This document shows positions 1-64,000 of a DNA stretch of 64,000 nucleotides, piece after piece; position 1 is the first letter of the stretch; each line of letters starts with the position of its first letter. The notes beneath the pieces were generated by a model. The model was given only the letters and a program-made list of their open reading frames with translations. It did no database searches and was not told where the DNA came from. This stretch comes from Desulfotignum sp. (GTDB lineage: Bacteria > Desulfobacterota > Desulfobacteria > Desulfobacterales > Desulfobacteraceae). Where the stretch lies: assembly GCA_011389555.1 (NCBI GenBank), contig JAABUD010000289.1:1-64000 (forward strand), written 5' to 3'. A program made the translations under genes and the position numbers.

Positions 1-287
1 CTGGGAACTGTTGATTTATCTTCTTTTTCAACGTCATAACTGTCTGCAGTCACATCAAAGTCCACCCGATAATCCAGATTCAACGACGCTGCCTTGCCCC
101 TGGCATAGTTAAGATCGGTCATGACCTGCCGGGCCGCGGAATGAAGCCGGAAGGTGGGCAGGTTGGCAAGGATGTTGGGAACGGCGATGCCCGCCAGGAT
201 ACCGATCAAAGCGACAACGACCATCAATTCGACCAGTGTAAAACCGTCGTTTTGAAAATCGCGGGATGTAATTCTTTTTTTAAGCAT
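1..287 (-). CDS. Type IV pilin-like pseudopilin (GspH/FimT type), 3' end cut by window edge
   Basis: Only the first 95 codons lie in the window; the gene runs off the left edge. After a short basic leader (MLKKRITSRDFQNDG) comes the prepilin peptidase and methylation site GFTLVELMVVVALIGILAG, with the conserved Glu at +5 and the hydrophobic helix that packs the pilus core. The following part (HSAARQVMTDLNYARGKAAS) is typical of GspH/FimT minor pseudopilins, which help prime assembly of a type IV pilus or type II secretion pseudopilus in the inner membrane. A good sigma-54 promoter sits upstream, as is usual for PilR-controlled pilin genes. Which machine it serves cannot be told from this fragment. 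Confidence 0.85.
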   Translation of the reverse strand, partial: MLKKRITSRDFQNDGFTLVELMVVVALIGILAGIAVPNILANLPTFRLHSAARQVMTDLNYARGKAASLNLDYRVDFDVTADSYDVEKEDKSTVP

Positions 288-369
288 ACTACAATTACCT
301 TATCTGAAACGGTAAATTTTTGCATTTGCTTTTGGCCGTACGATCATCATGTACCATATTTATAAAATA

Positions 370-385
370 AGCAATAAAAATGCCA
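370..385 (-). promoter_or_regulatory. Sigma-54 (RpoN) -24/-12 promoter of the pseudopilin gene
   Basis: Read on the minus strand the site is TGGCATTTTTATTGCT, with GG and GC exactly 12 bases apart, matching the consensus TGGCAC-N5-TTGCW. It points at the pseudopilin start about 80 bases downstream. Sigma-54 control of pilins through PilS/PilR is well established; the activator is not in this window. Confidence 0.7.
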
Positions 386-595
386 GGCCAACATTTATTC
401 CCATATATGGCACGCTGTCAGAAAATGGTGGAGTATCCTCTGTGCCCAATAACAATTTATGTCATGTTTTTCAACAAATTTTGAAACTTTGGACAAAATC
501 GGGTTCTACTGTGCAACCCCATAACAAAATCTCACCGTGCTGACGCATGAATATTTATAATTCAGTGATATCAATGGTGAAGCCCAGGCTGAAAA

Positions 596-742
596 TTATT
601 TCATGTTCCGGCCCTGGGAGAACAAATTATTAATTTTACCAAAACTGGTATTATTAATAATTTGGACCCCTCTGCCCTGGATCATCTTGGTTGTCTGGGC
701 AATCTTTTCCTGGGTCCATCCAAGGCGGCTCAGCCGGTCGCC
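596..742 (-). pseudogene. Remnant of a helix-turn-helix (ParB-like) protein
   Basis: The last 48 codons of this open frame read like a DNA-binding helix-turn-helix: RLGWTQEKIAQTT, then QIINNTSFGKINNL. This layout (WTQEKIA.....S..RV.QIV.N..F) is seen in ParB/KorB-like HTH proteins of Desulfobacterota. The frame upstream (to 892) does not continue the domain, and it contains the cspA promoter on the other strand, so it is unlikely to be coding. The frame stops after ..GRNMK, so the protein is broken at both ends. I read it as a decayed fragment; the family name is from memory and uncertain. Confidence 0.4.
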
Positions 743-798
743 ATGGCTGGTGTTGCATTGGGCTGACAAGGGTATCCGATTATTTTGACAAACAACGC

Positions 799-826
799 TT
801 GACTTTTGCTGACAGCCAACTATAAT
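799..826 (+). promoter_or_regulatory. Sigma-70 promoter of the cold-shock gene
   Basis: TTGACT at 799-804 and a perfect TATAAT at 821-826, separated by 16 bases. Transcription would begin near 833 and leave an untranslated leader of about 115 bases before the ATG at 950. A long leader is typical of cold-shock genes, whose mRNA leader acts in temperature response. Confidence 0.75.
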
Positions 827-949
827 CGGGCAATCAGCTTGAAAATGCTGACGGATTGTTTTCGCTGGTAGAGTGTATTTCTGATTCCACATGGGAGGAC
901 ACCCAAAGCAAACAGATTTTTTTATTTTTTATTACAGGAGAGCGCCGAC

Positions 950-1153
950 ATGGCAAATGGTACAGTAAAATGGTTTAACGACTCAAAAGGGTTTGGTTTC
1001 ATCGAAGTTGAAGGTGGTGGAAAAGATGTATTTGTTCACCATTCCGGCATTAATTCCAGCGGTTTCAAGTCCCTCAATGAAGGGGACCGGGTGTCATTCG
1101 ACATCGAAGAAGGTCAGAAAGGGCCTTCTGCCAAGAATGTGACGGTGCTCTAA
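950..1153 (+). CDS. cspA: CspA-family cold shock protein
   Basis: A 67-residue single OB-fold protein of the usual CspA length. RNP1 (KGFGFIEV) and RNP2 (VFVHHSGI) are intact, so it should bind single-stranded RNA and DNA and act as an RNA chaperone in the cytoplasm. The start ATG is preceded by CAGGAG with good spacing. It is monocistronic, with a consensus sigma-70 promoter far upstream (long leader) and a strong hairpin terminator shared with the convergent rsmG. Paralogues are common, so the exact csp letter is not decidable. Confidence 0.95.
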
Positions 1154-1197
1154 AATATACCCTTTGGTGTTATTTCAGACATACCTGACAGACTGAT

Positions 1198-1236
1198 AAA
1201 AAGTTCCTGGATTGTAACGATTCAGGAACTTTTTTG
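1198..1236 (+). terminator. Bidirectional intrinsic terminator between cspA and rsmG
   Basis: Arms AAGTTCCTG (1201-1209) and CAGGAACTT (1223-1231) are perfectly complementary around a 13-base loop. They are followed by a T-run on the plus strand and preceded by A's that give a T-run on the minus strand. The hairpin can therefore end both cspA and the convergent rsmG, whose stop codon lies inside it. Confidence 0.85.
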
Positions 1237-1917
1237 TTTGGACGTCAACCGAACCAGCGATCGCGTTTCTTTGCCATCCGGCAGATCATAGTCATCCCAT
1301 TGAATACAAAATTTTTTTTTAAGGTCCCTGGTGATCTCCTCTCTGGCACCCGGGCTTTTCAACGCATACAGAATACCGTTTGGTGCCAGCAGAGGGCCGG
1401 CCAGACCGGCCAGTCGATCGAGATCGGCCAGTCCCCGGGCCAGGATACCGTTGAACCGCCCGACAAACCCCGGGTCTTTGTGTAAATCGTCCACCCGTCC
1501 ATGGATCGCCTCTATTCCATCGATTTTCAGCATTCGGATCACATGCTTGAGAAAATGGATTTTTTTCCGGGATGCATCCACCAGCACCATCCGGATGCCC
1601 GGATTGAGCAGTTTCACCGGCAACCCCGGAAACCCGCCGCCGGTGCCCATGTCCATCATTTGTCCGGTCGTGACATGGATAAACGGCTGAATGGCCACGG
1701 CATCCAGAAAATGCTTGTGTGCCAGAAGGGCCGGCCCTTTGATGGCGGTCAGGTTGACATGCCGGTTCCATTTTTCCAGGTGGATCGCATGACACGCCAT
1801 CTGTTCCACCTGAACACGGGTGAGGTCAAGCCCCATTTGACGGCTTCCCCGGCCCAGGGTGTCGCAAAACAGATCCATCCAGTTATCGTCGGACACCGCC
1901 GTCATCCTGGGTTTCAA
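1222..1917 (-). CDS. rsmG: 16S rRNA (guanine-527-N7)-methyltransferase RsmG
   Basis: A 231-residue class I SAM methyltransferase, a little longer than the ~210 typical of RsmG. It uses SAM to methylate N7 of G527 in 16S rRNA. Visible marks are the substrate-side motif WNRHVNLTAI (about 50-60), the SAM-binding loop MDMGTGGGFPGLPVKL (about 90-105) and the following acidic strand MVLVDAS. The start overlaps the stop of the upstream TPR-SPOR gene by 4 bases (ATGA), so the two are probably translated together. rsmG often sits beside mnmG or parA; here it does not. Confidence 0.95.
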   Translation of the reverse strand: MKPRMTAVSDDNWMDLFCDTLGRGSRQMGLDLTRVQVEQMACHAIHLEKWNRHVNLTAIKGPALLAHKHFLDAVAIQPFIHVTTGQMMDMGTGGGFPGLPVKLLNPGIRMVLVDASRKKIHFLKHVIRMLKIDGIEAIHGRVDDLHKDPGFVGRFNGILARGLADLDRLAGLAGPLLAPNGILYALKSPGAREEITRDLKKKFCIQWDDYDLPDGKETRSLVRLTSKQKSS

Positions 1918-2975
1918 AACCGGTCCCAGGGCCTCACATAGGCTTTCATGCCGGTTTTTTCGACAAATTGTGCCATGGCCTGGTCTGCTGTTTTTCGGTC
2001 GGCAAAGGAGCCGATCCTCACCAGATACCAGGTCACGTTGTTGGAACGGGTCAAGACAAGAATCCGGGCATCATACCCAAGCGCCTGCAGTTCGCTCAAT
2101 TGGGCCCGGGCATTTTTTTGGACCTGGTACGCCCCGGTCTGGATTTCATATTCAGGATCCACGGTGCTGTTTTCAGATGGTTTTTCTTCCAATGCCGCAG
2201 GGGTTGATTCGGACACGTCCGGGTCTGCTGCCGGTTCGTCCGGAGGGGTGGTTTCAGTTGGTTCGTCCGGAGGGGTGGTTTCAGTCGGTTCGTCCGGAGG
2301 GGTGGTTTCTGTCGGTTCCGGCGTATCGGTTTCCACCGTCTCCCGGGCTTCCGGGGCCGGGCCCAGTTTTTCCAGCTGCGCGTTGGCATACTCTTTTTCA
2401 GGATCCACTTCCACGGCTTTTTCATAGGCGGTCCGGGCCGCCTCGACATCCCCGAGTTCCAGATACAGGTCCCCTTTCAGGCAATGGGCCAGATAAAAAT
2501 CCGGCACCAGCGTCAGGGTCTGAGCAATATCATCCAGGCTTTTGTCATATTCCTTGAGTTCAGCCCAGCAGATGGCCCGGTTGAAATACGCGTAATGGCT
2601 GTCCGGAGAAAGATCGATCTCCCGGTCATAATTGGCAATGGCTTTCTCGTATTCCCCCTTGTAATACCAGGCCACGCCCAGATTGCTGTGCAGCCCTTTC
2701 AATTCCGGCATCATCTGTCTGGTCTTTTCAAAATCATGAATCGCAAAATCATACTGTGACTGTTTCATAAAAGCCACGCCCCGGTTTTTATAGGCATCCG
2801 GGTTGTCGGGGTCCAGTTCGATCAACTCGGTAAACACATCGATGGCGGCTTCGTATCGCTGCTGCTTTAAATGTTCGACTCCTGTTTCAAACAATTGTTT
2901 TTCCTGGGATGCAACCACGGTTGCACTCAGGAAACAGACAAACAAACAAACCGGTATAATGCTGTATCGTATCAT
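1914..2975 (-). CDS. Exported TPR protein with C-terminal SPOR domain
   Basis: The preferred start is the ATG at 2975, which has GGAG six bases upstream and gives a clean signal peptide (MIRYSIIPVCLFVCFLSATVVAS); a longer frame begins at 3002. About 353 residues. Five or so TPR repeats fill residues ~25-200 (for example YEAAIDVFTELIELDPDNPDAY). A Pro/Thr/Glu linker made of three identical 9-residue units follows. The C-terminal ~75 residues are a SPOR domain (YEIQTGAYQVQKNARAQLSEL...WYLVRIGSFADRKTADQ), which binds denuded septal peptidoglycan. A periplasmic scaffold near the cell wall is the likely role. It is followed at once by rsmG. Confidence 0.85.
   Translation of the reverse strand: MIRYSIIPVCLFVCFLSATVVASQEKQLFETGVEHLKQQRYEAAIDVFTELIELDPDNPDAYKNRGVAFMKQSQYDFAIHDFEKTRQMMPELKGLHSNLGVAWYYKGEYEKAIANYDREIDLSPDSHYAYFNRAICWAELKEYDKSLDDIAQTLTLVPDFYLAHCLKGDLYLELGDVEAARTAYEKAVEVDPEKEYANAQLEKLGPAPEARETVETDTPEPTETTPPDEPTETTPPDEPTETTPPDEPAADPDVSESTPAALEEKPSENSTVDPEYEIQTGAYQVQKNARAQLSELQALGYDARILVLTRSNNVTWYLVRIGSFADRKTADQAMAQFVEKTGMKAYVRPWDRF
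2233..2313 (-). repeat. Three tandem 27-bp repeats coding the linker of the TPR-SPOR protein
   Basis: Units at 2233-2259, 2260-2286 and 2287-2313 are almost identical and encode the 9-residue unit PTETTPPDE in the linker before the SPOR domain. Near-identity at DNA level points to recent slippage, so copy number may vary between strains. Confidence 0.85.
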
Positions 2976-3007
2976 GATTCTCCATACATTCTCAGGATTC
3001 ACTATTG

Positions 3008-3037
3008 ATAATGCATCCTAAAAAAAATTGTTGTCAA
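3008..3037 (-). promoter_or_regulatory. Putative sigma-70 promoter of the TPR-SPOR/rsmG operon
   Basis: On the minus strand a perfect TTGACA (3032-3037) is followed after 18 bases by CATTAT (3008-3013). The start codon at 2975 would lie roughly 25 bases after the transcription start. The spacer is one base long and the -10 is imperfect, so the call is moderate. Confidence 0.5.
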
Positions 3038-3095
3038 ACACAAGACAAATCCCGTTTTCACCTTGTTTTGTCCGGACCGGGGTCGGTCTCCGGAA

Positions 3096-4160
3096 TCAAT
3101 CCTGGTGGGTGTCAACGATTTCTCTGATTTCCGGCTCCAGGGACAGAAACACCTCCACCAGATCGGGATCGAAAAACAAGCCGCTGCCTTTTTTGATTTC
3201 CGCCAAAGCAGTATCCACGGGCCACGGGTCTTTGTAGGGCCGCCTGGAAATCAGGGCATCGAACACATCGCAGATACAGGTGATTCTGCCGACCAGGGGG
3301 ATTTCCTTGCCTTTGAGATGCTGATGATATCCGGTTCCGTCCCATTTTTCATGATGGGTCATGGCAATGATCCGGGCCACCTCCAGCAGTTGAGAGGTTC
3401 CGCCGGACAATAATTTTTCACCGATGCGGGTATGGGACCGCATGGATTCCCATTCCCCGGTGTCCAGTTTTCCGGGTTTGAGCAGGATGTTGTCGGAAAT
3501 ACCGATCTTTCCCACATCATGCATGGTGGATGCCAGGTCCAGCCGGTCATACTCTTCCCGGGAAAGGCCCAGGGCCTTGCCCATGAGTCGGCAGTATTTG
3601 CTCATGCGGTTGATATGGGTGCCCGTGTCCTGGTCCCGGTATTCCGCGGCCTTGCCCAGGCGGTTGATCACCTCGATCTGGGCTTTCCGCAGTTCTTTGG
3701 TGCGCTCCCGGACCATCTCTTCCAGGATGGCGTTCTGATTTTTCAACGCTTCCCCGGCCAGCTTCAGGGTCAGATGGGTTTTGACCCGGGCTTTGACCTC
3801 GGTGATATCGAACGGTTTGGTGATGTAATCCACGGCACCGACATCGAACCCCTTGGTTTTATGGGTCAGATCATCCATGGCCGTGATAAAGATGATGGGA
3901 ATGTCCCGGGTTCGGGGATCGGCTTTGAGCCGGTGGCATACGTCAAATCCATCCGTGCCGGGCATGACGATGTCCAGCAGAATCAAATCCGGCAGGTTTT
4001 GTTTTGCAAACCGGACCGCTTCTTCGCCATTGAGGCTGACCCCCAGCTTATACATCTCTTTCAAAGCATTCACCAGTACATCCACGTTGGATTTGGTATC
4101 ATCCACCAGCAGAATCATACAATCGTCGATCGTTTTCATGAATCGCTCTTCCCTGCTCAT
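3096..4160 (-). CDS. Response regulator with HD-GYP output (c-di-GMP phosphodiesterase type)
   Basis: About 354 residues. The N-terminal receiver (~10-125) has the phospho-acceptor in LILLDIVMPG and the conserved Lys in YITKPF. A short coiled-coil leads to an HD-GYP domain (~165-350) with HDVGKIG, HTRIG, HHEKWDGTGY and the downstream DVFDAL. All metal ligands and the GYP-type motif look intact, so it probably hydrolyses cyclic di-GMP when the receiver is phosphorylated, as RpfG does. It overlaps the upstream hybrid kinase by 4 bases (ATGA). An internal Met at 4139 is a possible alternative start. It is the last gene of the signalling operon and the only one with an enzymatic output. Confidence 0.93.
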   Translation of the reverse strand: MSREERFMKTIDDCMILLVDDTKSNVDVLVNALKEMYKLGVSLNGEEAVRFAKQNLPDLILLDIVMPGTDGFDVCHRLKADPRTRDIPIIFITAMDDLTHKTKGFDVGAVDYITKPFDITEVKARVKTHLTLKLAGEALKNQNAILEEMVRERTKELRKAQIEVINRLGKAAEYRDQDTGTHINRMSKYCRLMGKALGLSREEYDRLDLASTMHDVGKIGISDNILLKPGKLDTGEWESMRSHTRIGEKLLSGGTSQLLEVARIIAMTHHEKWDGTGYHQHLKGKEIPLVGRITCICDVFDALISRRPYKDPWPVDTALAEIKKGSGLFFDPDLVEVFLSLEPEIREIVDTHQD

Positions 4161-7042
4161 TTCCAGCCACCTGTTTTTTCCATGAGACGTGCCATATATT
4201 TTTTCGCATCCTCAAACTGATAGTTTTTAACCGCCGCTGTCAAATGTGTCATCTCTTTTTTCCATGTGCCTTGAACATGGGGCGCGATTTTTTGAACCAG
4301 GGTTTCAGAAACAACCGGATCACATTGTTCAAGGCTGGCCATCAAGGACCGGGCCAGGTCTTTGATTTCACCCACCGAAACATCGGTGGACAAACAAGAC
4401 GTATCGGTTTTTTCCTCTTTTTTAAAGGCGTTGATCTGTGCACAAAATTGTTTGGCAGACCGGCACACGGTTTCATAGGCCGACTGGACCGTCACCAGCA
4501 GGGACTGAGCATCCCGGCCGTTTTTTTGCCGGCAGGCCTGCTCCAGTGCTTTCACGGACTCAAACAGGGCCATGGCAGACACATTGCCGGACGCTCCTTT
4601 GAGCGAATGGCTCAAATCCGATGCGGCCTTGAAATCGGATCGGTCGATCAACGCGTTCATTTCCTGCTGAAACCCGGCGTAGGTGTGACAGAAATCAGAC
4701 AAAATCTCCGCGTAAACCGGGGCTGCCCCCCCCAGCCGTTCCAGGCCGTCCTCGATATCCAGGCCCGGCAGGGTTTTTGGATCCGTCTCTGGCGGGGAGG
4801 ATGATTGCCGGACGCGCGGAACCGATTCAGGAACCGACAGGTGATGACCCGGACCGAGCTGATTTTTCAATGCCGTGAACAGGACATTTCTGCGGATGGG
4901 TTTGAGAATGTAATCATTGATCCCTGCTTCCAGACAGGCTTTCCAGTTGTCTGCCTTGGCATGGGCGCTCATGGCGATGATGGGCAGCCGGGTTTCGGAA
5001 AACTGCTGCCGGATGATGCGGGACGCTTCAATCCCGTCCAGATGCGGCATCTGTATGTCGATCAGCACGGCGGCATAATCGGTTTTCCGCACCTTTTCGA
5101 TGGCCTCGATACCATTTCGGGCGACATCCACTGTCACACCCGCCATCCGGAGCATCTCAGAACCGATTTTCAGATTGATGGCATTGTCCTCCACCAGAAG
5201 AATCCGGGTATCTGAAAAGGAGGGGTCGGCGTTTTCCGCTGTCAAAGGGGCCGGCCGGGTCACGCCGGCATGACTGAATGTGCGTTGCACCACCTCTTTC
5301 AACATCGATTGTTTCACCGGCTTGGTCATGGATTGGATGACCCCAAAATCCCTGGATCTGTGCAAATCGTCATTTTTCCCCATCCGGGTCAGGGCGATGG
5401 ACAGATCAACAGATCCGACCATGGTTTTCAGACGTTTGAAAAGCGCAGGATCCCCGATATCGGTCAAACCCATATCCATCAACACCAGATGAAAGGACGC
5501 GGAACCGCGGGGTTCAAAAAACAGATCCACAGCCCGGGAAGCCGTTCCGCAGGCCGTGACGTGAAATCCCCATGATTCAAGCAGTTGAACCAGGGCCTGA
5601 CGGCCGGACCGGTTTTTCATGGCAACCAGGGCCGGATACGATTTTCCCTTTGCAGGTATCTGTGTCCGGTCTTTCCGGGAACGCTTGTCATGTTTCAACG
5701 GGACGGTAAAGTAAAAAGTGCTGCCCTGCCCCGGATGACTGTCCACGCCGATGGTACCGTTCATCATTTCAACGATCTGGCGGCAGATGGCCAGACCCAG
5801 GCCGGTCCCCCCATATTCCCGGGTCTTTGCATTCTTGACCTGGGTAAAGGATTCGAACAGATGATCAAAATGTTCCGGCGCAATCCCGATCCCCGTGTCC
5901 GTCACCCGGAAACCCAGTTCAATCACGTCAGCTTCACGACGGACCGGTTCCACCCGGATGATGATTTCTCCCTGCCGGGTGAATTTCAACGCATTGGACG
6001 TCAGGTTGATGAGCACCTGACGCAGCCGCATGGGGTCCGCGATCACCTGCCCGGGCACATCCGGATCGATATTTACAATCAGTTCCAGATTCTTCCGGGT
6101 GATCATTTCCAGAAAAATATCCGACACCTCTTCCACGACATCCCGGACATCAAAGGAAACTTCCTGGAATTCCAGTTTTCCGGCTTCGATTTTTGAAAAA
6201 TCGAGAATATCGTTGATCAGCCCCAGCAGAGAAAACGCGGAACTCCGGATGATTTCCAGGTATTCGGCCTGCTGCCGGGAAAGATCATCCGCCATGATCA
6301 GATCACAGGTACCCACAATCCCGTTCATGGGATTCCGGATCTCATGGCTGATGACCGCCAGAAATTCACTCTTGGCTTTGTTGGCTTTTTCCGCTTCTTT
6401 TCTGGCGGCTTCCACCTGTTTGATGGCACTGGACAGCCGGGCCGCGTTTTCTTCCTGGATTTTTTTGGCCAGATTCAGGGCCCGGGCTTTTTCCCTGAGC
6501 ATCTGCTGGGCTTTTCTCAACGCCTCTTCCGCTTCCATCTCCTTGGTCACAAGGGTGAGACATCCGGATGAGACATGAATCCGGTCTTGTTTGAATGCGG
6601 TGACCGTGGCCTGATCCTTCAGCCATGCGATGTCACCGTCGGCAAGCTGCACTTTGTATATGGCTTCCACCTGCCCTTTTTTTTCGCCCTGCTCCCGAAG
6701 CCCTTTTCGGGAACCTGGCAGCTCGGACTGATGCAGTCGCTGGGGATGGATCTGATGATGATTGTCATCCTGGTAGTCATAGACCCGCCGTTCCACAATC
6801 CGGTTTCTGAAAACATCTGCCAGTTCCGATGCCGGACACCCCATCAGAGCGCTGAACCGGTTGCCGGCAAACTCGTACCACATGGCATTTTCCTGCTCCT
6901 GCCAGGCGGACAGATAAGGGATGACCGGTGTCCGGGTCTGTTCAAAGGCAGTCAGCCGGCTGATATTTTCTTTGACATGTGTCTTCAGGGCATGGCTGTA
7001 GCTTCCATGCAGTATTTTTCCAGGATAATCCTTGTTTTCCAT
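4157..7042 (-). CDS. Hybrid sensor histidine kinase (PAS-HisKA-HATPase-REC-REC-HPt)
   Basis: 961 residues with no clear membrane segment, so probably a cytoplasmic sensor. Order: PAS-like sensor (~50-170), coiled-coil (~170-225), HisKA with phospho-acceptor His233 (ISHEIRNPMNG), HATPase (~340-455, N-box LINLTSNALKFT, G-box DTGIGI), a first receiver (~475-590) that lacks the acidic pair and is probably a pseudo-receiver, a second intact receiver (~615-735, LLVEDNAIN, LIDIQMPHLDG), and an HPt (~780-870, LSHSLKGASGN). A helical tail follows. This is the layout of a multistep phosphorelay kinase. The HPt could pass phosphate to the REC-HD-GYP protein encoded next, whose start overlaps this stop. 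Confidence 0.93.
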   Translation of the reverse strand: MENKDYPGKILHGSYSHALKTHVKENISRLTAFEQTRTPVIPYLSAWQEQENAMWYEFAGNRFSALMGCPASELADVFRNRIVERRVYDYQDDNHHQIHPQRLHQSELPGSRKGLREQGEKKGQVEAIYKVQLADGDIAWLKDQATVTAFKQDRIHVSSGCLTLVTKEMEAEEALRKAQQMLREKARALNLAKKIQEENAARLSSAIKQVEAARKEAEKANKAKSEFLAVISHEIRNPMNGIVGTCDLIMADDLSRQQAEYLEIIRSSAFSLLGLINDILDFSKIEAGKLEFQEVSFDVRDVVEEVSDIFLEMITRKNLELIVNIDPDVPGQVIADPMRLRQVLINLTSNALKFTRQGEIIIRVEPVRREADVIELGFRVTDTGIGIAPEHFDHLFESFTQVKNAKTREYGGTGLGLAICRQIVEMMNGTIGVDSHPGQGSTFYFTVPLKHDKRSRKDRTQIPAKGKSYPALVAMKNRSGRQALVQLLESWGFHVTACGTASRAVDLFFEPRGSASFHLVLMDMGLTDIGDPALFKRLKTMVGSVDLSIALTRMGKNDDLHRSRDFGVIQSMTKPVKQSMLKEVVQRTFSHAGVTRPAPLTAENADPSFSDTRILLVEDNAINLKIGSEMLRMAGVTVDVARNGIEAIEKVRKTDYAAVLIDIQMPHLDGIEASRIIRQQFSETRLPIIAMSAHAKADNWKACLEAGINDYILKPIRRNVLFTALKNQLGPGHHLSVPESVPRVRQSSSPPETDPKTLPGLDIEDGLERLGGAAPVYAEILSDFCHTYAGFQQEMNALIDRSDFKAASDLSHSLKGASGNVSAMALFESVKALEQACRQKNGRDAQSLLVTVQSAYETVCRSAKQFCAQINAFKKEEKTDTSCLSTDVSVGEIKDLARSLMASLEQCDPVVSETLVQKIAPHVQGTWKKEMTHLTAAVKNYQFEDAKKYMARLMEKTGGWK

Positions 7043-7090
7043 CAGTGTGTTATCTTTCTTTTTTCAGATCTCCCGGCCATGTATCTGGAT

Positions 7091-7456
7091 TCAGGCCCCT
7101 GCCAGATGGGCAGCAATCTTTTTTTTGATGTCACGGCTCTTGAACGGCTTGGTGATATAATCGGCACCACCGCATTTGAAACATTTTTTTTCATGATCCG
7201 GTTTATCCACGGCAGAAATAAAAATCACCGGAATATCGTTGGTTTCAGGATCGGACTTCAATTTTCGGCACACCTGGAACCCATCCATTTTCGGCATGAT
7301 GATATCAAGCAGGATCAGATCGGGATGGTGGGTTCTGGCAAACCGAATCGCATCCTTGCCGTTGAGGCTGACCCCGATCTTGTAATCCGCTTTCAAAACC
7401 TGGACCAGCACATCGATATTGGCCTTGGTGTCATCCACGATCAAAATGTTTTTCAT
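7091..7456 (-). CDS. Stand-alone receiver domain protein (CheY-like)
   Basis: 121 residues from the ATG at 7456, chosen because a purine-rich site (GGGGGAAGCGGAC) precedes it and the receiver fold starts right there (MKNILIVDDTKANIDVL). The Asp in LILLDIIMPKMDG and the Lys in YITKPF are present. There is no output domain. It overlaps the end of the upstream kinase gene by 26 bases. The sequence is very close in style to the receiver of the HD-GYP protein two genes on (YKIGVSLNGKDAIRFA versus YKLGVSLNGEEAVRFA), which suggests the two receivers arose by duplication. A phosphate shuttle or sink in the same relay is likely. Confidence 0.92.
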   Translation of the reverse strand: MKNILIVDDTKANIDVLVQVLKADYKIGVSLNGKDAIRFARTHHPDLILLDIIMPKMDGFQVCRKLKSDPETNDIPVIFISAVDKPDHEKKCFKCGGADYITKPFKSRDIKKKIAAHLAGA

Positions 7457-8984
7457 GTCCGCTTCCCCCGGATTCCGCCGGCAAAAATATACGTATCTTT
7501 GTGCCGTGGTTTTTCTTTGAATGAACCGCCATTTCCCCGCCATGTCTGACAAAGATCACCCGGCTCATGGCAAGGCTCAGGCCGACCCCCTTTTTCATAT
7601 CCTTTTGTTTCGTGGAAAAATAGGGCAGGCACACCTGATCCAGGACCTGGGGGTCAATGCCGCAGCCGTTGTCCTCGATGACCACCTGAACATACCGGCC
7701 GGGCCCGGGCCGGGTGCCGGAAACATCCTGCTTTTCAACCGGCGTGTCTTCCATGGATATGTTTTCCAGGGTCACCTGGATCCATCCATCGGTTTTCTCT
7801 GCCACTGCCTCACAGGCATTGATGATGACATACTCGAGGGCCCGGGCCATCAACCGGGTATCCACCCGGCACGGCCATATCCCTCTGGGTATCTCGACCC
7901 GGTAGGGAACATCGCTGTCTTGCAGCAGGGACCGGACCACCCTGGCAACCACACGGGTGAGCAGTGAATTTTTCTCCACCGGGGCCCCTTCCCTGGACAG
8001 AAAAGAGATATCCCGGTTCAGTGCCAGGGCGCTGCGGCTGGTTTTCAGGGCATTGGCCAGATACCGCTGCCGCTCCTGGGTGCTTGCGGATGCCGAGGCC
8101 GACAATTGAAGATAATCGGCAATACCGGTCAACAAATTGTCAAAGTCATGGGAGACACCTGTTGAAAAAGTGCTGATCACCGACTGTTCTCTGAATTGGG
8201 TCCGGCGTTCCCGATCCGACATTTCCCGGGATATGTCCAGGGTAATACCATCCACCCGGTCATTGTCATCGGTCTGATTTTGATAAGGGGTGCCGGATTT
8301 TTCAAGTAACCAGACAAACCGGTTGTCCCGGCATTCAAACCGGTACACGATATCCAGCGGGACATGGTCCTGAAACAGCTGTTTACAGGCGTTTCTCACC
8401 TTTTCTTCGTCCGCCGGATGGACCCGGTTCAACCATCCGCTTTTGCCCATTTCCTGAATGCGGTGGACGGAAAAACCGGTGAACCGCTCCACAGCCGGAC
8501 TGATATACGTAAAATCACCATTGGCATCCAGGGTCCACCCGACCATGCCGGGCACATTTTCATGGCCCCGGCTGACCCGTTCCTGCCCTGCCGGCACCGA
8601 AGTCCGGTGCACAAAATCTTTGAGAACCGTGTCGATGGTTTTCAAAAGCCTGGCAGGATCCGCCGGTTTTTTAACCACGGTATAGGCCCCCACTTTCCGG
8701 GCCTGGTGTCTGATTTGGTTTCCATCCCGGGCCGAAGAATAGAAAATAAAAGGAATATGCTTCAGTTTTTCATCCAGTTGACACAGCCGGCAGAACTGGA
8801 ATCCATCCATTTCAGGCATCTGGATATCGGAAATGATCAGGTCACACATATGTTCCTGAAGAAGGCGCAACGCTTTTCCGGCACTCCCGGCGGACAGGAC
8901 GGCATACCCGTTTCGGGTCAGCAGTACCTCAAGGACTTTGAGATTGACCTTGATGTCATCGACAATGAGTATTTTTTTCATCAC
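7431..8984 (-). CDS. Receiver-PAS-histidine kinase
   Basis: 517 residues. Receiver at ~1-120 (KILIVDDIKVNLKVL, ISDIQMPEMDG), PAS at ~145-255, then an NtrB-like dimerisation/phospho-acceptor segment (GVSHDFDNLLTGI, ~280) and HATPase (~380-510; VIEDNGCGI, KKGVGLSLAMSRVI). There are no membrane segments. It is the first gene of a four-gene signalling operon: this kinase, a lone receiver, the hybrid kinase and the REC-HD-GYP. A receiver at the N-terminus means the kinase is itself under phosphorelay control. The signal is unknown. Confidence 0.92.
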   Translation of the reverse strand: MMKKILIVDDIKVNLKVLEVLLTRNGYAVLSAGSAGKALRLLQEHMCDLIISDIQMPEMDGFQFCRLCQLDEKLKHIPFIFYSSARDGNQIRHQARKVGAYTVVKKPADPARLLKTIDTVLKDFVHRTSVPAGQERVSRGHENVPGMVGWTLDANGDFTYISPAVERFTGFSVHRIQEMGKSGWLNRVHPADEEKVRNACKQLFQDHVPLDIVYRFECRDNRFVWLLEKSGTPYQNQTDDNDRVDGITLDISREMSDRERRTQFREQSVISTFSTGVSHDFDNLLTGIADYLQLSASASASTQERQRYLANALKTSRSALALNRDISFLSREGAPVEKNSLLTRVVARVVRSLLQDSDVPYRVEIPRGIWPCRVDTRLMARALEYVIINACEAVAEKTDGWIQVTLENISMEDTPVEKQDVSGTRPGPGRYVQVVIEDNGCGIDPQVLDQVCLPYFSTKQKDMKKGVGLSLAMSRVIFVRHGGEMAVHSKKNHGTKIRIFLPAESGGSGHEKHFDRG

Positions 8985-9304
8985 ATCCTGACCGGGTGTT
9001 GAATAATTAGGCCCGCCATCTTAAATATCACAAAGAGCCATACTAATGATGTCCATCCCCTGTATTCATCGCGGACATGCCGTCAAACAGAACAGTGTAC
9101 GTTAAAGTCAAAACACTACAAAAAACACGGATCAAAGTCAAACGATAAATCATGTGGAACAACGGTGTCACGCTCAGTACTGGGGGAAACTGTTCTCTGT
9201 GATCGACTGGCCCTTTCAACCGACACAGAAATTTGATTGTATTTTAGGAAAGATCTGTGATAAAATAGATAAAAATAATCATCCCGCCCCTTTCAAAAAA
9301 AATA
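8985..9304. other. Intergenic region between the signalling operon and the PEP-CTERM genes
   Basis: Divergent AT-rich spacer. It must hold the promoter of the kinase operon on the minus strand, but I could not pick a convincing -35/-10 pair. No open frame of interest was seen. The only clear element is the sigma-54 site that follows at 9305. Confidence 0.5.
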
Positions 9305-9320
9305 TGGCACACCAATTGCA
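9305..9320 (+). promoter_or_regulatory. Near-perfect sigma-54 promoter of the PEP-CTERM genes
   Basis: TGGCACACCAATTGCA matches the -24/-12 consensus TGGCAC-N5-TTGCA in every conserved position. It sits about 75 bases before the ATG of the first PEP-CTERM gene. In bacteria with a PEP-CTERM/exosortase system the sigma-54-dependent regulator PrsR is known to drive such genes, so this fits. Confidence 0.85.
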
Positions 9321-9395
9321 TTAGAATTTTGCAAAGGCAAAAAAAATAATTTGAGATTTCACAACAATGAACTTTAATTTAATAAGGAAAAAAAA

Positions 9396-10082
9396 ATGAA
9401 ACAGCTACTTTATGCCGGACTGGCCGCATTGATGGTCATGTTGTTTTCAGTCAGTGCCACAGCCGCCACCATGGAAGTTACCTGGAATAATTTTGAAAAT
9501 GTTACTTATAATTACGACAATGCGTCAGTTGACAGTCAGGCTGGCGAGTTTGGTGTCACATTGTATGGGGAGGACTGGGATACTTTTTTTTCTACGGTAG
9601 CGTATTGTGTGGATCTAGACCATTTTATCAATGTTTTAGACGACGATGATCCTGTGACACTCAATCCGGTGACCCTTGGCAGCAGCACATATGGCAGCGA
9701 CAACTATCTGCAGTCCGCCTGGTTGATGGATACGTATTCAGCAGGGGCTTCAGGAGATTCGCAACAAGAAGCCGGGCTGCAGCTGGCCATCTGGGGGGCT
9801 GTCTATGGTGACAACTTTTCCTTTGACAATACAACCGGGGATGATGATATCAACTCCTATTACAATGATTACTACAGTTCTTTGAGTGACGAAACCTGGA
9901 ATGACGCTATGTGGTCCTCTCTTGGCTACAATTATGCCGTGACCACCTACGGCGATGGCATCGATGCTCAGGAACTTCTCGTTCAACTGGATCCGGTTCC
10001 GGAGCCCGGCACCATGCTGTTGCTGGGAATGGGCATTGCCGGGTTGGGAGCGGCCGGCAGGAAACGGTTCAGGAAAAATTAA
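9396..10082 (+). CDS. PEP-CTERM sorting domain protein, first of three
   Basis: 228 residues. A Sec signal peptide (MKQLLYAGLAALMVMLFSVSATAA) is followed by an Asp/Tyr/Asn-rich, low-Lys mature region with no recognised enzyme fold, then the tripartite sorting tag: VPEPGTM, a hydrophobic helix (LLLGMGIAGLGAA) and basic GRKRFRKN. Such proteins are cut and probably glycan-linked by an exosortase (EpsH/XrtA type) at the outer surface, in bacteria that make exopolysaccharide. RBS AAGGAAA precedes the ATG. Expression should depend on RpoN. The exosortase is not in this window. Confidence 0.9.
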   Translation: MKQLLYAGLAALMVMLFSVSATAATMEVTWNNFENVTYNYDNASVDSQAGEFGVTLYGEDWDTFFSTVAYCVDLDHFINVLDDDDPVTLNPVTLGSSTYGSDNYLQSAWLMDTYSAGASGDSQQEAGLQLAIWGAVYGDNFSFDNTTGDDDINSYYNDYYSSLSDETWNDAMWSSLGYNYAVTTYGDGIDAQELLVQLDPVPEPGTMLLLGMGIAGLGAAGRKRFRKN

Positions 10083-10128
10083 TCGCAGTGATTTCAGGCC
10101 CTGGAATATTGGTAAGCGTTTATTATTT

Positions 10129-10156
10129 TTGACAAAACCAGTTATTGAATTATAAT
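10129..10156 (+). promoter_or_regulatory. Sigma-70 promoter before the second PEP-CTERM gene
   Basis: Perfect TTGACA (10129-10134) and perfect TATAAT (10151-10156) with a 16-base spacer. It implies that the second gene can be made without the upstream sigma-54 promoter. A short dyad, TGTGA-CAACA-TCACA, lies just downstream at 10179-10193 and could be an operator. Confidence 0.7.
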
Positions 10157-10228
10157 ATTGCATATGAAGCAAAGCGATTGTGACAACATCACAGAAACCA
10201 ATTTACCCTCAAGTTGAGGAGGAAAAAT

Positions 10229-11002
10229 ATGAAACGGCGATCAATTTATCTGTTGTTGTTTATTTTCTGGATCACAGGCGCTGTCCATGCCAGCACCTGG
10301 ACGATTCAAGACAATTATATTGGAGGTACCATCCTTGAATCAACTTATGACGAAGGATGGGTACATGATGATGGAGATGTCATTGCCTTGTCCGATGAAG
10401 TCAATTACTTTAACATTGAATTTATGACCGTTGCCATTTCAACCAATGGTAATGTGACAGTAGAAATTCAGACAGATTATTCCGATGGCCGTCGTGGAAC
10501 AAACTATGGTGATCTGTTTGTGAGCACTGATGGATGGAGCCCATATGGGGACGTAAACTCTGGATATCCTGACGATGAATTCGGTTTAGGAGAAACTTGG
10601 GAGTATGCTCTGAACACATCATCCAGTAACATTTATTCGGCCAATCGAGACAATATTCAGCAGTCCAATGACGTCATGACAGCACCAACACATCACTACC
10701 GTAACAACCAGGAAGTGCTTTACAATCCCGACGACGATGAAGCATCCCAAGGCTCTTTTGTCTTTTCCCATGCCGGAAACCTTATCAGCTATGCCTTTAA
10801 TCTATCAACGCTGTTCGATCAGGACTGGAGCTGGGAAGATGAACTGGACCTGGGATTTCACTGGACTATGACCTGTGCCAATGACGTTATTCAAGGCGGC
10901 ATCCACAAAGCAGCTGTCCCGGAACCCGCCACCATGCTGCTTTTGGGGCTGGGTATTGCCGGCCTTGGGGCAGCAGGAAGAAAACGTATTAATAGGCGAT
11001 GA
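10229..11002 (+). CDS. PEP-CTERM sorting domain protein, second of three
   Basis: 257 residues from the ATG at 10229, which follows GAGGAGG; a TTG 15 bases upstream lies inside that ribosome site and is rejected. Signal peptide to about residue 22 (ITGAVHAS). The mature part is acidic and resembles the short secreted beta-rich proteins often found with this tag; there is no catalytic motif. The C-terminus has VPEPATM, a hydrophobic LLLGLGIAGLGAA stretch and GRKRINRR. The tag is nearly the same as in the first gene, while the rest is unrelated, so the tag is the shared export address. Confidence 0.9.
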   Translation: MKRRSIYLLLFIFWITGAVHASTWTIQDNYIGGTILESTYDEGWVHDDGDVIALSDEVNYFNIEFMTVAISTNGNVTVEIQTDYSDGRRGTNYGDLFVSTDGWSPYGDVNSGYPDDEFGLGETWEYALNTSSSNIYSANRDNIQQSNDVMTAPTHHYRNNQEVLYNPDDDEASQGSFVFSHAGNLISYAFNLSTLFDQDWSWEDELDLGFHWTMTCANDVIQGGIHKAAVPEPATMLLLGLGIAGLGAAGRKRINRR

Positions 11003-11108
11003 AAATTTTAAGAAGTAAATTATTTTGATTCAACACATGACATTTTTTGACAAAATCATGACAAATACTGTCGAACATGTATCCAATTTTTTCAAAAGGA
11101 GGCGGACA

Positions 11109-11696
11109 ATGAAACCGTTATATACAAAAATATCAATTATTTTGTGCACTCTGTTTTTATGGGCAGGAATGAGTGTGGCAGACGTGATCCATATCGGCAC
11201 TTTTTCTGGAAATGACAACGATGCCAATCATGTGAGCTCCTTGGTGAATTATTACCATGAACCAAACACGGATCTTCCCGTGCAGTTGACTCTGCTGGGA
11301 AAATGGGAATCGGAAGATGGGAAATGGGAATCTTGGGATAACACCAAAGGTCCGAAATTCTATGGCAGCTTTCTTACCGGTGGCACAAGAGACGAATCGG
11401 GCATCATATCTGGCAACTGGGATGCCGGCGAAGACTGGTCTGCATCTGATCCCATCTACTATAGTTTCAAAGCCTCAAATGATTTTGCACTTTATTACGC
11501 CAATGGGGAAACCAGCGGAAACTGGACAATTGACTGGACGGCAGGAAATAGTGGCAAAAGTCCTGACTTATCCCACATCTCATTCTGGACAGCTGAAGGA
11601 AACACCAACCCGGTGCCCGAGCCCGGGACCCTGGCCCTGGTGGGACTGGGGCTTGCCGGTATCGCCGGTTACCGGCGCAAACGGCATTCCAGTTAG
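11109..11696 (+). CDS. PEP-CTERM sorting domain protein, third of three
   Basis: 195 residues from the ATG at 11109, chosen for the perfect AAAGGAGG site just before it; the frame is open further upstream without a signal peptide. Signal peptide ends near MSVADV. The mature region is Trp-, Gly- and Asn-rich. The tag reads VPEPGTLALVGLGLAGI, then YRRKRHSS, a slightly different version from the two upstream copies. A strong terminator follows, closing the three-gene group. Confidence 0.9.
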   Translation: MKPLYTKISIILCTLFLWAGMSVADVIHIGTFSGNDNDANHVSSLVNYYHEPNTDLPVQLTLLGKWESEDGKWESWDNTKGPKFYGSFLTGGTRDESGIISGNWDAGEDWSASDPIYYSFKASNDFALYYANGETSGNWTIDWTAGNSGKSPDLSHISFWTAEGNTNPVPEPGTLALVGLGLAGIAGYRRKRHSS

Positions 11697-11718
11697 AGAT
11701 TTTCATACTCGCTTTCTT

Positions 11719-11756
11719 CCGGTGGATGGATTTTTTCCATTCACCGGTTTTTTTTT
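11719..11756 (+). terminator. Intrinsic terminator after the PEP-CTERM group
   Basis: Arms CCGGTGGATGGA (11719-11730) and TCCATTCACCGG (11736-11747) pair with one mismatch around a T-rich loop, followed by a run of nine T's. Confidence 0.85.
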
Positions 11757-11838
11757 ATCCTTTTATGAAAGTGTTACGTGAATATTTGACTGCTTATACG
11801 TTCTTTATTGGTTGTGGCCTCTCGGGCCATGATTTTCA

Positions 11839-11867
11839 TTGACAAACCCGGCTGATTCGTATATAGA
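11839..11867 (+). promoter_or_regulatory. Strong sigma-70 promoter of fusA
   Basis: TTGACA (11839-11844), a 17-base spacer and TATAGA (11862-11867). The leader to the ATG at 12043 is about 170 bases and contains no further gene. Confidence 0.75.
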
Positions 11868-12042
11868 ATCTTTTTTTTCATGGGCTGAGTGTAACCTGAC
11901 AATTCAATTATAAAACCATCGCAACATAACAGTAGCTGAACCCGGAAAAATGGACCGCCTTTTGTCGGCAGACGGTTGCGTTCGTTGAACCAGTGACCTG
12001 CCGGGCTTCGGGCAAATTATTATTCATGAAGGATGATGTAAA

Positions 12043-14121
12043 ATGATCAGAGATTTAAAACGGGTGAGAAATATCGGCATCAGTGCCCATATCGATTCTG
12101 GCAAAACCACCCTGACAGAACGGATTTTATTTTATACGGACCGGATTCACAAAATCAATGAGGTCCGGGGAAAAGACGGCACGGGTGCGGTCATGGACTC
12201 CATGGACCTGGAAAGAGAACGCGGTATCACCATTGCATCGGCTGCCACGTATTGTGAATGGAAAAAACACAATATCAACCTCATCGATACCCCGGGACAC
12301 GTGGATTTCACCGTGGAAGTGGAACGGTCGTTGCGGGTGCTGGACGGGGTGGTGCTCATTTTGTGCTCGGTTGCCGGGGTTCAGTCACAGTCCATCACCG
12401 TGGATCAGCAGATGAAACGCTATGAAGTGCCGTGTATCGCCTTTGTCAACAAATGTGACCGGTCCGGTGCCAACCCGGCCAAGGTGGCCAGACAGCTGAA
12501 AACCAAACTGGGCCACAATTCCGTGTTGATGCAGCTGCCCATCGGGGTGGAGGACAAACACGAAGGCGTGGTGGACCTGGTGGCCATGAAAGCCTACTAT
12601 TTCGAAGGTGACCATGGCGAGCAGGTGGCAGTCAAAGACATTCCCGACAATATGCTGGAAGCGGCCAATGAAGCCAGAGAAGAAATGATCGATGCGGCCT
12701 CTTTGTTCTCGGAGGAACTCACCGATGCCATTCTCGAAGAATCGGACATCAGTGAAGACCTGATCAAAAAAGCCGTGAGAAACGGCGTGATGGGCAGACA
12801 TATCACACCGGTATTTTTGGGTTCCGCATACAAGAACAAAGCGATCCAGCCGCTGCTGGATGCCGTGATCGATTATCTGCCCTCCCCGCTGAACATTCAG
12901 AACGAGGCCATCGACCTGGACAACAACGAAGAAAGTGTGATCCTGGAAAGCGACTTTGACAAACCCACCGTGGCTCTTGCGTTCAAACTCGAGGACGGCC
13001 AGTATGGCCAGCTGACCTATATTCGGGTGTATCAGGGATGTATCGCCAAAGGCGACACCCTGGTGAACACCCGGGACGGCAAAAAAATCAAAGCCGGCCG
13101 GCTCATCCGCATGCATGCCTCCCAGATGGAAGATGTGGAGGAAATCCCTGCCGGCCATATCGGTGCCATGTTCGGCATTGACTGTGCCTCCGGAGACACA
13201 TTCGTATCGCCGGTCATCAACTACTCCATGCTGGCCATGCATGTGATGGAACCGGTCATATCCCTCTCCATCGTGCCCAAGGACAACAAGGCCCAGATCA
13301 ACATGTCCAAGGCATTGAACCGGTTCACCAAGGAAGACCCCACTTTCAAGACCTATGTGGATCATGAGACAGGTGAGACAATTATCCAGGGCATGGGCGA
13401 GCTGCATCTGGAAGTGTATGTGGAACGCATGAAACGGGAATACAAGGCAGAAGTCACCACCGGGGCCCCCCGGGTCGCCTACCGGGAAACCATCACCCAG
13501 AAGGCCCTGTTCAACTACACCCATAAAAAACAGACCGGTGGGGCCGGCCAGTTCGGTCGCGTGGCCGGATTTCTCGAACCGTGTGAGGAGGAGTTTGAAT
13601 TTGTCAACAAGATCACCGGGGGCCGGATTCCCACCCAGTATATTCCGGCCTGTGAAAAAGGATTTGCCGGCTGCATGACAAAGGGCCCCAAACTGGAATT
13701 CCCGGTGACCGGTGTGCGGGTGACGATCGATGACGGAGCGTTCCATGCGGTGGACTCATCGGAAATGGCGTTCCAGGCCGCTGCCCGGGGGGCATTCCTG
13801 GAAGGGTACATGAAAGCCAGACCCGTGGTCAAGGAACCCATCATGAAAGTGGTCATCGAGACCCCCAATGAATTCCAGGGGTCCTGCATGGGGTTGATCA
13901 ATCAACGCCGGGGAATCATCCAGGGATCCCAGGAAGAGGGGGTCATGTCGGTGATTGAAAGTCAGGTGCCCTTGTCGGAAATGTTCGGTTTTTCCACGGT
14001 CCTCAGGTCCGCCACCCAGGGAAAGGCCCAGTTCACCATGGAATTTTCTTCCTATAAACAGGTTCCCCAATCCATTGCCGAAGAAATCATCAAACAGAAA
14101 CAGGAAGAAAACAAAGCCTAA
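12043..14121 (+). CDS. fusA: Elongation factor G, mitochondrial-like (spdEFG1) type
   Basis: 692 residues, full length. It is a GTPase that moves tRNAs and mRNA through the ribosome. G1 reads [10 protein letters not shown] (most bacterial EF-G have AHIDAGKTT), switch II is DTPGHVDFT and G4 is NKCD. Domains II-V follow, with the domain IV loop [14 protein letters not shown]. The N-terminal stretches [19 protein letters not shown] and [15 protein letters not shown] match mitochondrial EF-G1 far better than E. coli EF-G. This fits the spdEFG1 subfamily described for spirochaetes, planctomycetes and delta-proteobacteria, which does translocation. It stands outside any str operon, with its own promoter, and is followed by a P-loop protein. 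Confidence 0.95.
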
Positions 14122-14146
14122 GACCGAAATATCAAGGAGAGGGAAT

Positions 14147-14839
14147 ATGTTAAAAAAAGATCTCAATCTCAGAAGCCCCATTGAAAAAATCATGGGCATC
14201 GACACTATTATCGACAGCAAATTCGGTGCCGTGCTCTCCAGAGCCGGCGTGGGCAAAACCCGTTTTCTGGTCCAGATTGCACTGACACAGCTGCTGGCGG
14301 ACCAGAAAATCGTTCATGTCAGCCTGGATGATTCCATGGGAAAAATCAACCTGCGCTACAACGAAGGATACACCAACCTGGTGGACAGCATCGGGTATGT
14401 GGATCCCCAGAAAGCCGTGCGGCTGTGGGACGATATCAGCCTCAACAAAGTGGGCATCAGCTACAATGACGCCACATTCGACACCGATAAACTCAAGGAC
14501 TACCTGAAAAGCTTTAAAAAAGCCGAGCTGCCCATGCCGTCGATGATCATCATCGACGGTCTCAATTTTGATGAAGACATTACCGATACTCTGGAAAACC
14601 TGCAGGCATTGAATCAGGAATTTTCCACGTCCATATGGTTTGCCATGCAGACCCACCGGGACGAGGCCATGGCAAAAGACGGATATCCGGTACAGCTGGA
14701 AACCCGAAAAGACCTGTTTGACAAGGCCCTGTTCCTGCAACCGGTGAACAACAAAATTCAGGCGGTCGTACTCAAGGACGGCAGCAGAACCGACCAGTCA
14801 TTTCTTCTGGACCCGGCCACCATGATGCTGGTGGAATAA
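14147..14839 (+). CDS. P-loop (RecA/KaiC-like) ATPase of unknown function
   Basis: 230 residues from the ATG at 14147, which has AAGGAG seven bases before it; the frame is open into fusA but that part is shadow. A glycine-rich loop (LSRAGVGKTRFL, ~26-38) is followed by a RecA/KaiC-like core with a Walker B-like strand (MIIIDGLNF, ~140). The P-loop starts with Ser where Ala or Gly is usual. The protein is cytoplasmic, with no membrane or DNA-binding motif. It starts 25 bases after fusA and is probably co-transcribed. I recall similar proteins only as conserved hypotheticals in Desulfobacterales; no function is known to me. Confidence 0.8.
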   Translation: MLKKDLNLRSPIEKIMGIDTIIDSKFGAVLSRAGVGKTRFLVQIALTQLLADQKIVHVSLDDSMGKINLRYNEGYTNLVDSIGYVDPQKAVRLWDDISLNKVGISYNDATFDTDKLKDYLKSFKKAELPMPSMIIIDGLNFDEDITDTLENLQALNQEFSTSIWFAMQTHRDEAMAKDGYPVQLETRKDLFDKALFLQPVNNKIQAVVLKDGSRTDQSFLLDPATMMLVE

Positions 14840-14849
14840 GACATTTGAA

Positions 14850-14896
14850 ACATTTCAGTGATGTGGGGCCGACCTGGCCCCACATCACTGAAATGT
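14850..14896. repeat. Perfect 21-bp inverted repeat between convergent genes
   Basis: Arms at 14850-14870 and 14876-14896 are perfectly complementary around a 5-base loop (GACCT). The hairpin sits exactly between the stops of the P-loop gene (14839) and the convergent acyltransferase gene (14904). It lacks a long T-run on either side, so it may be a bidirectional terminator or an mRNA 3' stabiliser. Confidence 0.85.
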
Positions 14897-14903
14897 CTGG
14901 CGT

Positions 14904-17180
14904 TCAGACCCACTGCCGGATAAACCCTTCAATGGCCCGATACACCCGCTGCACCCCTTGCCCGATCAGAATTCCGTGCCGTTCATAATCAAACAGATAC
15001 AATTCCTTGACGGTTGACCCCAGTTGATGGAACAGTTTTTCAGTTCCTCTGGGGTTGACCACCGGGTCTTTTCTGGACTGGACCACCAGGGCCGGTCGGG
15101 TGATCTGCTTCAGCCTGGGCCCCAGGTGATCCATGAGTCTTTCCAGTTGACGGATACCGGCAATGGGGTTTCTATGGTAATTGATGTGGGGATTTTCCGG
15201 ATGATTGTCGATGAATTCCCTGGCCATGGCATTGAGACGGAAGCGACGGATCATGATGTTCCATGCATCGATGGCCGGCACGAAATGAGCGCCCATGTCC
15301 TGGAGCTGCATGGGCGGGGCCACGGCAAAAACCGCCTCGAAATCCGTCACCCGGGTCGCCAGATCCAGGGCCAGGCCGGCACCGGTTGAAAACCCGCCGA
15401 TCACCCGTGTTGTGCTGGAATGACGGAGCGCCACATAGGCTTCCTCCACCGATTCGATCCACTGTTCATACCGGATCCGGGCCAGATCATCCGGTGAGGT
15501 GCCATGACCTTTGAGCCGGGGCACATGCACTGTGAAGCCTTTGGCATGCAGGTAACGGGCAAAAAATTTCATCTCTTCCGGCGCGGCCATGTATCCATGA
15601 ATCAGCAGCACACCGGGGTTTTTCGACGGCTGTTTCAGAAACAAGGGCCTTCCGATGCGTTTTTTTTTGGATTCATCCGGCCTGAAAAAGGCCGCATAGT
15701 CTTCTGTAAAATCCATATTCATCTTTTCAATGATCCGGGATCCGACCCGTTCCCGGATCTGATGACGGGATTTCTGGGCAATCTTTTTCAGGCAGACCTG
15801 GGCCGCTTCCACCGGCTCCACTTCATTGGCCATGACCAGGATGGGATTTTCCATGCGAATGGCGTGAAATTCAGATAAGTTATAGAACCGGGTCTGATCT
15901 TTGAAAAAACGCCGGCCATCCCCGTCCATGCGGATCACCCCGGTTTTTTTGGCAAGGGCCAGAAAATTTGATATCCGTTTGAACCGGTCATCCACCAGCA
16001 GGTGAATCTGATTGTGCCGCAGCAGATCCGCCACATGGCACAGACGGTTCAGCACCAGGCAGGTGATGGCATAATACACCTTGCAGGCGAACTCATACCG
16101 GTCGATCCCTTCTTGTTTGTGTGGATAATGTTTGAGAATACTTGCCATGACATGGTCATGGTTCAGGGTGGTCAACCCATACACCTGGGCCATGTATGTC
16201 TCCATCACAGAAATGGCGATCCGTCTTGAAATCTGTCTGGATTCCAGGTCTACAAACGGCCGGATCCGGCGCTTCACTGTCAGCATGCTTTCCAGATAGG
16301 GATCATCAAGGTACGGGGCCATGTCGATGGGAGGACCGAACCGGATGGTGATGTCCACACCGGTGAACAGCATGGCCCCTTCGGTCATGAATTCATCCAT
16401 CACCCGCCTGGAGGGTTTTTTGACCAGCAGTCCGGCCAGAGATCCCAGAATATTGTCCCGGGGATTGCCGGGATAATAGGTGATATTCACCGGCACGATA
16501 TGGGTGGGCAGTTTCAGAATGTCATCGACATCCGTCAAATCGAGTTCTGCTGCCAGACGATGAAATTCCGGGGATCCGGATGCTTTCAGACGGCGCAGGC
16601 GTTCCCTGAAAAACGCGCATCGGAGCGCCACCACTGCGGCACCGGTATGAGGACGCAGATCTCCTTTGTCATCGGTGAGAACGAATTTTCCATCTTTGAC
16701 CAGTTTTTTGTTTTTCACCATCATGCCTTCCGGAAAAATGATCCAGTCGGCATCTCCGGACAACAGGGTTTTCAAAAGCAGGTCGTCCCGGTCCGGTGCA
16801 TGTGTGGACACCGCTCCCAGACGTCTGAGCAGCCCTTCCAGCAGCGGCACATCAAACAGTTCCCGGGCCGCCAGAGACCAGACCTGTTTTCCGGTGATGG
16901 TATGGATATGATGCGGCAGAAACACCGTTTCAATGCGGGTGAAATGGTTGGCACAGAACACCACAGACCCTTCCGGAATGTTGGATTGTCCCTGGATGGT
17001 GATCCTGGCCCTGGAAAAACCGGACAGGGTTTTCAGCGTATAGGAGGACAGCTTGAATGCGAACCGGTTCATGAAAATGCCTTTATCCTCGAAATCATTG
17101 CCGGAGTCATCCCCGGTGTGTTGAATTTTCAACCGGTTGGTGGTACAACACTCCAACCGGTAAAAAAACGGAGCTGACAT
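14904..17180 (-). CDS. PlsC-like acyltransferase fused to an alpha/beta hydrolase
   Basis: 758 residues. Residues ~40-320 form a glycerolipid acyltransferase-like domain: the usual HxxxxD box is NHFTRIE, and the later IIFPEGMM motif is present. A middle part of ~180 residues has no clear family. Residues ~510-758 are a serine hydrolase: LIHGYMAAPEEM (oxyanion side), nucleophile elbow GFSTG, Asp in QSRKDPV and His in YERHGI. So it may both attach and remove acyl groups on lipids. ATG at 17180 has AGGAG eight bases upstream and a consensus promoter; a later Met at 17072 lacks a good site. It is transcribed divergently from the NIL-ferredoxin operon. His-to-Asn in the acyl box makes catalysis there uncertain. 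Confidence 0.85.
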   Translation of the reverse strand: MSAPFFYRLECCTTNRLKIQHTGDDSGNDFEDKGIFMNRFAFKLSSYTLKTLSGFSRARITIQGQSNIPEGSVVFCANHFTRIETVFLPHHIHTITGKQVWSLAARELFDVPLLEGLLRRLGAVSTHAPDRDDLLLKTLLSGDADWIIFPEGMMVKNKKLVKDGKFVLTDDKGDLRPHTGAAVVALRCAFFRERLRRLKASGSPEFHRLAAELDLTDVDDILKLPTHIVPVNITYYPGNPRDNILGSLAGLLVKKPSRRVMDEFMTEGAMLFTGVDITIRFGPPIDMAPYLDDPYLESMLTVKRRIRPFVDLESRQISRRIAISVMETYMAQVYGLTTLNHDHVMASILKHYPHKQEGIDRYEFACKVYYAITCLVLNRLCHVADLLRHNQIHLLVDDRFKRISNFLALAKKTGVIRMDGDGRRFFKDQTRFYNLSEFHAIRMENPILVMANEVEPVEAAQVCLKKIAQKSRHQIRERVGSRIIEKMNMDFTEDYAAFFRPDESKKKRIGRPLFLKQPSKNPGVLLIHGYMAAPEEMKFFARYLHAKGFTVHVPRLKGHGTSPDDLARIRYEQWIESVEEAYVALRHSSTTRVIGGFSTGAGLALDLATRVTDFEAVFAVAPPMQLQDMGAHFVPAIDAWNIMIRRFRLNAMAREFIDNHPENPHINYHRNPIAGIRQLERLMDHLGPRLKQITRPALVVQSRKDPVVNPRGTEKLFHQLGSTVKELYLFDYERHGILIGQGVQRVYRAIEGFIRQWV

Positions 17181-17203
17181 GTTTTTTATCTCCTGTCAGC
17201 AGT

Positions 17204-17232
17204 ATCATATGGAACCCATACCCGGTTGTCAA
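17204..17232 (-). promoter_or_regulatory. Sigma-70 promoter of the acyltransferase-hydrolase gene
   Basis: On the minus strand TTGACA (17227-17232), 17-base spacer, TATGAT (17204-17209). The leader before the ATG at 17180 is very short, about 15-20 bases. Confidence 0.7.
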
Positions 17233-17260
17233 AACCAATTTAATGAATGGAGATCCTGTT

Positions 17261-17692
17261 TTGTACTCAAAAATCGTTATTTTGACATTTCCCCCCGAAG
17301 TGGCACAGAAAGCCCTGGTCTGCCAGCTGGTAAAAAAATTCGATCTGCTGTTCAATATTTTACGGGCTGAAATTTCCAGTCAGAAACAGGGGGCCATGGC
17401 AATGGAAATAACAGCGGCATCCCGGCCCGATTTCAACAAAGGCATCCAGTTTCTCAAGCAGCAGGGGGTTCAGGTCTCCACCCCGGAACACCAGATCTAC
17501 AAAGATGAACAGATCTGTACCCATTGCGGGGCCTGCACCGCGGTCTGTCCCACCCAGGCCCTGTATATTCAGCGGCCATCCATGGAAGTGATGTTTGACA
17601 AGGAAAAATGTTCCGTGTGTGAGCTGTGTATCGTGACCTGTCCGTCCCGGGCCATGGGGCTGTTCACCAAAGAACCGGAACCCGCAATCTGA
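17261..17692 (+). CDS. NIL-domain ferredoxin (2 x [4Fe-4S])
   Basis: 143 residues from a TTG at 17261 with GGAG eight bases before it; an in-frame ATG at 17243 overlaps that site. The N-terminal ~75 residues are a NIL domain (ILTFPPEVAQKALVCQLVK...), also found at the end of MetN. Then come two 4Fe-4S motifs: CTHCGACTAVCP and CSVCELCIVTCP. Archaeal and delta-proteobacterial NIL-ferredoxins have been linked to sulfide-dependent homocysteine synthesis together with a DUF39 partner, which is not seen here. Its stop overlaps the mnmA start by one base, so a role in sulfur or electron supply for tRNA thiolation is inferred. Confidence 0.88.
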   Translation: MYSKIVILTFPPEVAQKALVCQLVKKFDLLFNILRAEISSQKQGAMAMEITAASRPDFNKGIQFLKQQGVQVSTPEHQIYKDEQICTHCGACTAVCPTQALYIQRPSMEVMFDKEKCSVCELCIVTCPSRAMGLFTKEPEPAI

Positions 17693-18738
17693 TGCAGACA
17701 CCCCCGGCCATCGGTGTGGCTGTCAGCGGCGGGGTGGACTCCCTGGTGGCAGCGTTTCTGCTCAGGCAGCAGTACAAACAGGTATTCGGCCTGCATTTCA
17801 CCACCGGGTACGAGATCCGGAAACCGGACATCAACCGGCTCAAAGATCAGCTGAACATGGACATCATTTCCCTGGATCTGTCTGCGCCCTTTGAAAAGGA
17901 AGTGATACGCTATTTTGTATCCACCTACACCCGGGGAAAAACCCCGAATCCCTGCATGGTCTGCAACCAGACAATCAAGTTCGGCGCACTGCTGGAACAG
18001 GCGCACAAACTGGGCGCAAATTATCTGGCCACCGGCCATTATGCCACCATTGTCAATACATTGACACGACCGGATGCAGACATACCGGCCCCCCGGCTGG
18101 AAAAAGCGGTGGATGAAAAAAAAGATCAGTCCTATTTTCTGGCCCGGCTTTCCTGTGAACAGCTGTCCCGAATCCTCTGTCCCCTGGCCGGATTCACGAA
18201 AGACCAGGTAAAAGCCCTGGCAGCCCGTCACCACCTTGTGCCGGTCAGCAGCAAGGAAAGCCAGGACATCTGCTTTATTCATGACAAAGACCTGACCTCG
18301 TTTTTCATCGACAGAACCGGCCTGATCCCGGAACCCGGACCCATCATCGACAGTCACGGCCTTCGGGTGGGGACCCACTTTGGGGTGCATGCCTTTACCG
18401 TGGGGCAGCGCCGGGGAATCAACTGTCCGGCTGCAGAACCCTATTATGTGAGGCGTATCGATCCGACCACCCATACCCTGCACGTGTGTTTCAAAAAAGA
18501 TCTGGCACAGCAGCAGATGACCGTGGAACAGCTGATCTGGCATGATACCCGGTGGGAACCGGTCAAAGAGGTGGCGGTGAAAATCCGGTATCGCCACCCG
18601 GAAGCCCCTGCCGTACTGACCCGCCGGGGCACATCCGGTCAGGTGTTGTTCAACCGGCCCCAGGATGCCGTGACCCCGGGTCAGGCAGCGGTGTTTTACA
18701 ACGGCCCCCGGGTGCTGGGATCGGCGATTATCCAATGA
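17692..18738 (+). CDS. mnmA: tRNA-uridine 2-sulfurtransferase MnmA (CxxC variant)
   Basis: 348 residues from the ATG at 17692 (TGATG junction with the ferredoxin). It activates U34 of Lys, Glu and Gln tRNAs with ATP and inserts sulfur to give s2U. The ATP loop AVSGGVDS, the tRNA-binding LATGHYAT and the second catalytic Cys in ESQDICFI are all present. At the first catalytic Cys the usual NPDxxCN is NPCMVCN, so there is a CxxC plus a distant Cys. Three such cysteines are the pattern of [4Fe-4S]-dependent tRNA thiolases. With a ferredoxin upstream and two Fe-S proteins downstream, I infer a cluster-dependent type. Slightly shorter than E. coli MnmA (368). Confidence 0.93.
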   Translation: MQTPPAIGVAVSGGVDSLVAAFLLRQQYKQVFGLHFTTGYEIRKPDINRLKDQLNMDIISLDLSAPFEKEVIRYFVSTYTRGKTPNPCMVCNQTIKFGALLEQAHKLGANYLATGHYATIVNTLTRPDADIPAPRLEKAVDEKKDQSYFLARLSCEQLSRILCPLAGFTKDQVKALAARHHLVPVSSKESQDICFIHDKDLTSFFIDRTGLIPEPGPIIDSHGLRVGTHFGVHAFTVGQRRGINCPAAEPYYVRRIDPTTHTLHVCFKKDLAQQQMTVEQLIWHDTRWEPVKEVAVKIRYRHPEAPAVLTRRGTSGQVLFNRPQDAVTPGQAAVFYNGPRVLGSAIIQ

Positions 18739-20057
18739 AGACATTTTATATCAAAACCCTCGGGTGCAAGGTCAACCAATATGAATCCGACGGGATTGCC
18801 GCAGGGCTTGAACAGCACGGCCTGATCCGGTCAAAGAAAGGCACATCCAATGATGTGTGCATCATCAACACCTGTGCCGTGACATCGAAGGGGGCCATGC
18901 AGTCCCGCCAGGCGGTCCGGAAACTGGTGCGGGACAACCCGAATGCCCGGATCATCGTGACCGGGTGTCACGCCCAGACAGACCCGGATATCATTCAGCA
19001 GATCGGTGAACACATCGAGCTGGTCTGTCATCAAGACAAGACACGGCTGGCAGCCCATATCATCATGGATCCCCCACCGTTTCCCCTGCGTTTCAAACCG
19101 GCAGACCACTCCGCTGAAAACCGGTTTCACAGCTTTGCCCGACCGGTCTTCGGCGGCATGACCCGGGCCTACCTGAAAATCCAGGACGGGTGTGATGCCT
19201 TCTGCACGTACTGTATTGTGCCCCATGCCCGGGGATCTTGTGTGAGTATGCCCCCGGACACCGTGCTCCACCATCTGGAAGCACTGGGAAAAGCCGGTTT
19301 CAAGGAAGTGATTCTCACCGGGATCCATGCCGGCCGGTACGGCCGGGACCTGACCCCGCCCACCACCCTGATGGACCTGCTGGAAATCATCCGGGACAAA
19401 CGGCCGGTGCACCGGATCCGGCTGTCTTCCATCGAACCCGATGAAATCGATGAACGGCTGGCAGACATGGCCGGCCCGGAAGGCATTCTGTGTGATCATT
19501 TTCATGTGCCGCTCCAGTCCGGAGACGATGATATCCTCAAAAAAATGAAGCGCCCCTATACAACGACGTTGTTCAAAGAGATCATCTGCCGGATCCATGA
19601 AAAACACCCCTTTGCCGGAATCGGTGTGGATACGCTGATCGGCTTTCCCACGGAAACCGATGCCCAGTTTGAAAACACCTTTTCTTTGATCGAACAGCTG
19701 CCGGTATCTTATCTGCACGTGTTTCCGTTTTCCCCCCGAAAAGGCACGCCCGCGTTTTCTTTCACCCCCCGGGTACCCGACCCGGTGATCACCGAGCGGT
19801 GCCGGAGAATGCGGGAGTTGGGCCGGCAAAAACAAACCGCATTCATTCAGGCCAATCAGGGACGATGCCTGGAAGCCGTGGTGCAGAACAAGGCCGATTC
19901 CCGCACCGGCAGACTTGCAGCGGTTACCCGCAATTATCTGACCCTGCTGTTGAAAAATGACCCGTCCCTCAAAGCAAGTGTGACTAACGTGACCTATGAT
20001 CGATGGGATCAAAACCTGAACATATCTGGAGAAATGTATCATGGAAAAAGTATATAA
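18735..20057 (+). CDS. mtaB: tRNA ms2t6A37 methylthiotransferase MtaB
   Basis: 440 residues from the ATG at 18735, overlapping the mnmA stop (ATGA). A radical SAM methylthiotransferase that adds the methylthio group to t6A37 of tRNA. UPF0004 domain at ~1-110 with cluster cysteines in KTLGCKVNQYES, NTCAVTSK and TGCHAQ; radical SAM core at ~140-370 with CDAFCTYC; a TRAM-like tail follows. The N-terminal GCKVNQYES is the MtaB signature, as opposed to MiaB (GCQMN) and RimO. It is the second tRNA sulfur-inserting enzyme in this operon. Its end overlaps the next gene by 17 bases. Confidence 0.93.
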   Translation: MKTFYIKTLGCKVNQYESDGIAAGLEQHGLIRSKKGTSNDVCIINTCAVTSKGAMQSRQAVRKLVRDNPNARIIVTGCHAQTDPDIIQQIGEHIELVCHQDKTRLAAHIIMDPPPFPLRFKPADHSAENRFHSFARPVFGGMTRAYLKIQDGCDAFCTYCIVPHARGSCVSMPPDTVLHHLEALGKAGFKEVILTGIHAGRYGRDLTPPTTLMDLLEIIRDKRPVHRIRLSSIEPDEIDERLADMAGPEGILCDHFHVPLQSGDDDILKKMKRPYTTTLFKEIICRIHEKHPFAGIGVDTLIGFPTETDAQFENTFSLIEQLPVSYLHVFPFSPRKGTPAFSFTPRVPDPVITERCRRMRELGRQKQTAFIQANQGRCLEAVVQNKADSRTGRLAAVTRNYLTLLLKNDPSLKASVTNVTYDRWDQNLNISGEMYHGKSI

Positions 20058-21099
20058 AGACCTGGCCCGCCACCTGGACAACACGCCGGGCGGCTTTCCT
20101 CCCACGGAAACCGGTGTGGAGCTGCGCATCCTCGAACAACTGTTCACACCTGAAGAAGCAAGACTGACCCTGTGCCTGGTGATGATGCCCGAACCGGTGG
20201 AAGCCATTGCCCGGCGCGCGAAAAAAAGCGCGGAAGAGATTATGCCGATGCTCACAAACATGGGTGAAAAAGGATTGATTCTGCATATCAAAAAACCGGA
20301 CCAGGACACCTTCATGCTGCTGCAGTTTGTGGTGGGCATCTGGGAATACCAGGTGAACCGCCTGACTCGACAGCTGATCAAAGATTTCAACGAATATGTG
20401 CCCTATCTCATGAAATCCCAGGAAGCGCACAAAACCCAGCAGCTCCGGGTGGTGCCGGTGGAAAAATCCATCCACACCCAGCTGAACATCATGGACCATG
20501 AACACCTGGAAAATCTGGTGCGAAGCCAGTCCAAAATCCTGGTGGCTCCGTGCATCTGCCGCCGGGAACACACCATGGTGGGCAAGGGGTGCGGCAAAAT
20601 GGAAGAAGCCTGCCTGGTCTTCGGGGGCGGTGCCTATATCTATGAAGGCCGCGGCATCGGCCGCACCATCACAGCGGACGAAGCCATGGAAATCATCCGC
20701 AGAGGCGCGGCCCAGGGACTGGTGGCCCAGCCCTCCAATTCAGTGAAACCCATGAACATCTGCCTGTGCTGCGACTGCTGCTGTCAGATTTTGAGCAACA
20801 TCAAAAAGACACCGTCCCCGGCCCGGATCGTGAACTCCAATTTCCAGGCACGTGCGGATATGGATCAGTGCACCGGGTGTCAGGCCTGTGAAGAGATCTG
20901 CCCCATGGATGCCATTGCCGTGGCAGACGGCCTGGCACAGGTGGAAAAAGAACGGTGCATCGGGTGCGGCCTGTGCGTGACCGTATGTGAATTTGACGCC
21001 ATCTCTTTGACGGACAAACAAGAGATGGAACGGTGGGATCCGCCCCGGACCCTGGTGGAAACCTACATGAATATCGCAAAGGAAAAAGGACTGTTCTAA
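20041..21099 (+). CDS. 4Fe-4S protein with N-terminal regulatory-like domain, function unknown
   Basis: 352 residues. The first ~150 residues are helical, with a winged-helix-like piece (EPVEAIARRAKKSAEEIMPML). Then a Cys-rich middle, APCICRREH, GCGKMEEACLVFG and NICLCCDCCC, and two classical 4Fe-4S motifs (CTGCQACEEICP, CIGCGLCVTVCE). Three or more clusters are possible. Similar proteins are common in Desulfobacterota as 4Fe-4S dicluster proteins without a known role. GGAG precedes the ATG, which lies inside the end of mtaB, so it belongs to the ferredoxin-mnmA-mtaB operon. Its stop overlaps the stop of the convergent J-protein gene. Confidence 0.85.
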   Translation: MEKVYKDLARHLDNTPGGFPPTETGVELRILEQLFTPEEARLTLCLVMMPEPVEAIARRAKKSAEEIMPMLTNMGEKGLILHIKKPDQDTFMLLQFVVGIWEYQVNRLTRQLIKDFNEYVPYLMKSQEAHKTQQLRVVPVEKSIHTQLNIMDHEHLENLVRSQSKILVAPCICRREHTMVGKGCGKMEEACLVFGGGAYIYEGRGIGRTITADEAMEIIRRGAAQGLVAQPSNSVKPMNICLCCDCCCQILSNIKKTPSPARIVNSNFQARADMDQCTGCQACEEICPMDAIAVADGLAQVEKERCIGCGLCVTVCEFDAISLTDKQEMERWDPPRTLVETYMNIAKEKGLF

Positions 21100-21860
21100 A
21101 ACCCCCTTTTTTGGCGGATCTGGTCATAGGCTTCCTGGATTTCGGCAAATTTGTCATTGGCGAATTTGATGAACTCTTCAGGAAGTCCCTTGGCCTGAAT
21201 CTTGTCCGGATGATATTCGGTCACCAGCTTGCGGTACTGCTTTTTGATCTCCTCGTTGGACGCGGTTTCATCACATTTGAGTACGGCATAGTATTTGTCT
21301 GCCGGACGGATATATTTGGATTTCAGCCGGTTGAACTCCATGTTCGACACATTGAAAATCCGGGCCGCCGACCGCAGGGTGGCATCCTCGGCATCGGACA
21401 AATGACCGTCTGCGGCCCCCACACGGCACAATACATCCATCATCAATGCGATGATATTGGGCTGGGTTTTGAATACGGAATAAAACTGCATGGCAAACGC
21501 TTCAAAGCTTTCAGTCGACCGGACCGCCTGCCTGAAGATCTTCTTGGCGCTTTCCTGACCGGTGGCATCCAGCTGAAGATCCTGTTTCATAAAGGATTCC
21601 ACCACCTGGATCTCTTTTTCAGACACCTGGCCGTCCGCTTTGCACAGCTTGGCCAGCATGGAAAAGGCGGCCGTGAAAAATACCAGCTGGGCCTCTTCAT
21701 TGGAAGACAATGAGCCGGTTCTTCCGGGAATGGAAGTCAGATACGCATCCTCTTTTTTATCCACAAACGCATGGCCGAACGCGGCCCCTGCCACAGCACC
21801 AATCGGGCCGCCCAGGGCGAATCCAATGGTTCCACCGATCATTTTTCCCAGCCAGCTCAT
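21096..21860 (-). CDS. DjlA-like TerB and J-domain protein
   Basis: 254 residues. A glycine-rich N-terminal segment (IGGTIGFALGGPIGAVAGAAFG) can insert into the membrane, as in DjlA. A TerB-like helical domain (~60-165) follows, and a C-terminal J domain (~185-254) with the HPD motif in VTEYHPDKIQ. The layout matches the membrane-anchored DnaK co-chaperone DjlA, cut to its minimum. It starts two bases after dnaE and is probably in the guaB-dnaE operon. Stop codons of this gene and of the convergent 4Fe-4S gene overlap. Confidence 0.88.
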   Translation of the reverse strand: MSWLGKMIGGTIGFALGGPIGAVAGAAFGHAFVDKKEDAYLTSIPGRTGSLSSNEEAQLVFFTAAFSMLAKLCKADGQVSEKEIQVVESFMKQDLQLDATGQESAKKIFRQAVRSTESFEAFAMQFYSVFKTQPNIIALMMDVLCRVGAADGHLSDAEDATLRSAARIFNVSNMEFNRLKSKYIRPADKYYAVLKCDETASNEEIKKQYRKLVTEYHPDKIQAKGLPEEFIKFANDKFAEIQEAYDQIRQKRGF

Positions 21861-21862
21861 CC

Positions 21863-24800
21863 TCAGGCTCCTTGTTTCATTGTTCCGTTACGGGATTTTC
21901 CCCATGATTTTTTCTTTTTGACTTTTGCTTTGACCGGTGCACATCGGGTTTCAATGCATCCTTTTTCCAGCAGGGCTTCCACTTCTTCAAAAAACACCGG
22001 ATCAGAGCAGGTCATATATTCATCCCCCAGTTTCACCAGCACATCCGGCTTATCCGGAATACTGATTTTCAGGCAGGCCGGACAATCCCCGGGATATCGC
22101 TGCAGGATGGGTTTGAGCCGTTCCAGGGTCTCGGGGCTGGACCGGCCGGCATCCACGGCGATCAAAATGCCGTTGGTCCATTCCTGTGCGGCCCGGTCAA
22201 TGGGCACGATTTTTTCAGCCAGCAACTTGATGCTGGTGTCTTTTTTCTGGACTTCAGCCTCCAGAATCACCACCTGCTCCTGGGACAGGATCGGATGAAC
22301 CAGGGCATAGACCGTGGGAAACACCACCACTTCCACACTGGCATTGCGGTCTTCGATGGCGCAGAAAGCCATCAGATCCCCTTTTTTGGTTTTATGGGTC
22401 TTGAGCAGCTTGATCATGCCCCCGATGCGGATCATTCGGCCGTCAGGCATCTTTTGAAGGGTCAGGGTGTTGACCGAGGCAAACCGGGCCATGTCTGTCT
22501 GGTGCTTGTCCAGAGGATGGCCGCTGATATAAAACCCCAGCACCTCTTTTTCCATTTCCAGCAGAAAAGGGTCTTCCCACTCTTCCATGTCCGGCATCTC
22601 GGGAATGCTGGCAGGAATCGCTCCGCCCATGCCGGAATCCGCAAACAGGTCCATCTGGGAATCCGCCTTTTCCTTTTGTACCCGGTTGCCGTGATCCAGG
22701 GCCTCTTCGAGCACCGCCATCATCTGGCTTCTTGCAGATCCTGTGGAATCGAACGCCCCGCACTTGATCAAGGCTTCCATCACTTTTTTGTTTACCTTGG
22801 TCAAAGGAACCCGTTCGCAGAAATCGTACAGGCTTTCAAAGGATCCGTTCTGTCTGCGGTCTTCCACAATCACGTCGATGGCGGCATTGCCCACCCCCTT
22901 GACCGCGGCCATCCCGAACCGGATACAATCGCCGGACACGATAAACTGGGATTCACTTTCATTGACATCCGGCGGCAGCACCTGAATATCGTGGGTCCGG
23001 CATTCATCCATGTATTTGAGCACGGCATCGGTGTTGCCCCGCTCACTGGTCATCAGGGCCGCAATGAATTCCAGGGTGTAATTGGCTTTCAGATATGCGG
23101 TCTGATACGCGATCAGGGCATAGGCGGCACTGTGGGATTTGTTGAACCCGTATCCGCCGAACTTTTCCATCAGATCGAACAGCTCTTCCGCTTTTCCAGG
23201 ATCATGGTTGTTTTTGGCGGCCCCTTCCAGAAACAGTTTCCGATGGGCTTCCATCATGGCGGCGATCTTCTTGCCCATGGCCTTGCGCAGCCCGTCCGCA
23301 TCGGCCATGGAATAATTGGCCAGAACGCCGGCGATTTTCATCACCTGTTCCTGGTACAGGATCACCCCGTACGTTTCCTCGAGAATCGGGGCCAGTTCGT
23401 CAAACAGGTACGTGACCTCTTCTCTGCCGTGCTTTCGTTCCACATAGGTGTTGGCCATACCGCTGTCCAGCGGTCCTGGCCGGTACAGGGCCACCAGGGC
23501 CACGACATCGGAAAACGTGGCCGGTTTGAGGCGCAGGATCAGGTCCTTCATGCCGCTGCTTTCCAGCTGAAACACCCCGGTGGTGTCGGCCCGCTGAAGC
23601 AGGGCAAAGGTGTTGTCATCCGAAAAATTCAGATGATCCATATCCGGCACCGGCTTGCCCTGTTTGTCGATCAGGTCCAGGCAGTTCTTGATGACCGTCA
23701 GGTTTCTGAGTCCTAAAAAATCAAACTTCACCAGCCCCAGTTTTTCCACGTAATTCATGTCGAACTGGGTAATGGTCTCCCCTTCCTTGCCCCGGAACAA
23801 AGGCAGGTATTCGTTCAACGGCTTGTCCGCCACCACCACCCCGGCGGCATGGGTGGAAGCGTGCCGGGGAAGGCCTTCCAGCAGCAGGGCGGTTTCCAGC
23901 ATCTGGGTCTTGTCTTCTGAACGCTCGCATATTTCCCGGATGGCCGGCACCTCTTCCAGGGCCTTTGTCAAATTCTTGGCCCCGTCCGGAATCAGCTTGG
24001 CGATCTCGTCCACCTCGGACAGCGGTATCCCCAAAGCCCGCCCCACATCCCGGATCACGGCCTTGGCTTTGAGTTTTCCAAAGGTGATGATCTGGCAGAC
24101 ATAGTCAGGCCCCCCATACCGATCGATGGTATAGTGATATACCTTGTCTCTGCCTTCGATGCAGAAATCCACGTCAATATCGGGCATGGAGATCCGGGAA
24201 GGATTCAGAAACCGTTCAAAAATCAGTCCGTGTTCAATGGGGTCCAGGGCCGTGATATCCATGGCATAGGCCACCATGGAACCGGCGGCAGACCCCCGGC
24301 CCGGCCCCACCGGCACCCCGATCTTTCTGGCATGCTCGATGAAATCCGCCACAATCAGAAAATATCCGGGAAACCCCATATCCAGAATGATCTTGATTTC
24401 ATAGGCGATGCGGTCCCGGTATTCCTGTTCATCGGCGTCCGGGTTCTTTTTTTTGATGATGGCCATTTTTTCTTCAAACCCGGCCATGGCCTTGTGCTTG
24501 AAGAGTTCCGCCTCGCTGTCTTCTTCGGATCCGGCATACTGGGGAAAATGATAGGTTTTATCGTCGAATTCCACATTGCACCGGGCCGCCACGTCCCGGG
24601 TGTTTTCTATGGCACCGGCATACTGGCCCAGGGTCTGGATCATCTCGTCGGCTGATTTGAAATACAGCTGATCGGAATCGAATTTGAACCGGTCCTGATT
24701 GCTGACGGTATCCCCGGTCTGGATGCACAAAAGGATATCGTGGGCTTTTTTATCTTCTTTGGCCAGATAATGGCAGTCATTGGTGGCCACCATGGGAATG

Positions 24801-25405
24801 GACAGGCGCTGGCTGATATCGGCGATCCCCTCGTTGACCTTGTGCTGGACCGGCATGCCGTTTTCCTGGACCTCCAGAAAAAAATTGCTTTCCCCGAACG
24901 TTTCCAGATAAAACCGGGCTGCCGCATCCGCACCGGTCATGTCATTGGCCATGATGGCCTTGGGGATTTCCCCTTTCAGGCAGGCGGACAATCCGATCAA
25001 CCCGCTGGAATGGGCGGCCAGCAGTTCCCTGTCAATCCGGGGCTTGTAATAAAAGCCTTGCAGCTGGGCAATGGATACCAGTTTGCACAGATTGGCATAT
25101 CCTTCCCGGTCTCTGGCCAGCAGCACCAGGTGGCTCAATCCCTTGTGATCCATCTGGGTCTTATCGGCGAGGGTCCGGGGAGCGACATACACCTCACACC
25201 CCAGAATGGGTTTGATCCCGGCTTTCCGGGCTTTTTCATAAAACGAGGCCACACCGAACATGGTGCCGTGATCGGTCATGGACACGGCATCCATACCATA
25301 TTCCTTACATTTTTTTATCAGGTCATCCAGCCGAATCGCCCCGTCCAGCAGGGAATATTCCGTGTGCAGATGCAGATGATAAAACGTGCCGGCAGAATCG
25401 GTCAT
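21863..25405 (-). CDS. dnaE: DNA polymerase III alpha subunit
   Basis: 1180 residues, normal for DnaE1. It is the replicative polymerase subunit. The PHP domain (HLHTEYSLLDGAI, MTDHG) is at the N-terminus. The palm carries the catalytic acids PDIDVDFCIEGR, with upstream GPGRGSAAGSMVAY. The finger region has GYGFNKSHSAAYA, and the C-terminal OB fold has IRIGGMIKLLKTHKTKKGD. All key residues appear intact. It begins five bases after the guaB stop, so nucleotide synthesis and replication are joined in one transcript. Confidence 0.97.
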   Translation of the reverse strand: MTDSAGTFYHLHLHTEYSLLDGAIRLDDLIKKCKEYGMDAVSMTDHGTMFGVASFYEKARKAGIKPILGCEVYVAPRTLADKTQMDHKGLSHLVLLARDREGYANLCKLVSIAQLQGFYYKPRIDRELLAAHSSGLIGLSACLKGEIPKAIMANDMTGADAAARFYLETFGESNFFLEVQENGMPVQHKVNEGIADISQRLSIPMVATNDCHYLAKEDKKAHDILLCIQTGDTVSNQDRFKFDSDQLYFKSADEMIQTLGQYAGAIENTRDVAARCNVEFDDKTYHFPQYAGSEEDSEAELFKHKAMAGFEEKMAIIKKKNPDADEQEYRDRIAYEIKIILDMGFPGYFLIVADFIEHARKIGVPVGPGRGSAAGSMVAYAMDITALDPIEHGLIFERFLNPSRISMPDIDVDFCIEGRDKVYHYTIDRYGGPDYVCQIITFGKLKAKAVIRDVGRALGIPLSEVDEIAKLIPDGAKNLTKALEEVPAIREICERSEDKTQMLETALLLEGLPRHASTHAAGVVVADKPLNEYLPLFRGKEGETITQFDMNYVEKLGLVKFDFLGLRNLTVIKNCLDLIDKQGKPVPDMDHLNFSDDNTFALLQRADTTGVFQLESSGMKDLILRLKPATFSDVVALVALYRPGPLDSGMANTYVERKHGREEVTYLFDELAPILEETYGVILYQEQVMKIAGVLANYSMADADGLRKAMGKKIAAMMEAHRKLFLEGAAKNNHDPGKAEELFDLMEKFGGYGFNKSHSAAYALIAYQTAYLKANYTLEFIAALMTSERGNTDAVLKYMDECRTHDIQVLPPDVNESESQFIVSGDCIRFGMAAVKGVGNAAIDVIVEDRRQNGSFESLYDFCERVPLTKVNKKVMEALIKCGAFDSTGSARSQMMAVLEEALDHGNRVQKEKADSQMDLFADSGMGGAIPASIPEMPDMEEWEDPFLLEMEKEVLGFYISGHPLDKHQTDMARFASVNTLTLQKMPDGRMIRIGGMIKLLKTHKTKKGDLMAFCAIEDRNASVEVVVFPTVYALVHPILSQEQVVILEAEVQKKDTSIKLLAEKIVPIDRAAQEWTNGILIAVDAGRSSPETLERLKPILQRYPGDCPACLKISIPDKPDVLVKLGDEYMTCSDPVFFEEVEALLEKGCIETRCAPVKAKVKKKKSWGKSRNGTMKQGA

Positions 25406-25410
25406 GGGTC

Positions 25411-26880
25411 TCAGCTGCTTTCCACCCGGTAGTTGGGGGCTTCCTTGGTGATCACCACATCATGGACATGACTTTCCTTCAATCCGGCGGCCGTGATTTT
25501 CACAAACCGGGCCTTTTCATGAAGATCCTCGATGGTGGTCGCCCCCAGATACCCCATACCGGCCTTGACGCCACCCACCATCTGGAGGATATTTTCCCGG
25601 ATGGTGCCTCGATAGGGAATCCGGCCCACAATGCCTTCGGGCACCAGCTCTTCGGTTTCCGAGGTATCTTTCTGATAATACCGGTCCGAAGACCCTTTTT
25701 TCATGGCTTCCACCGATCCCATACCCCGGTAGGCTTTATAGGACCGGCCCTGATAGATAACGATTTCACCCGGGCTCTCCCGGGTGCCGGCCAGAAGGCT
25801 GCCCAGCATCACTGAATGGGCTCCGGCGCCCAGGGCTTTGGCGATATCTCCGGAAAACTTGATCCCGCCGTCGGCAATGATGGGGACACCGGTTTTTCTG
25901 GAGATATCCTTGCAGTTCTGCACTGCGGTAAGCTGCGGAACCCCCACCCCGGCCACGATCCGGGTGGTGCAGATGGACCCGGGACCGATCCCGATTTTCA
26001 CCGCATCCGCGCCGGCATCGATCAGGGCTTTGGTTGCTTTTTCCGTGGCCACATTGCCGGCCACCACCTGGGCATCGGGAAAATGGTGTTTGATCTTTTG
26101 CACCGCTTCGATCACATTTCTGGAATGCCCGTGGGAGGTGTCAATGACCAGGGCATCCACACCGGCATTGATCAGGGCCGCCACCCGGGTCATCATGTCC
26201 GACCCCACCCCCACGGCCGCACCCGCCCGCAGACGGCCAAATGAATCCTTGCACGCATTGGGGTATTTTTTTATTTTTTCAATATCCTTGATGGTGATCA
26301 ATCCCTTGAGTTTGCCCTGACCGTCCACCACCAAAAGTTTTTCAATGCGGTGTTTGTGCAGCATGATTTTGGATTCTTCCAGGGTGCACTTTTCGGTCAC
26401 CGTTACCAGGTTTTCACTGGTCATCACCTCCCTGGCCGGTCTTTCCAGCTGGGTTTCAAACCGCAGGTCCCGGTTGGTGACAATCCCCACCAGTTTTTCC
26501 CCTTCGGTCACCGGAATGCCGGAAATCCGGTATTTGGCCATGATATTGAGCACCTCGGATATGGACACATCCGGACGAATGGTCACCGGGTCCACAATCA
26601 TACCGCTTTCCGATTTTTTGACCCGGTCCACTTCGATGACCTGGTCCTCGATGGTCAGATTTCTATGGATAAATCCCATGCCGCCGGCCCGGGCCATGCT
26701 GATGGCGGTCAACGCCTCGGTCACGGTATCCATGGCTGCCGAAACAATGGGAACATTGAGTTCAAGATCCCGGGTCAAACGGGTTCTCACCGATACTTCG
26801 TCGGGAAGGATCCCGGAATAATCAGGAACCAGCAGGACATCGTCAAAAGACAGCCCTTCATCCGGTAATATTGTGGACAT
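25411..26880 (-). CDS. guaB: Inosine-5'-monophosphate dehydrogenase
   Basis: 489 residues, the usual bacterial length. It oxidises IMP to XMP with NAD+, the first committed step to GMP. The TIM barrel is interrupted by two CBS domains (~95-205). The active-site Cys loop is [13 protein letters not shown], and the phosphate loop and flap ([16 protein letters not shown]) are present. The ATG has GGAGG seven bases upstream. It is the first gene of guaB-dnaE-J-protein. The inverted-repeat element lies directly upstream, within about 150 bases, so it could affect expression. Confidence 0.97.
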
Positions 26881-27013
26881 AACTTGCCTCCAGAAAGGAA
26901 AAAATTTGTTTATTCATACCATCGGGGCAGCCATGACAGGAAGGTGAAAAACAGCTGCCTGAAGTTGAATTCCCCAATCGGTATATATAAACACGTTCTT
27001 TTACCAAATTTGG

Positions 27014-27290
27014 GATGGCAAGGCAAGATGTTATCTCCCCCTGATCAAAAGACCCGTGCCGAAGGGTGCCTGTGAGTCTCACCCTCTTCCGTGTTTGACA
27101 TGGCGTAGGGCATGCTGTGCTGAACGGCAAAAACTGCGGGCAGGTGTGTCCTCAGACAGTTTGCCGTTTTTACCGCTTCGCATGCCCAACGCCATGTAAC
27201 AAACCCGTCAGAATGGGATTCGACCCACAGGCACCCCCCGGCACTAGTCGTTGACAACAACAGATAACATCTGGTGATCGGTCCCCTCAT
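27014..27290. repeat. Large imperfect inverted repeat, MITE-like element
   Basis: About 125 bases on each side pair around a centre near 27148. Clear matching blocks are AGATGTTATCT (27026-27036) with AGATAACATCT (27262-27272); GGGTGCCTGTG near 27064 with CACAGGCACCC near 27227; CATGGCGTAGGGCATGC (27099-27115) with its complement at 27180-27196 (one mismatch); and AACGGCAAAAACTG (27123-27136) with the complementary run at 27157-27169. No transposase is encoded. The short open frames inside look like by-products of the repeat. Two diverged copies in inverted orientation are the simplest reading; a non-autonomous element is inferred. Confidence 0.65.
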
Positions 27291-27380
27291 TTTCCTTGGT
27301 TACAGATCAGACCATCGAAATCTACCATACTCAAGCCGGGTTTAAAAAGAGTTGCCGACAATCGTTCCATGGTTTCGATT

Positions 27381-28292
27381 TCATTGGGCCTGCCCAAGCA
27401 GATCCAGTATCACAGGGACTGCCGGAGGAACCCGGCTGCTGGACCGGGTCAGATTTCGAATCATGGAAAAGTGGGTGCCCGGAACCCGGACCAGAGGCAC
27501 GCCATCGAGCCGTGTGGCGGCCACAGAGACCAATCCGTCGCCCAGCATCTCTTTCACTTCACAATTTTGCCGCGAAAAGAAAATCATTCCGGCAATGATA
27601 TTCATCTGCACATCCGCTGGAAGCGGGCGCTGGTTCAACCGGGTCAAAAACCGGCTGCCCGGGAGCAGTTCGACCCCGGCTGCCCCGGTGCCGTCCAGAA
27701 GACAGTGAAGCCAGTGTGTGCCCGGTAGAAACAGATGATAGATCTGGTCCCTGATCTCGGTGACAATCCGGAACCGGGCCAGGTGTGTGCCCTGGTTGGG
27801 GGTTCCCACCAGTATCAGCTGTTTGACTGCCGGCACGTGACCGGCAGCGCGGGCACGCGGATAATCCAGTTCAGGACAGGTGAGCATGTCCCGGGTTACC
27901 AGCCCGCCCATGGAATGGGCCACAATGGAGACCGGGTCCGGATCGTCTCGGACCAGGTCCTGTATCTGGTCGAAAAAAAATTGGGAGGACGCCTGGATGG
28001 CCTGGTCATTGGGATAAGACATGACAAATACCCGGTACCGGTTTTTCTGAAGCACCGGTACCAGATCCTTCCAGATGATGCCCGGATCATCCAGGCCGTG
28101 GACCAGGATCACCCGGTCCTTTGCCGGGTGATTTTCAGATCCGATCGACTCCTGAATCGATTGGATCCCCAGCCGGTCTGCCAGATTTCGGGCGGCTTCC
28201 GGAAATCGATTCTGCACCGCCAGGTGAAAGTCATGCCGAAGCCGGGCCTCGTCCGGCAGGATCACCCGGCGGCTCAACTGAAACACCACCAC
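27381..28292 (-). CDS. Alpha/beta hydrolase (lipase-like), likely membrane-anchored
   Basis: 303 residues from the GTG at 28292, but the true start is probably further up. Core: VILVHGLDDPG (oxyanion side), nucleophile elbow AHSMGG, a LVGTPNQGTHLA segment typical of triacylglycerol lipases/PGAP1-like enzymes, an acid candidate in EMLGDGLVS and the final His in VPGTHFSMI. The frame stays open to a TAA at 28371. The 19 codons from an ATA at 28349 read as basic residues then a hydrophobic helix (GICLVLLVVVF), a natural signal anchor, and AAAAGG lies eight bases before that ATA. Either ATA is used or an ATG has mutated. Substrate unknown. Confidence 0.82.
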   Translation of the reverse strand: MVVFQLSRRVILPDEARLRHDFHLAVQNRFPEAARNLADRLGIQSIQESIGSENHPAKDRVILVHGLDDPGIIWKDLVPVLQKNRYRVFVMSYPNDQAIQASSQFFFDQIQDLVRDDPDPVSIVAHSMGGLVTRDMLTCPELDYPRARAAGHVPAVKQLILVGTPNQGTHLARFRIVTEIRDQIYHLFLPGTHWLHCLLDGTGAAGVELLPGSRFLTRLNQRPLPADVQMNIIAGMIFFSRQNCEVKEMLGDGLVSVAATRLDGVPLVRVPGTHFSMIRNLTRSSSRVPPAVPVILDLLGQAQ

Positions 28293-28416
28293 CAGTAAAA
28301 CCAGGCAGATACCGGTAGTCCACCATTTATGCCGCCTGTAAAATGTTATTGTTCGAACCTTTTGTATCTGTTAGCATGCCAGTTGACTGTTCACTCTAAA
28401 ATACATCAGGAAATCC

Positions 28417-28689
28417 ATGAACACCACCCATAAAAAAAAGAAAATCGGTATTGTCACCGGCAGGGACGGCACACCCACGCAGTTCGACCGGCAGTTGTGC
28501 ACCCGGTTCGGGGTATATGCGGTTCAGATGATCGCACGAAAACAGTTGGGCATGATGGCGGCTTTGACCGGGACCGGAATTGCACCTGTCCCGCTGGCCG
28601 ATGCCGTGGACCGGATCCGCACCGTACCCGAAGACGGGGAACTGGTCATGACCGCCCGGGCACTGGGTATCAGTTTCAGGGACGTGTAA
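28417..28689 (+). CDS. Internally deleted phosphofructokinase remnant
   Basis: 90 residues. The first strand (KKKIGIVTGRDG) looks like the N-terminus of a 6-phosphofructokinase (KKIGILTGGGD). From TPTQFDRQLCTRFGVYAV on, it matches the C-terminal segment of the same family (GGTPTAFDRxLATRFGxxAV ... ALGISFGD). The ~270 residues in between, with the ATP/PPi site and the catalytic Asp, are missing, so it cannot be an active kinase. Yet the frame is clean and AGGA sits six bases before the ATG, so a small protein may still be made. It is either a deletion pseudogene or a reused effector-site fragment. Confidence 0.6.
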   Translation: MNTTHKKKKIGIVTGRDGTPTQFDRQLCTRFGVYAVQMIARKQLGMMAALTGTGIAPVPLADAVDRIRTVPEDGELVMTARALGISFRDV

Positions 28690-28705
28690 CGATTTTTGCG
28701 GCTTT

Positions 28706-29641
28706 TCAGGGAACGATCCAGACCGCGCAATCCGATACCTGCCCGATGATCAGCCGGGACACCGATCCCATGAAAAAGGATTTGTTGATTCCCCGCCGGC
28801 CGATAACCAGGGTGTTGAATCGATTTTCTTCCGCATAGGCCACCACATCCTGCCCGATGCGGCGGGAGCCTTCCAGGGTATGGATGTCAATCTGATCCTT
28901 TGACAGGCCTAAGTCCAGAAGTTTCTCCATGGCTTTGGGGTAAAACCGGTCCACACAGGCCCGGTCTTTCTTTTCAATGATCCGGACCAGTTCCGGATCC
29001 GCCTCCAGATCGATTTCACAATAGTTGCGGGCCGTATTGGTCACATGGATCAGGGTGACATGAATCTCGTCATTGTCCGACACCATGAACCCCAGATGGT
29101 CCACCGCCCTCAACGCATCTTCGGATCCGTCAATGGCCACCAGAATCTTCTCGGGCGAATCCTGCCGGACGTCCTTGTTCACCATCCACACGGGAATCAC
29201 CTGGGACCGTTCCAGAATCGCATCGGAAACACTGGTATCAAAGAACTTCTGAATCCCGGACACGCCCCGCCGACCCACCACAATGGCATCCATCATGTTT
29301 TTCTGGGCATACTCGATCACATCCTGGGCCAGTCCCAGTTCTCTGGGCCGGGTCAGCACACGGATCTGGTCTTCAGGAAAACCGGCATCCGTCATTTCCG
29401 ACTTGAGCTGAGTCAGAATCTTCATGGCCGCGGCCTCATTTTTTTTCAGGGCCTTGTTCATCTGGGCGCGGACATGCATGTCCCTGGCGGCTTCTTCCTT
29501 GAGATACATGGATACCGGGGCCTGCACATGAAACAGCATACAATGCAGATCTTTGATAAACGCGGCTGCCCGAGCCGCATACCGGACCGCCTGTACCGAT
29601 GTCCGGGATCCATCCACGGGAATGAGAACCTGTTTTTCCAT
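28706..29641 (-). CDS. Tandem universal stress protein (two USP domains)
   Basis: 311 residues from the ATG at 29641, preceded by AGGAGAGG; the open frame further upstream is not coding. Two UspA folds in a row: domain 1 (~1-150; VLIPVDGS, VVGRRGVSGIQKFFDTSVS) and domain 2 (~155-311; ILVAIDGSEDA, VIGRRGINKSFFMGSVS). Both keep the G-x2-G-x9-G-S/T type ATP-binding loop in modified form. A cytoplasmic stress protein is expected. It is transcribed divergently from the YciO/TsaC gene. A possible promoter on this strand is TTGACC-18-TATGGT. Confidence 0.92.
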   Translation of the reverse strand: MEKQVLIPVDGSRTSVQAVRYAARAAAFIKDLHCMLFHVQAPVSMYLKEEAARDMHVRAQMNKALKKNEAAAMKILTQLKSEMTDAGFPEDQIRVLTRPRELGLAQDVIEYAQKNMMDAIVVGRRGVSGIQKFFDTSVSDAILERSQVIPVWMVNKDVRQDSPEKILVAIDGSEDALRAVDHLGFMVSDNDEIHVTLIHVTNTARNYCEIDLEADPELVRIIEKKDRACVDRFYPKAMEKLLDLGLSKDQIDIHTLEGSRRIGQDVVAYAEENRFNTLVIGRRGINKSFFMGSVSRLIIGQVSDCAVWIVP

Positions 29642-29758
29642 ACACCTCTCCTTTATGTAAAAAAATGAACCACTACCATAGCGGTGTTCCGGTACCGGGG
29701 TCAAGTCAAGATTGACAACCGAATTTTTATTTGCCTCCGGCCCCGGATGTGATAAAGT

Positions 29759-29791
29759 AAGCGTTTCCATTTACTTTTACAGGAAACGCTT
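29759..29791 (+). promoter_or_regulatory. Perfect 10-bp inverted repeat covering the ribosome site of the YciO/TsaC gene
   Basis: AAGCGTTTCC (29759-29768) and GGAAACGCTT (29782-29791) are exact complements around 13 bases. The Shine-Dalgarno AGGA (29781-29784) lies largely in the right arm and the ATG follows at 29794. A weak promoter TTGCCT-16-TAAAGT (29731-29758) ends just before it. It could be an operator at the transcription start or a hairpin hiding the ribosome site. Confidence 0.6.
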
Positions 29792-29793
29792 CC

Positions 29794-30402
29794 ATGCTGC
29801 TGAAAATAAATCCGGACAATCCCCAGGAACGGCTGGTTTCACGGGTCGTGGATATCCTTGAAAAAGGCGGTATCATCGCCTATCCCACCGATACATTCTA
29901 TGGTATCGGCTGTGATATCATGAACAAGAAAGCCATTGAACAGGTGTACGCCATCAAACAGCGGGACCCGAAAAAACCATTCAGCTTCATCTGTCCGGAC
30001 CTGAAAGATATCGCCACCTATGCCAAGGTATCCAACATCGCCTACCGGAACATGAAACGCCTGCTGCCGGGACCGTACACCTTTGTGCTGCCGGGATCCA
30101 GAATGGTGCCCAAGATCATGCTCACCAACCGGAAAACCGCCGGCATCCGGGTACCGAACCACAAGATCGCCCTGGCACTGGCGCAGGGTTTGGGCCACCC
30201 CATCATCTCCACCTCCGCCACCGATCCCGAAGGCATGGTGTTCCAGGACCCGTCCCTGCTGCACGACTTTTTCGGCCCCCGCCTGGATGTCGTCATCGAC
30301 GGCGGACCGGTTCCCGGAACCGCCTCGTCGGTAGTCTCCTTAATGGATGATGTACCGGAGATTATCCGTTATGGTGCCGGAGATATCGAGATCTTTGAGT
30401 AA
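29794..30402 (+). CDS. YciO/TsaC-family protein (threonylcarbamoyl-AMP synthase fold)
   Basis: 202 residues. Members make threonylcarbamoyl-AMP from Thr, bicarbonate and ATP for t6A37 in tRNA, but the YciO branch is less active and its role is unclear. Visible motifs are YPTDTFYGIGCD, KQRDPKKPFSFIC, GPYTFVLPG, GIRVPNH and STSATDPEG. The opening INPDNPQERLV and the overall length are closer to YciO than to TsaC. Its last 63 bases overlap the end of the convergent sppA gene, so the two transcripts are antisense there. Confidence 0.88.
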   Translation: MLLKINPDNPQERLVSRVVDILEKGGIIAYPTDTFYGIGCDIMNKKAIEQVYAIKQRDPKKPFSFICPDLKDIATYAKVSNIAYRNMKRLLPGPYTFVLPGSRMVPKIMLTNRKTAGIRVPNHKIALALAQGLGHPIISTSATDPEGMVFQDPSLLHDFFGPRLDVVIDGGPVPGTASSVVSLMDDVPEIIRYGAGDIEIFE

Positions 30403-31239
30403 GGTCCGGGTCATTTTCCGCAGCACCGATATGGGATTGTCTCTGGGATACACCGGAACCGGTTCCTGATCGATTTCTGCCAGTTCCGCGGCCCAGACCA
30501 CCGCATCGTCCAGATTTCCCGTGCGGTCGATCAGATTCAGGTCCAGGGCGGTCTGCCCGGTATAAATCCGGCCGTCTGCAATTTCAGCCATTGTCGGTTC
30601 CGCTATGTCCCGGGCCCGGGCCGCGTCCGATACAAACTGCTGGTGAAGTTCATCCACCAGCTGCTGAAGCAATTGTCTCTCGTTGTCTGCCAAATCCCGA
30701 AAAGGCGACCCCAGGTCCTTGAATTCCCCGCTTTTGATGACCAAAGGAGAAATACCGATTTTTTGCGCCAGTTCCGTAAGATTGACATGTTCCATGATCA
30801 CGCCGATACTGCCGGTAATGGTTCCCGGATTGGCCATGATGGCCTGGGCCCCGGCAGACACATAATATCCGCCGGACGCTGCCACAGATCCCATGGAAGC
30901 GATCACGGTCTTGACAGGCCGGGTTTTCATCAGTTCCCTGAAAATTTCCTGGGAGGGTCCCACACCGCCCCCGGGGCTGTCCACCCGGACCACAATGGCT
31001 TTGATGCGATCATCATCCCGGAAGGTTTTAATATTTTCAATCACCTGCCTGGAAGACAGTATCGGGCCGGTCACCTCAACGATACCGATATTGCCTCCGG
31101 GTTCCTGAAACGTACCGGCCGTGGTGGCCATCATGCGGGAAATGGAAAAGATCACCAGCATGCCGCCCACGCACACAACCGTGCCGCAGGCGGCGATAAT
31201 CAGCAGAAAAAACAGGATGGGATGACGTCGTGAAAACAT
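30340..31239 (-). CDS. sppA: Signal peptide peptidase SppA (short form)
   Basis: 299 residues from the ATG at 31239, with AAGGAGG eight bases before it. One N-terminal membrane anchor (HPILFFLLIIAACGTVVCVGG), then an S49 peptidase domain facing the periplasm. The nucleophile Ser is in GSVAASGGYYVSAG and the general-base Lys in SGEFKDLGSPFR, as in bacterial short SppA. It cleaves leftover signal peptides in the membrane. Downstream of rpsA, with a hairpin between. The 3' end runs antisense into the YciO/TsaC gene. Confidence 0.95.
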   Translation of the reverse strand: MFSRRHPILFFLLIIAACGTVVCVGGMLVIFSISRMMATTAGTFQEPGGNIGIVEVTGPILSSRQVIENIKTFRDDDRIKAIVVRVDSPGGGVGPSQEIFRELMKTRPVKTVIASMGSVAASGGYYVSAGAQAIMANPGTITGSIGVIMEHVNLTELAQKIGISPLVIKSGEFKDLGSPFRDLADNERQLLQQLVDELHQQFVSDAARARDIAEPTMAEIADGRIYTGQTALDLNLIDRTGNLDDAVVWAAELAEIDQEPVPVYPRDNPISVLRKMTRTLLKDLDISGTITDNLRYIIH

Positions 31240-31270
31240 GAACAAAGCCTCCTTTTCAATTCATATACAA

Positions 31271-31302
31271 AGGGCCGGGCAAAATGAATTCCGCCCGGCC
31301 CT
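31271..31302 (-). terminator. Hairpin between rpsA and sppA
   Basis: Perfect 10-base arms AGGGCCGGGC (31271-31280) and GCCCGGCCCT (31293-31302) around 12 bases. On the minus strand it is followed by only a short T-run (TTTGT), so it may be a partial terminator that lowers sppA expression relative to rpsA. Confidence 0.65.
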
Positions 31303-31346
31303 GCACTGTTTGTCAACACATGAATGTAGACTGAAAACCGCTGTGC

Positions 31347-33218
31347 TTATTCGTCTTTCGGGTCTTCCTGGGATTTGTTGGCTTCAATCTGCTCCTGGAT
31401 GTTGCTGCGCAGAATCTCTCCAAAAGAAGAGGTGGCCGGTTTCATGTTTTTGGCAAAATCCTCCAGATATCTGTCATCGTCTTCATCTTCCAGTCGTTTG
31501 ATGGAAAGCCCGATGCGGCGCTCTTCAGAATTGATGTTCATGACCTTGGCGGTGATGTTGTCTCCCACCTGATAATGGTCTTTGGGGCTTTTGACATTTT
31601 CCCTGCTGATTTCAGACACGTGCACCAGGCCTTCAATGCCCTCTTCGAGTTCCACAAACACGCCGAAGTCCGTGAGATTGGTGATGACGCCCGAAATTTC
31701 CTTGCCCACTTCATACCGCTGGGCAACCGTTTCCCAGGGATCGGCCTGGGTCTGTTTGATCCCTAAAGAGAACCGTTCATTGGCCTTGTCGATATCCAGG
31801 ACCACCGCCTGAATGGTATCCCCTTTTTTATAGACTTCAGACGGATGCTTGATCCGTTTGGTCCAGGAAATATCAGAAATATGCACCAGGCCGTCAATAT
31901 CATCGTCAATCCCGATGAACAGACCGAATTCGGTGATGTTCTTGATTTTGCCCTCGATGATGGTGCCCACGGGATATTTCTGTGAAATGACTTCCCAGGG
32001 ATTTTCCTGGGTCTGCTTGATGCCCAGCGAAATCCGCCGGTTGTCCGGTTTGAGATCGAGAACCACGGCTTCGATTACCTCTCCCACCGTGACCATCTGG
32101 GATGGATGCCGGATTTTCCGGGTCCAGGACATTTCACTCACATGGATCAGCCCTTCCACACCTTCTTCCAGTTCAATGAACGCGCCGTAATCGGTGAGGC
32201 TGACCACTTTTCCCATGATTTTCGAACCGATGGGGTATTTGTCCACTGCCGTGGTCCAGGGATCGGGGGTCAACTGTTTCATGCCTAAAGAAACGCGCTC
32301 TCTTTCAAAATCATAGGACAGAATCTTGACCGTGATTTTATCGCCCACAGAATACAGTTCAGACGGATGTTTCACCCGGCCCCAGGAGATATCGGTGATG
32401 TGCAGCAATCCGTCCACACCGCCGAGATCCACAAAGATGCCGTATTCGGTGATATTTTTGACAATCCCTTCCATGACCTTGTCATTCTCGATGGCTTCCA
32501 GGGTAGCGGCCCGCAGTTTTTCCCGTTCCGCTTCCAGCAGTACCCGCCGGGACAAAACGATATTGTTCCGTCTCTTGTTGTACTTGAGAATCTTGAACTC
32601 ATAGGTTTTGTCGACCATTTCATCCATGTTGCGGATGGGTCGCAGATCGGCCTGGGAGCCGGGCAGAAACGCCTGGAGCCCGATATCAACGGAAAATCCA
32701 CCTTTGACCCGATTGGTGATGACGCCCTCGATGGTGCCGTCGGCATCATAGATTTCCTTGATAGCGTCCCATACCTTGACTTTTTTGGCCTTGTCACGAG
32801 ACAGAAGCACGGTTTCCTCTTCTTCATCCCATACTTCGATCATGACCTCGAACTGATCATTGACGTGGACATTGACATTGCCTTGTTCATCAATGAATTC
32901 CTGAATAGAGATCCGGCCTTCCGATTTATATCCCACATCCACCAGGACCATGTCACGGCCCACCGAGATGACCGTACCGGTGACAACCTGACCTTCCTCG
33001 AATTTTTTAAGGCTGGATTCATAAATGCCCAATAATTCTTCCATGGTTTCATCACCGGTGATTTCCGTTTCCGCTGACAGGGCATTCACTTCTTCGGGTT
33101 CATTGGCTGCTTCTTCGTTGTCCAATTCCGTGTCCCGGGCCTCGACGTCCGTGTCCTGTGTCTCTAATTCTTCAGTATTCATTTCCTGGTTTTCGTTCTC
33201 TTCAGCAATGTTGTTCAT
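31347..33218 (-). CDS. rpsA: 30S ribosomal protein S1
   Basis: 623 residues, longer than E. coli S1 (557), owing to an acidic N-terminal extension of ~60 residues rich in Glu, Asp and Asn. Six S1/OB repeats follow; the last four are very alike (for example KGDTIQAVVLDIDKANERFSLGIKQ) and carry GLVHISDISW-type signatures. The protein holds mRNA near the 30S decoding site. The neighbouring cmk gene is the classic partner in many bacteria. It has its own promoter upstream as well as read-through from hisC-cmk. Confidence 0.95.
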   Translation of the reverse strand: MNNIAEENENQEMNTEELETQDTDVEARDTELDNEEAANEPEEVNALSAETEITGDETMEELLGIYESSLKKFEEGQVVTGTVISVGRDMVLVDVGYKSEGRISIQEFIDEQGNVNVHVNDQFEVMIEVWDEEEETVLLSRDKAKKVKVWDAIKEIYDADGTIEGVITNRVKGGFSVDIGLQAFLPGSQADLRPIRNMDEMVDKTYEFKILKYNKRRNNIVLSRRVLLEAEREKLRAATLEAIENDKVMEGIVKNITEYGIFVDLGGVDGLLHITDISWGRVKHPSELYSVGDKITVKILSYDFERERVSLGMKQLTPDPWTTAVDKYPIGSKIMGKVVSLTDYGAFIELEEGVEGLIHVSEMSWTRKIRHPSQMVTVGEVIEAVVLDLKPDNRRISLGIKQTQENPWEVISQKYPVGTIIEGKIKNITEFGLFIGIDDDIDGLVHISDISWTKRIKHPSEVYKKGDTIQAVVLDIDKANERFSLGIKQTQADPWETVAQRYEVGKEISGVITNLTDFGVFVELEEGIEGLVHVSEISRENVKSPKDHYQVGDNITAKVMNINSEERRIGLSIKRLEDEDDDRYLEDFAKNMKPATSSFGEILRSNIQEQIEANKSQEDPKDE

Positions 33219-33302
33219 TAATAGTAATCCCCCTAATCGAATTTAGTTACCCACATCCCTGGAGTGGTCAAACCGGGTCCATGAATGCGAGTACAATTTG
33301 CC

Positions 33303-33331
33303 TTTATAGCAATCAGTAAAAAAAAAATCAA
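33303..33331 (-). promoter_or_regulatory. Sigma-70 promoter of rpsA
   Basis: On the minus strand TTGATT (33326-33331), 17-base spacer, TATAAA (33303-33308), located between cmk and rpsA with a leader of about 80 bases. Confidence 0.65.
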
Positions 33332-33358
33332 CACAATAATCGATGGTTTTTGTTGATT

Positions 33359-34009
33359 CTACAGATGATGGCGCATCTCTTCCACCACCTGCGGGGCCGT
33401 CAGCCGGGAAGAATCGATCAGAATCGCATCGGGCGCGGGTTTCAACGGTGCCCGGGTCCGGCGTGTATCCTGGTCGTCCCGGGCAGCCATATCGGCCTGA
33501 ATTCGGGACAACTCCTTTGCAGTATCCGGCATTTCATCAAACCGGCGCTTCGCCCGGACCGCCAGATCCGCCACCAGAAAAAACTTGACCGTGGCATCGG
33601 GAAACACCACCGTGCCCATGTCCCGGCCCTCGAATACCGCATCCTGCTGCCGGGCGATCCGGCGTTGAATATCCAGCAGCGCGGCCCGGACTGCCGGTCT
33701 GGCAGAGGTTGCAGAGGCCAGCAGGGTGATCTCAGGGGTGCGGATAAACGGTGTGATATCTTTGCCTGAAGACAACACCCGCATTTCCTCGTTTTCCAGC
33801 ACCACATTCAGGTCCAGGCCGGACAAAAACAGATCCAGCGCGTCATCGTTTTTCCATGCAGTCTGCTGCCGGTCGATTTCAAAGGCCACTGCCCGGTAAA
33901 GGGCCCCGGTATCCACCCGGACACAGCCGAGTGTTTCGGCCAGCAGTTTACTGACTGTTGTTTTACCGGCTCCGGCCGGCCCGTCAATGGTGATGATTCG
34001 ATATGTCAT
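33359..34009 (-). CDS. cmk: Cytidylate kinase
   Basis: 216 residues from the ATG at 34009, which overlaps the hisC stop (ATGA); a longer frame to 34039 lies inside hisC. It phosphorylates CMP and dCMP with ATP. The P-loop IDGPAGAGKTTVSK, RVDTGALYRA, and GRDMGTVVFPDA with the later RRFDEMPD are standard for the family. The cmk-rpsA order is conserved across many bacteria. Confidence 0.95.
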   Translation of the reverse strand: MTYRIITIDGPAGAGKTTVSKLLAETLGCVRVDTGALYRAVAFEIDRQQTAWKNDDALDLFLSGLDLNVVLENEEMRVLSSGKDITPFIRTPEITLLASATSARPAVRAALLDIQRRIARQQDAVFEGRDMGTVVFPDATVKFFLVADLAVRAKRRFDEMPDTAKELSRIQADMAARDDQDTRRTRAPLKPAPDAILIDSSRLTAPQVVEEMRHHL

Positions 34010-35094
34010 GACAGCACCGCTTTCAATGCTGAGATACATGCCCGGTTTTCTTGAGAAGTGCCCGCGTTGATTCGTAAAAACGTGTCAAACCCGTAGGATT
34101 TCATGGACCGGACAATCACGCCGTGGTGAAGCAGCCGGGTGAACAATTCTGTGGCATCGGTTTTGACATCCACCATCAGAAAGTTGGCCTGGGTGGGCAA
34201 CGGATCCAGCCCCAAACCAGATAGTTCGCGGGTGAAAAAATCGATGCCCTCATGAACCGTGTCAATGCTTTTGCGCAAAAAATCCTGATCCGCCAGGGCC
34301 GCTTCCGCCGCTGCCTGGGCCAGTCCGTTGACATTGAACGGCTGCCGGATCCGGTTGAGGATCTGTGCCGCCTCCCTGTGCATGATGCCATAACCGATCC
34401 TGAATCCGGCCAGGCCATAGGCTTTGGAAAACGTTCTCAAGGTCACGACCCGGGGATCTGCCAGAGGGCTGTCCAGGGAATTGTACACGGCCGGATCCCG
34501 CACAAATTCCATATAGGCTTCATCCACCACGATCAGCACGTCTGGCGGGACCCGGTCTGCAAATGCGGCAAACGCCTCCGTTGTAATGATGCTGCCCGTG
34601 GGATTGAAAGGATTGGTGACAAACACCATTTTTGTTCCGGAAGACATCTTTCCATGCATGGCCGACAAAGGGGTGTCAAATCCGGACAAGGGCACCATCA
34701 CCGGGACCCCTTTGGCGGTTTTCACACTGATTTCATACATGAGAAAAGAGGGCAGCGGCATGACAGCATGATCCCCGGGGTTGAGAAATGCGTGGGCCAG
34801 CAGAGCGATCAGATCATCCGACCCGTTTCCCAGAACGATATTTTCCGGCCCTACCTTGTGATACCGGGCCAGATTTCGGCATAGATCATGGGCCACCGGC
34901 TCGGGATACCGGTTCATATGGTGCAGGTTTTTCATCACCGCATCCGTGACCTGTGGCGAAAATCCTAACGGATTCTCATTGGATGCCAGTTTCACCGCGG
35001 ACTGAATGTTGAATTCTCTTTCAAGGGCCTTTAACGGCTTGCCCGCCTCATACGGCTTTATGGAAGCGATGGAATCACTGATTTTGAACAACAT
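34006..35094 (-). CDS. hisC: Histidinol-phosphate aminotransferase
   Basis: 362 residues from the ATG at 35094, with GGAAGGAAA upstream. A fold-type I PLP enzyme converting imidazole-acetol phosphate and Glu to histidinol phosphate. Seen: ASNENPLGFSP, LGNGSDDLI, VFVTNPFNPTGS, DEAYMEF and the PLP-Lys motif TFSKAYGLAGFRIGYG. The start begins beyond the signal-free extension of the longer frame. First gene of hisC-cmk-rpsA-sppA. No other his genes are near. Confidence 0.93.
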   Translation of the reverse strand: MLFKISDSIASIKPYEAGKPLKALEREFNIQSAVKLASNENPLGFSPQVTDAVMKNLHHMNRYPEPVAHDLCRNLARYHKVGPENIVLGNGSDDLIALLAHAFLNPGDHAVMPLPSFLMYEISVKTAKGVPVMVPLSGFDTPLSAMHGKMSSGTKMVFVTNPFNPTGSIITTEAFAAFADRVPPDVLIVVDEAYMEFVRDPAVYNSLDSPLADPRVVTLRTFSKAYGLAGFRIGYGIMHREAAQILNRIRQPFNVNGLAQAAAEAALADQDFLRKSIDTVHEGIDFFTRELSGLGLDPLPTQANFLMVDVKTDATELFTRLLHHGVIVRSMKSYGFDTFLRINAGTSQENRACISALKAVLS

Positions 35095-35155
35095 GCATCT
35101 GTTTCCTTCCCAAAAAAACACAGATAAAAATAAATAATCGTTGCGGTCCAGCATT

Positions 35156-35184
35156 CACATAGTTAGGATTTGATATTTTGTCAA
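35156..35184 (-). promoter_or_regulatory. Sigma-70 promoter of the hisC operon
   Basis: On the minus strand TTGACA (35179-35184), 17 bases, TATGTG (35156-35161); it lies in the short divergent region shared with the DUF1343/NamZ gene. Confidence 0.65.
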
Positions 35185-35228
35185 CGATAACGATAACTCG
35201 AAAAATAATAAACTCTTTGGAGAACCAT

Positions 35229-36404
35229 ATGCCGCCTTGTGTCACCATCGGACTTGAAAACCTGGAGCACGGATTCACGTCAACCCTCACAGGCCGCCGG
35301 CTGGGCCTGCTGGCCAACCCCGCCTCGGTGGATTTTCGATTCCGCCATGCCGTCCAGGTCATCCAGGACCTGTTTCCCGGTCAGTTGACCACGATTTTTT
35401 CCCCCCAGCACGGATTTTATGCGGAAAAGCAGGACAACATGATCGAATCCCCCCATGGCAGGGAACCCGAACTGGGGATCCCCATCTACAGCCTGTACAG
35501 TCACACCCGGATTCCCACGGCACAGATGTTTGCCAACCTGGACATACTGGTGGTGGATATTCAGGATGTGGGGACCCGGGTGTACACGTTTATCTATACC
35601 ATTTCCTATTGCATGGAGGTGGCGGCCCGAACCGGTACACCGGTGATCATTCTGGACCGGCCCAATCCCATTGGCGGCACCCGGGTGGAGGGCAATGTCC
35701 TGAAACCGGAATCGGCGTCGTTTGTGGGCCGTTTTCCCGTCCCCATGCGCCACGGCATGACCGTCGGAGAAATCTGCCGGTTTTTCAACCGGGAATTTCA
35801 GATCGGGTGCGACCTGACCGTGGTGCCCATGTCCGGCTGGAAACGCGATATGTACTGGAACGATACCGGGCGGCCATGGATTCTGCCTTCGCCCAACCTG
35901 CCCACGCCCTTGTCCTGCATGGTCTATCCGGGGCAGGTGATTTTTGAAGGAACCAATATCAGTGAAGGCCGCGGCACCACCCTGCCCTTTGAGTGCTTCG
36001 GGGCCCCGTTCCTGGACACGGGGGCCATGGCGCCGATATTGAACCGAAAAGTTGCCGGGGCCTGTTTCAGGCCGGTGTGTTTCCAGCCCACATCCGGCAA
36101 ATGGCAGGATCGGGCCTGCCATGGATTTCAGATCCATGTCACCGACAAAACGGTCTTTAAACCTTATACCGCTTCCCTGCTGGCATTACAGCAGATCATC
36201 AAACATCATCCGGATGCCTTTGAATTCAAACCGCCCCCGTATGAGTATGAATATGACCGCCTTCCAATGGACCTGATTTTAGGAGATCCGGCCCTTCGCA
36301 CCGATCTTTGCACCATGGCGGACATCCGGGACATCCAGGCCCGGTGGCAGCCGGAACTGGAGACATTCAAAGCCGTGTCACGCACCTGTTACCTGTATGA
36401 CTGA
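35229..36404 (+). CDS. namZ: DUF1343 protein, NamZ-type exo-beta-N-acetylmuramidase
   Basis: 391 residues from the ATG at 35229, chosen for GGAG six bases before it. DUF1343 family members include NamZ of Bacillus, which releases MurNAc from the non-reducing end of peptidoglycan fragments. Seen: NPASVD, FSPQHGFY, DIQDVGTRVYTFIYT, LDRPNPIGG and FEGTNISEGRGTTLPFE, all core DUF1343 motifs. No signal peptide is evident, so cytoplasmic action on imported fragments is likely. A MurNAc kinase/uridylyltransferase fusion is encoded 3 kb downstream on the same strand. Function is by family; the symbol is tentative. Confidence 0.82.
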   Translation: MPPCVTIGLENLEHGFTSTLTGRRLGLLANPASVDFRFRHAVQVIQDLFPGQLTTIFSPQHGFYAEKQDNMIESPHGREPELGIPIYSLYSHTRIPTAQMFANLDILVVDIQDVGTRVYTFIYTISYCMEVAARTGTPVIILDRPNPIGGTRVEGNVLKPESASFVGRFPVPMRHGMTVGEICRFFNREFQIGCDLTVVPMSGWKRDMYWNDTGRPWILPSPNLPTPLSCMVYPGQVIFEGTNISEGRGTTLPFECFGAPFLDTGAMAPILNRKVAGACFRPVCFQPTSGKWQDRACHGFQIHVTDKTVFKPYTASLLALQQIIKHHPDAFEFKPPPYEYEYDRLPMDLILGDPALRTDLCTMADIRDIQARWQPELETFKAVSRTCYLYD

Positions 36405-36441
36405 CCGGTATCTTGTCTGCTTGAACCCGATGGTCGGGCAT

Positions 36442-36474
36442 AAAAAAAAGGGCCGGTGTGAAACTGGCCCTTGC
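36442..36474 (-). terminator. Intrinsic terminator of the small membrane protein gene
   Basis: On the minus strand AAGGGCC and GGCCCTT (36466-36472 and 36448-36454) pair around 11 bases, followed by a run of T's. It ends the gene at 36517-36774. Confidence 0.75.
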
Positions 36475-36516
36475 TGTATACAAATGCGTTGAATTGGGTT
36501 CACTTGAACCGGTTGC

Positions 36517-36774
36517 CTAATTTTTTTTCAGCTCGTTGAGTTCTTTTTCCAGTTCCGCGATTCTTGATTTATCGTCCGCAGGGGCATCCTTGCCTTCCTT
36601 GTTCTTCCAGGAATCCTTGAGTTCGTCAAACCCGAGATACAGTGCAAGTCCACCGCCCAGCAACAGTACCGGCGGAATACATCCGGCCAGAAGGTTTAAA
36701 AAATGACCAAACCAGACTGCCAGTCCGACCACACCGAGAAGCACAGCAATTGCACCGCCGATCAACGTTTTCAT
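36517..36774 (-). CDS. Small two-helix membrane protein with charged tail
   Basis: 85 residues. Two hydrophobic segments (~4-25 and ~30-50), a short amphipathic bridge, then an acidic/basic tail with a predicted short coiled-coil (SRIAELEKELNELKK). AGGAGG-like site upstream and a terminator downstream, so it is a real single gene. The two-helix layout and the GGGLALYLGFDELK end of helix 2 remind me of MamI-like small proteins found also in non-magnetotactic relatives, but I would not transfer that function. Confidence 0.75.
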   Translation of the reverse strand: MKTLIGGAIAVLLGVVGLAVWFGHFLNLLAGCIPPVLLLGGGLALYLGFDELKDSWKNKEGKDAPADDKSRIAELEKELNELKKN

Positions 36775-37004
36775 AAATACTTCCTCCTTGTTTTTTTTTC
36801 ACCACCCAAAAATGGTAACACAACCAAAAAAGCTTACTTGTCAATAGATTTTGGAAAATAGCACAGGCATATTGATTTATCAAGATTATTTTGGGACAGC
36901 CACCGGCTGGTTTTCAACTATTCAGGTTGCCTTTACAGGTCAGGTTTGATAATAAATGAAGGTTGGCTGCACCGCAGCAAGGCCATAACCATAAGGGACG
37001 ATCC

Positions 37005-39650
37005 ATGCACTTTTTCCAGTTTTTCAAAACCCTGATTCCCAGGACCCGGGCCAGAATACGCTGTACCATCGATTACCTGTTGGGAGATACATCCGATTAT
37101 TTCACCAATCTTTACCCGGGCAATCACAGCTGTATCACCCGAAAAATATTGAACCGCCTGGTTCGAAAAGTCAATCTGGATGAGCACAACCTGGAAAAAA
37201 TCAAGGCGTCAAATCCTGACGCATGTATTATATATGCCAGTAAAAACAAACGGTTGTTTGATTTCCTTTATTTTCATACCCGGCTTACAGCGCTGGATCT
37301 GCCCTATCCGGAACTGGGGTTTGATCTGCGTTTCTTTTTTCTGCTGCCGGTGAAGCGGTTGTGCCGGATCTGGCTGTCTCATCTGGATTATTTTTTCCAT
37401 CATTTCACATTCAAGGATTTTTACAAATCCGGGTACGCGTTTGACCAGCTGTATTCCGGAAAATCCGGATTTCTGCACCTGATCGAAGAAGATGATTTCT
37501 ATAACCGGTTCATCCGTGCCACGCCCGATCCGCTGTACCACCTGATCGAATATCAAAAGCATATGACACGCCCGGTGATCATCATTCCCGAAGATATCAT
37601 CTATGTGACCAAACCCATGCACAAAAACCCGGGGTTAGGGGAGATTCTGTTCGGAACCCATGAAAAACCCGGATGGTTGAAACGAATGACGATTCTGCTG
37701 CGCCAACCGGAAAAAATCCGGGTGGAACTGGCCCCCCCGGTGAATCTAAAGGAATTTCTGGCCAGGCCGGAAATTGAACGACTGGATTCGGAATTTCAGA
37801 CCCACCGGTTGAGAAGTTTTCTGGTGGATATCCTGAACCGCCAGAGAAAAAGTATTACCGGACCGGTACTCAAATCCCGCCAGGAAATCACGGAAGATAT
37901 CCTGACCCGCCAGTCTCTCAGGGAATTTCTGGCGGATTACGCCGCAGAAAAAAATATTTCCTTGAAAAAGACCAACAAAAAAGCCGCCGCCTATATCAAT
38001 GAAATTGCCGCCAATTACAACCTGCGGATCATCAATTTAGGCAACTGGATACTCACCTGGATATTCAAAAACATTTTCGAAGGCCTGGTGGTGGATCAGA
38101 AACAGATCAACCGGATGCGGGAAAAATACACGGAAGCCCCGTTGATCCTGGTGCCCTGCCATAAAAGCCACTTAGACTATCTGCTGCTGCCTTATGTCAT
38201 GTTCAGAAACAACATGCCCTGCCCCCATATTGCGGCCGGGAAAAATCTGTCTTTCTGGCCTCTGGGTCCATTGTTCCGGGGAGGGGGGGCGTTTTTTCTC
38301 AGACGGACCTTCAAAGGGGCGACCCTGTATACCAAAATCTTTGCCGCATACCTGGAAAAATTGCTGTACGAAGGATTCAATATCAAAATTTTCATCGAAG
38401 GGGGCCGGAGCCGCACCGGCAAACTGCTGACTCCCCGGCCCGGCGGTATGGGCATGATCATCAAGGCCTATCTGAACGGTGCCTGCGACAATCTGTATTT
38501 TGTACCCATTTTTGTCGGCTATGACCGTGTTCTGGAGGAGGATGCTTATCTCAAGGAGATCGAAGGCGGCAGCAAAAGCCCGGAAACCCTGAAAGGACTG
38601 ATCAACACCCGCAAGTTCCTAAAAAAAAAATACGGCAAAGTCTATATCCGTTTCGATGAGCCCATTTCCATCAAAGATTATCTTCACCAGACACACATGA
38701 AACCTGACCGGGCAACGGACAAAGAGTTCATGGATTTTGTCAAAAAATTCAGTTACAAATTGATGGCCGCCATCAACAAGCAGGCCGTGGCGACCCCCCA
38801 CGGCATCATCGCAAGTGCCATTTTGAACAGCCCGAAGAACAGCTTTTCCAAAGGACAGATGATCGAACGGGCCCACACCTATCTCAACCTTCTGATGAAC
38901 GACAAAGTGGAACTGTCGGAAACCCTGCTTCTGGATCTGGACAACACGTTCAGCACGGTCATCCACAATTTTCTGTCCAGAAATTTCATGGAACTGGTGG
39001 ATGAGGACGAAGAAGAGATCACGGACGACACCTATTTTATTGTCAAACACAACAAACGGGCCATTCTGGATTATTACAAAAATTCAGTCATCTCTTTTTT
39101 TGTTCCGGCCGCTTTTACGGCCGTGGCCATTCTGGAGGTGGACCAGTTCAAGTTCGCATTGCCGGATCTGGTGCGAAGGTTTCAGTTTCTGGAAAAAATC
39201 TTTCATGATGAGTTTTTCAATGACACGGAGATCACGTGTGAAGAACATATCTCCAACTGTATCAAAGGATTCATCAATGAAGGCATTCTGGTACCGGATC
39301 CCGCCCGCATGGACATGCTGAACCTGACGTCCCGGGGACTGCGCAAACTCAAATGGTTTGCCGCATTCCTGCTGCCCTTTCTGGAGTCCTATCAAACCGC
39401 GCTGTTTTATTTTGAAAAAGAACAGAAAGCCCTGCCGGATGAAAAAGAACTGGCCAAAAGAATTCATTCCCACGGGGCCCGGCTGTATAAACGCAAACAG
39501 GTGACCCTGAAAGAATCGCTGTCCTTGATCAATTACAGGAATGCGGCCCGATTTTTCTGTCAGAACAAAATCACCGGATCTCAAGACCAGATTCAAATCG
39601 ATTACTTTAAACAGATCATCTCCCGGTTGATCCGGGTGATCGGTTCCTGA
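37005..39650 (+). CDS. plsB: Glycerol-3-phosphate 1-O-acyltransferase PlsB
   Basis: 881 residues from the ATG at 37005 (AAGGGA upstream). It makes 1-acyl-glycerol-3-phosphate from G3P and acyl-CoA or acyl-ACP at the inner membrane. Catalytic motifs lie in the middle: CHKSHLDYLLLPY (HxxxxD), GGAFFLRRTF, IFIEGGRSRTGK and a final VPIFVGYDRV. Length and the long flanking domains match E. coli PlsB rather than PlsY. The same strand carries the AmgK-MurU fusion ten bases on, and translation is probably coupled. Confidence 0.93.
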   Translation: MHFFQFFKTLIPRTRARIRCTIDYLLGDTSDYFTNLYPGNHSCITRKILNRLVRKVNLDEHNLEKIKASNPDACIIYASKNKRLFDFLYFHTRLTALDLPYPELGFDLRFFFLLPVKRLCRIWLSHLDYFFHHFTFKDFYKSGYAFDQLYSGKSGFLHLIEEDDFYNRFIRATPDPLYHLIEYQKHMTRPVIIIPEDIIYVTKPMHKNPGLGEILFGTHEKPGWLKRMTILLRQPEKIRVELAPPVNLKEFLARPEIERLDSEFQTHRLRSFLVDILNRQRKSITGPVLKSRQEITEDILTRQSLREFLADYAAEKNISLKKTNKKAAAYINEIAANYNLRIINLGNWILTWIFKNIFEGLVVDQKQINRMREKYTEAPLILVPCHKSHLDYLLLPYVMFRNNMPCPHIAAGKNLSFWPLGPLFRGGGAFFLRRTFKGATLYTKIFAAYLEKLLYEGFNIKIFIEGGRSRTGKLLTPRPGGMGMIIKAYLNGACDNLYFVPIFVGYDRVLEEDAYLKEIEGGSKSPETLKGLINTRKFLKKKYGKVYIRFDEPISIKDYLHQTHMKPDRATDKEFMDFVKKFSYKLMAAINKQAVATPHGIIASAILNSPKNSFSKGQMIERAHTYLNLLMNDKVELSETLLLDLDNTFSTVIHNFLSRNFMELVDEDEEEITDDTYFIVKHNKRAILDYYKNSVISFFVPAAFTAVAILEVDQFKFALPDLVRRFQFLEKIFHDEFFNDTEITCEEHISNCIKGFINEGILVPDPARMDMLNLTSRGLRKLKWFAAFLLPFLESYQTALFYFEKEQKALPDEKELAKRIHSHGARLYKRKQVTLKESLSLINYRNAARFFCQNKITGSQDQIQIDYFKQIISRLIRVIGS

Positions 39651-39659
39651 AGACGGGTC

Positions 39660-41342
39660 ATGAACGCATTGATTCTGGCCGCCGGATTCGGGACCCGGCT
39701 GTTGCCCTATACCCGGACCCTGCCCAAACCGCTGCTCACTCTGGGCGGCAAACCAATTTTGCAGCATACCATCGAGCGGTTGATTCAAAGCGGGTGCCGT
39801 CGGATTCTGGTCAACACCCACCACCTGTCCCGCCAGATCACCGATTTTCTGGACCACCTGAATATCGGCCCGGATGTGGAGATCCGCTCCGTGCATGAGC
39901 CCCGGATACTGGATACCGGCGGTGCCATTGCCAATATCAAAGACGAAATGAAAGATCACAGCTTTTTTGTGATCAACAGCGATGTGATCACAGATATCGA
40001 TCTGACTTCCGTGTGGCGGTTTCATCTGGCAAACCAGGCACTGGCCACCCTGGTGCTCCATGATCGAACCGATTACAACCAGGTGACCCTGGATGCGGAT
40101 GCCTGGATCACCGGATTTCGTTCCCCCGGCCAGGGGCTGGCATTCACCGGCATCCAGGTGCTGTCTCCGGAAATTTTCGACCATCTGCCCCGGCAGCGTG
40201 TGTTTTCCAGTATCGACTGGTACGCGCAATTGTGTCCGGCCAAAAAGATCAAAGCCTATGTGGCCCCGAACCTGTTCTGGGAAGACATCGGCACCATTGC
40301 GGCCTATTCACGCACGGCCCGGCAGTGGGTCAGTGCCCGGGCCCTTGACTTTCCAGTCACTTGCGTTGACATCCATGGGCTGTCAGGGGACGGTTCCGAC
40401 CGATCCTGGTTCCGGGCAAAGCCGGATTCAAACACGCCGTTTACGTTCAGTACCGCTGCCGGGTCGGTGGTGGTCTGCGATCACGGCATCTGCCTGCCGG
40501 ACACAGACCGGCGGGCCCAGCTCGATGCCTTTGTCGCCATTGGTAACCACCTGTATCACCAGGGTATCTGCGTCCCCCGGATTCTGGCCCATGATGCACT
40601 GAGCGGCGTGGTGGCGGTCCAGGATCTGGGAAACACCCATCTGGCCGACCGGGTGAAACAGATGCCGGACCGGTCTCAAATAACGGATCTGTATCAAAAA
40701 GTCATTGACCGGCTGATCCGGTTTTCCCGAAAAGGGGCACAGGGGTTCGACCTGTCCTGGACCTGCCAGACCCCGTATTATTCCCGGACCCTGATTCTGG
40801 AAAACGAATGCCGGTATTTTATGGACCGATTCGTTCACGGCTATCTGGGCAGACATATTGATTTCCATGCCCTGGAAGATGAATTTCATTTCATTGCCGA
40901 TCAGGCATTGACCGGTGCCGTGGAAGGACTGATGCACCGGGACTGCCAGTCTAAAAACATCATGATCAAAAATGACACCCCGTTTTTCATCGATTTTCAA
41001 TCCGCCCGGATCGGCCCGCTGCAATATGATCTGGCATCCCTGTTACAGGATCCCTATGTGGACCTGCCGAAATCCGTTCAAAAAAACCTGCTGGTCTATG
41101 CCATGGACCGGCTGAACCTGATTTCCGCGGACCGTCGACAGCCGTTTATCCAGAACTTTGATTATTGTTTTCTGACCCGGAACCTACAGATCCTCGGCGC
41201 GTTCGCCTATTTGAGCCGGGTCAAAGGGAAATCCTGGTTTGAAACATACATACCCACGGCGATGGCATCTTTGAAACACTGGATGCACACAAAAGGGACC
41301 GATGATGTCCGCCGCCTCAAAAAACTGGTTCTGAGCCTGTAA
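39660..41342 (+). CDS. Fused MurNAc-1-phosphate uridylyltransferase and MurNAc/GlcNAc kinase (MurU-AmgK type)
   Basis: 560 residues. Residues ~1-225 are a sugar-1-phosphate nucleotidyltransferase: LAAGFGTRLLPYTRTLPKPL, VINSDVITD, ILDTGGAIANI and the metal-site FWEDIGT. Residues ~240-555 are an aminoglycoside phosphotransferase-fold kinase: catalytic loop LMHRDCQSKNIM and metal motif FIDFQSARIGP. In Pseudomonas the separate AmgK and MurU turn MurNAc into MurNAc-1-P and then UDP-MurNAc, bypassing de novo synthesis (and fosfomycin); here both steps are on one chain. With NamZ nearby a salvage role is likely. Other sugars as substrate cannot be excluded. Confidence 0.85.
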   Translation: MNALILAAGFGTRLLPYTRTLPKPLLTLGGKPILQHTIERLIQSGCRRILVNTHHLSRQITDFLDHLNIGPDVEIRSVHEPRILDTGGAIANIKDEMKDHSFFVINSDVITDIDLTSVWRFHLANQALATLVLHDRTDYNQVTLDADAWITGFRSPGQGLAFTGIQVLSPEIFDHLPRQRVFSSIDWYAQLCPAKKIKAYVAPNLFWEDIGTIAAYSRTARQWVSARALDFPVTCVDIHGLSGDGSDRSWFRAKPDSNTPFTFSTAAGSVVVCDHGICLPDTDRRAQLDAFVAIGNHLYHQGICVPRILAHDALSGVVAVQDLGNTHLADRVKQMPDRSQITDLYQKVIDRLIRFSRKGAQGFDLSWTCQTPYYSRTLILENECRYFMDRFVHGYLGRHIDFHALEDEFHFIADQALTGAVEGLMHRDCQSKNIMIKNDTPFFIDFQSARIGPLQYDLASLLQDPYVDLPKSVQKNLLVYAMDRLNLISADRRQPFIQNFDYCFLTRNLQILGAFAYLSRVKGKSWFETYIPTAMASLKHWMHTKGTDDVRRLKKLVLSL

Positions 41343-41354
41343 GGGAGCATTATT

Positions 41355-42197
41355 ATGAAAAATACTTTTGTCTTGATCAACGGACTGCCCGGAAATGTGG
41401 CTGCGACCATGGCCCGGGCCGTTGTGTCCGACCCGCGGTTTCAACTCATCCCTGTTTCTCTGACCGGACCCGATATCCGGGAACCATCTTTTCAGGTGGG
41501 TGAGATTCCTGTCACGCTCATCAAACCCGACGATCGAAAAACCGCTGTGTCAAAGATCCGGCAACAGTTCAGCGACTTCATTGCCATCGATTACACCCAC
41601 CCGTCCGCCGTCAATGACAATGCCCGGTTTTATGTCCAACACCACATTCCCTTTGTGATGGGCACCACGGGCGGTGACCGAAACGCTTTGGAATCAGATG
41701 TGTCCCGGGGGAACATCCCGGCGGTGATCGCGCCCAACATGGCCAAACAGATCGTGGGGTTCCAGGCCATGATGGCCTTTGCCGCAGACCAGTTCCCGAA
41801 TCTGTTCGCCGGGTATTCTCTTGAAATCAAAGAAAGTCACCAGCAGGAAAAAGCGGATACCTCCGGAACGGCCAAAGCCATGGTGGGATATTTCAACCGT
41901 CTGGGCGTAGATTTCAAACCGGAACAGATTCAACAGATCCGTGATCCGGAAGTCCAGCAAACCCAGTGGCACATTCCAGAACAGTATCTGTCCGGCCATG
42001 GCTGGCATACTTACACCCTGACCGCACCGGATGGAACCGCTGTGTTTGAATTCAAACACAATATCAACGGCCGGCAGATCTATGTGGAAGGCACGCTGGA
42101 TGCCGTCCTGTTTTTACAAAAGCAGATGACAGCCCCCATGGGTTCAAAACGGCTGTTCACCATGATGGATGTACTGCACCCGCAGGGGGAATCATGA
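41355..42197 (+). CDS. dapB: 4-hydroxy-tetrahydrodipicolinate reductase, plant-type DapB
   Basis: 280 residues. It reduces the dipicolinate precursor with NAD(P)H on the way to meso-DAP and Lys. The nucleotide loop is INGLPGNVA, not the GxxGxxG of E. coli DapB. IDYTHPSAV, MGTTGGDRN, APNMAKQIVG and the catalytic region KESHQQEKADTSGTAKA match the plant-type subfamily, also found in some bacteria. GGGAGC precedes the ATG. It overlaps the next gene by 4 bases. Confidence 0.9.
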   Translation: MKNTFVLINGLPGNVAATMARAVVSDPRFQLIPVSLTGPDIREPSFQVGEIPVTLIKPDDRKTAVSKIRQQFSDFIAIDYTHPSAVNDNARFYVQHHIPFVMGTTGGDRNALESDVSRGNIPAVIAPNMAKQIVGFQAMMAFAADQFPNLFAGYSLEIKESHQQEKADTSGTAKAMVGYFNRLGVDFKPEQIQQIRDPEVQQTQWHIPEQYLSGHGWHTYTLTAPDGTAVFEFKHNINGRQIYVEGTLDAVLFLQKQMTAPMGSKRLFTMMDVLHPQGES

Positions 42198-42397
42198 CCT
42201 TGAAAAAATCCCACAAAATTCTGCTGGCCCTGTTCGGATTGATCTACCTGATCTCACCGGTGGACCTGATTCCGGAATTTCTGGTCCCGGTTTTAGGATG
42301 GGTGGATGACGGGGTGATTCTTTATGTCATCTACCATTTGATCCGTTACAACCGGATGCCCTGGAACCTTTTTTTCAATAAAAGCAGAAAACCGTGA
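42194..42397 (+). CDS. DUF1232 (YkvA-like) small membrane protein
   Basis: 67 residues. The motif YLISPVDLIPEFLVPVLGWVDD is the DUF1232 signature, within two short hydrophobic helices; a basic tail follows. Function of the family is unknown. It overlaps dapB (ATGA) and the next hydrolase (GTGA), so it is translated in a chain with both. Confidence 0.9.
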   Translation: MTLKKSHKILLALFGLIYLISPVDLIPEFLVPVLGWVDDGVILYVIYHLIRYNRMPWNLFFNKSRKP

Positions 42398-43170
42398 CAC
42401 AATTTCTGGCTGTGGACAACACCCGGTATGAGATCTGCTGGTATCGTTACGACAAAAAAACCCGGCCTGTACTGGTGTTTCTCCATGAAGGCCTGGGCTG
42501 TGTCAAAATGTGGAAATCGTTTCCCGAACGCCTGGCCCAACAGACCGCCTGTGATGCGTTTGTATTTTCCCGTTCCGGATACGGAGAATCCGACCCCGGC
42601 CCATTGCCATGGAAACCCAATTTCATGCATACCCAGGCGTTACAGGCATTGCCCGACATACTCACCGCTGCCGGCATCGACACGTACATGCTGATCGGAC
42701 ATTCCGACGGAGGGTCCATTGCCCTGATTCATGCGGGCTCCCGGCATGCCGCTTCCGGACTGAAAGCCGTGATCACCGAAGCGGCCCATGTGTTCTGCGA
42801 ACCGGTCACACTGGCATCCATCCGGGCGGCCAGAATCGCTTATGACAATCATCGCCTCAAGGAAAAACTGGCCAGATACCACAAGCAAAACACGGAAAAT
42901 GCCTTCCGGGGCTGGAACAACGCCTGGCTCAATCCAGCATTTGCGTACTGGGATATTCAGAAATTTCTGCCCCGCATTCAGGTGCCGGTACTGGCCCTTC
43001 AGGGCGCGACAGATCCTTACGGCACCCCGGCCCAGCTGACCGCCATCCAGAAGCACATTGCAAATTGTGAGACCCGGCTCCTCCCGGACTGCGGGCATGC
43101 CCCCCACATGGAACAGCCGGACCGGGTCCTGGCCCGAATGACCGCTTTTATCGAGACCCATCTGGAATAA
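42394..43170 (+). CDS. Alpha/beta hydrolase
   Basis: 258 residues from a GTG at 42394 that overlaps the stop of the DUF1232 gene. FLHEGLGCVKMW (oxyanion loop with HEG instead of HGG), nucleophile elbow IGHSDGGSIAL, Asp in LQGATDPYGT and His in PDCGHAPHMEQP complete the triad. No signal peptide. Substrate unknown. It ends the plsB-murU/amgK-dapB gene row. Confidence 0.9.
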   Translation: MTQFLAVDNTRYEICWYRYDKKTRPVLVFLHEGLGCVKMWKSFPERLAQQTACDAFVFSRSGYGESDPGPLPWKPNFMHTQALQALPDILTAAGIDTYMLIGHSDGGSIALIHAGSRHAASGLKAVITEAAHVFCEPVTLASIRAARIAYDNHRLKEKLARYHKQNTENAFRGWNNAWLNPAFAYWDIQKFLPRIQVPVLALQGATDPYGTPAQLTAIQKHIANCETRLLPDCGHAPHMEQPDRVLARMTAFIETHLE

Positions 43171-43251
43171 TGGGGTCCCGGCATTGACAAATCGCGGGTT
43201 CTCTGGGATATAAACCCCATTTAACCGTGTTTATTCAAAAAGGAAAACAGC

Positions 43252-43536
43252 GTGACCGGTGTAAGTGAAATTCTGGTTCTCATCCTTCTGATATCGGGTA
43301 TCCTGATTTTGCCCAGGATGCTCAAACCCCAGCCCACCGAAAATCCCGGAAAAAAACTCGTTCGGTTATCCCGGAAAAAAAGAGCGGCCATCGTGGCCTC
43401 GATTTTGTATCCCATTGCCGTCACCCTGGTTATCAAACCCTGGGAAGGACCCTGGTTGCTCTTTGCGGCCACCGGCCCGGTGCCAGTCATTCTGGCCTGG
43501 GCGGTTTACTGGATTGTGACGGCGCCGAAAAAATAA
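43252..43536 (+). CDS. Small membrane protein of unknown function
   Basis: 94 residues from a GTG at 43252 with AAGGA seven bases upstream. Three hydrophobic stretches (~5-22, ~45-62, ~67-88) with a basic loop (KKLVRLSRKKRAA) between the first two. No family recognised. It is followed by a perfect hairpin and faces the qrc operon. Confidence 0.65.
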   Translation: MTGVSEILVLILLISGILILPRMLKPQPTENPGKKLVRLSRKKRAAIVASILYPIAVTLVIKPWEGPWLLFAATGPVPVILAWAVYWIVTAPKK

Positions 43537-43556
43537 ACCGGCACCATACCAGACAA

Positions 43557-43593
43557 CACCGGCCCGATCCTGGGTTTCAGCATCGGGCCGGTG
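43557..43593. terminator. Inverted repeat between convergent operons, likely bidirectional terminator
   Basis: CACCGGCCCGAT (43557-43568) and ATCGGGCCGGTG (43582-43593) are exact complements around 13 bases. T-runs are poor on both sides, so it may work with Rho or stabilise 3' ends. Confidence 0.6.
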
Positions 43594-43627
43594 GCCAGTA
43601 CAGATCAAACGTATAGAATCAAGTCAT

Positions 43628-43786
43628 TTAATGATGATTCTCTTTTGAGTCATTCATGGTGTCCATTGCGGCCTTGACAATGCAATAGGTCATACCGGCA
43701 CCCAGAATCCCGATGGCATACCAGAAACCTCCGAAAAACAGCAAATGGCCGATGTCCCATACCCACTCGAAAATAAATGGAAACAT
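43628..43786 (-). CDS. 52-residue single-span membrane protein at the end of the qrc operon
   Basis: A short gene: start ATG at 43786 with GGAG ten bases before it, stop at 43628. It lies 18 bases after qrcD. The protein is MFPFIFEWVWDIGHLLFFGG followed by FWYAIGILGAGMTYCIVKAA, then an acidic/His tail ending KENHH. One or two closely packed helices are likely. Size and place are like the tiny accessory subunits of other respiratory complexes (CydX, CcoQ, HmcD). The characterised Qrc complex has only four subunits, so this would be a fifth, if it is part of it. Confidence 0.75.
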   Translation of the reverse strand: MFPFIFEWVWDIGHLLFFGGFWYAIGILGAGMTYCIVKAAMDTMNDSKENHH

Positions 43787-43804
43787 ATTTTTTTTCTCCT
43801 TGTC

Positions 43805-45055
43805 TTAAGATTCCCGGGTCTTGGGCCGGTTCAGTTCCAGTTCCTGGGGAAATACCGGCAGATACCGGTATGTAACGGCAATCAGGATGATGCCGTAAGC
43901 CACCGGCAGAATGGTGGTGGCCACTTCCTGCCAGGACGGGAGATACAATGCCCAGGTATCAAAAGGCATCACTGGAACCGCCATGATCTGGAGCACCATG
44001 ACCCAGCGGTTGAGACACACGCCGATCACCGCAAGAACAATGGCTACCAGCCTGAAGGTGGGATTTTCCCGGGTGGACCTGTTGATGAGCAGAAGGCCGG
44101 GGACCACGCCGCAGACAATGATCTCCGCCACCAGAATCCAATACCCGTAAAACCCGTTGTTGGTATAGAAATGACTCAGTTCGAATCCCAGCCCCGGAGC
44201 GGTGTAGTAAGCCCAGTACCAGGTATCGATCAGCTTGGCGATCATATAGGTGACGATCATCCATCCGGATATTTTGGCCAGCAGGTGAATCACATTGTCC
44301 TTGACCAGTTTTTTTCCGGTCACCGCCTCGGTGATCCGGGTGACCAGCAGGGTGAAGCAGGGACCGAAAGCCGCCGCCGACCAGGTGAACAGAAAAAACG
44401 ACCAGGGCCAGATCAACAACCCTTCCCGGACCGCAAACGGCCGGCCGTACATCACACCGGCCACCCCGCCCAAAGACCCCTGGTGAAAAAAGGACAAAAA
44501 CGCACCCGTGGCGGCAAAAACAGCCATGACACCGTGCATGTTATGGGCCAGATGATGGAAAAACGGCACCTTGTTGAGCTGCCGGTTTTCCAGGATATTG
44601 GGAATGAACTCAATGGTCAGCACCGCAAAATAGCAGGACAGGCAGAACGCCACTTCCGTGAGCATGGAATGGACGTTGGCGTGCCAGAAAATAAACCATC
44701 CCCGCAACGGCTGGCCGATATCGATGGCCAGGATCAGCAGGGCCGAGCTGTAACAGATGAACCCGATGATCACGGCAAAGTTGATAATGTTTTTCAGTTC
44801 ATCAATTTTAAAAATATATTTGAGCAGTCCGGTAAAAAACGCCCCGCCACCCACGGCGATGACTGCCAAATCCGCCCAGATCCACAGGGCAAACCCGTAA
44901 TAATCGTTCATGTTGGTCTGGTTCAACCCCTTGAACCAGCACAGCAGCATGGCATAGACGCCCCAGAGCAGGACTGCCCCCACAATGGCGATCCCCAGCA
45001 TGAATTTGGGGAATGAACACCGTTTTGCACCTTCAGGTATTAATGCAGCATCCAT
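43805..45055 (-). CDS. qrcD: Qrc menaquinone reductase, membrane subunit QrcD (NrfD/PsrC family)
   Basis: 416 residues from the ATG at 45055 (GGAG upstream; a TTG six bases earlier is rejected). About ten membrane helices, NrfD family. It holds the quinone-reducing site and takes electrons from QrcC. Marks include GQPLRGWFIFWHANVHSM near the middle and WPWSFFLFTWSAAAFGP. In the Desulfovibrio complex QrcABCD, periplasmic hydrogenases and formate dehydrogenases reduce TpIc3, which reduces QrcA and then the menaquinone pool for sulfate respiration. Confidence 0.93.
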   Translation of the reverse strand: MDAALIPEGAKRCSFPKFMLGIAIVGAVLLWGVYAMLLCWFKGLNQTNMNDYYGFALWIWADLAVIAVGGGAFFTGLLKYIFKIDELKNIINFAVIIGFICYSSALLILAIDIGQPLRGWFIFWHANVHSMLTEVAFCLSCYFAVLTIEFIPNILENRQLNKVPFFHHLAHNMHGVMAVFAATGAFLSFFHQGSLGGVAGVMYGRPFAVREGLLIWPWSFFLFTWSAAAFGPCFTLLVTRITEAVTGKKLVKDNVIHLLAKISGWMIVTYMIAKLIDTWYWAYYTAPGLGFELSHFYTNNGFYGYWILVAEIIVCGVVPGLLLINRSTRENPTFRLVAIVLAVIGVCLNRWVMVLQIMAVPVMPFDTWALYLPSWQEVATTILPVAYGIILIAVTYRYLPVFPQELELNRPKTRES

Positions 45056-45088
45056 ATTCAATTACTCCTCACATCGATGTTGAATTTT

Positions 45089-45946
45089 CTATTCATGGGA
45101 AGCCGACCCATAGATACTCTTCACTTTGTCCCATTCCCCGTCCAGATAGTGGTCTCCCAGCTTGCGGATCCATTCCCGGTCAGACATGTAATACACTTTG
45201 GGATTGGTTCCGAGCCGTTCCAGCAGCCGGAACACTCTGGGATTTCTCGATTTCCCCACCACATCCGGATTCAGCGGGTCGGGATGCGGATCCGGTTTGA
45301 CAATCTGGTGAACCTTGTGAGAGGGATTGTTCAAATCACCGAAAATAATGGCGCCGGCCGGACACGCCGTGGTGCAGGCGGTCTGGTATGCGTCTTCCGC
45401 AATGTCATCCACGCCGTCTGCATAGGCTTTTTCCCGGGCCAGCTGATACCGGTGATAGCAGAAACTGCATTTTTCCACCACCCCCCGCATCCGCGGCGAT
45501 ACATTGGGGCTCAGATATTTTTCCATGCCTTCGGGCCATACCGGATCCCACCAGTTGAAATACCGGGCGTGATACGGGCAGGCCGCCATGCAGTACCGGC
45601 ATCCAAAACACCGGGTATAAATCTGGGAAACGATACCGGTATCATATCCATAATCGGTCGCGGTTGCCGGACAAACCGACACACAGGGAGAGTGCCCGTG
45701 GTCTCCTTTTCCGCCGCAGTGCTGGCAGGGTCTTGGCAGGTATGCCACATCCGTGTCCGGAAACGGTTTGTTGTTGGACAGCCTGTAAACCCGCATCCAG
45801 GTGATGCTGTCCTTTTTGTCGGACTCATCCTCCTTGAACGGCACATTGTTTTCCGCCATGCAGGACACTGTGCAGGTACCGCATCCGGTGCATTTGTCCA
45901 GATCGATCACCATGCCGTATTTGTGTGCTTTTTTATCTTGTATCAT
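45089..45946 (-). CDS. qrcC: Qrc menaquinone reductase, iron-sulfur subunit QrcC
   Basis: 285 residues. Four cluster motifs: CTGCGTCTVSC, CQHCGGKGDHGHSPCVSVCP, CFGCRYCMAACP and the split CSFC...CTTACP. This is the usual four-cubane layout of a PsrB/DmsB-like electron wire. It links QrcA/QrcB to the membrane subunit QrcD. AGAGG precedes the ATG. There is no Tat signal; it is presumably exported with QrcB, which has one. Confidence 0.93.
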   Translation of the reverse strand: MIQDKKAHKYGMVIDLDKCTGCGTCTVSCMAENNVPFKEDESDKKDSITWMRVYRLSNNKPFPDTDVAYLPRPCQHCGGKGDHGHSPCVSVCPATATDYGYDTGIVSQIYTRCFGCRYCMAACPYHARYFNWWDPVWPEGMEKYLSPNVSPRMRGVVEKCSFCYHRYQLAREKAYADGVDDIAEDAYQTACTTACPAGAIIFGDLNNPSHKVHQIVKPDPHPDPLNPDVVGKSRNPRVFRLLERLGTNPKVYYMSDREWIRKLGDHYLDGEWDKVKSIYGSASHE

Positions 45947-45978
45947 CAGAACCTCTTTGAAAATTTGTCCACATCCGT

Positions 45979-48108
45979 TTAGGCCTTTGAAATTCCGGCG
46001 GTGATGCCAAAAGCGGCATCCATGCCCGATTCCGGCTCGATTTTCGGTGAAATCAATGCATTGATATTCACCCCTTTGCCTGACACATACCGGTTGTCCA
46101 GCGTGTGCCCAAGGCCTTTGACCATCCCGATGACACCGGGCATGATCCCGTCATTGAAATGTACCCGCACACGGACGGATCCCGCAGGGGTCTGAAGCAT
46201 GGCAAACCCGCCGTTTTTCAGGTTTTTGGCGGATTGGGGATTGATTTCCACAAACATGTCCGTTCCCTTGATAATCCGGTCGGACACGGTTTTGATGGCA
46301 AAAGGAGATGGCGCCGGTACCGTGGGCGGTACCCGGAAATGGTCGATGGGGATCAGGGTGAATTCCAGATCACCCTCCGGTTTGACGGTGTCTGGATTGT
46401 CTGCCAGAAAACCGAAATCTGTGTCCACCGATCCAGACGGCGGATTTTTTGAAAGCACCACATGGCCTTTTCGAACCAGCGGCCCCCAGATTCTGCCGGT
46501 CACCTGTTCAAGGCAGGCATCATAGCTGTCCCAGGCAAAACTGCGGGCCATGGCGCCGTTCAGGGCCCTGGCCATCCCAATCACCACATCCCCGGGACTG
46601 CGGGTGTCAAACACCGGTTTCACCATGGGTTTGGAAAGTCCCACCACGGTTGAAGCCAGACCGGCCTTTGACGGCACATCCTCCATCCGTTCCAGAAACG
46701 TGGATACCGGCAGAATCACATCCGATCCCATGGCGGTTTCATCCATGAACGATGAAATACAGACCTTGAACGGGATTTTTTCAAATGCGGCCCGGACCCG
46801 GGACGGATCATTCAGGGCAAAACAGGGATTGGCATTGTAGACCAGCAGCGCTTTTACCGGGGATTCATTCGAAGAATCGACCCGGGTCACCAGTTCCTGG
46901 ACCGAAGCGGCCAGAGGGTCTGCACCGGAACCTTTCCGGGCGATATCATCCTGGACCGGGTCCGGAAAGTTCAGGTAATTCGGGATCGGTTTGACAAACG
47001 TCCCGCCCGGTTTATTGACATTGCCGCTCAGGCAGTTCAGCGTATGAATCGCTGCAAATTCTTTGAGATTCTGGGCCCCTTCGCCGCGCCCTTTCCCCGG
47101 CAGGGCCACAGGCATTTTTGCCCTGGCAAACGCGACGGCGGTTTTCCGGATGTCTGACGCACGGATGCCGGTCACCGCAGCAACCTTGTCCAGCGGATAT
47201 TCTTTTTGTACCATGGCATTGAACCGCATGAATCCGCCCTTGAATTTTTTAGCGAATACCGGATCAAACAGATTTTCCTTGAGCAGAACCGCGCACATGC
47301 CCATGGCCAGGTCTGCCTCGGTACCTGGATTGACGGGAATCCATCGGTTGGCATTGGCCGCGGTACTGGACAGCCGGGGCTCGATCTGAACCAGAGTGGC
47401 CTCCCGCTGTTTTCGGGTACCCATGGCCTGGATACACGCCACAGGAGATCCCCACCCGTCAATCAGTCCGGCGCCGAAACTCAAAATATAATCAGAATGA
47501 TCGATATCGAAACCCAGGGTATATTCGTCGCCGTGCAGGGTTTTCGCCGTCCGGACCAGCCAGGATTCAAGATCGGGCATGGTCAGGTAGTTGGGAGAAC
47601 CGAATGCGGCCATAAAATGTTTGAACAGGCCCGGCACCGACCCCTGGTCCGAACCGGTGATACAGGCCAGGGATTCCGGGTTCTGATCGTTTCGAAGTTC
47701 ACCCAGCCGGTCCGCCACCAGGGGGAGGGCTTCATCCCAGGAGATGGGCACAAACCGGTCATTGACTTTTTTCATCGGCGATTTCACCCGGCTGGGATCA
47801 TACAGGTATTGAAGCCCGGAAATCCCATGCAGGCAGACCCCGCCGTTGTTCACCGGATAGGGGTCCAGGCCTTCGATTTTTACCGGCCGGCCGTCAATTT
47901 TTCTCACCGTGATACCGCAGGCACCGGGACACAGATGGCATACGGTGCGGTCATAGGATACTTCTCCATCAGGCGGGACCGGTGTCCAGGGCCAGTTCTG
48001 GGTCCAGATGGAAAAATCATCTGTGAGTTTGGCTCCTACAGGGGAGATGGCAATGCCTGCAACTGCGCCGATTCCCAATCCCAAGAAGCTTCGTCTGTCA
48101 ACTTTCAT
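45979..48108 (-). CDS. qrcB: Qrc menaquinone reductase, molybdopterin-oxidoreductase-like subunit QrcB
   Basis: 709 residues from the ATG at 48108, which has GAGG at good distance. A Tat signal (DRRSFLGLGIGAVAGIA) sends it to the periplasm. The N-terminal cluster motif CHLCPGACGITVRKIDG...GVCLHG is present, then the DMSO reductase-type fold (LPVSTFLERMED etc.). In the characterised Qrc this subunit carries an Fe-S cluster but no molybdenum, acting as structure and wire. Part of qrcABCD. Confidence 0.93.
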   Translation of the reverse strand: MKVDRRSFLGLGIGAVAGIAISPVGAKLTDDFSIWTQNWPWTPVPPDGEVSYDRTVCHLCPGACGITVRKIDGRPVKIEGLDPYPVNNGGVCLHGISGLQYLYDPSRVKSPMKKVNDRFVPISWDEALPLVADRLGELRNDQNPESLACITGSDQGSVPGLFKHFMAAFGSPNYLTMPDLESWLVRTAKTLHGDEYTLGFDIDHSDYILSFGAGLIDGWGSPVACIQAMGTRKQREATLVQIEPRLSSTAANANRWIPVNPGTEADLAMGMCAVLLKENLFDPVFAKKFKGGFMRFNAMVQKEYPLDKVAAVTGIRASDIRKTAVAFARAKMPVALPGKGRGEGAQNLKEFAAIHTLNCLSGNVNKPGGTFVKPIPNYLNFPDPVQDDIARKGSGADPLAASVQELVTRVDSSNESPVKALLVYNANPCFALNDPSRVRAAFEKIPFKVCISSFMDETAMGSDVILPVSTFLERMEDVPSKAGLASTVVGLSKPMVKPVFDTRSPGDVVIGMARALNGAMARSFAWDSYDACLEQVTGRIWGPLVRKGHVVLSKNPPSGSVDTDFGFLADNPDTVKPEGDLEFTLIPIDHFRVPPTVPAPSPFAIKTVSDRIIKGTDMFVEINPQSAKNLKNGGFAMLQTPAGSVRVRVHFNDGIMPGVIGMVKGLGHTLDNRYVSGKGVNINALISPKIEPESGMDAAFGITAGISKA

Positions 48109-48149
48109 ATGTAACATCCTCTATAAAGTTTTCAATTCTTGTGTATGGT

Positions 48150-48821
48150 CTATTTGTGGCATTGGAAGCAATAGCCTTTATGGCCGGTTTCCTCTTCATG
48201 ACACACTGCGCAGTCATTCATTTTCATGCGGTCCCAGGGATTTTTCTTGAGGCCCCAGATGTTTTTCCCCCAGATATCCCGGCTGTAGCCGGTGAGTCTG
48301 TTTTCCTCGTAGGGCCGGGACGTTCTGGTTTCCTCGATGGGGCCGTGGCAGGTTTTACAATCCATATCCGCTGCATTGATATGGGCTGCGTGGGAAAAGA
48401 AAACGCAATCCGGCTGTTGGGCATACACATACCAGGGAACTTCTTTTTCTTTTGCCACATATTCGGCCGCGAATATGGCCTCGTCGATCGTCTCGCCCAT
48501 GGGCTCATCCGTGTGGCAGTCCAGACAGGATGCCATTTTGGGAATCCCTGAAAACGTGCCGTCTTCCCGGAGATAATGGCAGGATTCACAATCCCCGGTT
48601 TCCTCCACATGGAGCACGTGGTCGAAATTAAAAGGTTGCTCGTGTTTGGAATAGAGCAGTTTGGGGAACAGGAGCCAGCCGGACAGGAAGCATATCAGAA
48701 ATGCCACAATAAAAAAAATGACACCCAGCCCCAGGCCTGTGTCATTTTTCGGGTCTTCGGCAGTGCCTGCTGTCGCACCCTCCATGGAACCGTGTTCAGT
48801 TTTGTTTTCGATTTCACTCAT
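48150..48821 (-). CDS. qrcA: Qrc menaquinone reductase, multiheme cytochrome c subunit QrcA
   Basis: 223 residues from the ATG at 48821, favoured by GGGG five bases upstream; two in-frame Met lie further up. A single N-terminal membrane anchor (LGVIFFIVAFLICFLSGWLL) is followed by a periplasmic domain with five CxxCH sites: CESCH, CLDCH, CKTCH, CAVCH, CFQCH. The Desulfovibrio QrcA was reported to have six hemes, so one site is missing or changed here. It takes electrons from TpIc3. First gene of qrcABCD; a consensus promoter lies upstream. Confidence 0.92.
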   Translation of the reverse strand: MSEIENKTEHGSMEGATAGTAEDPKNDTGLGLGVIFFIVAFLICFLSGWLLFPKLLYSKHEQPFNFDHVLHVEETGDCESCHYLREDGTFSGIPKMASCLDCHTDEPMGETIDEAIFAAEYVAKEKEVPWYVYAQQPDCVFFSHAAHINAADMDCKTCHGPIEETRTSRPYEENRLTGYSRDIWGKNIWGLKKNPWDRMKMNDCAVCHEEETGHKGYCFQCHK

Positions 48822-48902
48822 GAAAACCCCATCCATGTTAAAAAGTTGATGTTTACTATACCCTTTTAATCCAGGCACTTGCCGGGATATATCTGTTTGC
48901 AG

Positions 48903-48919
48903 CCAGTGGGTCCCACTGG
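48903..48919 (-). promoter_or_regulatory. Palindrome in the qrc leader
   Basis: CCAGTGGG-T-CCCACTGG, a perfect 8-base palindrome with one central base, lies about 35-40 bases after the likely start of qrc transcription. Just upstream, two 12-base direct repeats ACAATTnGnGTT begin at 48922 and 48942, twenty bases apart, the second near the start site. Together they look like operator sites. Confidence 0.45.
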
Positions 48920-48955
48920 ATACAATTGGTGTTCATACAGCACAATTCGCGTTAA

Positions 48956-48984
48956 TCTATAGTAATATCTGGATTTCTTGTCAA
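48956..48984 (-). promoter_or_regulatory. Sigma-70 promoter of qrcABCD
   Basis: On the minus strand TTGACA (48979-48984), 17-base spacer, TATAGA (48956-48961), leaving a leader of about 125 bases before qrcA. Confidence 0.78.
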
Positions 48985-49084
48985 GATAAAATGAGGTGGA
49001 ACACAGGAGGAACAAACCGATTGTGGATGCATATCGAAAAAAGGGGAGGATACCCATCCACAACCGGTTCTTGAACACAATCGA

Positions 49085-49918
49085 TCACCCGTAGCTGTGA
49101 AGGCCGGACAGCAGAAAATTGACCCCGAAATAGGTGAACATGACCGCCATGAACCCGATGATGGACACGAGCGCCAGATTCCGGCCGTGCCAGCCCCGCA
49201 TCAGTCGCAGGTGCAAAAAAATGGCATACACGAACCAGGTGATCAGAGACCAGGTTTCCTTGGGATCCCAGGACCAGTATCTGCCCCAGGCGGAATTGGC
49301 CCATACCGCCCCGGTGATGATTCCGATGGTCAGAAAAAGAAAGCCGAACACCACCATCTGATAGGTGAGTTCATCGATCACGTCCCCGTCCGGCAGTCGG
49401 GAAAAAATCGAGTTTGGATCCGGTTGCCCGGGTTTCACATAATAGGTGAGGCTGAGTCCGAATGCCAGGGCAAACCCGGCGTATCCCAGAAAGCAGGTCA
49501 CCACATGGGCAATGAGCCAGTTGCTTTTCAGGGCCGGAATCAACGGATTGATCTTGGCGCTGATACCCGGATCAAACGAGGCATAGGCAATGGATAAAAA
49601 TATCAAAGGGGATACAAACACCCCGAATCCCTGTTCCTTGTATTTGATCTCCACATACAGATACAATACGGCCATGGTCCAGGAAAAAAAGATCAGGGAT
49701 TCGTACATATTGGAAAACGGGGCCCGGCCGAATCCCAGCTGATACGACTCCATCCATCGCAGTCCGATCCCGATCGTATTCAGAAGCAAGCCAAGGGCCA
49801 TCACATAAAAGCCGGCGGTCCCAAGTATTTTTTTCTTGAAAGCAAACGCCCCGGCATAACACACCATTGCCAGGCCGTACAAAAAAGTGGTCAAAGACAA
49901 CGCAAACGCACTGTTCAT
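49085..49918 (-). CDS. ccsB: Cytochrome c biogenesis protein CcsB/CcsA type (heme handling)
   Basis: 277 residues from the ATG at 49918, right after the resB stop with AAGG in the end of resB. About eight membrane helices. The tryptophan-rich heme-binding WWD motif reads GRYWSWDPKETWSLITW, with conserved His on flanking loops. With ResB it forms system II, which exports heme and joins it to CxxCH of periplasmic cytochromes such as QrcA. Naming differs between lineages (CcsA, CcsB, ResC). Confidence 0.92.
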   Translation of the reverse strand: MNSAFALSLTTFLYGLAMVCYAGAFAFKKKILGTAGFYVMALGLLLNTIGIGLRWMESYQLGFGRAPFSNMYESLIFFSWTMAVLYLYVEIKYKEQGFGVFVSPLIFLSIAYASFDPGISAKINPLIPALKSNWLIAHVVTCFLGYAGFALAFGLSLTYYVKPGQPDPNSIFSRLPDGDVIDELTYQMVVFGFLFLTIGIITGAVWANSAWGRYWSWDPKETWSLITWFVYAIFLHLRLMRGWHGRNLALVSIIGFMAVMFTYFGVNFLLSGLHSYG

Positions 49919-49919
49919 G

Positions 49920-51296
49920 TTATTCACCCTTGTTTAATTGATTTTCCAGACGGGTTGCCATTTGTTTGAGTTTCAATGTCATGTTCCGGCTGTTGCGGTT
50001 GGATTTTCCGGACAGAACCACCCGGGTCTGACCGGCATCCTGTGGTGCCAGTGTGAGAAGAAACGATTGATGGGACATGAAAAAAGTGACCCAGCATCCC
50101 AGGATCATCAGAATGAACCCGGTGTACACATACCAGACCCCCGGATCTCTGGTGACCTGAAGCCCGGTATAATATCGTTTTTCAAAATCCGTGGCCACAA
50201 ATGTGAACCGGCCTTTTCGCATCTTGTCAAACGTGGGGAACCGGGTCGGCAGCCCGATCTGAAAACCGGTTTCTCCGGTCAGGGTCACCAGTCCGAAAAA
50301 GGTTTCCCCCAGGTCATGACCCCGGAACTCGAAATGGGGAAGAAATCCCTGAAGCGTAAATTGTCCTGCGCCGTCCGGCAGGTCGATGGTTTCGCCGATC
50401 CGGATGTCGCGGACGGTGTCTGCACCGCTTTGATTGTCAACCATCTGCATTTTCACCGTGTCAGGTTCAGCCGTGCCGTAAGAGGATTGAAAGATATTGA
50501 TTCCCTTGTATCGCAGCGGATGGTTGACCCGGATATCGGTGGTAACGCTTTCCTGGCCGTCTTCAATGATCGTGAGATTTGAACGAAACTCTTCCGGCGC
50601 CCCGGAATCATAAAATGACACCTCGAACTCATTGCACCGGATAATGAAATCCAGTGGTATGGGTTCTCTGGTTTTGCTGTCAAACACCTGTCCGATCTGA
50701 TTTCCTTCATCGATCCGCACATTGGCCCTGAATCCGAACATCGCACCGATCAGGGCACCGGCCAGAAGAAGCAGCACGCTGGCATGCACCACAAACACCC
50801 CTAACCGGGTCCAGCGTCCTTTTTCCGTATACAAATAAGTGGTCTGGCCATCGGTTTGCCGGATGACCGGCCCCGCCTGTCCGGCAAGCCATCGCTCGCA
50901 GGGGTCAAGCAACTGTCCGGCCGAAGATGTCGTATGTATGGTCTGACTGGATTTTGACTTCAGAAACCGGTTGACATTGAACCGGACCTGGTCCGGAAAA
51001 ATGGTTTTCCACAACAGGGACAACCGCTCCACGGAACAGACCGTGATGTTGATGCACAACAGCAGCAGCAGCAGCAGAAACCACCAGGCATGATACATGT
51101 CATCGATATCAAACACCTGAATCAGGTTGTAGATTCCCTGCCCGTAAAGATCGATATACTGCCGGGGAGATCCGTTCTGAAGCACCACCGTCCCGATAAT
51201 CGAGGTCACTGCCAGCAGGACCAGAAGATACACGGTCAATTTGATGGAACAAAAAAATACCCAGATCTGACGGGAAATACCGTCCTTGTTTTTCAA
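49920..51296 (-). CDS. resB: ResB-like cytochrome c biogenesis protein
   Basis: 458 residues from a TTG at 51296 that has GGAGG six bases before it; the ATG in between is out of frame. Three N-terminal helices (VYLLVLLAVTSIIGTV, AWWFLLLLLLLCINITV, LGVFVVHASVLLLLAGALIG), a large periplasmic domain (~195-370) and one C-terminal helix (VYTGFILMILGCWVTFFM). Partner of the WWD-motif protein encoded next; the pair matures c-type cytochromes by system II. Confidence 0.92.
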   Translation of the reverse strand: MKNKDGISRQIWVFFCSIKLTVYLLVLLAVTSIIGTVVLQNGSPRQYIDLYGQGIYNLIQVFDIDDMYHAWWFLLLLLLLCINITVCSVERLSLLWKTIFPDQVRFNVNRFLKSKSSQTIHTTSSAGQLLDPCERWLAGQAGPVIRQTDGQTTYLYTEKGRWTRLGVFVVHASVLLLLAGALIGAMFGFRANVRIDEGNQIGQVFDSKTREPIPLDFIIRCNEFEVSFYDSGAPEEFRSNLTIIEDGQESVTTDIRVNHPLRYKGINIFQSSYGTAEPDTVKMQMVDNQSGADTVRDIRIGETIDLPDGAGQFTLQGFLPHFEFRGHDLGETFFGLVTLTGETGFQIGLPTRFPTFDKMRKGRFTFVATDFEKRYYTGLQVTRDPGVWYVYTGFILMILGCWVTFFMSHQSFLLTLAPQDAGQTRVVLSGKSNRNSRNMTLKLKQMATRLENQLNKGE

Positions 51297-51467
51297 TTCA
51301 TACCTCCATGGCAGCCACCGGTACCGAAAGATCCTTTTCCCGGGCCAGCCGGCCGGATACGGTGTTGATCATGATCCTGTGTTTCACAGACCGGTCGGTT
51401 ATAGCAAAATGCCCTGCCCTGTGCAAAATGTTTCAACAAACATGATGAATTTGTAATGTTTTGGAAA

Positions 51468-53318
51468 TCACTGTTTTTTGGATACGCCTTCAACATACCG
51501 GTGAATGCGCAAAAAAGGCACATACATTGAATCATAGGTCTGGATGTGTTCGATCAGCCAGTCCCGGAGGGAAACAATGGCCTCCAGACTCAGGTTGTTG
51601 ACATCTTCCGTAATTTCCCGGCGCAGGGTCAGGGCATTCCGGACAAATCGCCGATGGTATCTGGCGTGGATATCCCGGTCCGGATATTCCCGCTTCTTGA
51701 GTATTTTTTCCTCTGTTGCAAAATACAGTTTGCCATAATCATTGATTTCCGTAATGACATTGGCAATCGCCTTGGGTTCCGCTTTGTTCTGTTTCAGATC
51801 GATCAGTTCATTGAACAGGTCGAACATTTTTTTCTGGTGGGTGTCGATCTCTGCCACATCCACACTGAATCCGGCATGCCATTCGACCTTGAGATCGTTT
51901 TGGGTCATATGTCTCTCCTTGATAGATCGTTGAATTGTGTCAAGCAGTCGGGTATGGATATTGTCAAATCCGCCATTGGACATGATCAGCACCAGATCGC
52001 GGGAAATCAGCCGGGAAGGCAGAAAAGACAGCAGCCCGGTTGTGTCGGGGAAATGATGGGCTTCCACCCCGAGGGCATTGATATCCGATACCAGTTTTTC
52101 AGGGGAAAACCGCTCGTTTTCAGGTATGGTTTTTTTGACGGCCGGGTTGCAGATACACACCATATCTGCGTCGGTAAATGCCGCGGGATAGGTGTCCTGG
52201 AAAAAACGGCGCATGGACGTGTTGGTGCGGGGTTCAAACACGGCAATGACCCGGCCCGGATGGTAAAACGGTTTCACTGCCCGGATGGTGGCTGCCACGG
52301 CAGACGGATGATGGGCAAAATCATCCATGACGGTGATGCCGTGTTTCACGCCCCGGACGTCCTGGCGGCGCCGGACACCGGAAAACGATGCCATGGCCTG
52401 TTTCACCGTATCCGTGGGGATGCCCGACGTGTGTGCGGCCGCAGCACAGGCCAGAAAATTCATCAGATTGTGATGGCCGGGCAGCCGGGTTTCGATCTCA
52501 TAATCGGATTCAGGTCCCCGAATCCGAGCCCGGGTTCGATGATCCGCCTGAACCAGATCCGCATATGTCCAGTCCCCCCCTGTCCCGTAAAAAATCGGTT
52601 CAGCACTCAGGTCTGCCAGGATATCCATCAGATGCGGGCTGTCCTTGCAGGCGATCACACAGCGGGTGTCTGCCACTTTTGCCGCCAGTTTCGCAAAAAC
52701 CGATTTGACATGATCCAGATCCCTGAAAATATCGGCATGGTCAAACTCCACCCCGGTCATGATCGTGATAAAGGGATCATAGTGCATGAATTTAGGCCCT
52801 TTGTCAAAAAAGGCCGTGTCATACTCATCCCCTTCAATCACCAGGTATTCTCCGTTGCCGATCCGGAATCCGGACTGGTAATCCTTTAAAATCCCGCCGA
52901 TCATGAAACCGGGATCCAGTCCCGCCTTCATGAGAATATGGGCCATCATGGCAGCGGTCGTGGTTTTGCCGTGGGTACCGGTGACCAGAATGATCTTTTT
53001 ATCGGCTGCGACAAACCGATTCACCGCCTGGGGCATGGACAGATAGGGAATCTGCCGGTCCAGCACGGCACTTGCTTCAGGGTTGTCCCGGGTAACCGCA
53101 TTGCCGATGATCACCAGATCCGGTGAATGATCCAGATGGGCCGGATCAAACCCGTTGAACAGGTGGATATCACTGGCTGCCAGAAAATCGCTCATGGGCG
53201 GATACACATGCTGATCCGATCCGGTCACCTCATACCCCATCTGCTTGAGCATGCAGGCCAGGGTCCCCATGCCCGTCCCGCAGGCCGCCACCAGATGAAT
53301 TTTACGAATCCGGTCCAT
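51468..53318 (-). CDS. mpl: Mpl murein tripeptide ligase fused to a bacteriohemerythrin domain
   Basis: 616 residues. Residues 1-470 are Mpl, UDP-MurNAc:L-Ala-gamma-D-Glu-mDAP ligase: GTGMGTLACMLKQMGYEVTGSD, TGTHGKTTT (P-loop), EGDEYDTAFFD and DDFAHHPSA. It rejoins recycled tripeptide to UDP-MurNAc. Residues ~471-616 are a hemerythrin four-helix domain: IDTHQ, YFATEE, HARYH and HIQTYD. One iron His (HFxxEE) is Tyr by a single base. At the joint the DNA reads AAGGAGAGACAT-ATG, a full ribosome site and start (51908) kept in frame, so a free hemerythrin of 146 residues can also be made. It looks like a recent loss of the mpl stop codon. hemL lies three bases upstream. Confidence 0.88.
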   Translation of the reverse strand: MDRIRKIHLVAACGTGMGTLACMLKQMGYEVTGSDQHVYPPMSDFLAASDIHLFNGFDPAHLDHSPDLVIIGNAVTRDNPEASAVLDRQIPYLSMPQAVNRFVAADKKIILVTGTHGKTTTAAMMAHILMKAGLDPGFMIGGILKDYQSGFRIGNGEYLVIEGDEYDTAFFDKGPKFMHYDPFITIMTGVEFDHADIFRDLDHVKSVFAKLAAKVADTRCVIACKDSPHLMDILADLSAEPIFYGTGGDWTYADLVQADHRTRARIRGPESDYEIETRLPGHHNLMNFLACAAAAHTSGIPTDTVKQAMASFSGVRRRQDVRGVKHGITVMDDFAHHPSAVAATIRAVKPFYHPGRVIAVFEPRTNTSMRRFFQDTYPAAFTDADMVCICNPAVKKTIPENERFSPEKLVSDINALGVEAHHFPDTTGLLSFLPSRLISRDLVLIMSNGGFDNIHTRLLDTIQRSIKERHMTQNDLKVEWHAGFSVDVAEIDTHQKKMFDLFNELIDLKQNKAEPKAIANVITEINDYGKLYFATEEKILKKREYPDRDIHARYHRRFVRNALTLRREITEDVNNLSLEAIVSLRDWLIEHIQTYDSMYVPFLRIHRYVEGVSKKQ

Positions 53319-53321
53319 ACA

Positions 53322-54605
53322 CTAAATTTCCGCCATCACCGCTTTTGCCGCGGCAATGGTGTCATCAACGTCTTTTTCCGTGTGGGCCAGCGAGACAAAA
53401 CAGGCCTCGAACTGAGACGGCGCCAGGTAAATGCCTTTTGCCAGCATTCCCCGGTAAAACGCGGCAAACCGGTCCAGATCACTGGTTTTGGCATCTTCAA
53501 AATCATACACGGTCCGATCCGTGAAAAAGAACCCGGCCATGGAGCCCACATGACCGGACTGAAACGGAATGCCCGCCTCATCGGCTGCCGCCTTGAACCC
53601 GTTCATCAATTTACGGGTCCGGGCTTCCAGTGTGTCATACACCCCGTCTTTGTGCAGTGCGGTCAAAGTGGCAATGCCGGCCGCCATGGCCAGGGGGTTG
53701 CCGGACAGGGTACCGGCCTGGTACACCGGTCCTGTGGGCGCAATCTGGGACATGATCTCTTTTTTCCCGCCATAGGCACCCACGGGCAGACCGCCCCCGA
53801 TGATTTTACCGAAACAGGTCAGATCCGGTGTGATGCTGAACAGGCCCTGGGCACAATCTTTTGCCACCCGGAATCCGGTCATGACCTCGTCAAAAATCAG
53901 GACCGCCCCATGCGCTTTTGTTTCTTGTCTCAAGGTATCAAGAAACCCTTCTTTGGGGCGCACCATACCCATGTTGCCGGCCACCGGTTCCAGGATCACG
54001 CCGGCCACCTGGTCCCCTTTCTGAGCCATCACCTGCTTGAACCCTTCGATATCATTATAGGGCAGAGACCAGGTGTTTTGAATCACCGACTCCGGCACAC
54101 CGGGGCTGCCGGGAATATTCAGGGTCGCCACCCCGGATCCGGCCGCCACCAGCAGGGTATCGGCATGGCCATGATAACACCCGTCAAACTTGATGATGAT
54201 GTTTCGCCCGGTAACCCCTCTGGCCAGGCGAATGGCACTCATGGTGGCTTCGGTGCCGGAATTGACCATGCGCACCATTTCCACGGAAGGCACCGTTTGG
54301 GTCACCAGTTCCGCCAATCGGGTTTCAAGGTGCGTCGGAGCGCCAAAGCTGGTGCCGCTTTCCAGAACCTGCATCAGGGCCTGGATCACTTCCGGAGGTC
54401 GATGTCCCAGCACCAGCGGCCCCCAGGACATGACATAATCGATATAATCATTTCCGTCCACATCAAAGAGCCGGCTTTGATCCGCCCGTTCGATGAATAT
54501 CGGCTGCCCGCCCACGGCATTGCAGGCCCGGACCGGAGAGTTGACGCCTCCGGGAATCAATTGTTTTGCTTTGTTGAACAAATCAACGGATTTGCTGTTT
54601 TCCAT
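53322..54605 (-). CDS. hemL: Glutamate-1-semialdehyde 2,1-aminomutase
   Basis: 427 residues, standard length. PLP enzyme that makes 5-aminolevulinate in the C5 tetrapyrrole pathway. Seen: [43 protein letters not shown] and PLP-Lys loop [17 protein letters not shown]. It is followed after three bases by mpl. The link to heme demand for the cytochromes nearby is only thematic. Confidence 0.96.
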
Positions 54606-54750
54606 ATGATGTCTCCCAACATGGTTACGGGGTGAAATTCAAAACGGTTTGATCGTAGTACACAACAAAATTTTTGCATAAATGATAAGTATAACAGACC
54701 TTTTTTCAAAGGGTCAACCGGTTTGTTTCCCATCTGTTTTCAAAAAAACG

Positions 54751-54779
54751 TTGACATCCCCATCCTTGGCTGATATTTT
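54751..54779 (+). promoter_or_regulatory. Sigma-70 promoter of the tRNA-Lys gene
   Basis: TTGACA (54751-54756), 17-base spacer, TATTTT (54774-54779), ending 21 bases before the mature tRNA. Confidence 0.7.
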
Positions 54780-54800
54780 CCTTGTGTTCAAATTTCAGGC

Positions 54801-54876
<76 letters not shown>

Positions 54877-55082
54877 AATCATTTCAAGCATCAATGAACT
54901 CAAATTCGGTCGGATCGATTCTTGACCCTGACTGCCAGCATCTTGGAATTTTTCCGGGTTTCCAGAACCGTTTCGGGTCCTTGAAATCAACTCCACAGCC
55001 CAGGCAGCAGCAGGGTGTTGTTTGGATCTGTTTTTTCAGTTGCCGGATGCTTTTTCAATGAATGGCAATGGCAACGCGGAGA
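54877..55082. other. Spacer after tRNA-Lys with a Cys-rich frame lacking a start
   Basis: On the minus strand a frame of about 55 codons without ATG reads ...TTPCCCLGCGVDF KDPKRFWKPGK... and ends just before the tRNA. The Cys run hints at a zinc- or Fe-S-binding remnant, but there is no start codon or ribosome site. I treat it as decayed or non-coding. Confidence 0.3.
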
Positions 55083-55712
55083 TCAATTTTTCTTCAATCC
55101 CTGAATCATGACTTTAAATGCGGTGGTGAGCGTGGTCCTGACAAAATCCTTATGATCATCCAGCTTTCTTTTGGAATCCACCCAGAGTACGATGCCGGCA
55201 TAGGAGCCCCACAGCACATCTGCCAGGGCCACCGGGTGTTCATCGATGAAAATCCCTTTGTCAATGCCTTCCTTGACCACCTGGATAATCGCGCCATGGG
55301 CCCGGGCCGAATTCTCCTTGAGGTGCTGCATCATCTCTTCGGACAGGTTGTGAAGGGTTTCACCCGACTGCAGGTGAAACAGATTGATCAGGATATTGGG
55401 GTCATAATCATACACATCGATAAAAACATCCCTGAATCGTACGATCTTTTCTTCCACACAGATATCCTGGTTGACCACCTTGTGGATCTGGGTGGACAGG
55501 TATTTGAGAATATCGATGGAAAGCGAGGTATGCAGCTCCTCCTTGTTTTTGAAGTACAGATACAGGGTCCCGGGACTCAACTCCGCTTCCGTGGCGATCT
55601 CTTCCATGGTCGCGCTGTTGAATCCCTTGACGGAAAAAATTTTCCGTGCGGCATTGATGATATCCCGGCGCCGGCGTTGTTTTTCTCTCAATTTTCTCTC
55701 GTGTATGCCCAT
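55083..55712 (-). CDS. TetR/AcrR-family transcriptional regulator
   Basis: 209 residues from the ATG at 55712 (GGGG five bases upstream); a GTG two codons earlier is possible. N-terminal TetR HTH (~15-62: IINAARKIFSVKGFNSATMEEIATEAELSPGTLYLYFKNKEEL, shown here only as the known family layout) and a helical ligand-binding part. The similarity in tail helices to FadR/AcrR-type regulators of fatty acyl-CoA is general. It is divergent from the CoA-transferase gene, with a palindrome between, so it most likely represses itself and that gene, with an acyl-CoA as ligand. Confidence 0.9.
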   Translation of the reverse strand: MGIHERKLREKQRRRRDIINAARKIFSVKGFNSATMEEIATEAELSPGTLYLYFKNKEELHTSLSIDILKYLSTQIHKVVNQDICVEEKIVRFRDVFIDVYDYDPNILINLFHLQSGETLHNLSEEMMQHLKENSARAHGAIIQVVKEGIDKGIFIDEHPVALADVLWGSYAGIVLWVDSKRKLDDHKDFVRTTLTTAFKVMIQGLKKN

Positions 55713-55729
55713 TTTCACCCCATAATTAT

Positions 55730-55744
55730 ATGAAGCAGATTCAT
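55730..55744. promoter_or_regulatory. Candidate TetR operator
   Basis: ATGAA-GCAGA-TTCAT, a perfect 5-base palindrome, lies 18 bases before the TetR start. A wider pair TATATGAA (55727-55734) and TTCATATA (55765-55772) also brackets the region. Either could be the operator of the divergent pair. Confidence 0.45.
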
Positions 55745-55946
55745 TTTTTAGTCAATTTGATTTATTCATATAGAATTTCCTTGGATTTCGCAAGGATAAA
55801 AATGAAAACACCCAAACCTGATCAATTATAAAATTTAATCTATGTTTTCCATTTTGTGCGCTTTTTAGTTCCCATGTGATGTTTTTTTGTCTATGATATT
55901 CACAAGAATACCAGATGATCGATCAACCTCGGGGAGATTTGAAATT

Positions 55947-57842
55947 ATGCCGAAAACAACATACTGGGCAGATGCATATGTACAAAAAGCGTGCAGTGCA
56001 GCTGATGCGCTGCAGCACATACGACCGGGACAGCGGGTCTTCATTGGATCATCCTGTGGAGAGCCCCAGCACCTGGTCACTGAATTGTCCAAGGTGTCCG
56101 AACGATTCACCGACCTTGAAATCGTCCGGCTGCTGAGTGTTGAAAGCGGTCCTTTGACACTCATTGCCAACCGGTCCCACTCCCAGCAGCTCAATATCCG
56201 TTCTTTTTACCTGGGGTCTGCCTCTCCCACCAAAATAAAGAAAAACCAGCGGTTTATCACCCCCATCAACCTGTCCCAGATCCCCCATTTGTTCAAGTCC
56301 CGGCTCATGCCGTTGAATGTGGCCCTGATCCAGGCATCTCCGCCCGATGATTTCGGGTGGATGAGCCTGGGGGTGTCCGTGGATATCAACATGGCGGCCT
56401 GTGAATCCGCTGACCGGGTGATCTGCCAGGTGAACCCCAACATGCCCCGGGTCCTGGGCAGAAGCTTCATCCATGTCAATGATGTGGATTTCATTGTGGA
56501 ACATGAAGAGGAACTGCTCACCATTCAACCGCTTCCGGAGATCGAAACCGCCAATACCATTGCCAAACACATTTCCCGGCTGATCAAGGACGGATCGACC
56601 ATCCAGACCAGCCTGGGGATCACCAATGATGCCACCATGGTCTGTCTGTCGGAAAAAAACGACCTGGGGGTCCATTCCCAGTATCTGTCGGAACCCATGA
56701 TGCGCCTGTTTTCCATGGGGGTGATCACCAACAAGAAAAAAGGATTCAACAACGGCAAACTGGTGGCCGGAAGTGCGGTGGGCTCCTTTATGCTGTATGA
56801 ATTCATCGATGACAACCCGTCCATTGAATTCCATCCGTCGGATTATGTCAACAACCCCACCATCATCGGACGTCACAATCAGATGGTGACATTGAACACG
56901 GCCGTGGCCATCGATCTCACCGGCCAGGTGGCAGCCGATGCCCTGCCCCTGAACAACTACACCGGTATCAACGGGTTGCTGGATTTCACCCGGGGGGCGG
57001 GCATGTCTCCCAACGGAAAATCCTTTCTGATTCTGACTTCGACCACGGACAATGGAAAAACCAGCCGGATCATTCCCCATATGTCAGATACCGCCGTGGT
57101 CGTCCCCCGGGGAGATGTCCAGTTTGTGGCCACGGAATACGGGGTGGTGAATCTGTTCGGCAAAACCCTTCAGGAACGGGCCATGGCCCTGATCAGTATC
57201 GCCCATCCCGATTTCCGGGATGAATTGTTTGCCCGGGCCAAGGAACAGAATCTCATCGATACGGGACGGCAGTTCAAACAGGCCATCAAGGGGGTGTACC
57301 CGCTCAAGTATGAGGAAACCATCGTGATCCGGGACATTCCCGTCAATTTCCGGCCGGCCAGAACCGTGGACGAGCGGGTCATTCAGGAGCATTACTACAA
57401 CATGAACCGGGGAGACATCATATCCCGGTTTTTTCATGAAAAGAAAAGCTTTGTTCACGCTCAGATTGAAACCACCTATGAAATCGACTATATCAATGAT
57501 CTGACCATTGTGGCCACCATCGGAGAACTGGGATTTGAAAAAATCATAGCCGTGGGAGAATATTTCAGAAATCCCATTGTCAATATGGCGGAAATCGCGT
57601 TTTCCGTATCCCGGGAATACCAGGGTATGGGCATCGCCAAAGTGCTTCAGAAAAAACTGGCCGTTGCAGCAAAAGACAATGGGATCAAGGGGTTGATCGC
57701 CTATACCTCCCCCCAGAACAAAGGCATGATCCGGCTGTTCAACAACCTGCCGTACAAAATCCATTCGGAAAAGGATGACGACATGATCATTCTCACTTGC
57801 CAGTTTTCAGAACCGGAAGAAAACGTCACGCCGCCTTCCTGA
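55947..57842 (+). CDS. Acetyl-CoA hydrolase/CoA-transferase fused to a GNAT acetyltransferase domain
   Basis: 631 residues from the ATG at 55947 (GGGGAG upstream). Residues ~1-430 are a class I CoA-transferase/acetyl-CoA hydrolase fold (IRPGQRVFIGSSCGEPQHL, INMAACESADRVICQVN, VPRGDVQFVATEYGVVNLFGK). Residues ~470-625 are a GNAT domain (AEIAFSVSREYQGMGIAKVLQKKL, the acetyl-CoA loop). The fusion is known in delta-proteobacteria. At the place where 4-hydroxybutyrate CoA-transferase has its catalytic Glu (HTEM/HSEM), this protein has HSQY, so the transferase chemistry may differ. The TetR gene is divergent. Confidence 0.85.
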   Translation: MPKTTYWADAYVQKACSAADALQHIRPGQRVFIGSSCGEPQHLVTELSKVSERFTDLEIVRLLSVESGPLTLIANRSHSQQLNIRSFYLGSASPTKIKKNQRFITPINLSQIPHLFKSRLMPLNVALIQASPPDDFGWMSLGVSVDINMAACESADRVICQVNPNMPRVLGRSFIHVNDVDFIVEHEEELLTIQPLPEIETANTIAKHISRLIKDGSTIQTSLGITNDATMVCLSEKNDLGVHSQYLSEPMMRLFSMGVITNKKKGFNNGKLVAGSAVGSFMLYEFIDDNPSIEFHPSDYVNNPTIIGRHNQMVTLNTAVAIDLTGQVAADALPLNNYTGINGLLDFTRGAGMSPNGKSFLILTSTTDNGKTSRIIPHMSDTAVVVPRGDVQFVATEYGVVNLFGKTLQERAMALISIAHPDFRDELFARAKEQNLIDTGRQFKQAIKGVYPLKYEETIVIRDIPVNFRPARTVDERVIQEHYYNMNRGDIISRFFHEKKSFVHAQIETTYEIDYINDLTIVATIGELGFEKIIAVGEYFRNPIVNMAEIAFSVSREYQGMGIAKVLQKKLAVAAKDNGIKGLIAYTSPQNKGMIRLFNNLPYKIHSEKDDDMIILTCQFSEPEENVTPPS

Positions 57843-57901
57843 CACGGCATCGGGATCCACATGATTCCAGGCAGGGCAGAAAACCGGCGGGACATTCGGT
57901 C

Positions 57902-59290
57902 TCATCGCCTTTTGAGCAGGGCCACGGACTCGATGTGATATGTGTGGGGAAACATGTCCACCGGCTGAACCTGTATCACCTCATACCCGGGTGCCAGCAT
58001 CTCGAGATCCCGGGCCAGGGTGGCGGGGTTGCAGGAAACATAGACAATGGTATCCGATCCCAGGCCCAGCACCCTTGCCACCACGTCCTTGTGCATGCCC
58101 ACACGGGGGGGATCGATCACGACCACGTCCGGGGTTTCCGCCAGATCCGGCAGCACCTGCCGGATATCCCCGGCCAGAAAACGGCAGTTGTCAACCCGGT
58201 TCATGGCCGCGTTTTTCCGGGCATCGGCCACGGCCGTATCGATGATTTCTATCCCGGTAATCCGTGCCGCCTGATCCGACAGCCAGATGGGAATGGTACC
58301 GGTTCCGGAATACAGGTCCAGCACGGTTTCCTTTCCTGTGAGATTGCAATATCGGGCAACCACCTCATACAGTTTTTCACAGGCCCTTGTGTGGGTCTGA
58401 AAAAAGGAGTTGGCGGAAATCTCGAATTCAAACCGGCCCAGACGTTCGGTAATCACCTCTTTGCCGTGAAGCAGGATTTCCTCTTTGCCCAGGCTGACCC
58501 CGGATTTGGCATCGGTGATGTTGTTGACAATGGCGGCCAGATTGTCAAAGGTGTTTGCCAGTGACTCCGCCAGCTGCATGAGCACGGACCGATTTTTGTC
58601 CCGGGTGACGATGTTCACCATCCAGTGGTCAAACGCCACGGAATGGCGCAGCATCACATACCGCCAGAACCCGGTATGATGGCGCAGATGATAGGCCGGT
58701 AATCCCGAATGCCTGATAAATTCCCGCACATGGGACAAAATGGCATTGCCCTGTTCCGGCATGATGTCACAATGATGGATATCGATCACCTGGTCAAAGG
58801 TGCCCGGCACATGCAGCCCGACCCCCAGATCCTTGGCAATGGTTTCATCCGCCAGTTCTTCGGGCATGAGCCAGCGTCTGGCTGAGCAGGAAAATTCCAT
58901 TTTGTTCCGGTATTCAAACACCGGATCCGATGGCATCACATCCAGGACCGGCACATGGGCCAGCCTGCCGATATGGGCCAGGGACTGAACCACATGCTGT
59001 TTTTTATAGTCCAGCTGCGTGGCATAAGGGATCGACTGCCATTTGCACCCCCCGCAGAAATCCGCGTACCGGCACCGGGGGGTGTCACGCAAAGAAGAGG
59101 GGGAAAGTATCTGAATCAGTCTGGCTTCTGCCCAGCTTTTTTTCTTTTTGGAAATTTTTACCCGAACCCGGTCCCCGGGCACGCACCGGTCCACAAACAC
59201 GGGAAATCCGTCCGGTTTTGCCAGCCCTTTTCCCCCATAAGCCAGGTCAATGATTTCCAGTTCACACACGCTGCGTTTCTTGATGGTCAT
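57902..59290 (-). CDS. rlmD: 23S rRNA (uracil-C5)-methyltransferase RlmD
   Basis: 462 residues from the ATG at 59290; the longer frame to 59371 lacks a site and runs into the next promoter region. TRAM domain at the N-terminus (IIDLAYGGKGLAKPDG), a [4Fe-4S] motif CRYADFCGGCKWQ, then the SAM domain (LDLYSGTGTIPIWL) with catalytic Cys in YVSCNPATLARD. It methylates uracil of 23S rRNA (U1939 in E. coli). RlmCD/TrmA-type alternatives cannot be fully excluded. Confidence 0.92.
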   Translation of the reverse strand: MTIKKRSVCELEIIDLAYGGKGLAKPDGFPVFVDRCVPGDRVRVKISKKKKSWAEARLIQILSPSSLRDTPRCRYADFCGGCKWQSIPYATQLDYKKQHVVQSLAHIGRLAHVPVLDVMPSDPVFEYRNKMEFSCSARRWLMPEELADETIAKDLGVGLHVPGTFDQVIDIHHCDIMPEQGNAILSHVREFIRHSGLPAYHLRHHTGFWRYVMLRHSVAFDHWMVNIVTRDKNRSVLMQLAESLANTFDNLAAIVNNITDAKSGVSLGKEEILLHGKEVITERLGRFEFEISANSFFQTHTRACEKLYEVVARYCNLTGKETVLDLYSGTGTIPIWLSDQAARITGIEIIDTAVADARKNAAMNRVDNCRFLAGDIRQVLPDLAETPDVVVIDPPRVGMHKDVVARVLGLGSDTIVYVSCNPATLARDLEMLAPGYEVIQVQPVDMFPHTYHIESVALLKRR

Positions 59291-59360
59291 GGATGTTTCC
59301 CACTTTCCGGTTTTGAGTAAAAAGCTTGTGATTATACCGGGTCCATGGCATAAAAACAAG

Positions 59361-60110
59361 ATGCGCATCATTCAGACACAATTTCGGGTGGATCAGCTGA
59401 TGTTGAAAGGGGAACTGTTTTTACCCGACACGCCCCACCCGCCGCCCCTGGTGGTGGGATCTCACGGTCTGGAAGGCAGCCGGTTTTCCGCCAAGCAGCA
59501 GGTGCTGTCCCGACTGCTGCCGGAAAACAAGATTGCTTTTTTTCGATTCGATCACCGGGGATGCGGGGACAGCCAGGGTGATTTTCTTCAGGAAACCTCC
59601 CTTGAAAAGCGCACCCGGGATTTTCTGGCGGCCGTGAGCCATGTGCGCGGTCTGGACAGGACCGCACCGCATTTGGGTGTGTTTGGTTCCTCCATGGGCG
59701 GGGCCACCTGCATCAATGCCTGGCAGACCCTGGAGAAAAAATTCGGCCGGCTGTGCGGCGGGGTATTGTGTGCGGCACCGCTCAAAAGCCACACCATTCA
59801 GAACATCCCCACTCAGGGCACGGAAACGAGACCGGATCTGCCGTTATCGTTTTTCAAAAAAAACCTGCTGTTCGACCTGACAGACCAGGCCGCATTTCTT
59901 CATCATGTGCTGGTTTTCCATGGGGATGCCGACACAGTGGTGCCGGTATCCAATGCGTGTGCCCTCTTTGAAAAAATGCATCTCCCCAAACACTGCATCA
60001 TCCAGAAAAACGGGGATCATCCCATGTCATCGCCCGGGGATCAGGCGGAATTTGAAATTCAAGCCCTGGCCTGGTTCAAACAGATATTTCACCTGTCAGA
60101 TGCCGCCTGA
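59361..60110 (+). CDS. Alpha/beta hydrolase (BAAT/dienelactone-type)
   Basis: 249 residues from the ATG at 59361; the upstream open frame is shadow of rlmD. VVGSHGLEGSRFSAKQQ (oxyanion side), DHRGCGDSQG, nucleophile elbow FGSSMGGATC, Asp in FHGDADTVVP and His in NGDHPMSSP make up the triad. Soluble. Substrate unknown. The 3' end overlaps the end of the convergent cinA gene by 35 bases. Confidence 0.88.
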   Translation: MRIIQTQFRVDQLMLKGELFLPDTPHPPPLVVGSHGLEGSRFSAKQQVLSRLLPENKIAFFRFDHRGCGDSQGDFLQETSLEKRTRDFLAAVSHVRGLDRTAPHLGVFGSSMGGATCINAWQTLEKKFGRLCGGVLCAAPLKSHTIQNIPTQGTETRPDLPLSFFKKNLLFDLTDQAAFLHHVLVFHGDADTVVPVSNACALFEKMHLPKHCIIQKNGDHPMSSPGDQAEFEIQALAWFKQIFHLSDAA

Positions 60111-61335
60111 GCAATTCCAGGGCCATGGCGGCAAACATTTTCTTGTTTTTTTCCCGGTCATCAAACGTGAACTCAAATTTTTTTGCCTCGGTCAGGCCGC
60201 CGGGACCGGCCAGTCCGATGCACACAGTGCCCACCTGTTTCATTGTCGGCCCCCCGCCGGGTCCGGCAATACCGGTGGTGGAAATGGCCCAGTCCGATCC
60301 CGCCACCTGCCGGACTCCTGCGGCCATCTCCCGGGCCGTGGATTCATGGACCGCCCCGCAGGTATCAAGGGTCCGGGGGGTGACACCCAGCACCTTGATT
60401 TTGGCGGAATTGGCATAGGTGACCGCAGACAGTAAAAAATAATCCGAACTGCCCGGCACCTGGGTGATCAAATGGGCAATCAGTCCACCGGTACAGGACT
60501 CGGCCACAGCCAGGGTCTGACTTCGCTTTGCGAGCAGGTGTCCCACCTCCGCTTCCAGGGACCGGCCGGTATGGGACACCACCTTGCTGCCCAGCTGCTG
60601 CGCGACCCACTGTCCAGCCCGGGCCAGACCGGTGTCCGCTTCTTTGCTGTCTTCACCGGCATCACTGACCAGTTTGACTTCAATCACGGGAAAACTGGCC
60701 CTGAACCCCAGGCGGATCCCGGGAAACCGGTCTTCAAACCCGGTGAGACGGGTGCCCACCCGGGATTCATGCAGCCCGAACACCGTGAACCGCCGGATGA
60801 GCAACCGGGTCTGTTTTCCTTGAATGGCCTCAATGCGGGGAACCACACACGCATCCATCATCTGTTTCATCTCGGACGGCACCCCGGGCATGCAGAAAAA
60901 CCAGCACTGGTTGAGCTGAAACGCGAATCCCGGCGCGGTCCCATGGGTATTTTCCAGCACCTGGGCGGAATCCGGCAGCCAGGCCTGTTTCTCGTTGTCC
61001 GGGGTCAATTCAAATCCCCGGCGGTCAAAATAGGTTTTCATGGATGCCAGGGCCGTGGGGTTCACGGCCAATGATTCTTCCAACGCCTCTGCGCAGGCCC
61101 GGGCCGTGATATCATCCCGGGTGGGGCCCAGGCCGCCCGTGACCAGGCAGATTTCTGCCCGCCGGGAAATAACCTGCACCGATTCACGGACCGCAGAAAC
61201 CTCATCTCCTTTGACCGTGATCTGGGACACCCGGATGCCCATCTGTTTGAGCCGGTCACACAAATACGCACTGTTGGTGTCCACCAGATCCCCCAGCAGT
61301 ACTTCATCTCCGGTGGAAAGAATTTCAGCTGTCAT
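60076..61335 (-). CDS. cinA: CinA-family protein (nicotinamide-nucleotide amidase)
   Basis: 419 residues. N-terminal MoaB/MogA-like domain (ILSTGDEVLLGDLVDTNSAYL, VTGGLGPTRDDITA, FCMPGVPSEM) and C-terminal PncC amidase (VAESCTGGLIAHLITQVPGSSDYF, STTGIAGPGGG). CinA cleaves NMN, made as by-product of DNA ligase, to NaMN and ammonia; the N-domain hydrolyses ADP-ribose in characterised members. The start overlaps the end of the radical SAM gene by 11 bases. The 3' end is antisense to the hydrolase gene. Confidence 0.93.
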   Translation of the reverse strand: MTAEILSTGDEVLLGDLVDTNSAYLCDRLKQMGIRVSQITVKGDEVSAVRESVQVISRRAEICLVTGGLGPTRDDITARACAEALEESLAVNPTALASMKTYFDRRGFELTPDNEKQAWLPDSAQVLENTHGTAPGFAFQLNQCWFFCMPGVPSEMKQMMDACVVPRIEAIQGKQTRLLIRRFTVFGLHESRVGTRLTGFEDRFPGIRLGFRASFPVIEVKLVSDAGEDSKEADTGLARAGQWVAQQLGSKVVSHTGRSLEAEVGHLLAKRSQTLAVAESCTGGLIAHLITQVPGSSDYFLLSAVTYANSAKIKVLGVTPRTLDTCGAVHESTAREMAAGVRQVAGSDWAISTTGIAGPGGGPTMKQVGTVCIGLAGPGGLTEAKKFEFTFDDREKNKKMFAAMALELLRRHLTGEISV

Positions 61336-62902
61336 TTTTCATCCTTGGTTTGATATGAGTGGACCCGGTCTGTTCCGCCTGCCAGACCGGATTGAAAAAC
61401 ATGGCATGGTTGGCGGAAAAAAATGCCGGATTCTTGCGGAACCCCGATCCGATGGCCAGCTGTTTTTTAAAGGTTTTATCCAGAAACTGTTTCACCTGTT
61501 TTCGATCCCATCCGGCCGGATGGACAAAATTCAGGTATAGCGACAGGTCTCCCGGATAAAACTCTCCGGTTTCAAGGTCTTTGGCTTCTTGACTGAACCG
61601 GGGCAGATTGAACACCGCCAGATTCAGATAATCCATATATTGCTGGTGCGCCCGGGTGAATGCCAGGGTGGTATGAGCGGAAGACCGGTCCTCGAACTGG
61701 GTGCCGAACAACAGATAGACATAGGTGAAAATGCCGGCCTGGTGCAGATTTTCCAATATCCGGGAGGCCAGATCCAGACGGGTCCCTTTATTCATCCGGT
61801 CCAGGACGGTCTGATCTCCGGACTCCAGACCCAGCTTGAGCATGACACATCCGCTGCGTTTGAGCTGATGGCAGAACATAGGGTCTGCCAGATCTTTTTC
61901 AAACCGGACAAACCCGTACCAGGTGAACGGCACCCTGGGACCGGCACGGGCCAGGGCCCGCAAAAACGCCGGAGTCATGGCATCATCGATAAAATGCAGG
62001 GTATCCGGCTGAAACCGATGTGCCAGCGCCAGTGTATCCGCCAGCACCCGGGAGGGCCGCTGGGTGCTGTAGGCATGGGTTTCCGCTTTTTCAGGACAGA
62101 ACCGGCATTTGCGCCAGTAGCACCCGATGGTGGTTCTGAAGGGCAGTACCCGGGCCGGCGATATATACCCGGCCTTGTCGGCAAACTCAAAATCCGGCAC
62201 ATAATGACGTTTTGTGGTGCCGGGTTTCCCCAAAAGATCCAGCAGCGGGATCTCCCCTTCTCCAGGAATCATGTGATCGATGAGTCCGGAAAACGGATGG
62301 TTGAAATCCGGCCGGCTCATCCAGGAAGTCACCAGGCCGCCGCCCATGACAATTTTTTTGTCCGGAAAATTTTTCCGGATCCACCCGGCCAGGGCAAAGC
62401 TGACCAATGCCTGGTTCAGGTAACACAAGGAAATCCCCACCCAGGGCGAGGCCCATCGGGAGATTACCGGTTTCAGCCGGTCTTCAAAAAAAGAAAAAAA
62501 CGGGTTGGCATGGCAGGTGTCCGCACTTTTCAGCAGATCCCGGCTGCGCAAAGGCGTCAGGAGCCGGTCGGTGTAATCACTCAAGGTCACCTTGAACCGG
62601 GGGGTATCCACGGCAAGAGACAGCAGTTTGTTCAGATCATACACCCGCTGATGATACCGGTCTTCATTGGCAAACAGACCCGGATCCTGCAGGTCTGCCA
62701 GAATCGTCTCCCGGTTTTTCAGGGCCCGGACCGACCAGGAATCGGTTGCGGTCAAATTCTGCTGGACCAGGTAGTGAAATCCCTGAATATTGGCATCTGT
62801 CACACAACACGCAATGTTGTTTTCCTGAAGCGCGGCAGCCAGATAGGCGACACCGGCCGGGGGTTCACAGGGTTTGGCCACCGGGGGAAACAATAATAAC
62901 AT
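61325..62902 (-). CDS. B12-binding-type radical SAM protein of unknown function
   Basis: 525 residues. The N-terminal ~200 residues resemble a cobalamin-binding fold (LLLFPPVAKPCEPPAGVAYLAAAL, then GGGLVTS, PGEGEIPLLDLLG). A radical SAM domain follows, with cluster motif GCYWRKCRFC (CX4CX2C rather than CX3CX2C, as in several B12-radical SAM enzymes), HFIDDAMTP and LGLESGDQTVLDRM. It may methylate or rearrange an unactivated carbon; the substrate cannot be guessed. Co-transcribed with cinA. Upstream of it, trpE starts divergently. Confidence 0.85.
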   Translation of the reverse strand: MLLLFPPVAKPCEPPAGVAYLAAALQENNIACCVTDANIQGFHYLVQQNLTATDSWSVRALKNRETILADLQDPGLFANEDRYHQRVYDLNKLLSLAVDTPRFKVTLSDYTDRLLTPLRSRDLLKSADTCHANPFFSFFEDRLKPVISRWASPWVGISLCYLNQALVSFALAGWIRKNFPDKKIVMGGGLVTSWMSRPDFNHPFSGLIDHMIPGEGEIPLLDLLGKPGTTKRHYVPDFEFADKAGYISPARVLPFRTTIGCYWRKCRFCPEKAETHAYSTQRPSRVLADTLALAHRFQPDTLHFIDDAMTPAFLRALARAGPRVPFTWYGFVRFEKDLADPMFCHQLKRSGCVMLKLGLESGDQTVLDRMNKGTRLDLASRILENLHQAGIFTYVYLLFGTQFEDRSSAHTTLAFTRAHQQYMDYLNLAVFNLPRFSQEAKDLETGEFYPGDLSLYLNFVHPAGWDRKQVKQFLDKTFKKQLAIGSGFRKNPAFFSANHAMFFNPVWQAEQTGSTHIKPRMKNDS

Positions 62903-63008
62903 CAGCGCGTATCCAAAAAATCATTGACAATCATATTGCGTTACATCCGGCGTGCTTGTACCATATTTTGAAAAAAATCCCCAAGTAAAATTTTTTCCCG
63001 ATTTTTTT

Positions 63009-63026
63009 GTTTCTACAAATAGAAAC
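63009..63026. promoter_or_regulatory. Palindrome in the divergent region before trpE
   Basis: GTTTCTA-CAAA-TAGAAAC is a perfect 7-base inverted repeat ending eight bases before the -35 of the trpE promoter. It could be an activator or repressor site. Confidence 0.4.
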
Positions 63027-63033
63027 ATTTGCC

Positions 63034-63061
63034 TTGACAACGGCAACCAAATCATTTAATT
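63034..63061 (+). promoter_or_regulatory. Sigma-70 promoter of trpE
   Basis: TTGACA (63034-63039), 16-base spacer, TTAATT (63056-63061); the ATG at 63103 follows after a leader of about 35 bases. That is too short for a classic Trp-codon attenuator. Confidence 0.6.
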
Positions 63062-63102
63062 TTCCCGTCATTTGACACATTTTAACACAGGACGGCCCCG
63101 CA

Positions 63103-64000
63103 ATGATTTTATCCCGATTTCCAGACAAAAACCGGTTCAAGGATCTGGCTGAAACCTACAATGTCGTTCCCGTGTGCATCCGGATTTTAGCGGACACCCA
63201 CACACCGGTATCGATTCTTGACAAATGCCGTGCTTCGGGCACCCAATGTTTTCTGCTGGAAAGTGTGGAAGGGGGAGAACGATGGGCCAGATACAGTTTT
63301 TTAGGGATCCGGCCCCATGGCAGTGTGCAGGTGTTTTCCGACCATGTCCGCCGGGTGACCCGTGCCGGCACTTCGGAAGAAACCTGTCAGACCCTTGCCC
63401 ATCACAATGATCCGCTCTCCGTGATCCGCCGGATTGTACAGGCCTATCATCCGGCGCCCATGCCGGAACTCCCCCGGTTCTGGACCGGGCTCACCGGATA
63501 TGTGACATATGAAATGGTGTCGTTTTTTGAAAACATCCCGGTATCCCTGCCCGAGTCCGACCCGTACGCCCATTTTATCATTCCGGACCAGATGATTATC
63601 TTTGACAATATCCAGCAGACCCTGACCTGTCTGGGCATCTGTTATCTGGATGAAAAAACCGATGCCGATGCCGCGTATGACACGGCGTATCAGGAACTGG
63701 TTCAGCTGCTTGACACGATAAAAGCCCCGGCATCGAACACAGAGGCCCCCCGCTGTCCTCCGGTGGAACTCACCCCCCTGATGCCTGCAACCCGCTATAT
63801 GGATGGCGTGAATACCATCAAACATCATATCCGGGAAGGCGATATCTTTCAGGCGGTGTTTTCCCAGCCGTTTTCGTGCACCACCGACCTGGACCCGGTC
63901 CGGTTCTACCGGGCCCAGCGGTATATCAACCCCTCCCCGTACATGTTTTTCATGAATTTTTCCGACCGGATCATTGCCGGTTCTTCCCCGGAAACCATGG
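63103..64000 (+). CDS. trpE: Anthranilate synthase component I, 3' end cut by window edge
   Basis: The first 299 codons are in the window. TrpE makes anthranilate from chorismate with ammonia supplied by TrpG. N-terminal domain with Trp-inhibition type motif (CFLLESVEGGERWARYSFLG) and LTGYVTYEMVSFFE, then the start of the chorismate-binding domain (IREGDIFQAVFSQPF, NPSPYMFFMNF, GSSPETM). Conserved inhibitor-site residues (LLES) are present, so feedback by Trp is likely. The short leader argues against attenuation. PabB is possible but the ES-motif and GERWARYSF favour TrpE. Confidence 0.92.
   Translation, partial: MILSRFPDKNRFKDLAETYNVVPVCIRILADTHTPVSILDKCRASGTQCFLLESVEGGERWARYSFLGIRPHGSVQVFSDHVRRVTRAGTSEETCQTLAHHNDPLSVIRRIVQAYHPAPMPELPRFWTGLTGYVTYEMVSFFENIPVSLPESDPYAHFIIPDQMIIFDNIQQTLTCLGICYLDEKTDADAAYDTAYQELVQLLDTIKAPASNTEAPRCPPVELTPLMPATRYMDGVNTIKHHIREGDIFQAVFSQPFSCTTDLDPVRFYRAQRYINPSPYMFFMNFSDRIIAGSSPETM

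Follow-up and report, generated by a model that had tools for sequence, protein, structure and literature searches.

An Mpl-type ligase gene fused to a hemerythrin-like gene in one Desulfotignum genome, probably by loss of a stop codon

Introduction

In the accessible part of a survey of multidomain hemerythrins (PMC4919030), the hemerythrin domain often forms the C-terminal end of a longer protein, and variation in the iron-ligand residues is reported for these proteins. For murein peptide ligase (Mpl), a motif specific to this enzyme, (S/T)AFFDKRSK, is given in the portion of PMC3060825 that was available. The available sections of a work on gene overlaps name the stop-to-sense mutation as the commonest mechanism by which overlaps are made, and report that gaps of about 20 nt nearly abolish termination-reinitiation, with gene pairs varying near 14–15 nt (PMC10666635). 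Among the open-licence PMC papers listed, none has, by its title, an Mpl-hemerythrin pair as its subject. Among the matches listed, the only open-licence PMC paper that combines hemerythrin, Mpl and peptidoglycan deals with cattle blood.

The window analyzed here is a stretch of 64,000 nucleotides from a metagenome-assembled genome (MAG) of Desulfotignum sp., family Desulfobacteraceae. Desulfotignum is an anaerobic sulfate reducer. An initial annotation of the window had described an mpl gene that continues without a stop codon into a hemerythrin gene.

Results

The frame in question is present as described: one open reading frame of 616 codons (51468–53318, minus strand) comprises an Mpl part, a joint and a hemerythrin-fold protein. 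Pfam domains were found on both parts, with Mur_ligase, Mur_ligase_M and Mur_ligase_C within residues 6–449 and Hemerythrin at residues 488–603. The first part (residues 1–463; 51930..53318, minus strand) was assigned to the UDP-MurNAc:tripeptide ligase type from its Mur ligase domains, its best NCBIfam model (mpl, TIGR01081) and its best PDB match (3hn7). The mpl model gave 383.5 bits, 5 bits short of its cutoff of 388.7, and the murC model gave 321.7 bits, below the murC cutoff of 335.1. Because the TIGR01081 score falls short, yet lies well over the murC score, and four of six relatives tested pass the TIGR01081 cutoff, the first part appears to be an Mpl-type ligase and is not called a certified Mpl. 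The sequence TAFFDKGPK in this part agrees with the Mpl-only motif at 7 of 9 positions. A second, MurC-like copy with 32% identity is encoded elsewhere in the same genome.

The last Mpl codon in relatives corresponds to residue 463, and on this ground the next codon of the window, CGA for R464 (51927..51929, minus strand), was placed at the mpl stop. In the joint alignment it is followed by a former intergenic spacer of 18 nt (51909..51926, minus strand) that is now read as SIKERH and keeps the Shine-Dalgarno sequence AAGGAG. Ahead of the internal ATG (51908) stands AAGGAGAGACAT, which is translated as SIKERHM, in agreement with the earlier description of a normal ribosome site that is read through. 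Thus the joint has seven codons, and the Shine-Dalgarno site of the second gene still lies inside it. The hemerythrin-like part (51468..51908, minus strand) consists of 146 amino acids and a stop, and has its own ATG.

Alignment of the joint in relatives, suggested with the initial annotation as a check, found the genes separate, which that annotation had named as one half of a refutation, the other being a sequencing error in this frame: a TGA stands at the homologous codon in 10 of the 11 readable Desulfotignum genomes besides that of the window (L007–L017). L007 and L008 have both genes in the same frame, and both also matched residues 1–616 in the family search, with the TGA lying inside (L036 and L008 are one contig). 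The joint is GAA TGA TAT ATC AAG GAG AGA CAG ATG in L007, with ACC for ATC in L008, and CAA CGA TCT ATC AAG GAG AGA CAT ATG in the window, so that three of its first nine bases differ between the window and L007 (CAACGATCT versus GAATGATAT). In the eleventh genome, L009 (G063), a 1-nt insertion removes the mpl stop, and mpl ends within the hemerythrin gene in another frame, with an overlap of 14 nt (2912–2925). L010, from the same clade as the window, keeps the stop and has a gap of 22 nt, with its hemerythrin gene out of frame with mpl; the reading frame that preceded the stop loss was therefore deduced from L007 and L008. A thirteenth Desulfotignum genome, G070, was excluded, because its mpl-hemerythrin copy (L132, G070:C121) is riddled with small gaps (69 gap openings against L007). 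This stretch is probably uncorrected assembly.

The family set consisted of 77 mpl loci from 76 of the 86 family genomes, one genome having two loci. Besides G070, nine genomes (G005, G010, G011, G033, G038, G043, G046, G074 and G085) were left out for want of a close Mpl match; their best matches reached 1e-63 at most and seem to be of the MurC type. A hemerythrin-like gene lies behind mpl on the same strand in 74 of the 77 loci, and the two genes are fused in one, that of the window, which rules out a conserved fusion. Among the three loci without a hemerythrin-like gene, the contig edge is reached behind mpl in L143 (G049) and L175 (G018). L172 (G001:C5) is the sole family locus in which mpl is present with 1.5 kb behind it and no hemerythrin-like gene. 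Among the matches listed from 395 genomes of the phylum, with mostly three candidates scored per genome, none but the window's genome matched residues 1–616. The search for other Mpl-hemerythrin fusions proposed at the outset thus found none, and no second lineage with a fusion of the same kind, in the 77 family loci or, among the matches listed, in the 395 phylum genomes.

In the genome-contig set, which overlaps the family set and leans to linked loci because the search patterns came from both parts, a hemerythrin-like gene lies behind mpl in 48 of 80 loci. At least 1 kb of downstream sequence is present in 23 of the other 32, and these 23 loci are outside the family. The hemerythrin-like copies were found via their Mpl neighbor, and therefore copies elsewhere would be missed. 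The upstream neighbor in the window is a class-III aminotransferase gene by Pfam (53322..54605, minus strand), which we take to be hemL-like from our reading of the family, the name being no database label. It precedes mpl, in the same orientation, in 47 of the 48 hemerythrin-bearing loci, the remaining one having no flank. Downstream of the fused frame are resB-like and ccsB-type cytochrome c biogenesis genes (49085..51296, minus strand; Pfam/NCBIfam matches), and a resB-like gene is found downstream in 22 of the 48 loci within the flank present. Further on, the window contains menaquinone reductase genes (43805–48878), with NCBIfam QrcA, QrcB and QrcD above cutoff; the genes for QrcB and QrcD are separated by one for an iron-sulfur protein.

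Members of the family usually have these genes arranged as hemL, mpl, small membrane protein and hemerythrin-like gene. The distance from the end of the Mpl match to the hemerythrin start is 198–211 nt in the seven loci L011–L017, and only 15–28 nt in the clade of the window. The 198–211-nt stretch encodes a small protein, usually 60–70 residues long, which has two hydrophobic segments and carries the signature HxxLYxxxVPxVIYPxFG; it is apparently a two-helix membrane protein. Examples between mpl and the hemerythrin-like gene are L012, L013 and L021, and others. At least 46 distinct copies were found across the family, a lower bound because the search pattern missed L015/L041, L074, L076 and L078. 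In 32 of the 46 copies the small gene starts at −4 relative to the mpl stop, as an ATGA-type overlap. No curated cutoff was reached with three copies in Pfam and two copies in NCBIfam.

The stretch with the small gene is missing from the joint in L001 (the locus of the window), L007, L008, L009 and L010. In the mpl tree, the window and L007, L008, L009 and L010 form one clade with a support of 100/100, inside which the branching order is partly open. When one copy of the small protein was used as the query in a whole-genome search, nothing was found in any of the five clade genomes, and all four genomes outside the clade were matched. L079/L166, of another genus, also has only about 40–55 nt between mpl and the hemerythrin-like gene. 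The simplest history would be one deletion on the stem of the clade, then TGA to CGA in the window lineage, with an independent insertion in L009. In view of the reported near loss of termination-reinitiation at gaps of about 20 nt (PMC10666635, available sections), the 18-nt gap in L007 and L008 would probably allow weak translational coupling at best.

The hemerythrin-like part passed the bacteriohemerythrin model NF033749 (cutoff 84), with 101.7 bits for the domain alone and 96.6 bits within the fusion. Its AlphaFold2 model, made from an alignment of 56 sequences including that of the window, had a pLDDT of 93.5. The best PDB matches by Foldseek were DcrH-Hr and the Methylococcus bacteriohemerythrin, with TM scores of 0.74–0.77 normalized by the model, and the predicted structure is the four-helix bundle of hemerythrins. 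In the alignment with DcrH-Hr, the His of IDxQH corresponds to Gln25 and the His of HFxxEE to Tyr62 (hemerythrin numbering). His24 was ruled out as the IDxQH ligand, since this alignment puts the ligand one residue on. The initial annotation had pointed to the Tyr as the one lost iron ligand; the Tyr is there, but the loss at Gln25 had been missed.

Neither replacement is peculiar to the window. In 56 rows, counted without identical copies and without the partial or broken L011/L040 and L026/L049, position 25 is Gln (53) or Arg (3), position 62 is Tyr (46) or Phe (10), and Glu66, His81, His85, His121 and Asp126 are present throughout. The 74 distinct family rows, which retain partial rows with missing letters scored as gaps, have Gln in 64, Arg in 9 and one gap at position 25, and Tyr in 51, Phe in 18, Leu in 3 and two gaps at position 62; none of the other five ligands varies in the 72 rows that have a letter. 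His was never found at position 25 or 62 in the 73 and 72 family rows, respectively, with a letter there. Tyr62 as a quirk of the fusion is thereby ruled out, and because neither Phe nor Leu can donate to a metal, position 62 is no required ligand. In hemerythrin structures, the five-coordinate iron, which binds O2, has the two His lost here as its terminal ligands. An O2-binding di-iron hemerythrin has five His, Glu and Asp, and two of the five His are replaced here. As these two are never present in the family rows with a letter there, a normal O2-binding di-iron site in this protein is unlikely.

In a search of 291 genomes of the order, an orthologue of at least 125 bits was found in 16 of 18 family genomes among the matches listed, the exceptions being G085, which gave 56 bits, and G049, whose contig stops after mpl. 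Beyond the family, the highest score among the matches listed was 94 bits. Ten of the better sequences from outside the family were compared. Three are canonical, and seven (L116–L121 and L123, which belong to other families within the order) are without the first ligand His, the second being present in three of these seven; no mpl was detected beside these ten genes. Because such sequences partly lack the His and do not lie beside mpl, the loss of the ligand His seems to have been stepwise and older than the link to Mpl.

Pairwise dN/dS within the clade was 0.13–0.20 for mpl and 0.15–0.22 for the hemerythrin part, and between the window and the four sister genomes it was 0.14–0.20 and 0.17–0.22, respectively. 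The dS between the window and L007 was 0.44 (mpl) and 0.39 (hemerythrin part). From these values neither half of the fusion looks decayed, and most of the time that they cover may precede the fusion. For the last approximately 40 residues of Mpl, dN/dS was 0.61 (window-L007), 0.60 (window-L008), 0.32 (L007-L010) and 0.28 (window-L010), with no clear trend. A full-length model of the fusion gave a pLDDT of 83.8 and a pTM of 0.68; it is weak because, in 32 of 35 Mpl rows, the alignment pulled the final 69–87 residues onto the hemerythrin part. In this model, with its misaligned rows, a predicted helix at 454–470 runs into the joint.

Discussion

The adjacent, co-directional mpl and hemerythrin-like genes in all likelihood became one frame when the TGA stop turned into the sense codon CGA by a single change. 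This is probably an ordinary stop-loss event, recent and near-neutral, seen in one MAG. Deletion of the small gene would have left the hemerythrin gene in frame, 18 nt behind the mpl stop, as in the nearest relatives, and the change of TGA to CGA in the window lineage would then have let mpl read through. The resulting chain of 616 residues would be a working Mpl with a C-terminal four-helix bundle, and since the bundle hangs on the C-terminal end of Mpl, the fusion would be tolerated and nearly neutral. Some free 146-residue protein may also be made from the kept Shine-Dalgarno/ATG. The initial annotation had offered a recent stop loss, with one mRNA yielding two products. The stop loss agrees with the separate, TGA-ended genes of the relatives and with the finding of no other fusion; the one ground for the two products is the kept ribosome site of the second gene. 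With three His and both carboxylates kept and two His lost, the bundle would not be a classical O2 carrier. Most likely it would bind a single metal, or a second one weakly or in an altered way, and its role may be structural or that of a partner responding to metal or redox state.

Because one MAG alone carries the fusion, a consensus error or a strain variant would give the same picture. The living population would then have TGA and two separate proteins, and the fused frame would come from base-calling, assembly or strain mixture. The MAG is not clean (3.79 Mb, 317 contigs, 93.66% complete, 5.48% contaminated), and no readable relative has an in-frame fusion. However, the three differences from L007 among nine joint bases are as in a drifting spacer, and not those of one wrong base, and dS to L007 is about 0.4. 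The independent stop disruption in L009 also suggests that the stop is expendable, although L009 could itself hold an error. An artefact is accordingly judged unlikely. If, on the other hand, Mpl and the hemerythrin-like protein already formed a complex, the fusion could have been selected for fixing a 1:1 stoichiometry. The genes adjoin in 74 of the 77 family loci, and short overlaps are enriched among genes for complex subunits in the available sections of PMC10666635. An overlap of this kind joins mpl to the small gene, at −4 nt in 32 of 46 copies. But the overlap outside the clade of the window joins mpl to the small gene and not to the hemerythrin gene, the fusion is in one genome only, and separate production is not given up, because the second gene retains an unbroken Shine-Dalgarno/ATG. 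Selection for the fusion is rather doubtful on this evidence.

The initial annotation had also suggested a new redox-sensing control of wall recycling, in which an O2/NO sensor domain governs Mpl. The hemerythrin fold, five conserved metal ligands of seven and an anaerobic host genus would suit such a sensor, but the fusion is found in one MAG and is not conserved, and both canonical His are replaced in every family row with a letter at position 25 (73) or 62 (72), which makes this proposal highly improbable. Apart from the stop loss that we prefer for the fusion itself, a wider idea is put forward tentatively, as a speculation with a low chance of being right. The Desulfobacteraceae may have a module of Mpl, a small two-helix membrane protein and a half-site hemerythrin-fold bundle, which would sense or store a metal or redox signal and tune peptidoglycan recycling at the membrane. 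The clade of the window would have lost the membrane part, and the fused member would carry Mpl and sensor as one chain.

Read as a stop loss, the joint would be a snapshot of the fusion of operon neighbors, in which an intervening gene was deleted and one stop codon then changed, and the sister genome L009 took the other route of frameshift and overlap. The lead to keep is the conserved cluster of hemL, mpl, small protein and hemerythrin-like gene, and not the fusion event. In 74 of 77 loci, the gene for a cell-wall recycling ligase is followed by one of a hemerythrin-like family in which two iron-ligand His are missing from every family member read, and this offers a testable lead to the role of a half-site hemerythrin in anaerobes.

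Like murein peptide ligase Mpl (TIGR01081; PDB 3hn7, 3eag), the first part has three Mur ligase domains in order, has mpl as its top NCBIfam model and contains a motif, TAFFDKGPK, close to (S/T)AFFDKRSK. It differs from Mpl in scoring below the TIGR01081 cutoff, in having GP for RS in the motif and in carrying a C-terminal hemerythrin part. The second part resembles bacteriohemerythrin and DcrH-Hr (NF033749; PDB 2avk, 2awc, 4xpx) in its predicted four-helix bundle and in keeping E66, H81, H85, H121 and D126, whereas the family has Gln or Arg at the His of IDxQH and Tyr, Phe or Leu at the His of HFxxEE. As in the multidomain hemerythrins described in the accessible part of PMC4919030, the hemerythrin part of the window is C-terminal and its ligand residues are varied. 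The frequent partners in that part of the source are MCP signal, GGDEF and HAMP domains, with 0 mentions of 'mur ligase', and the partner found here is an Mpl-type ligase.
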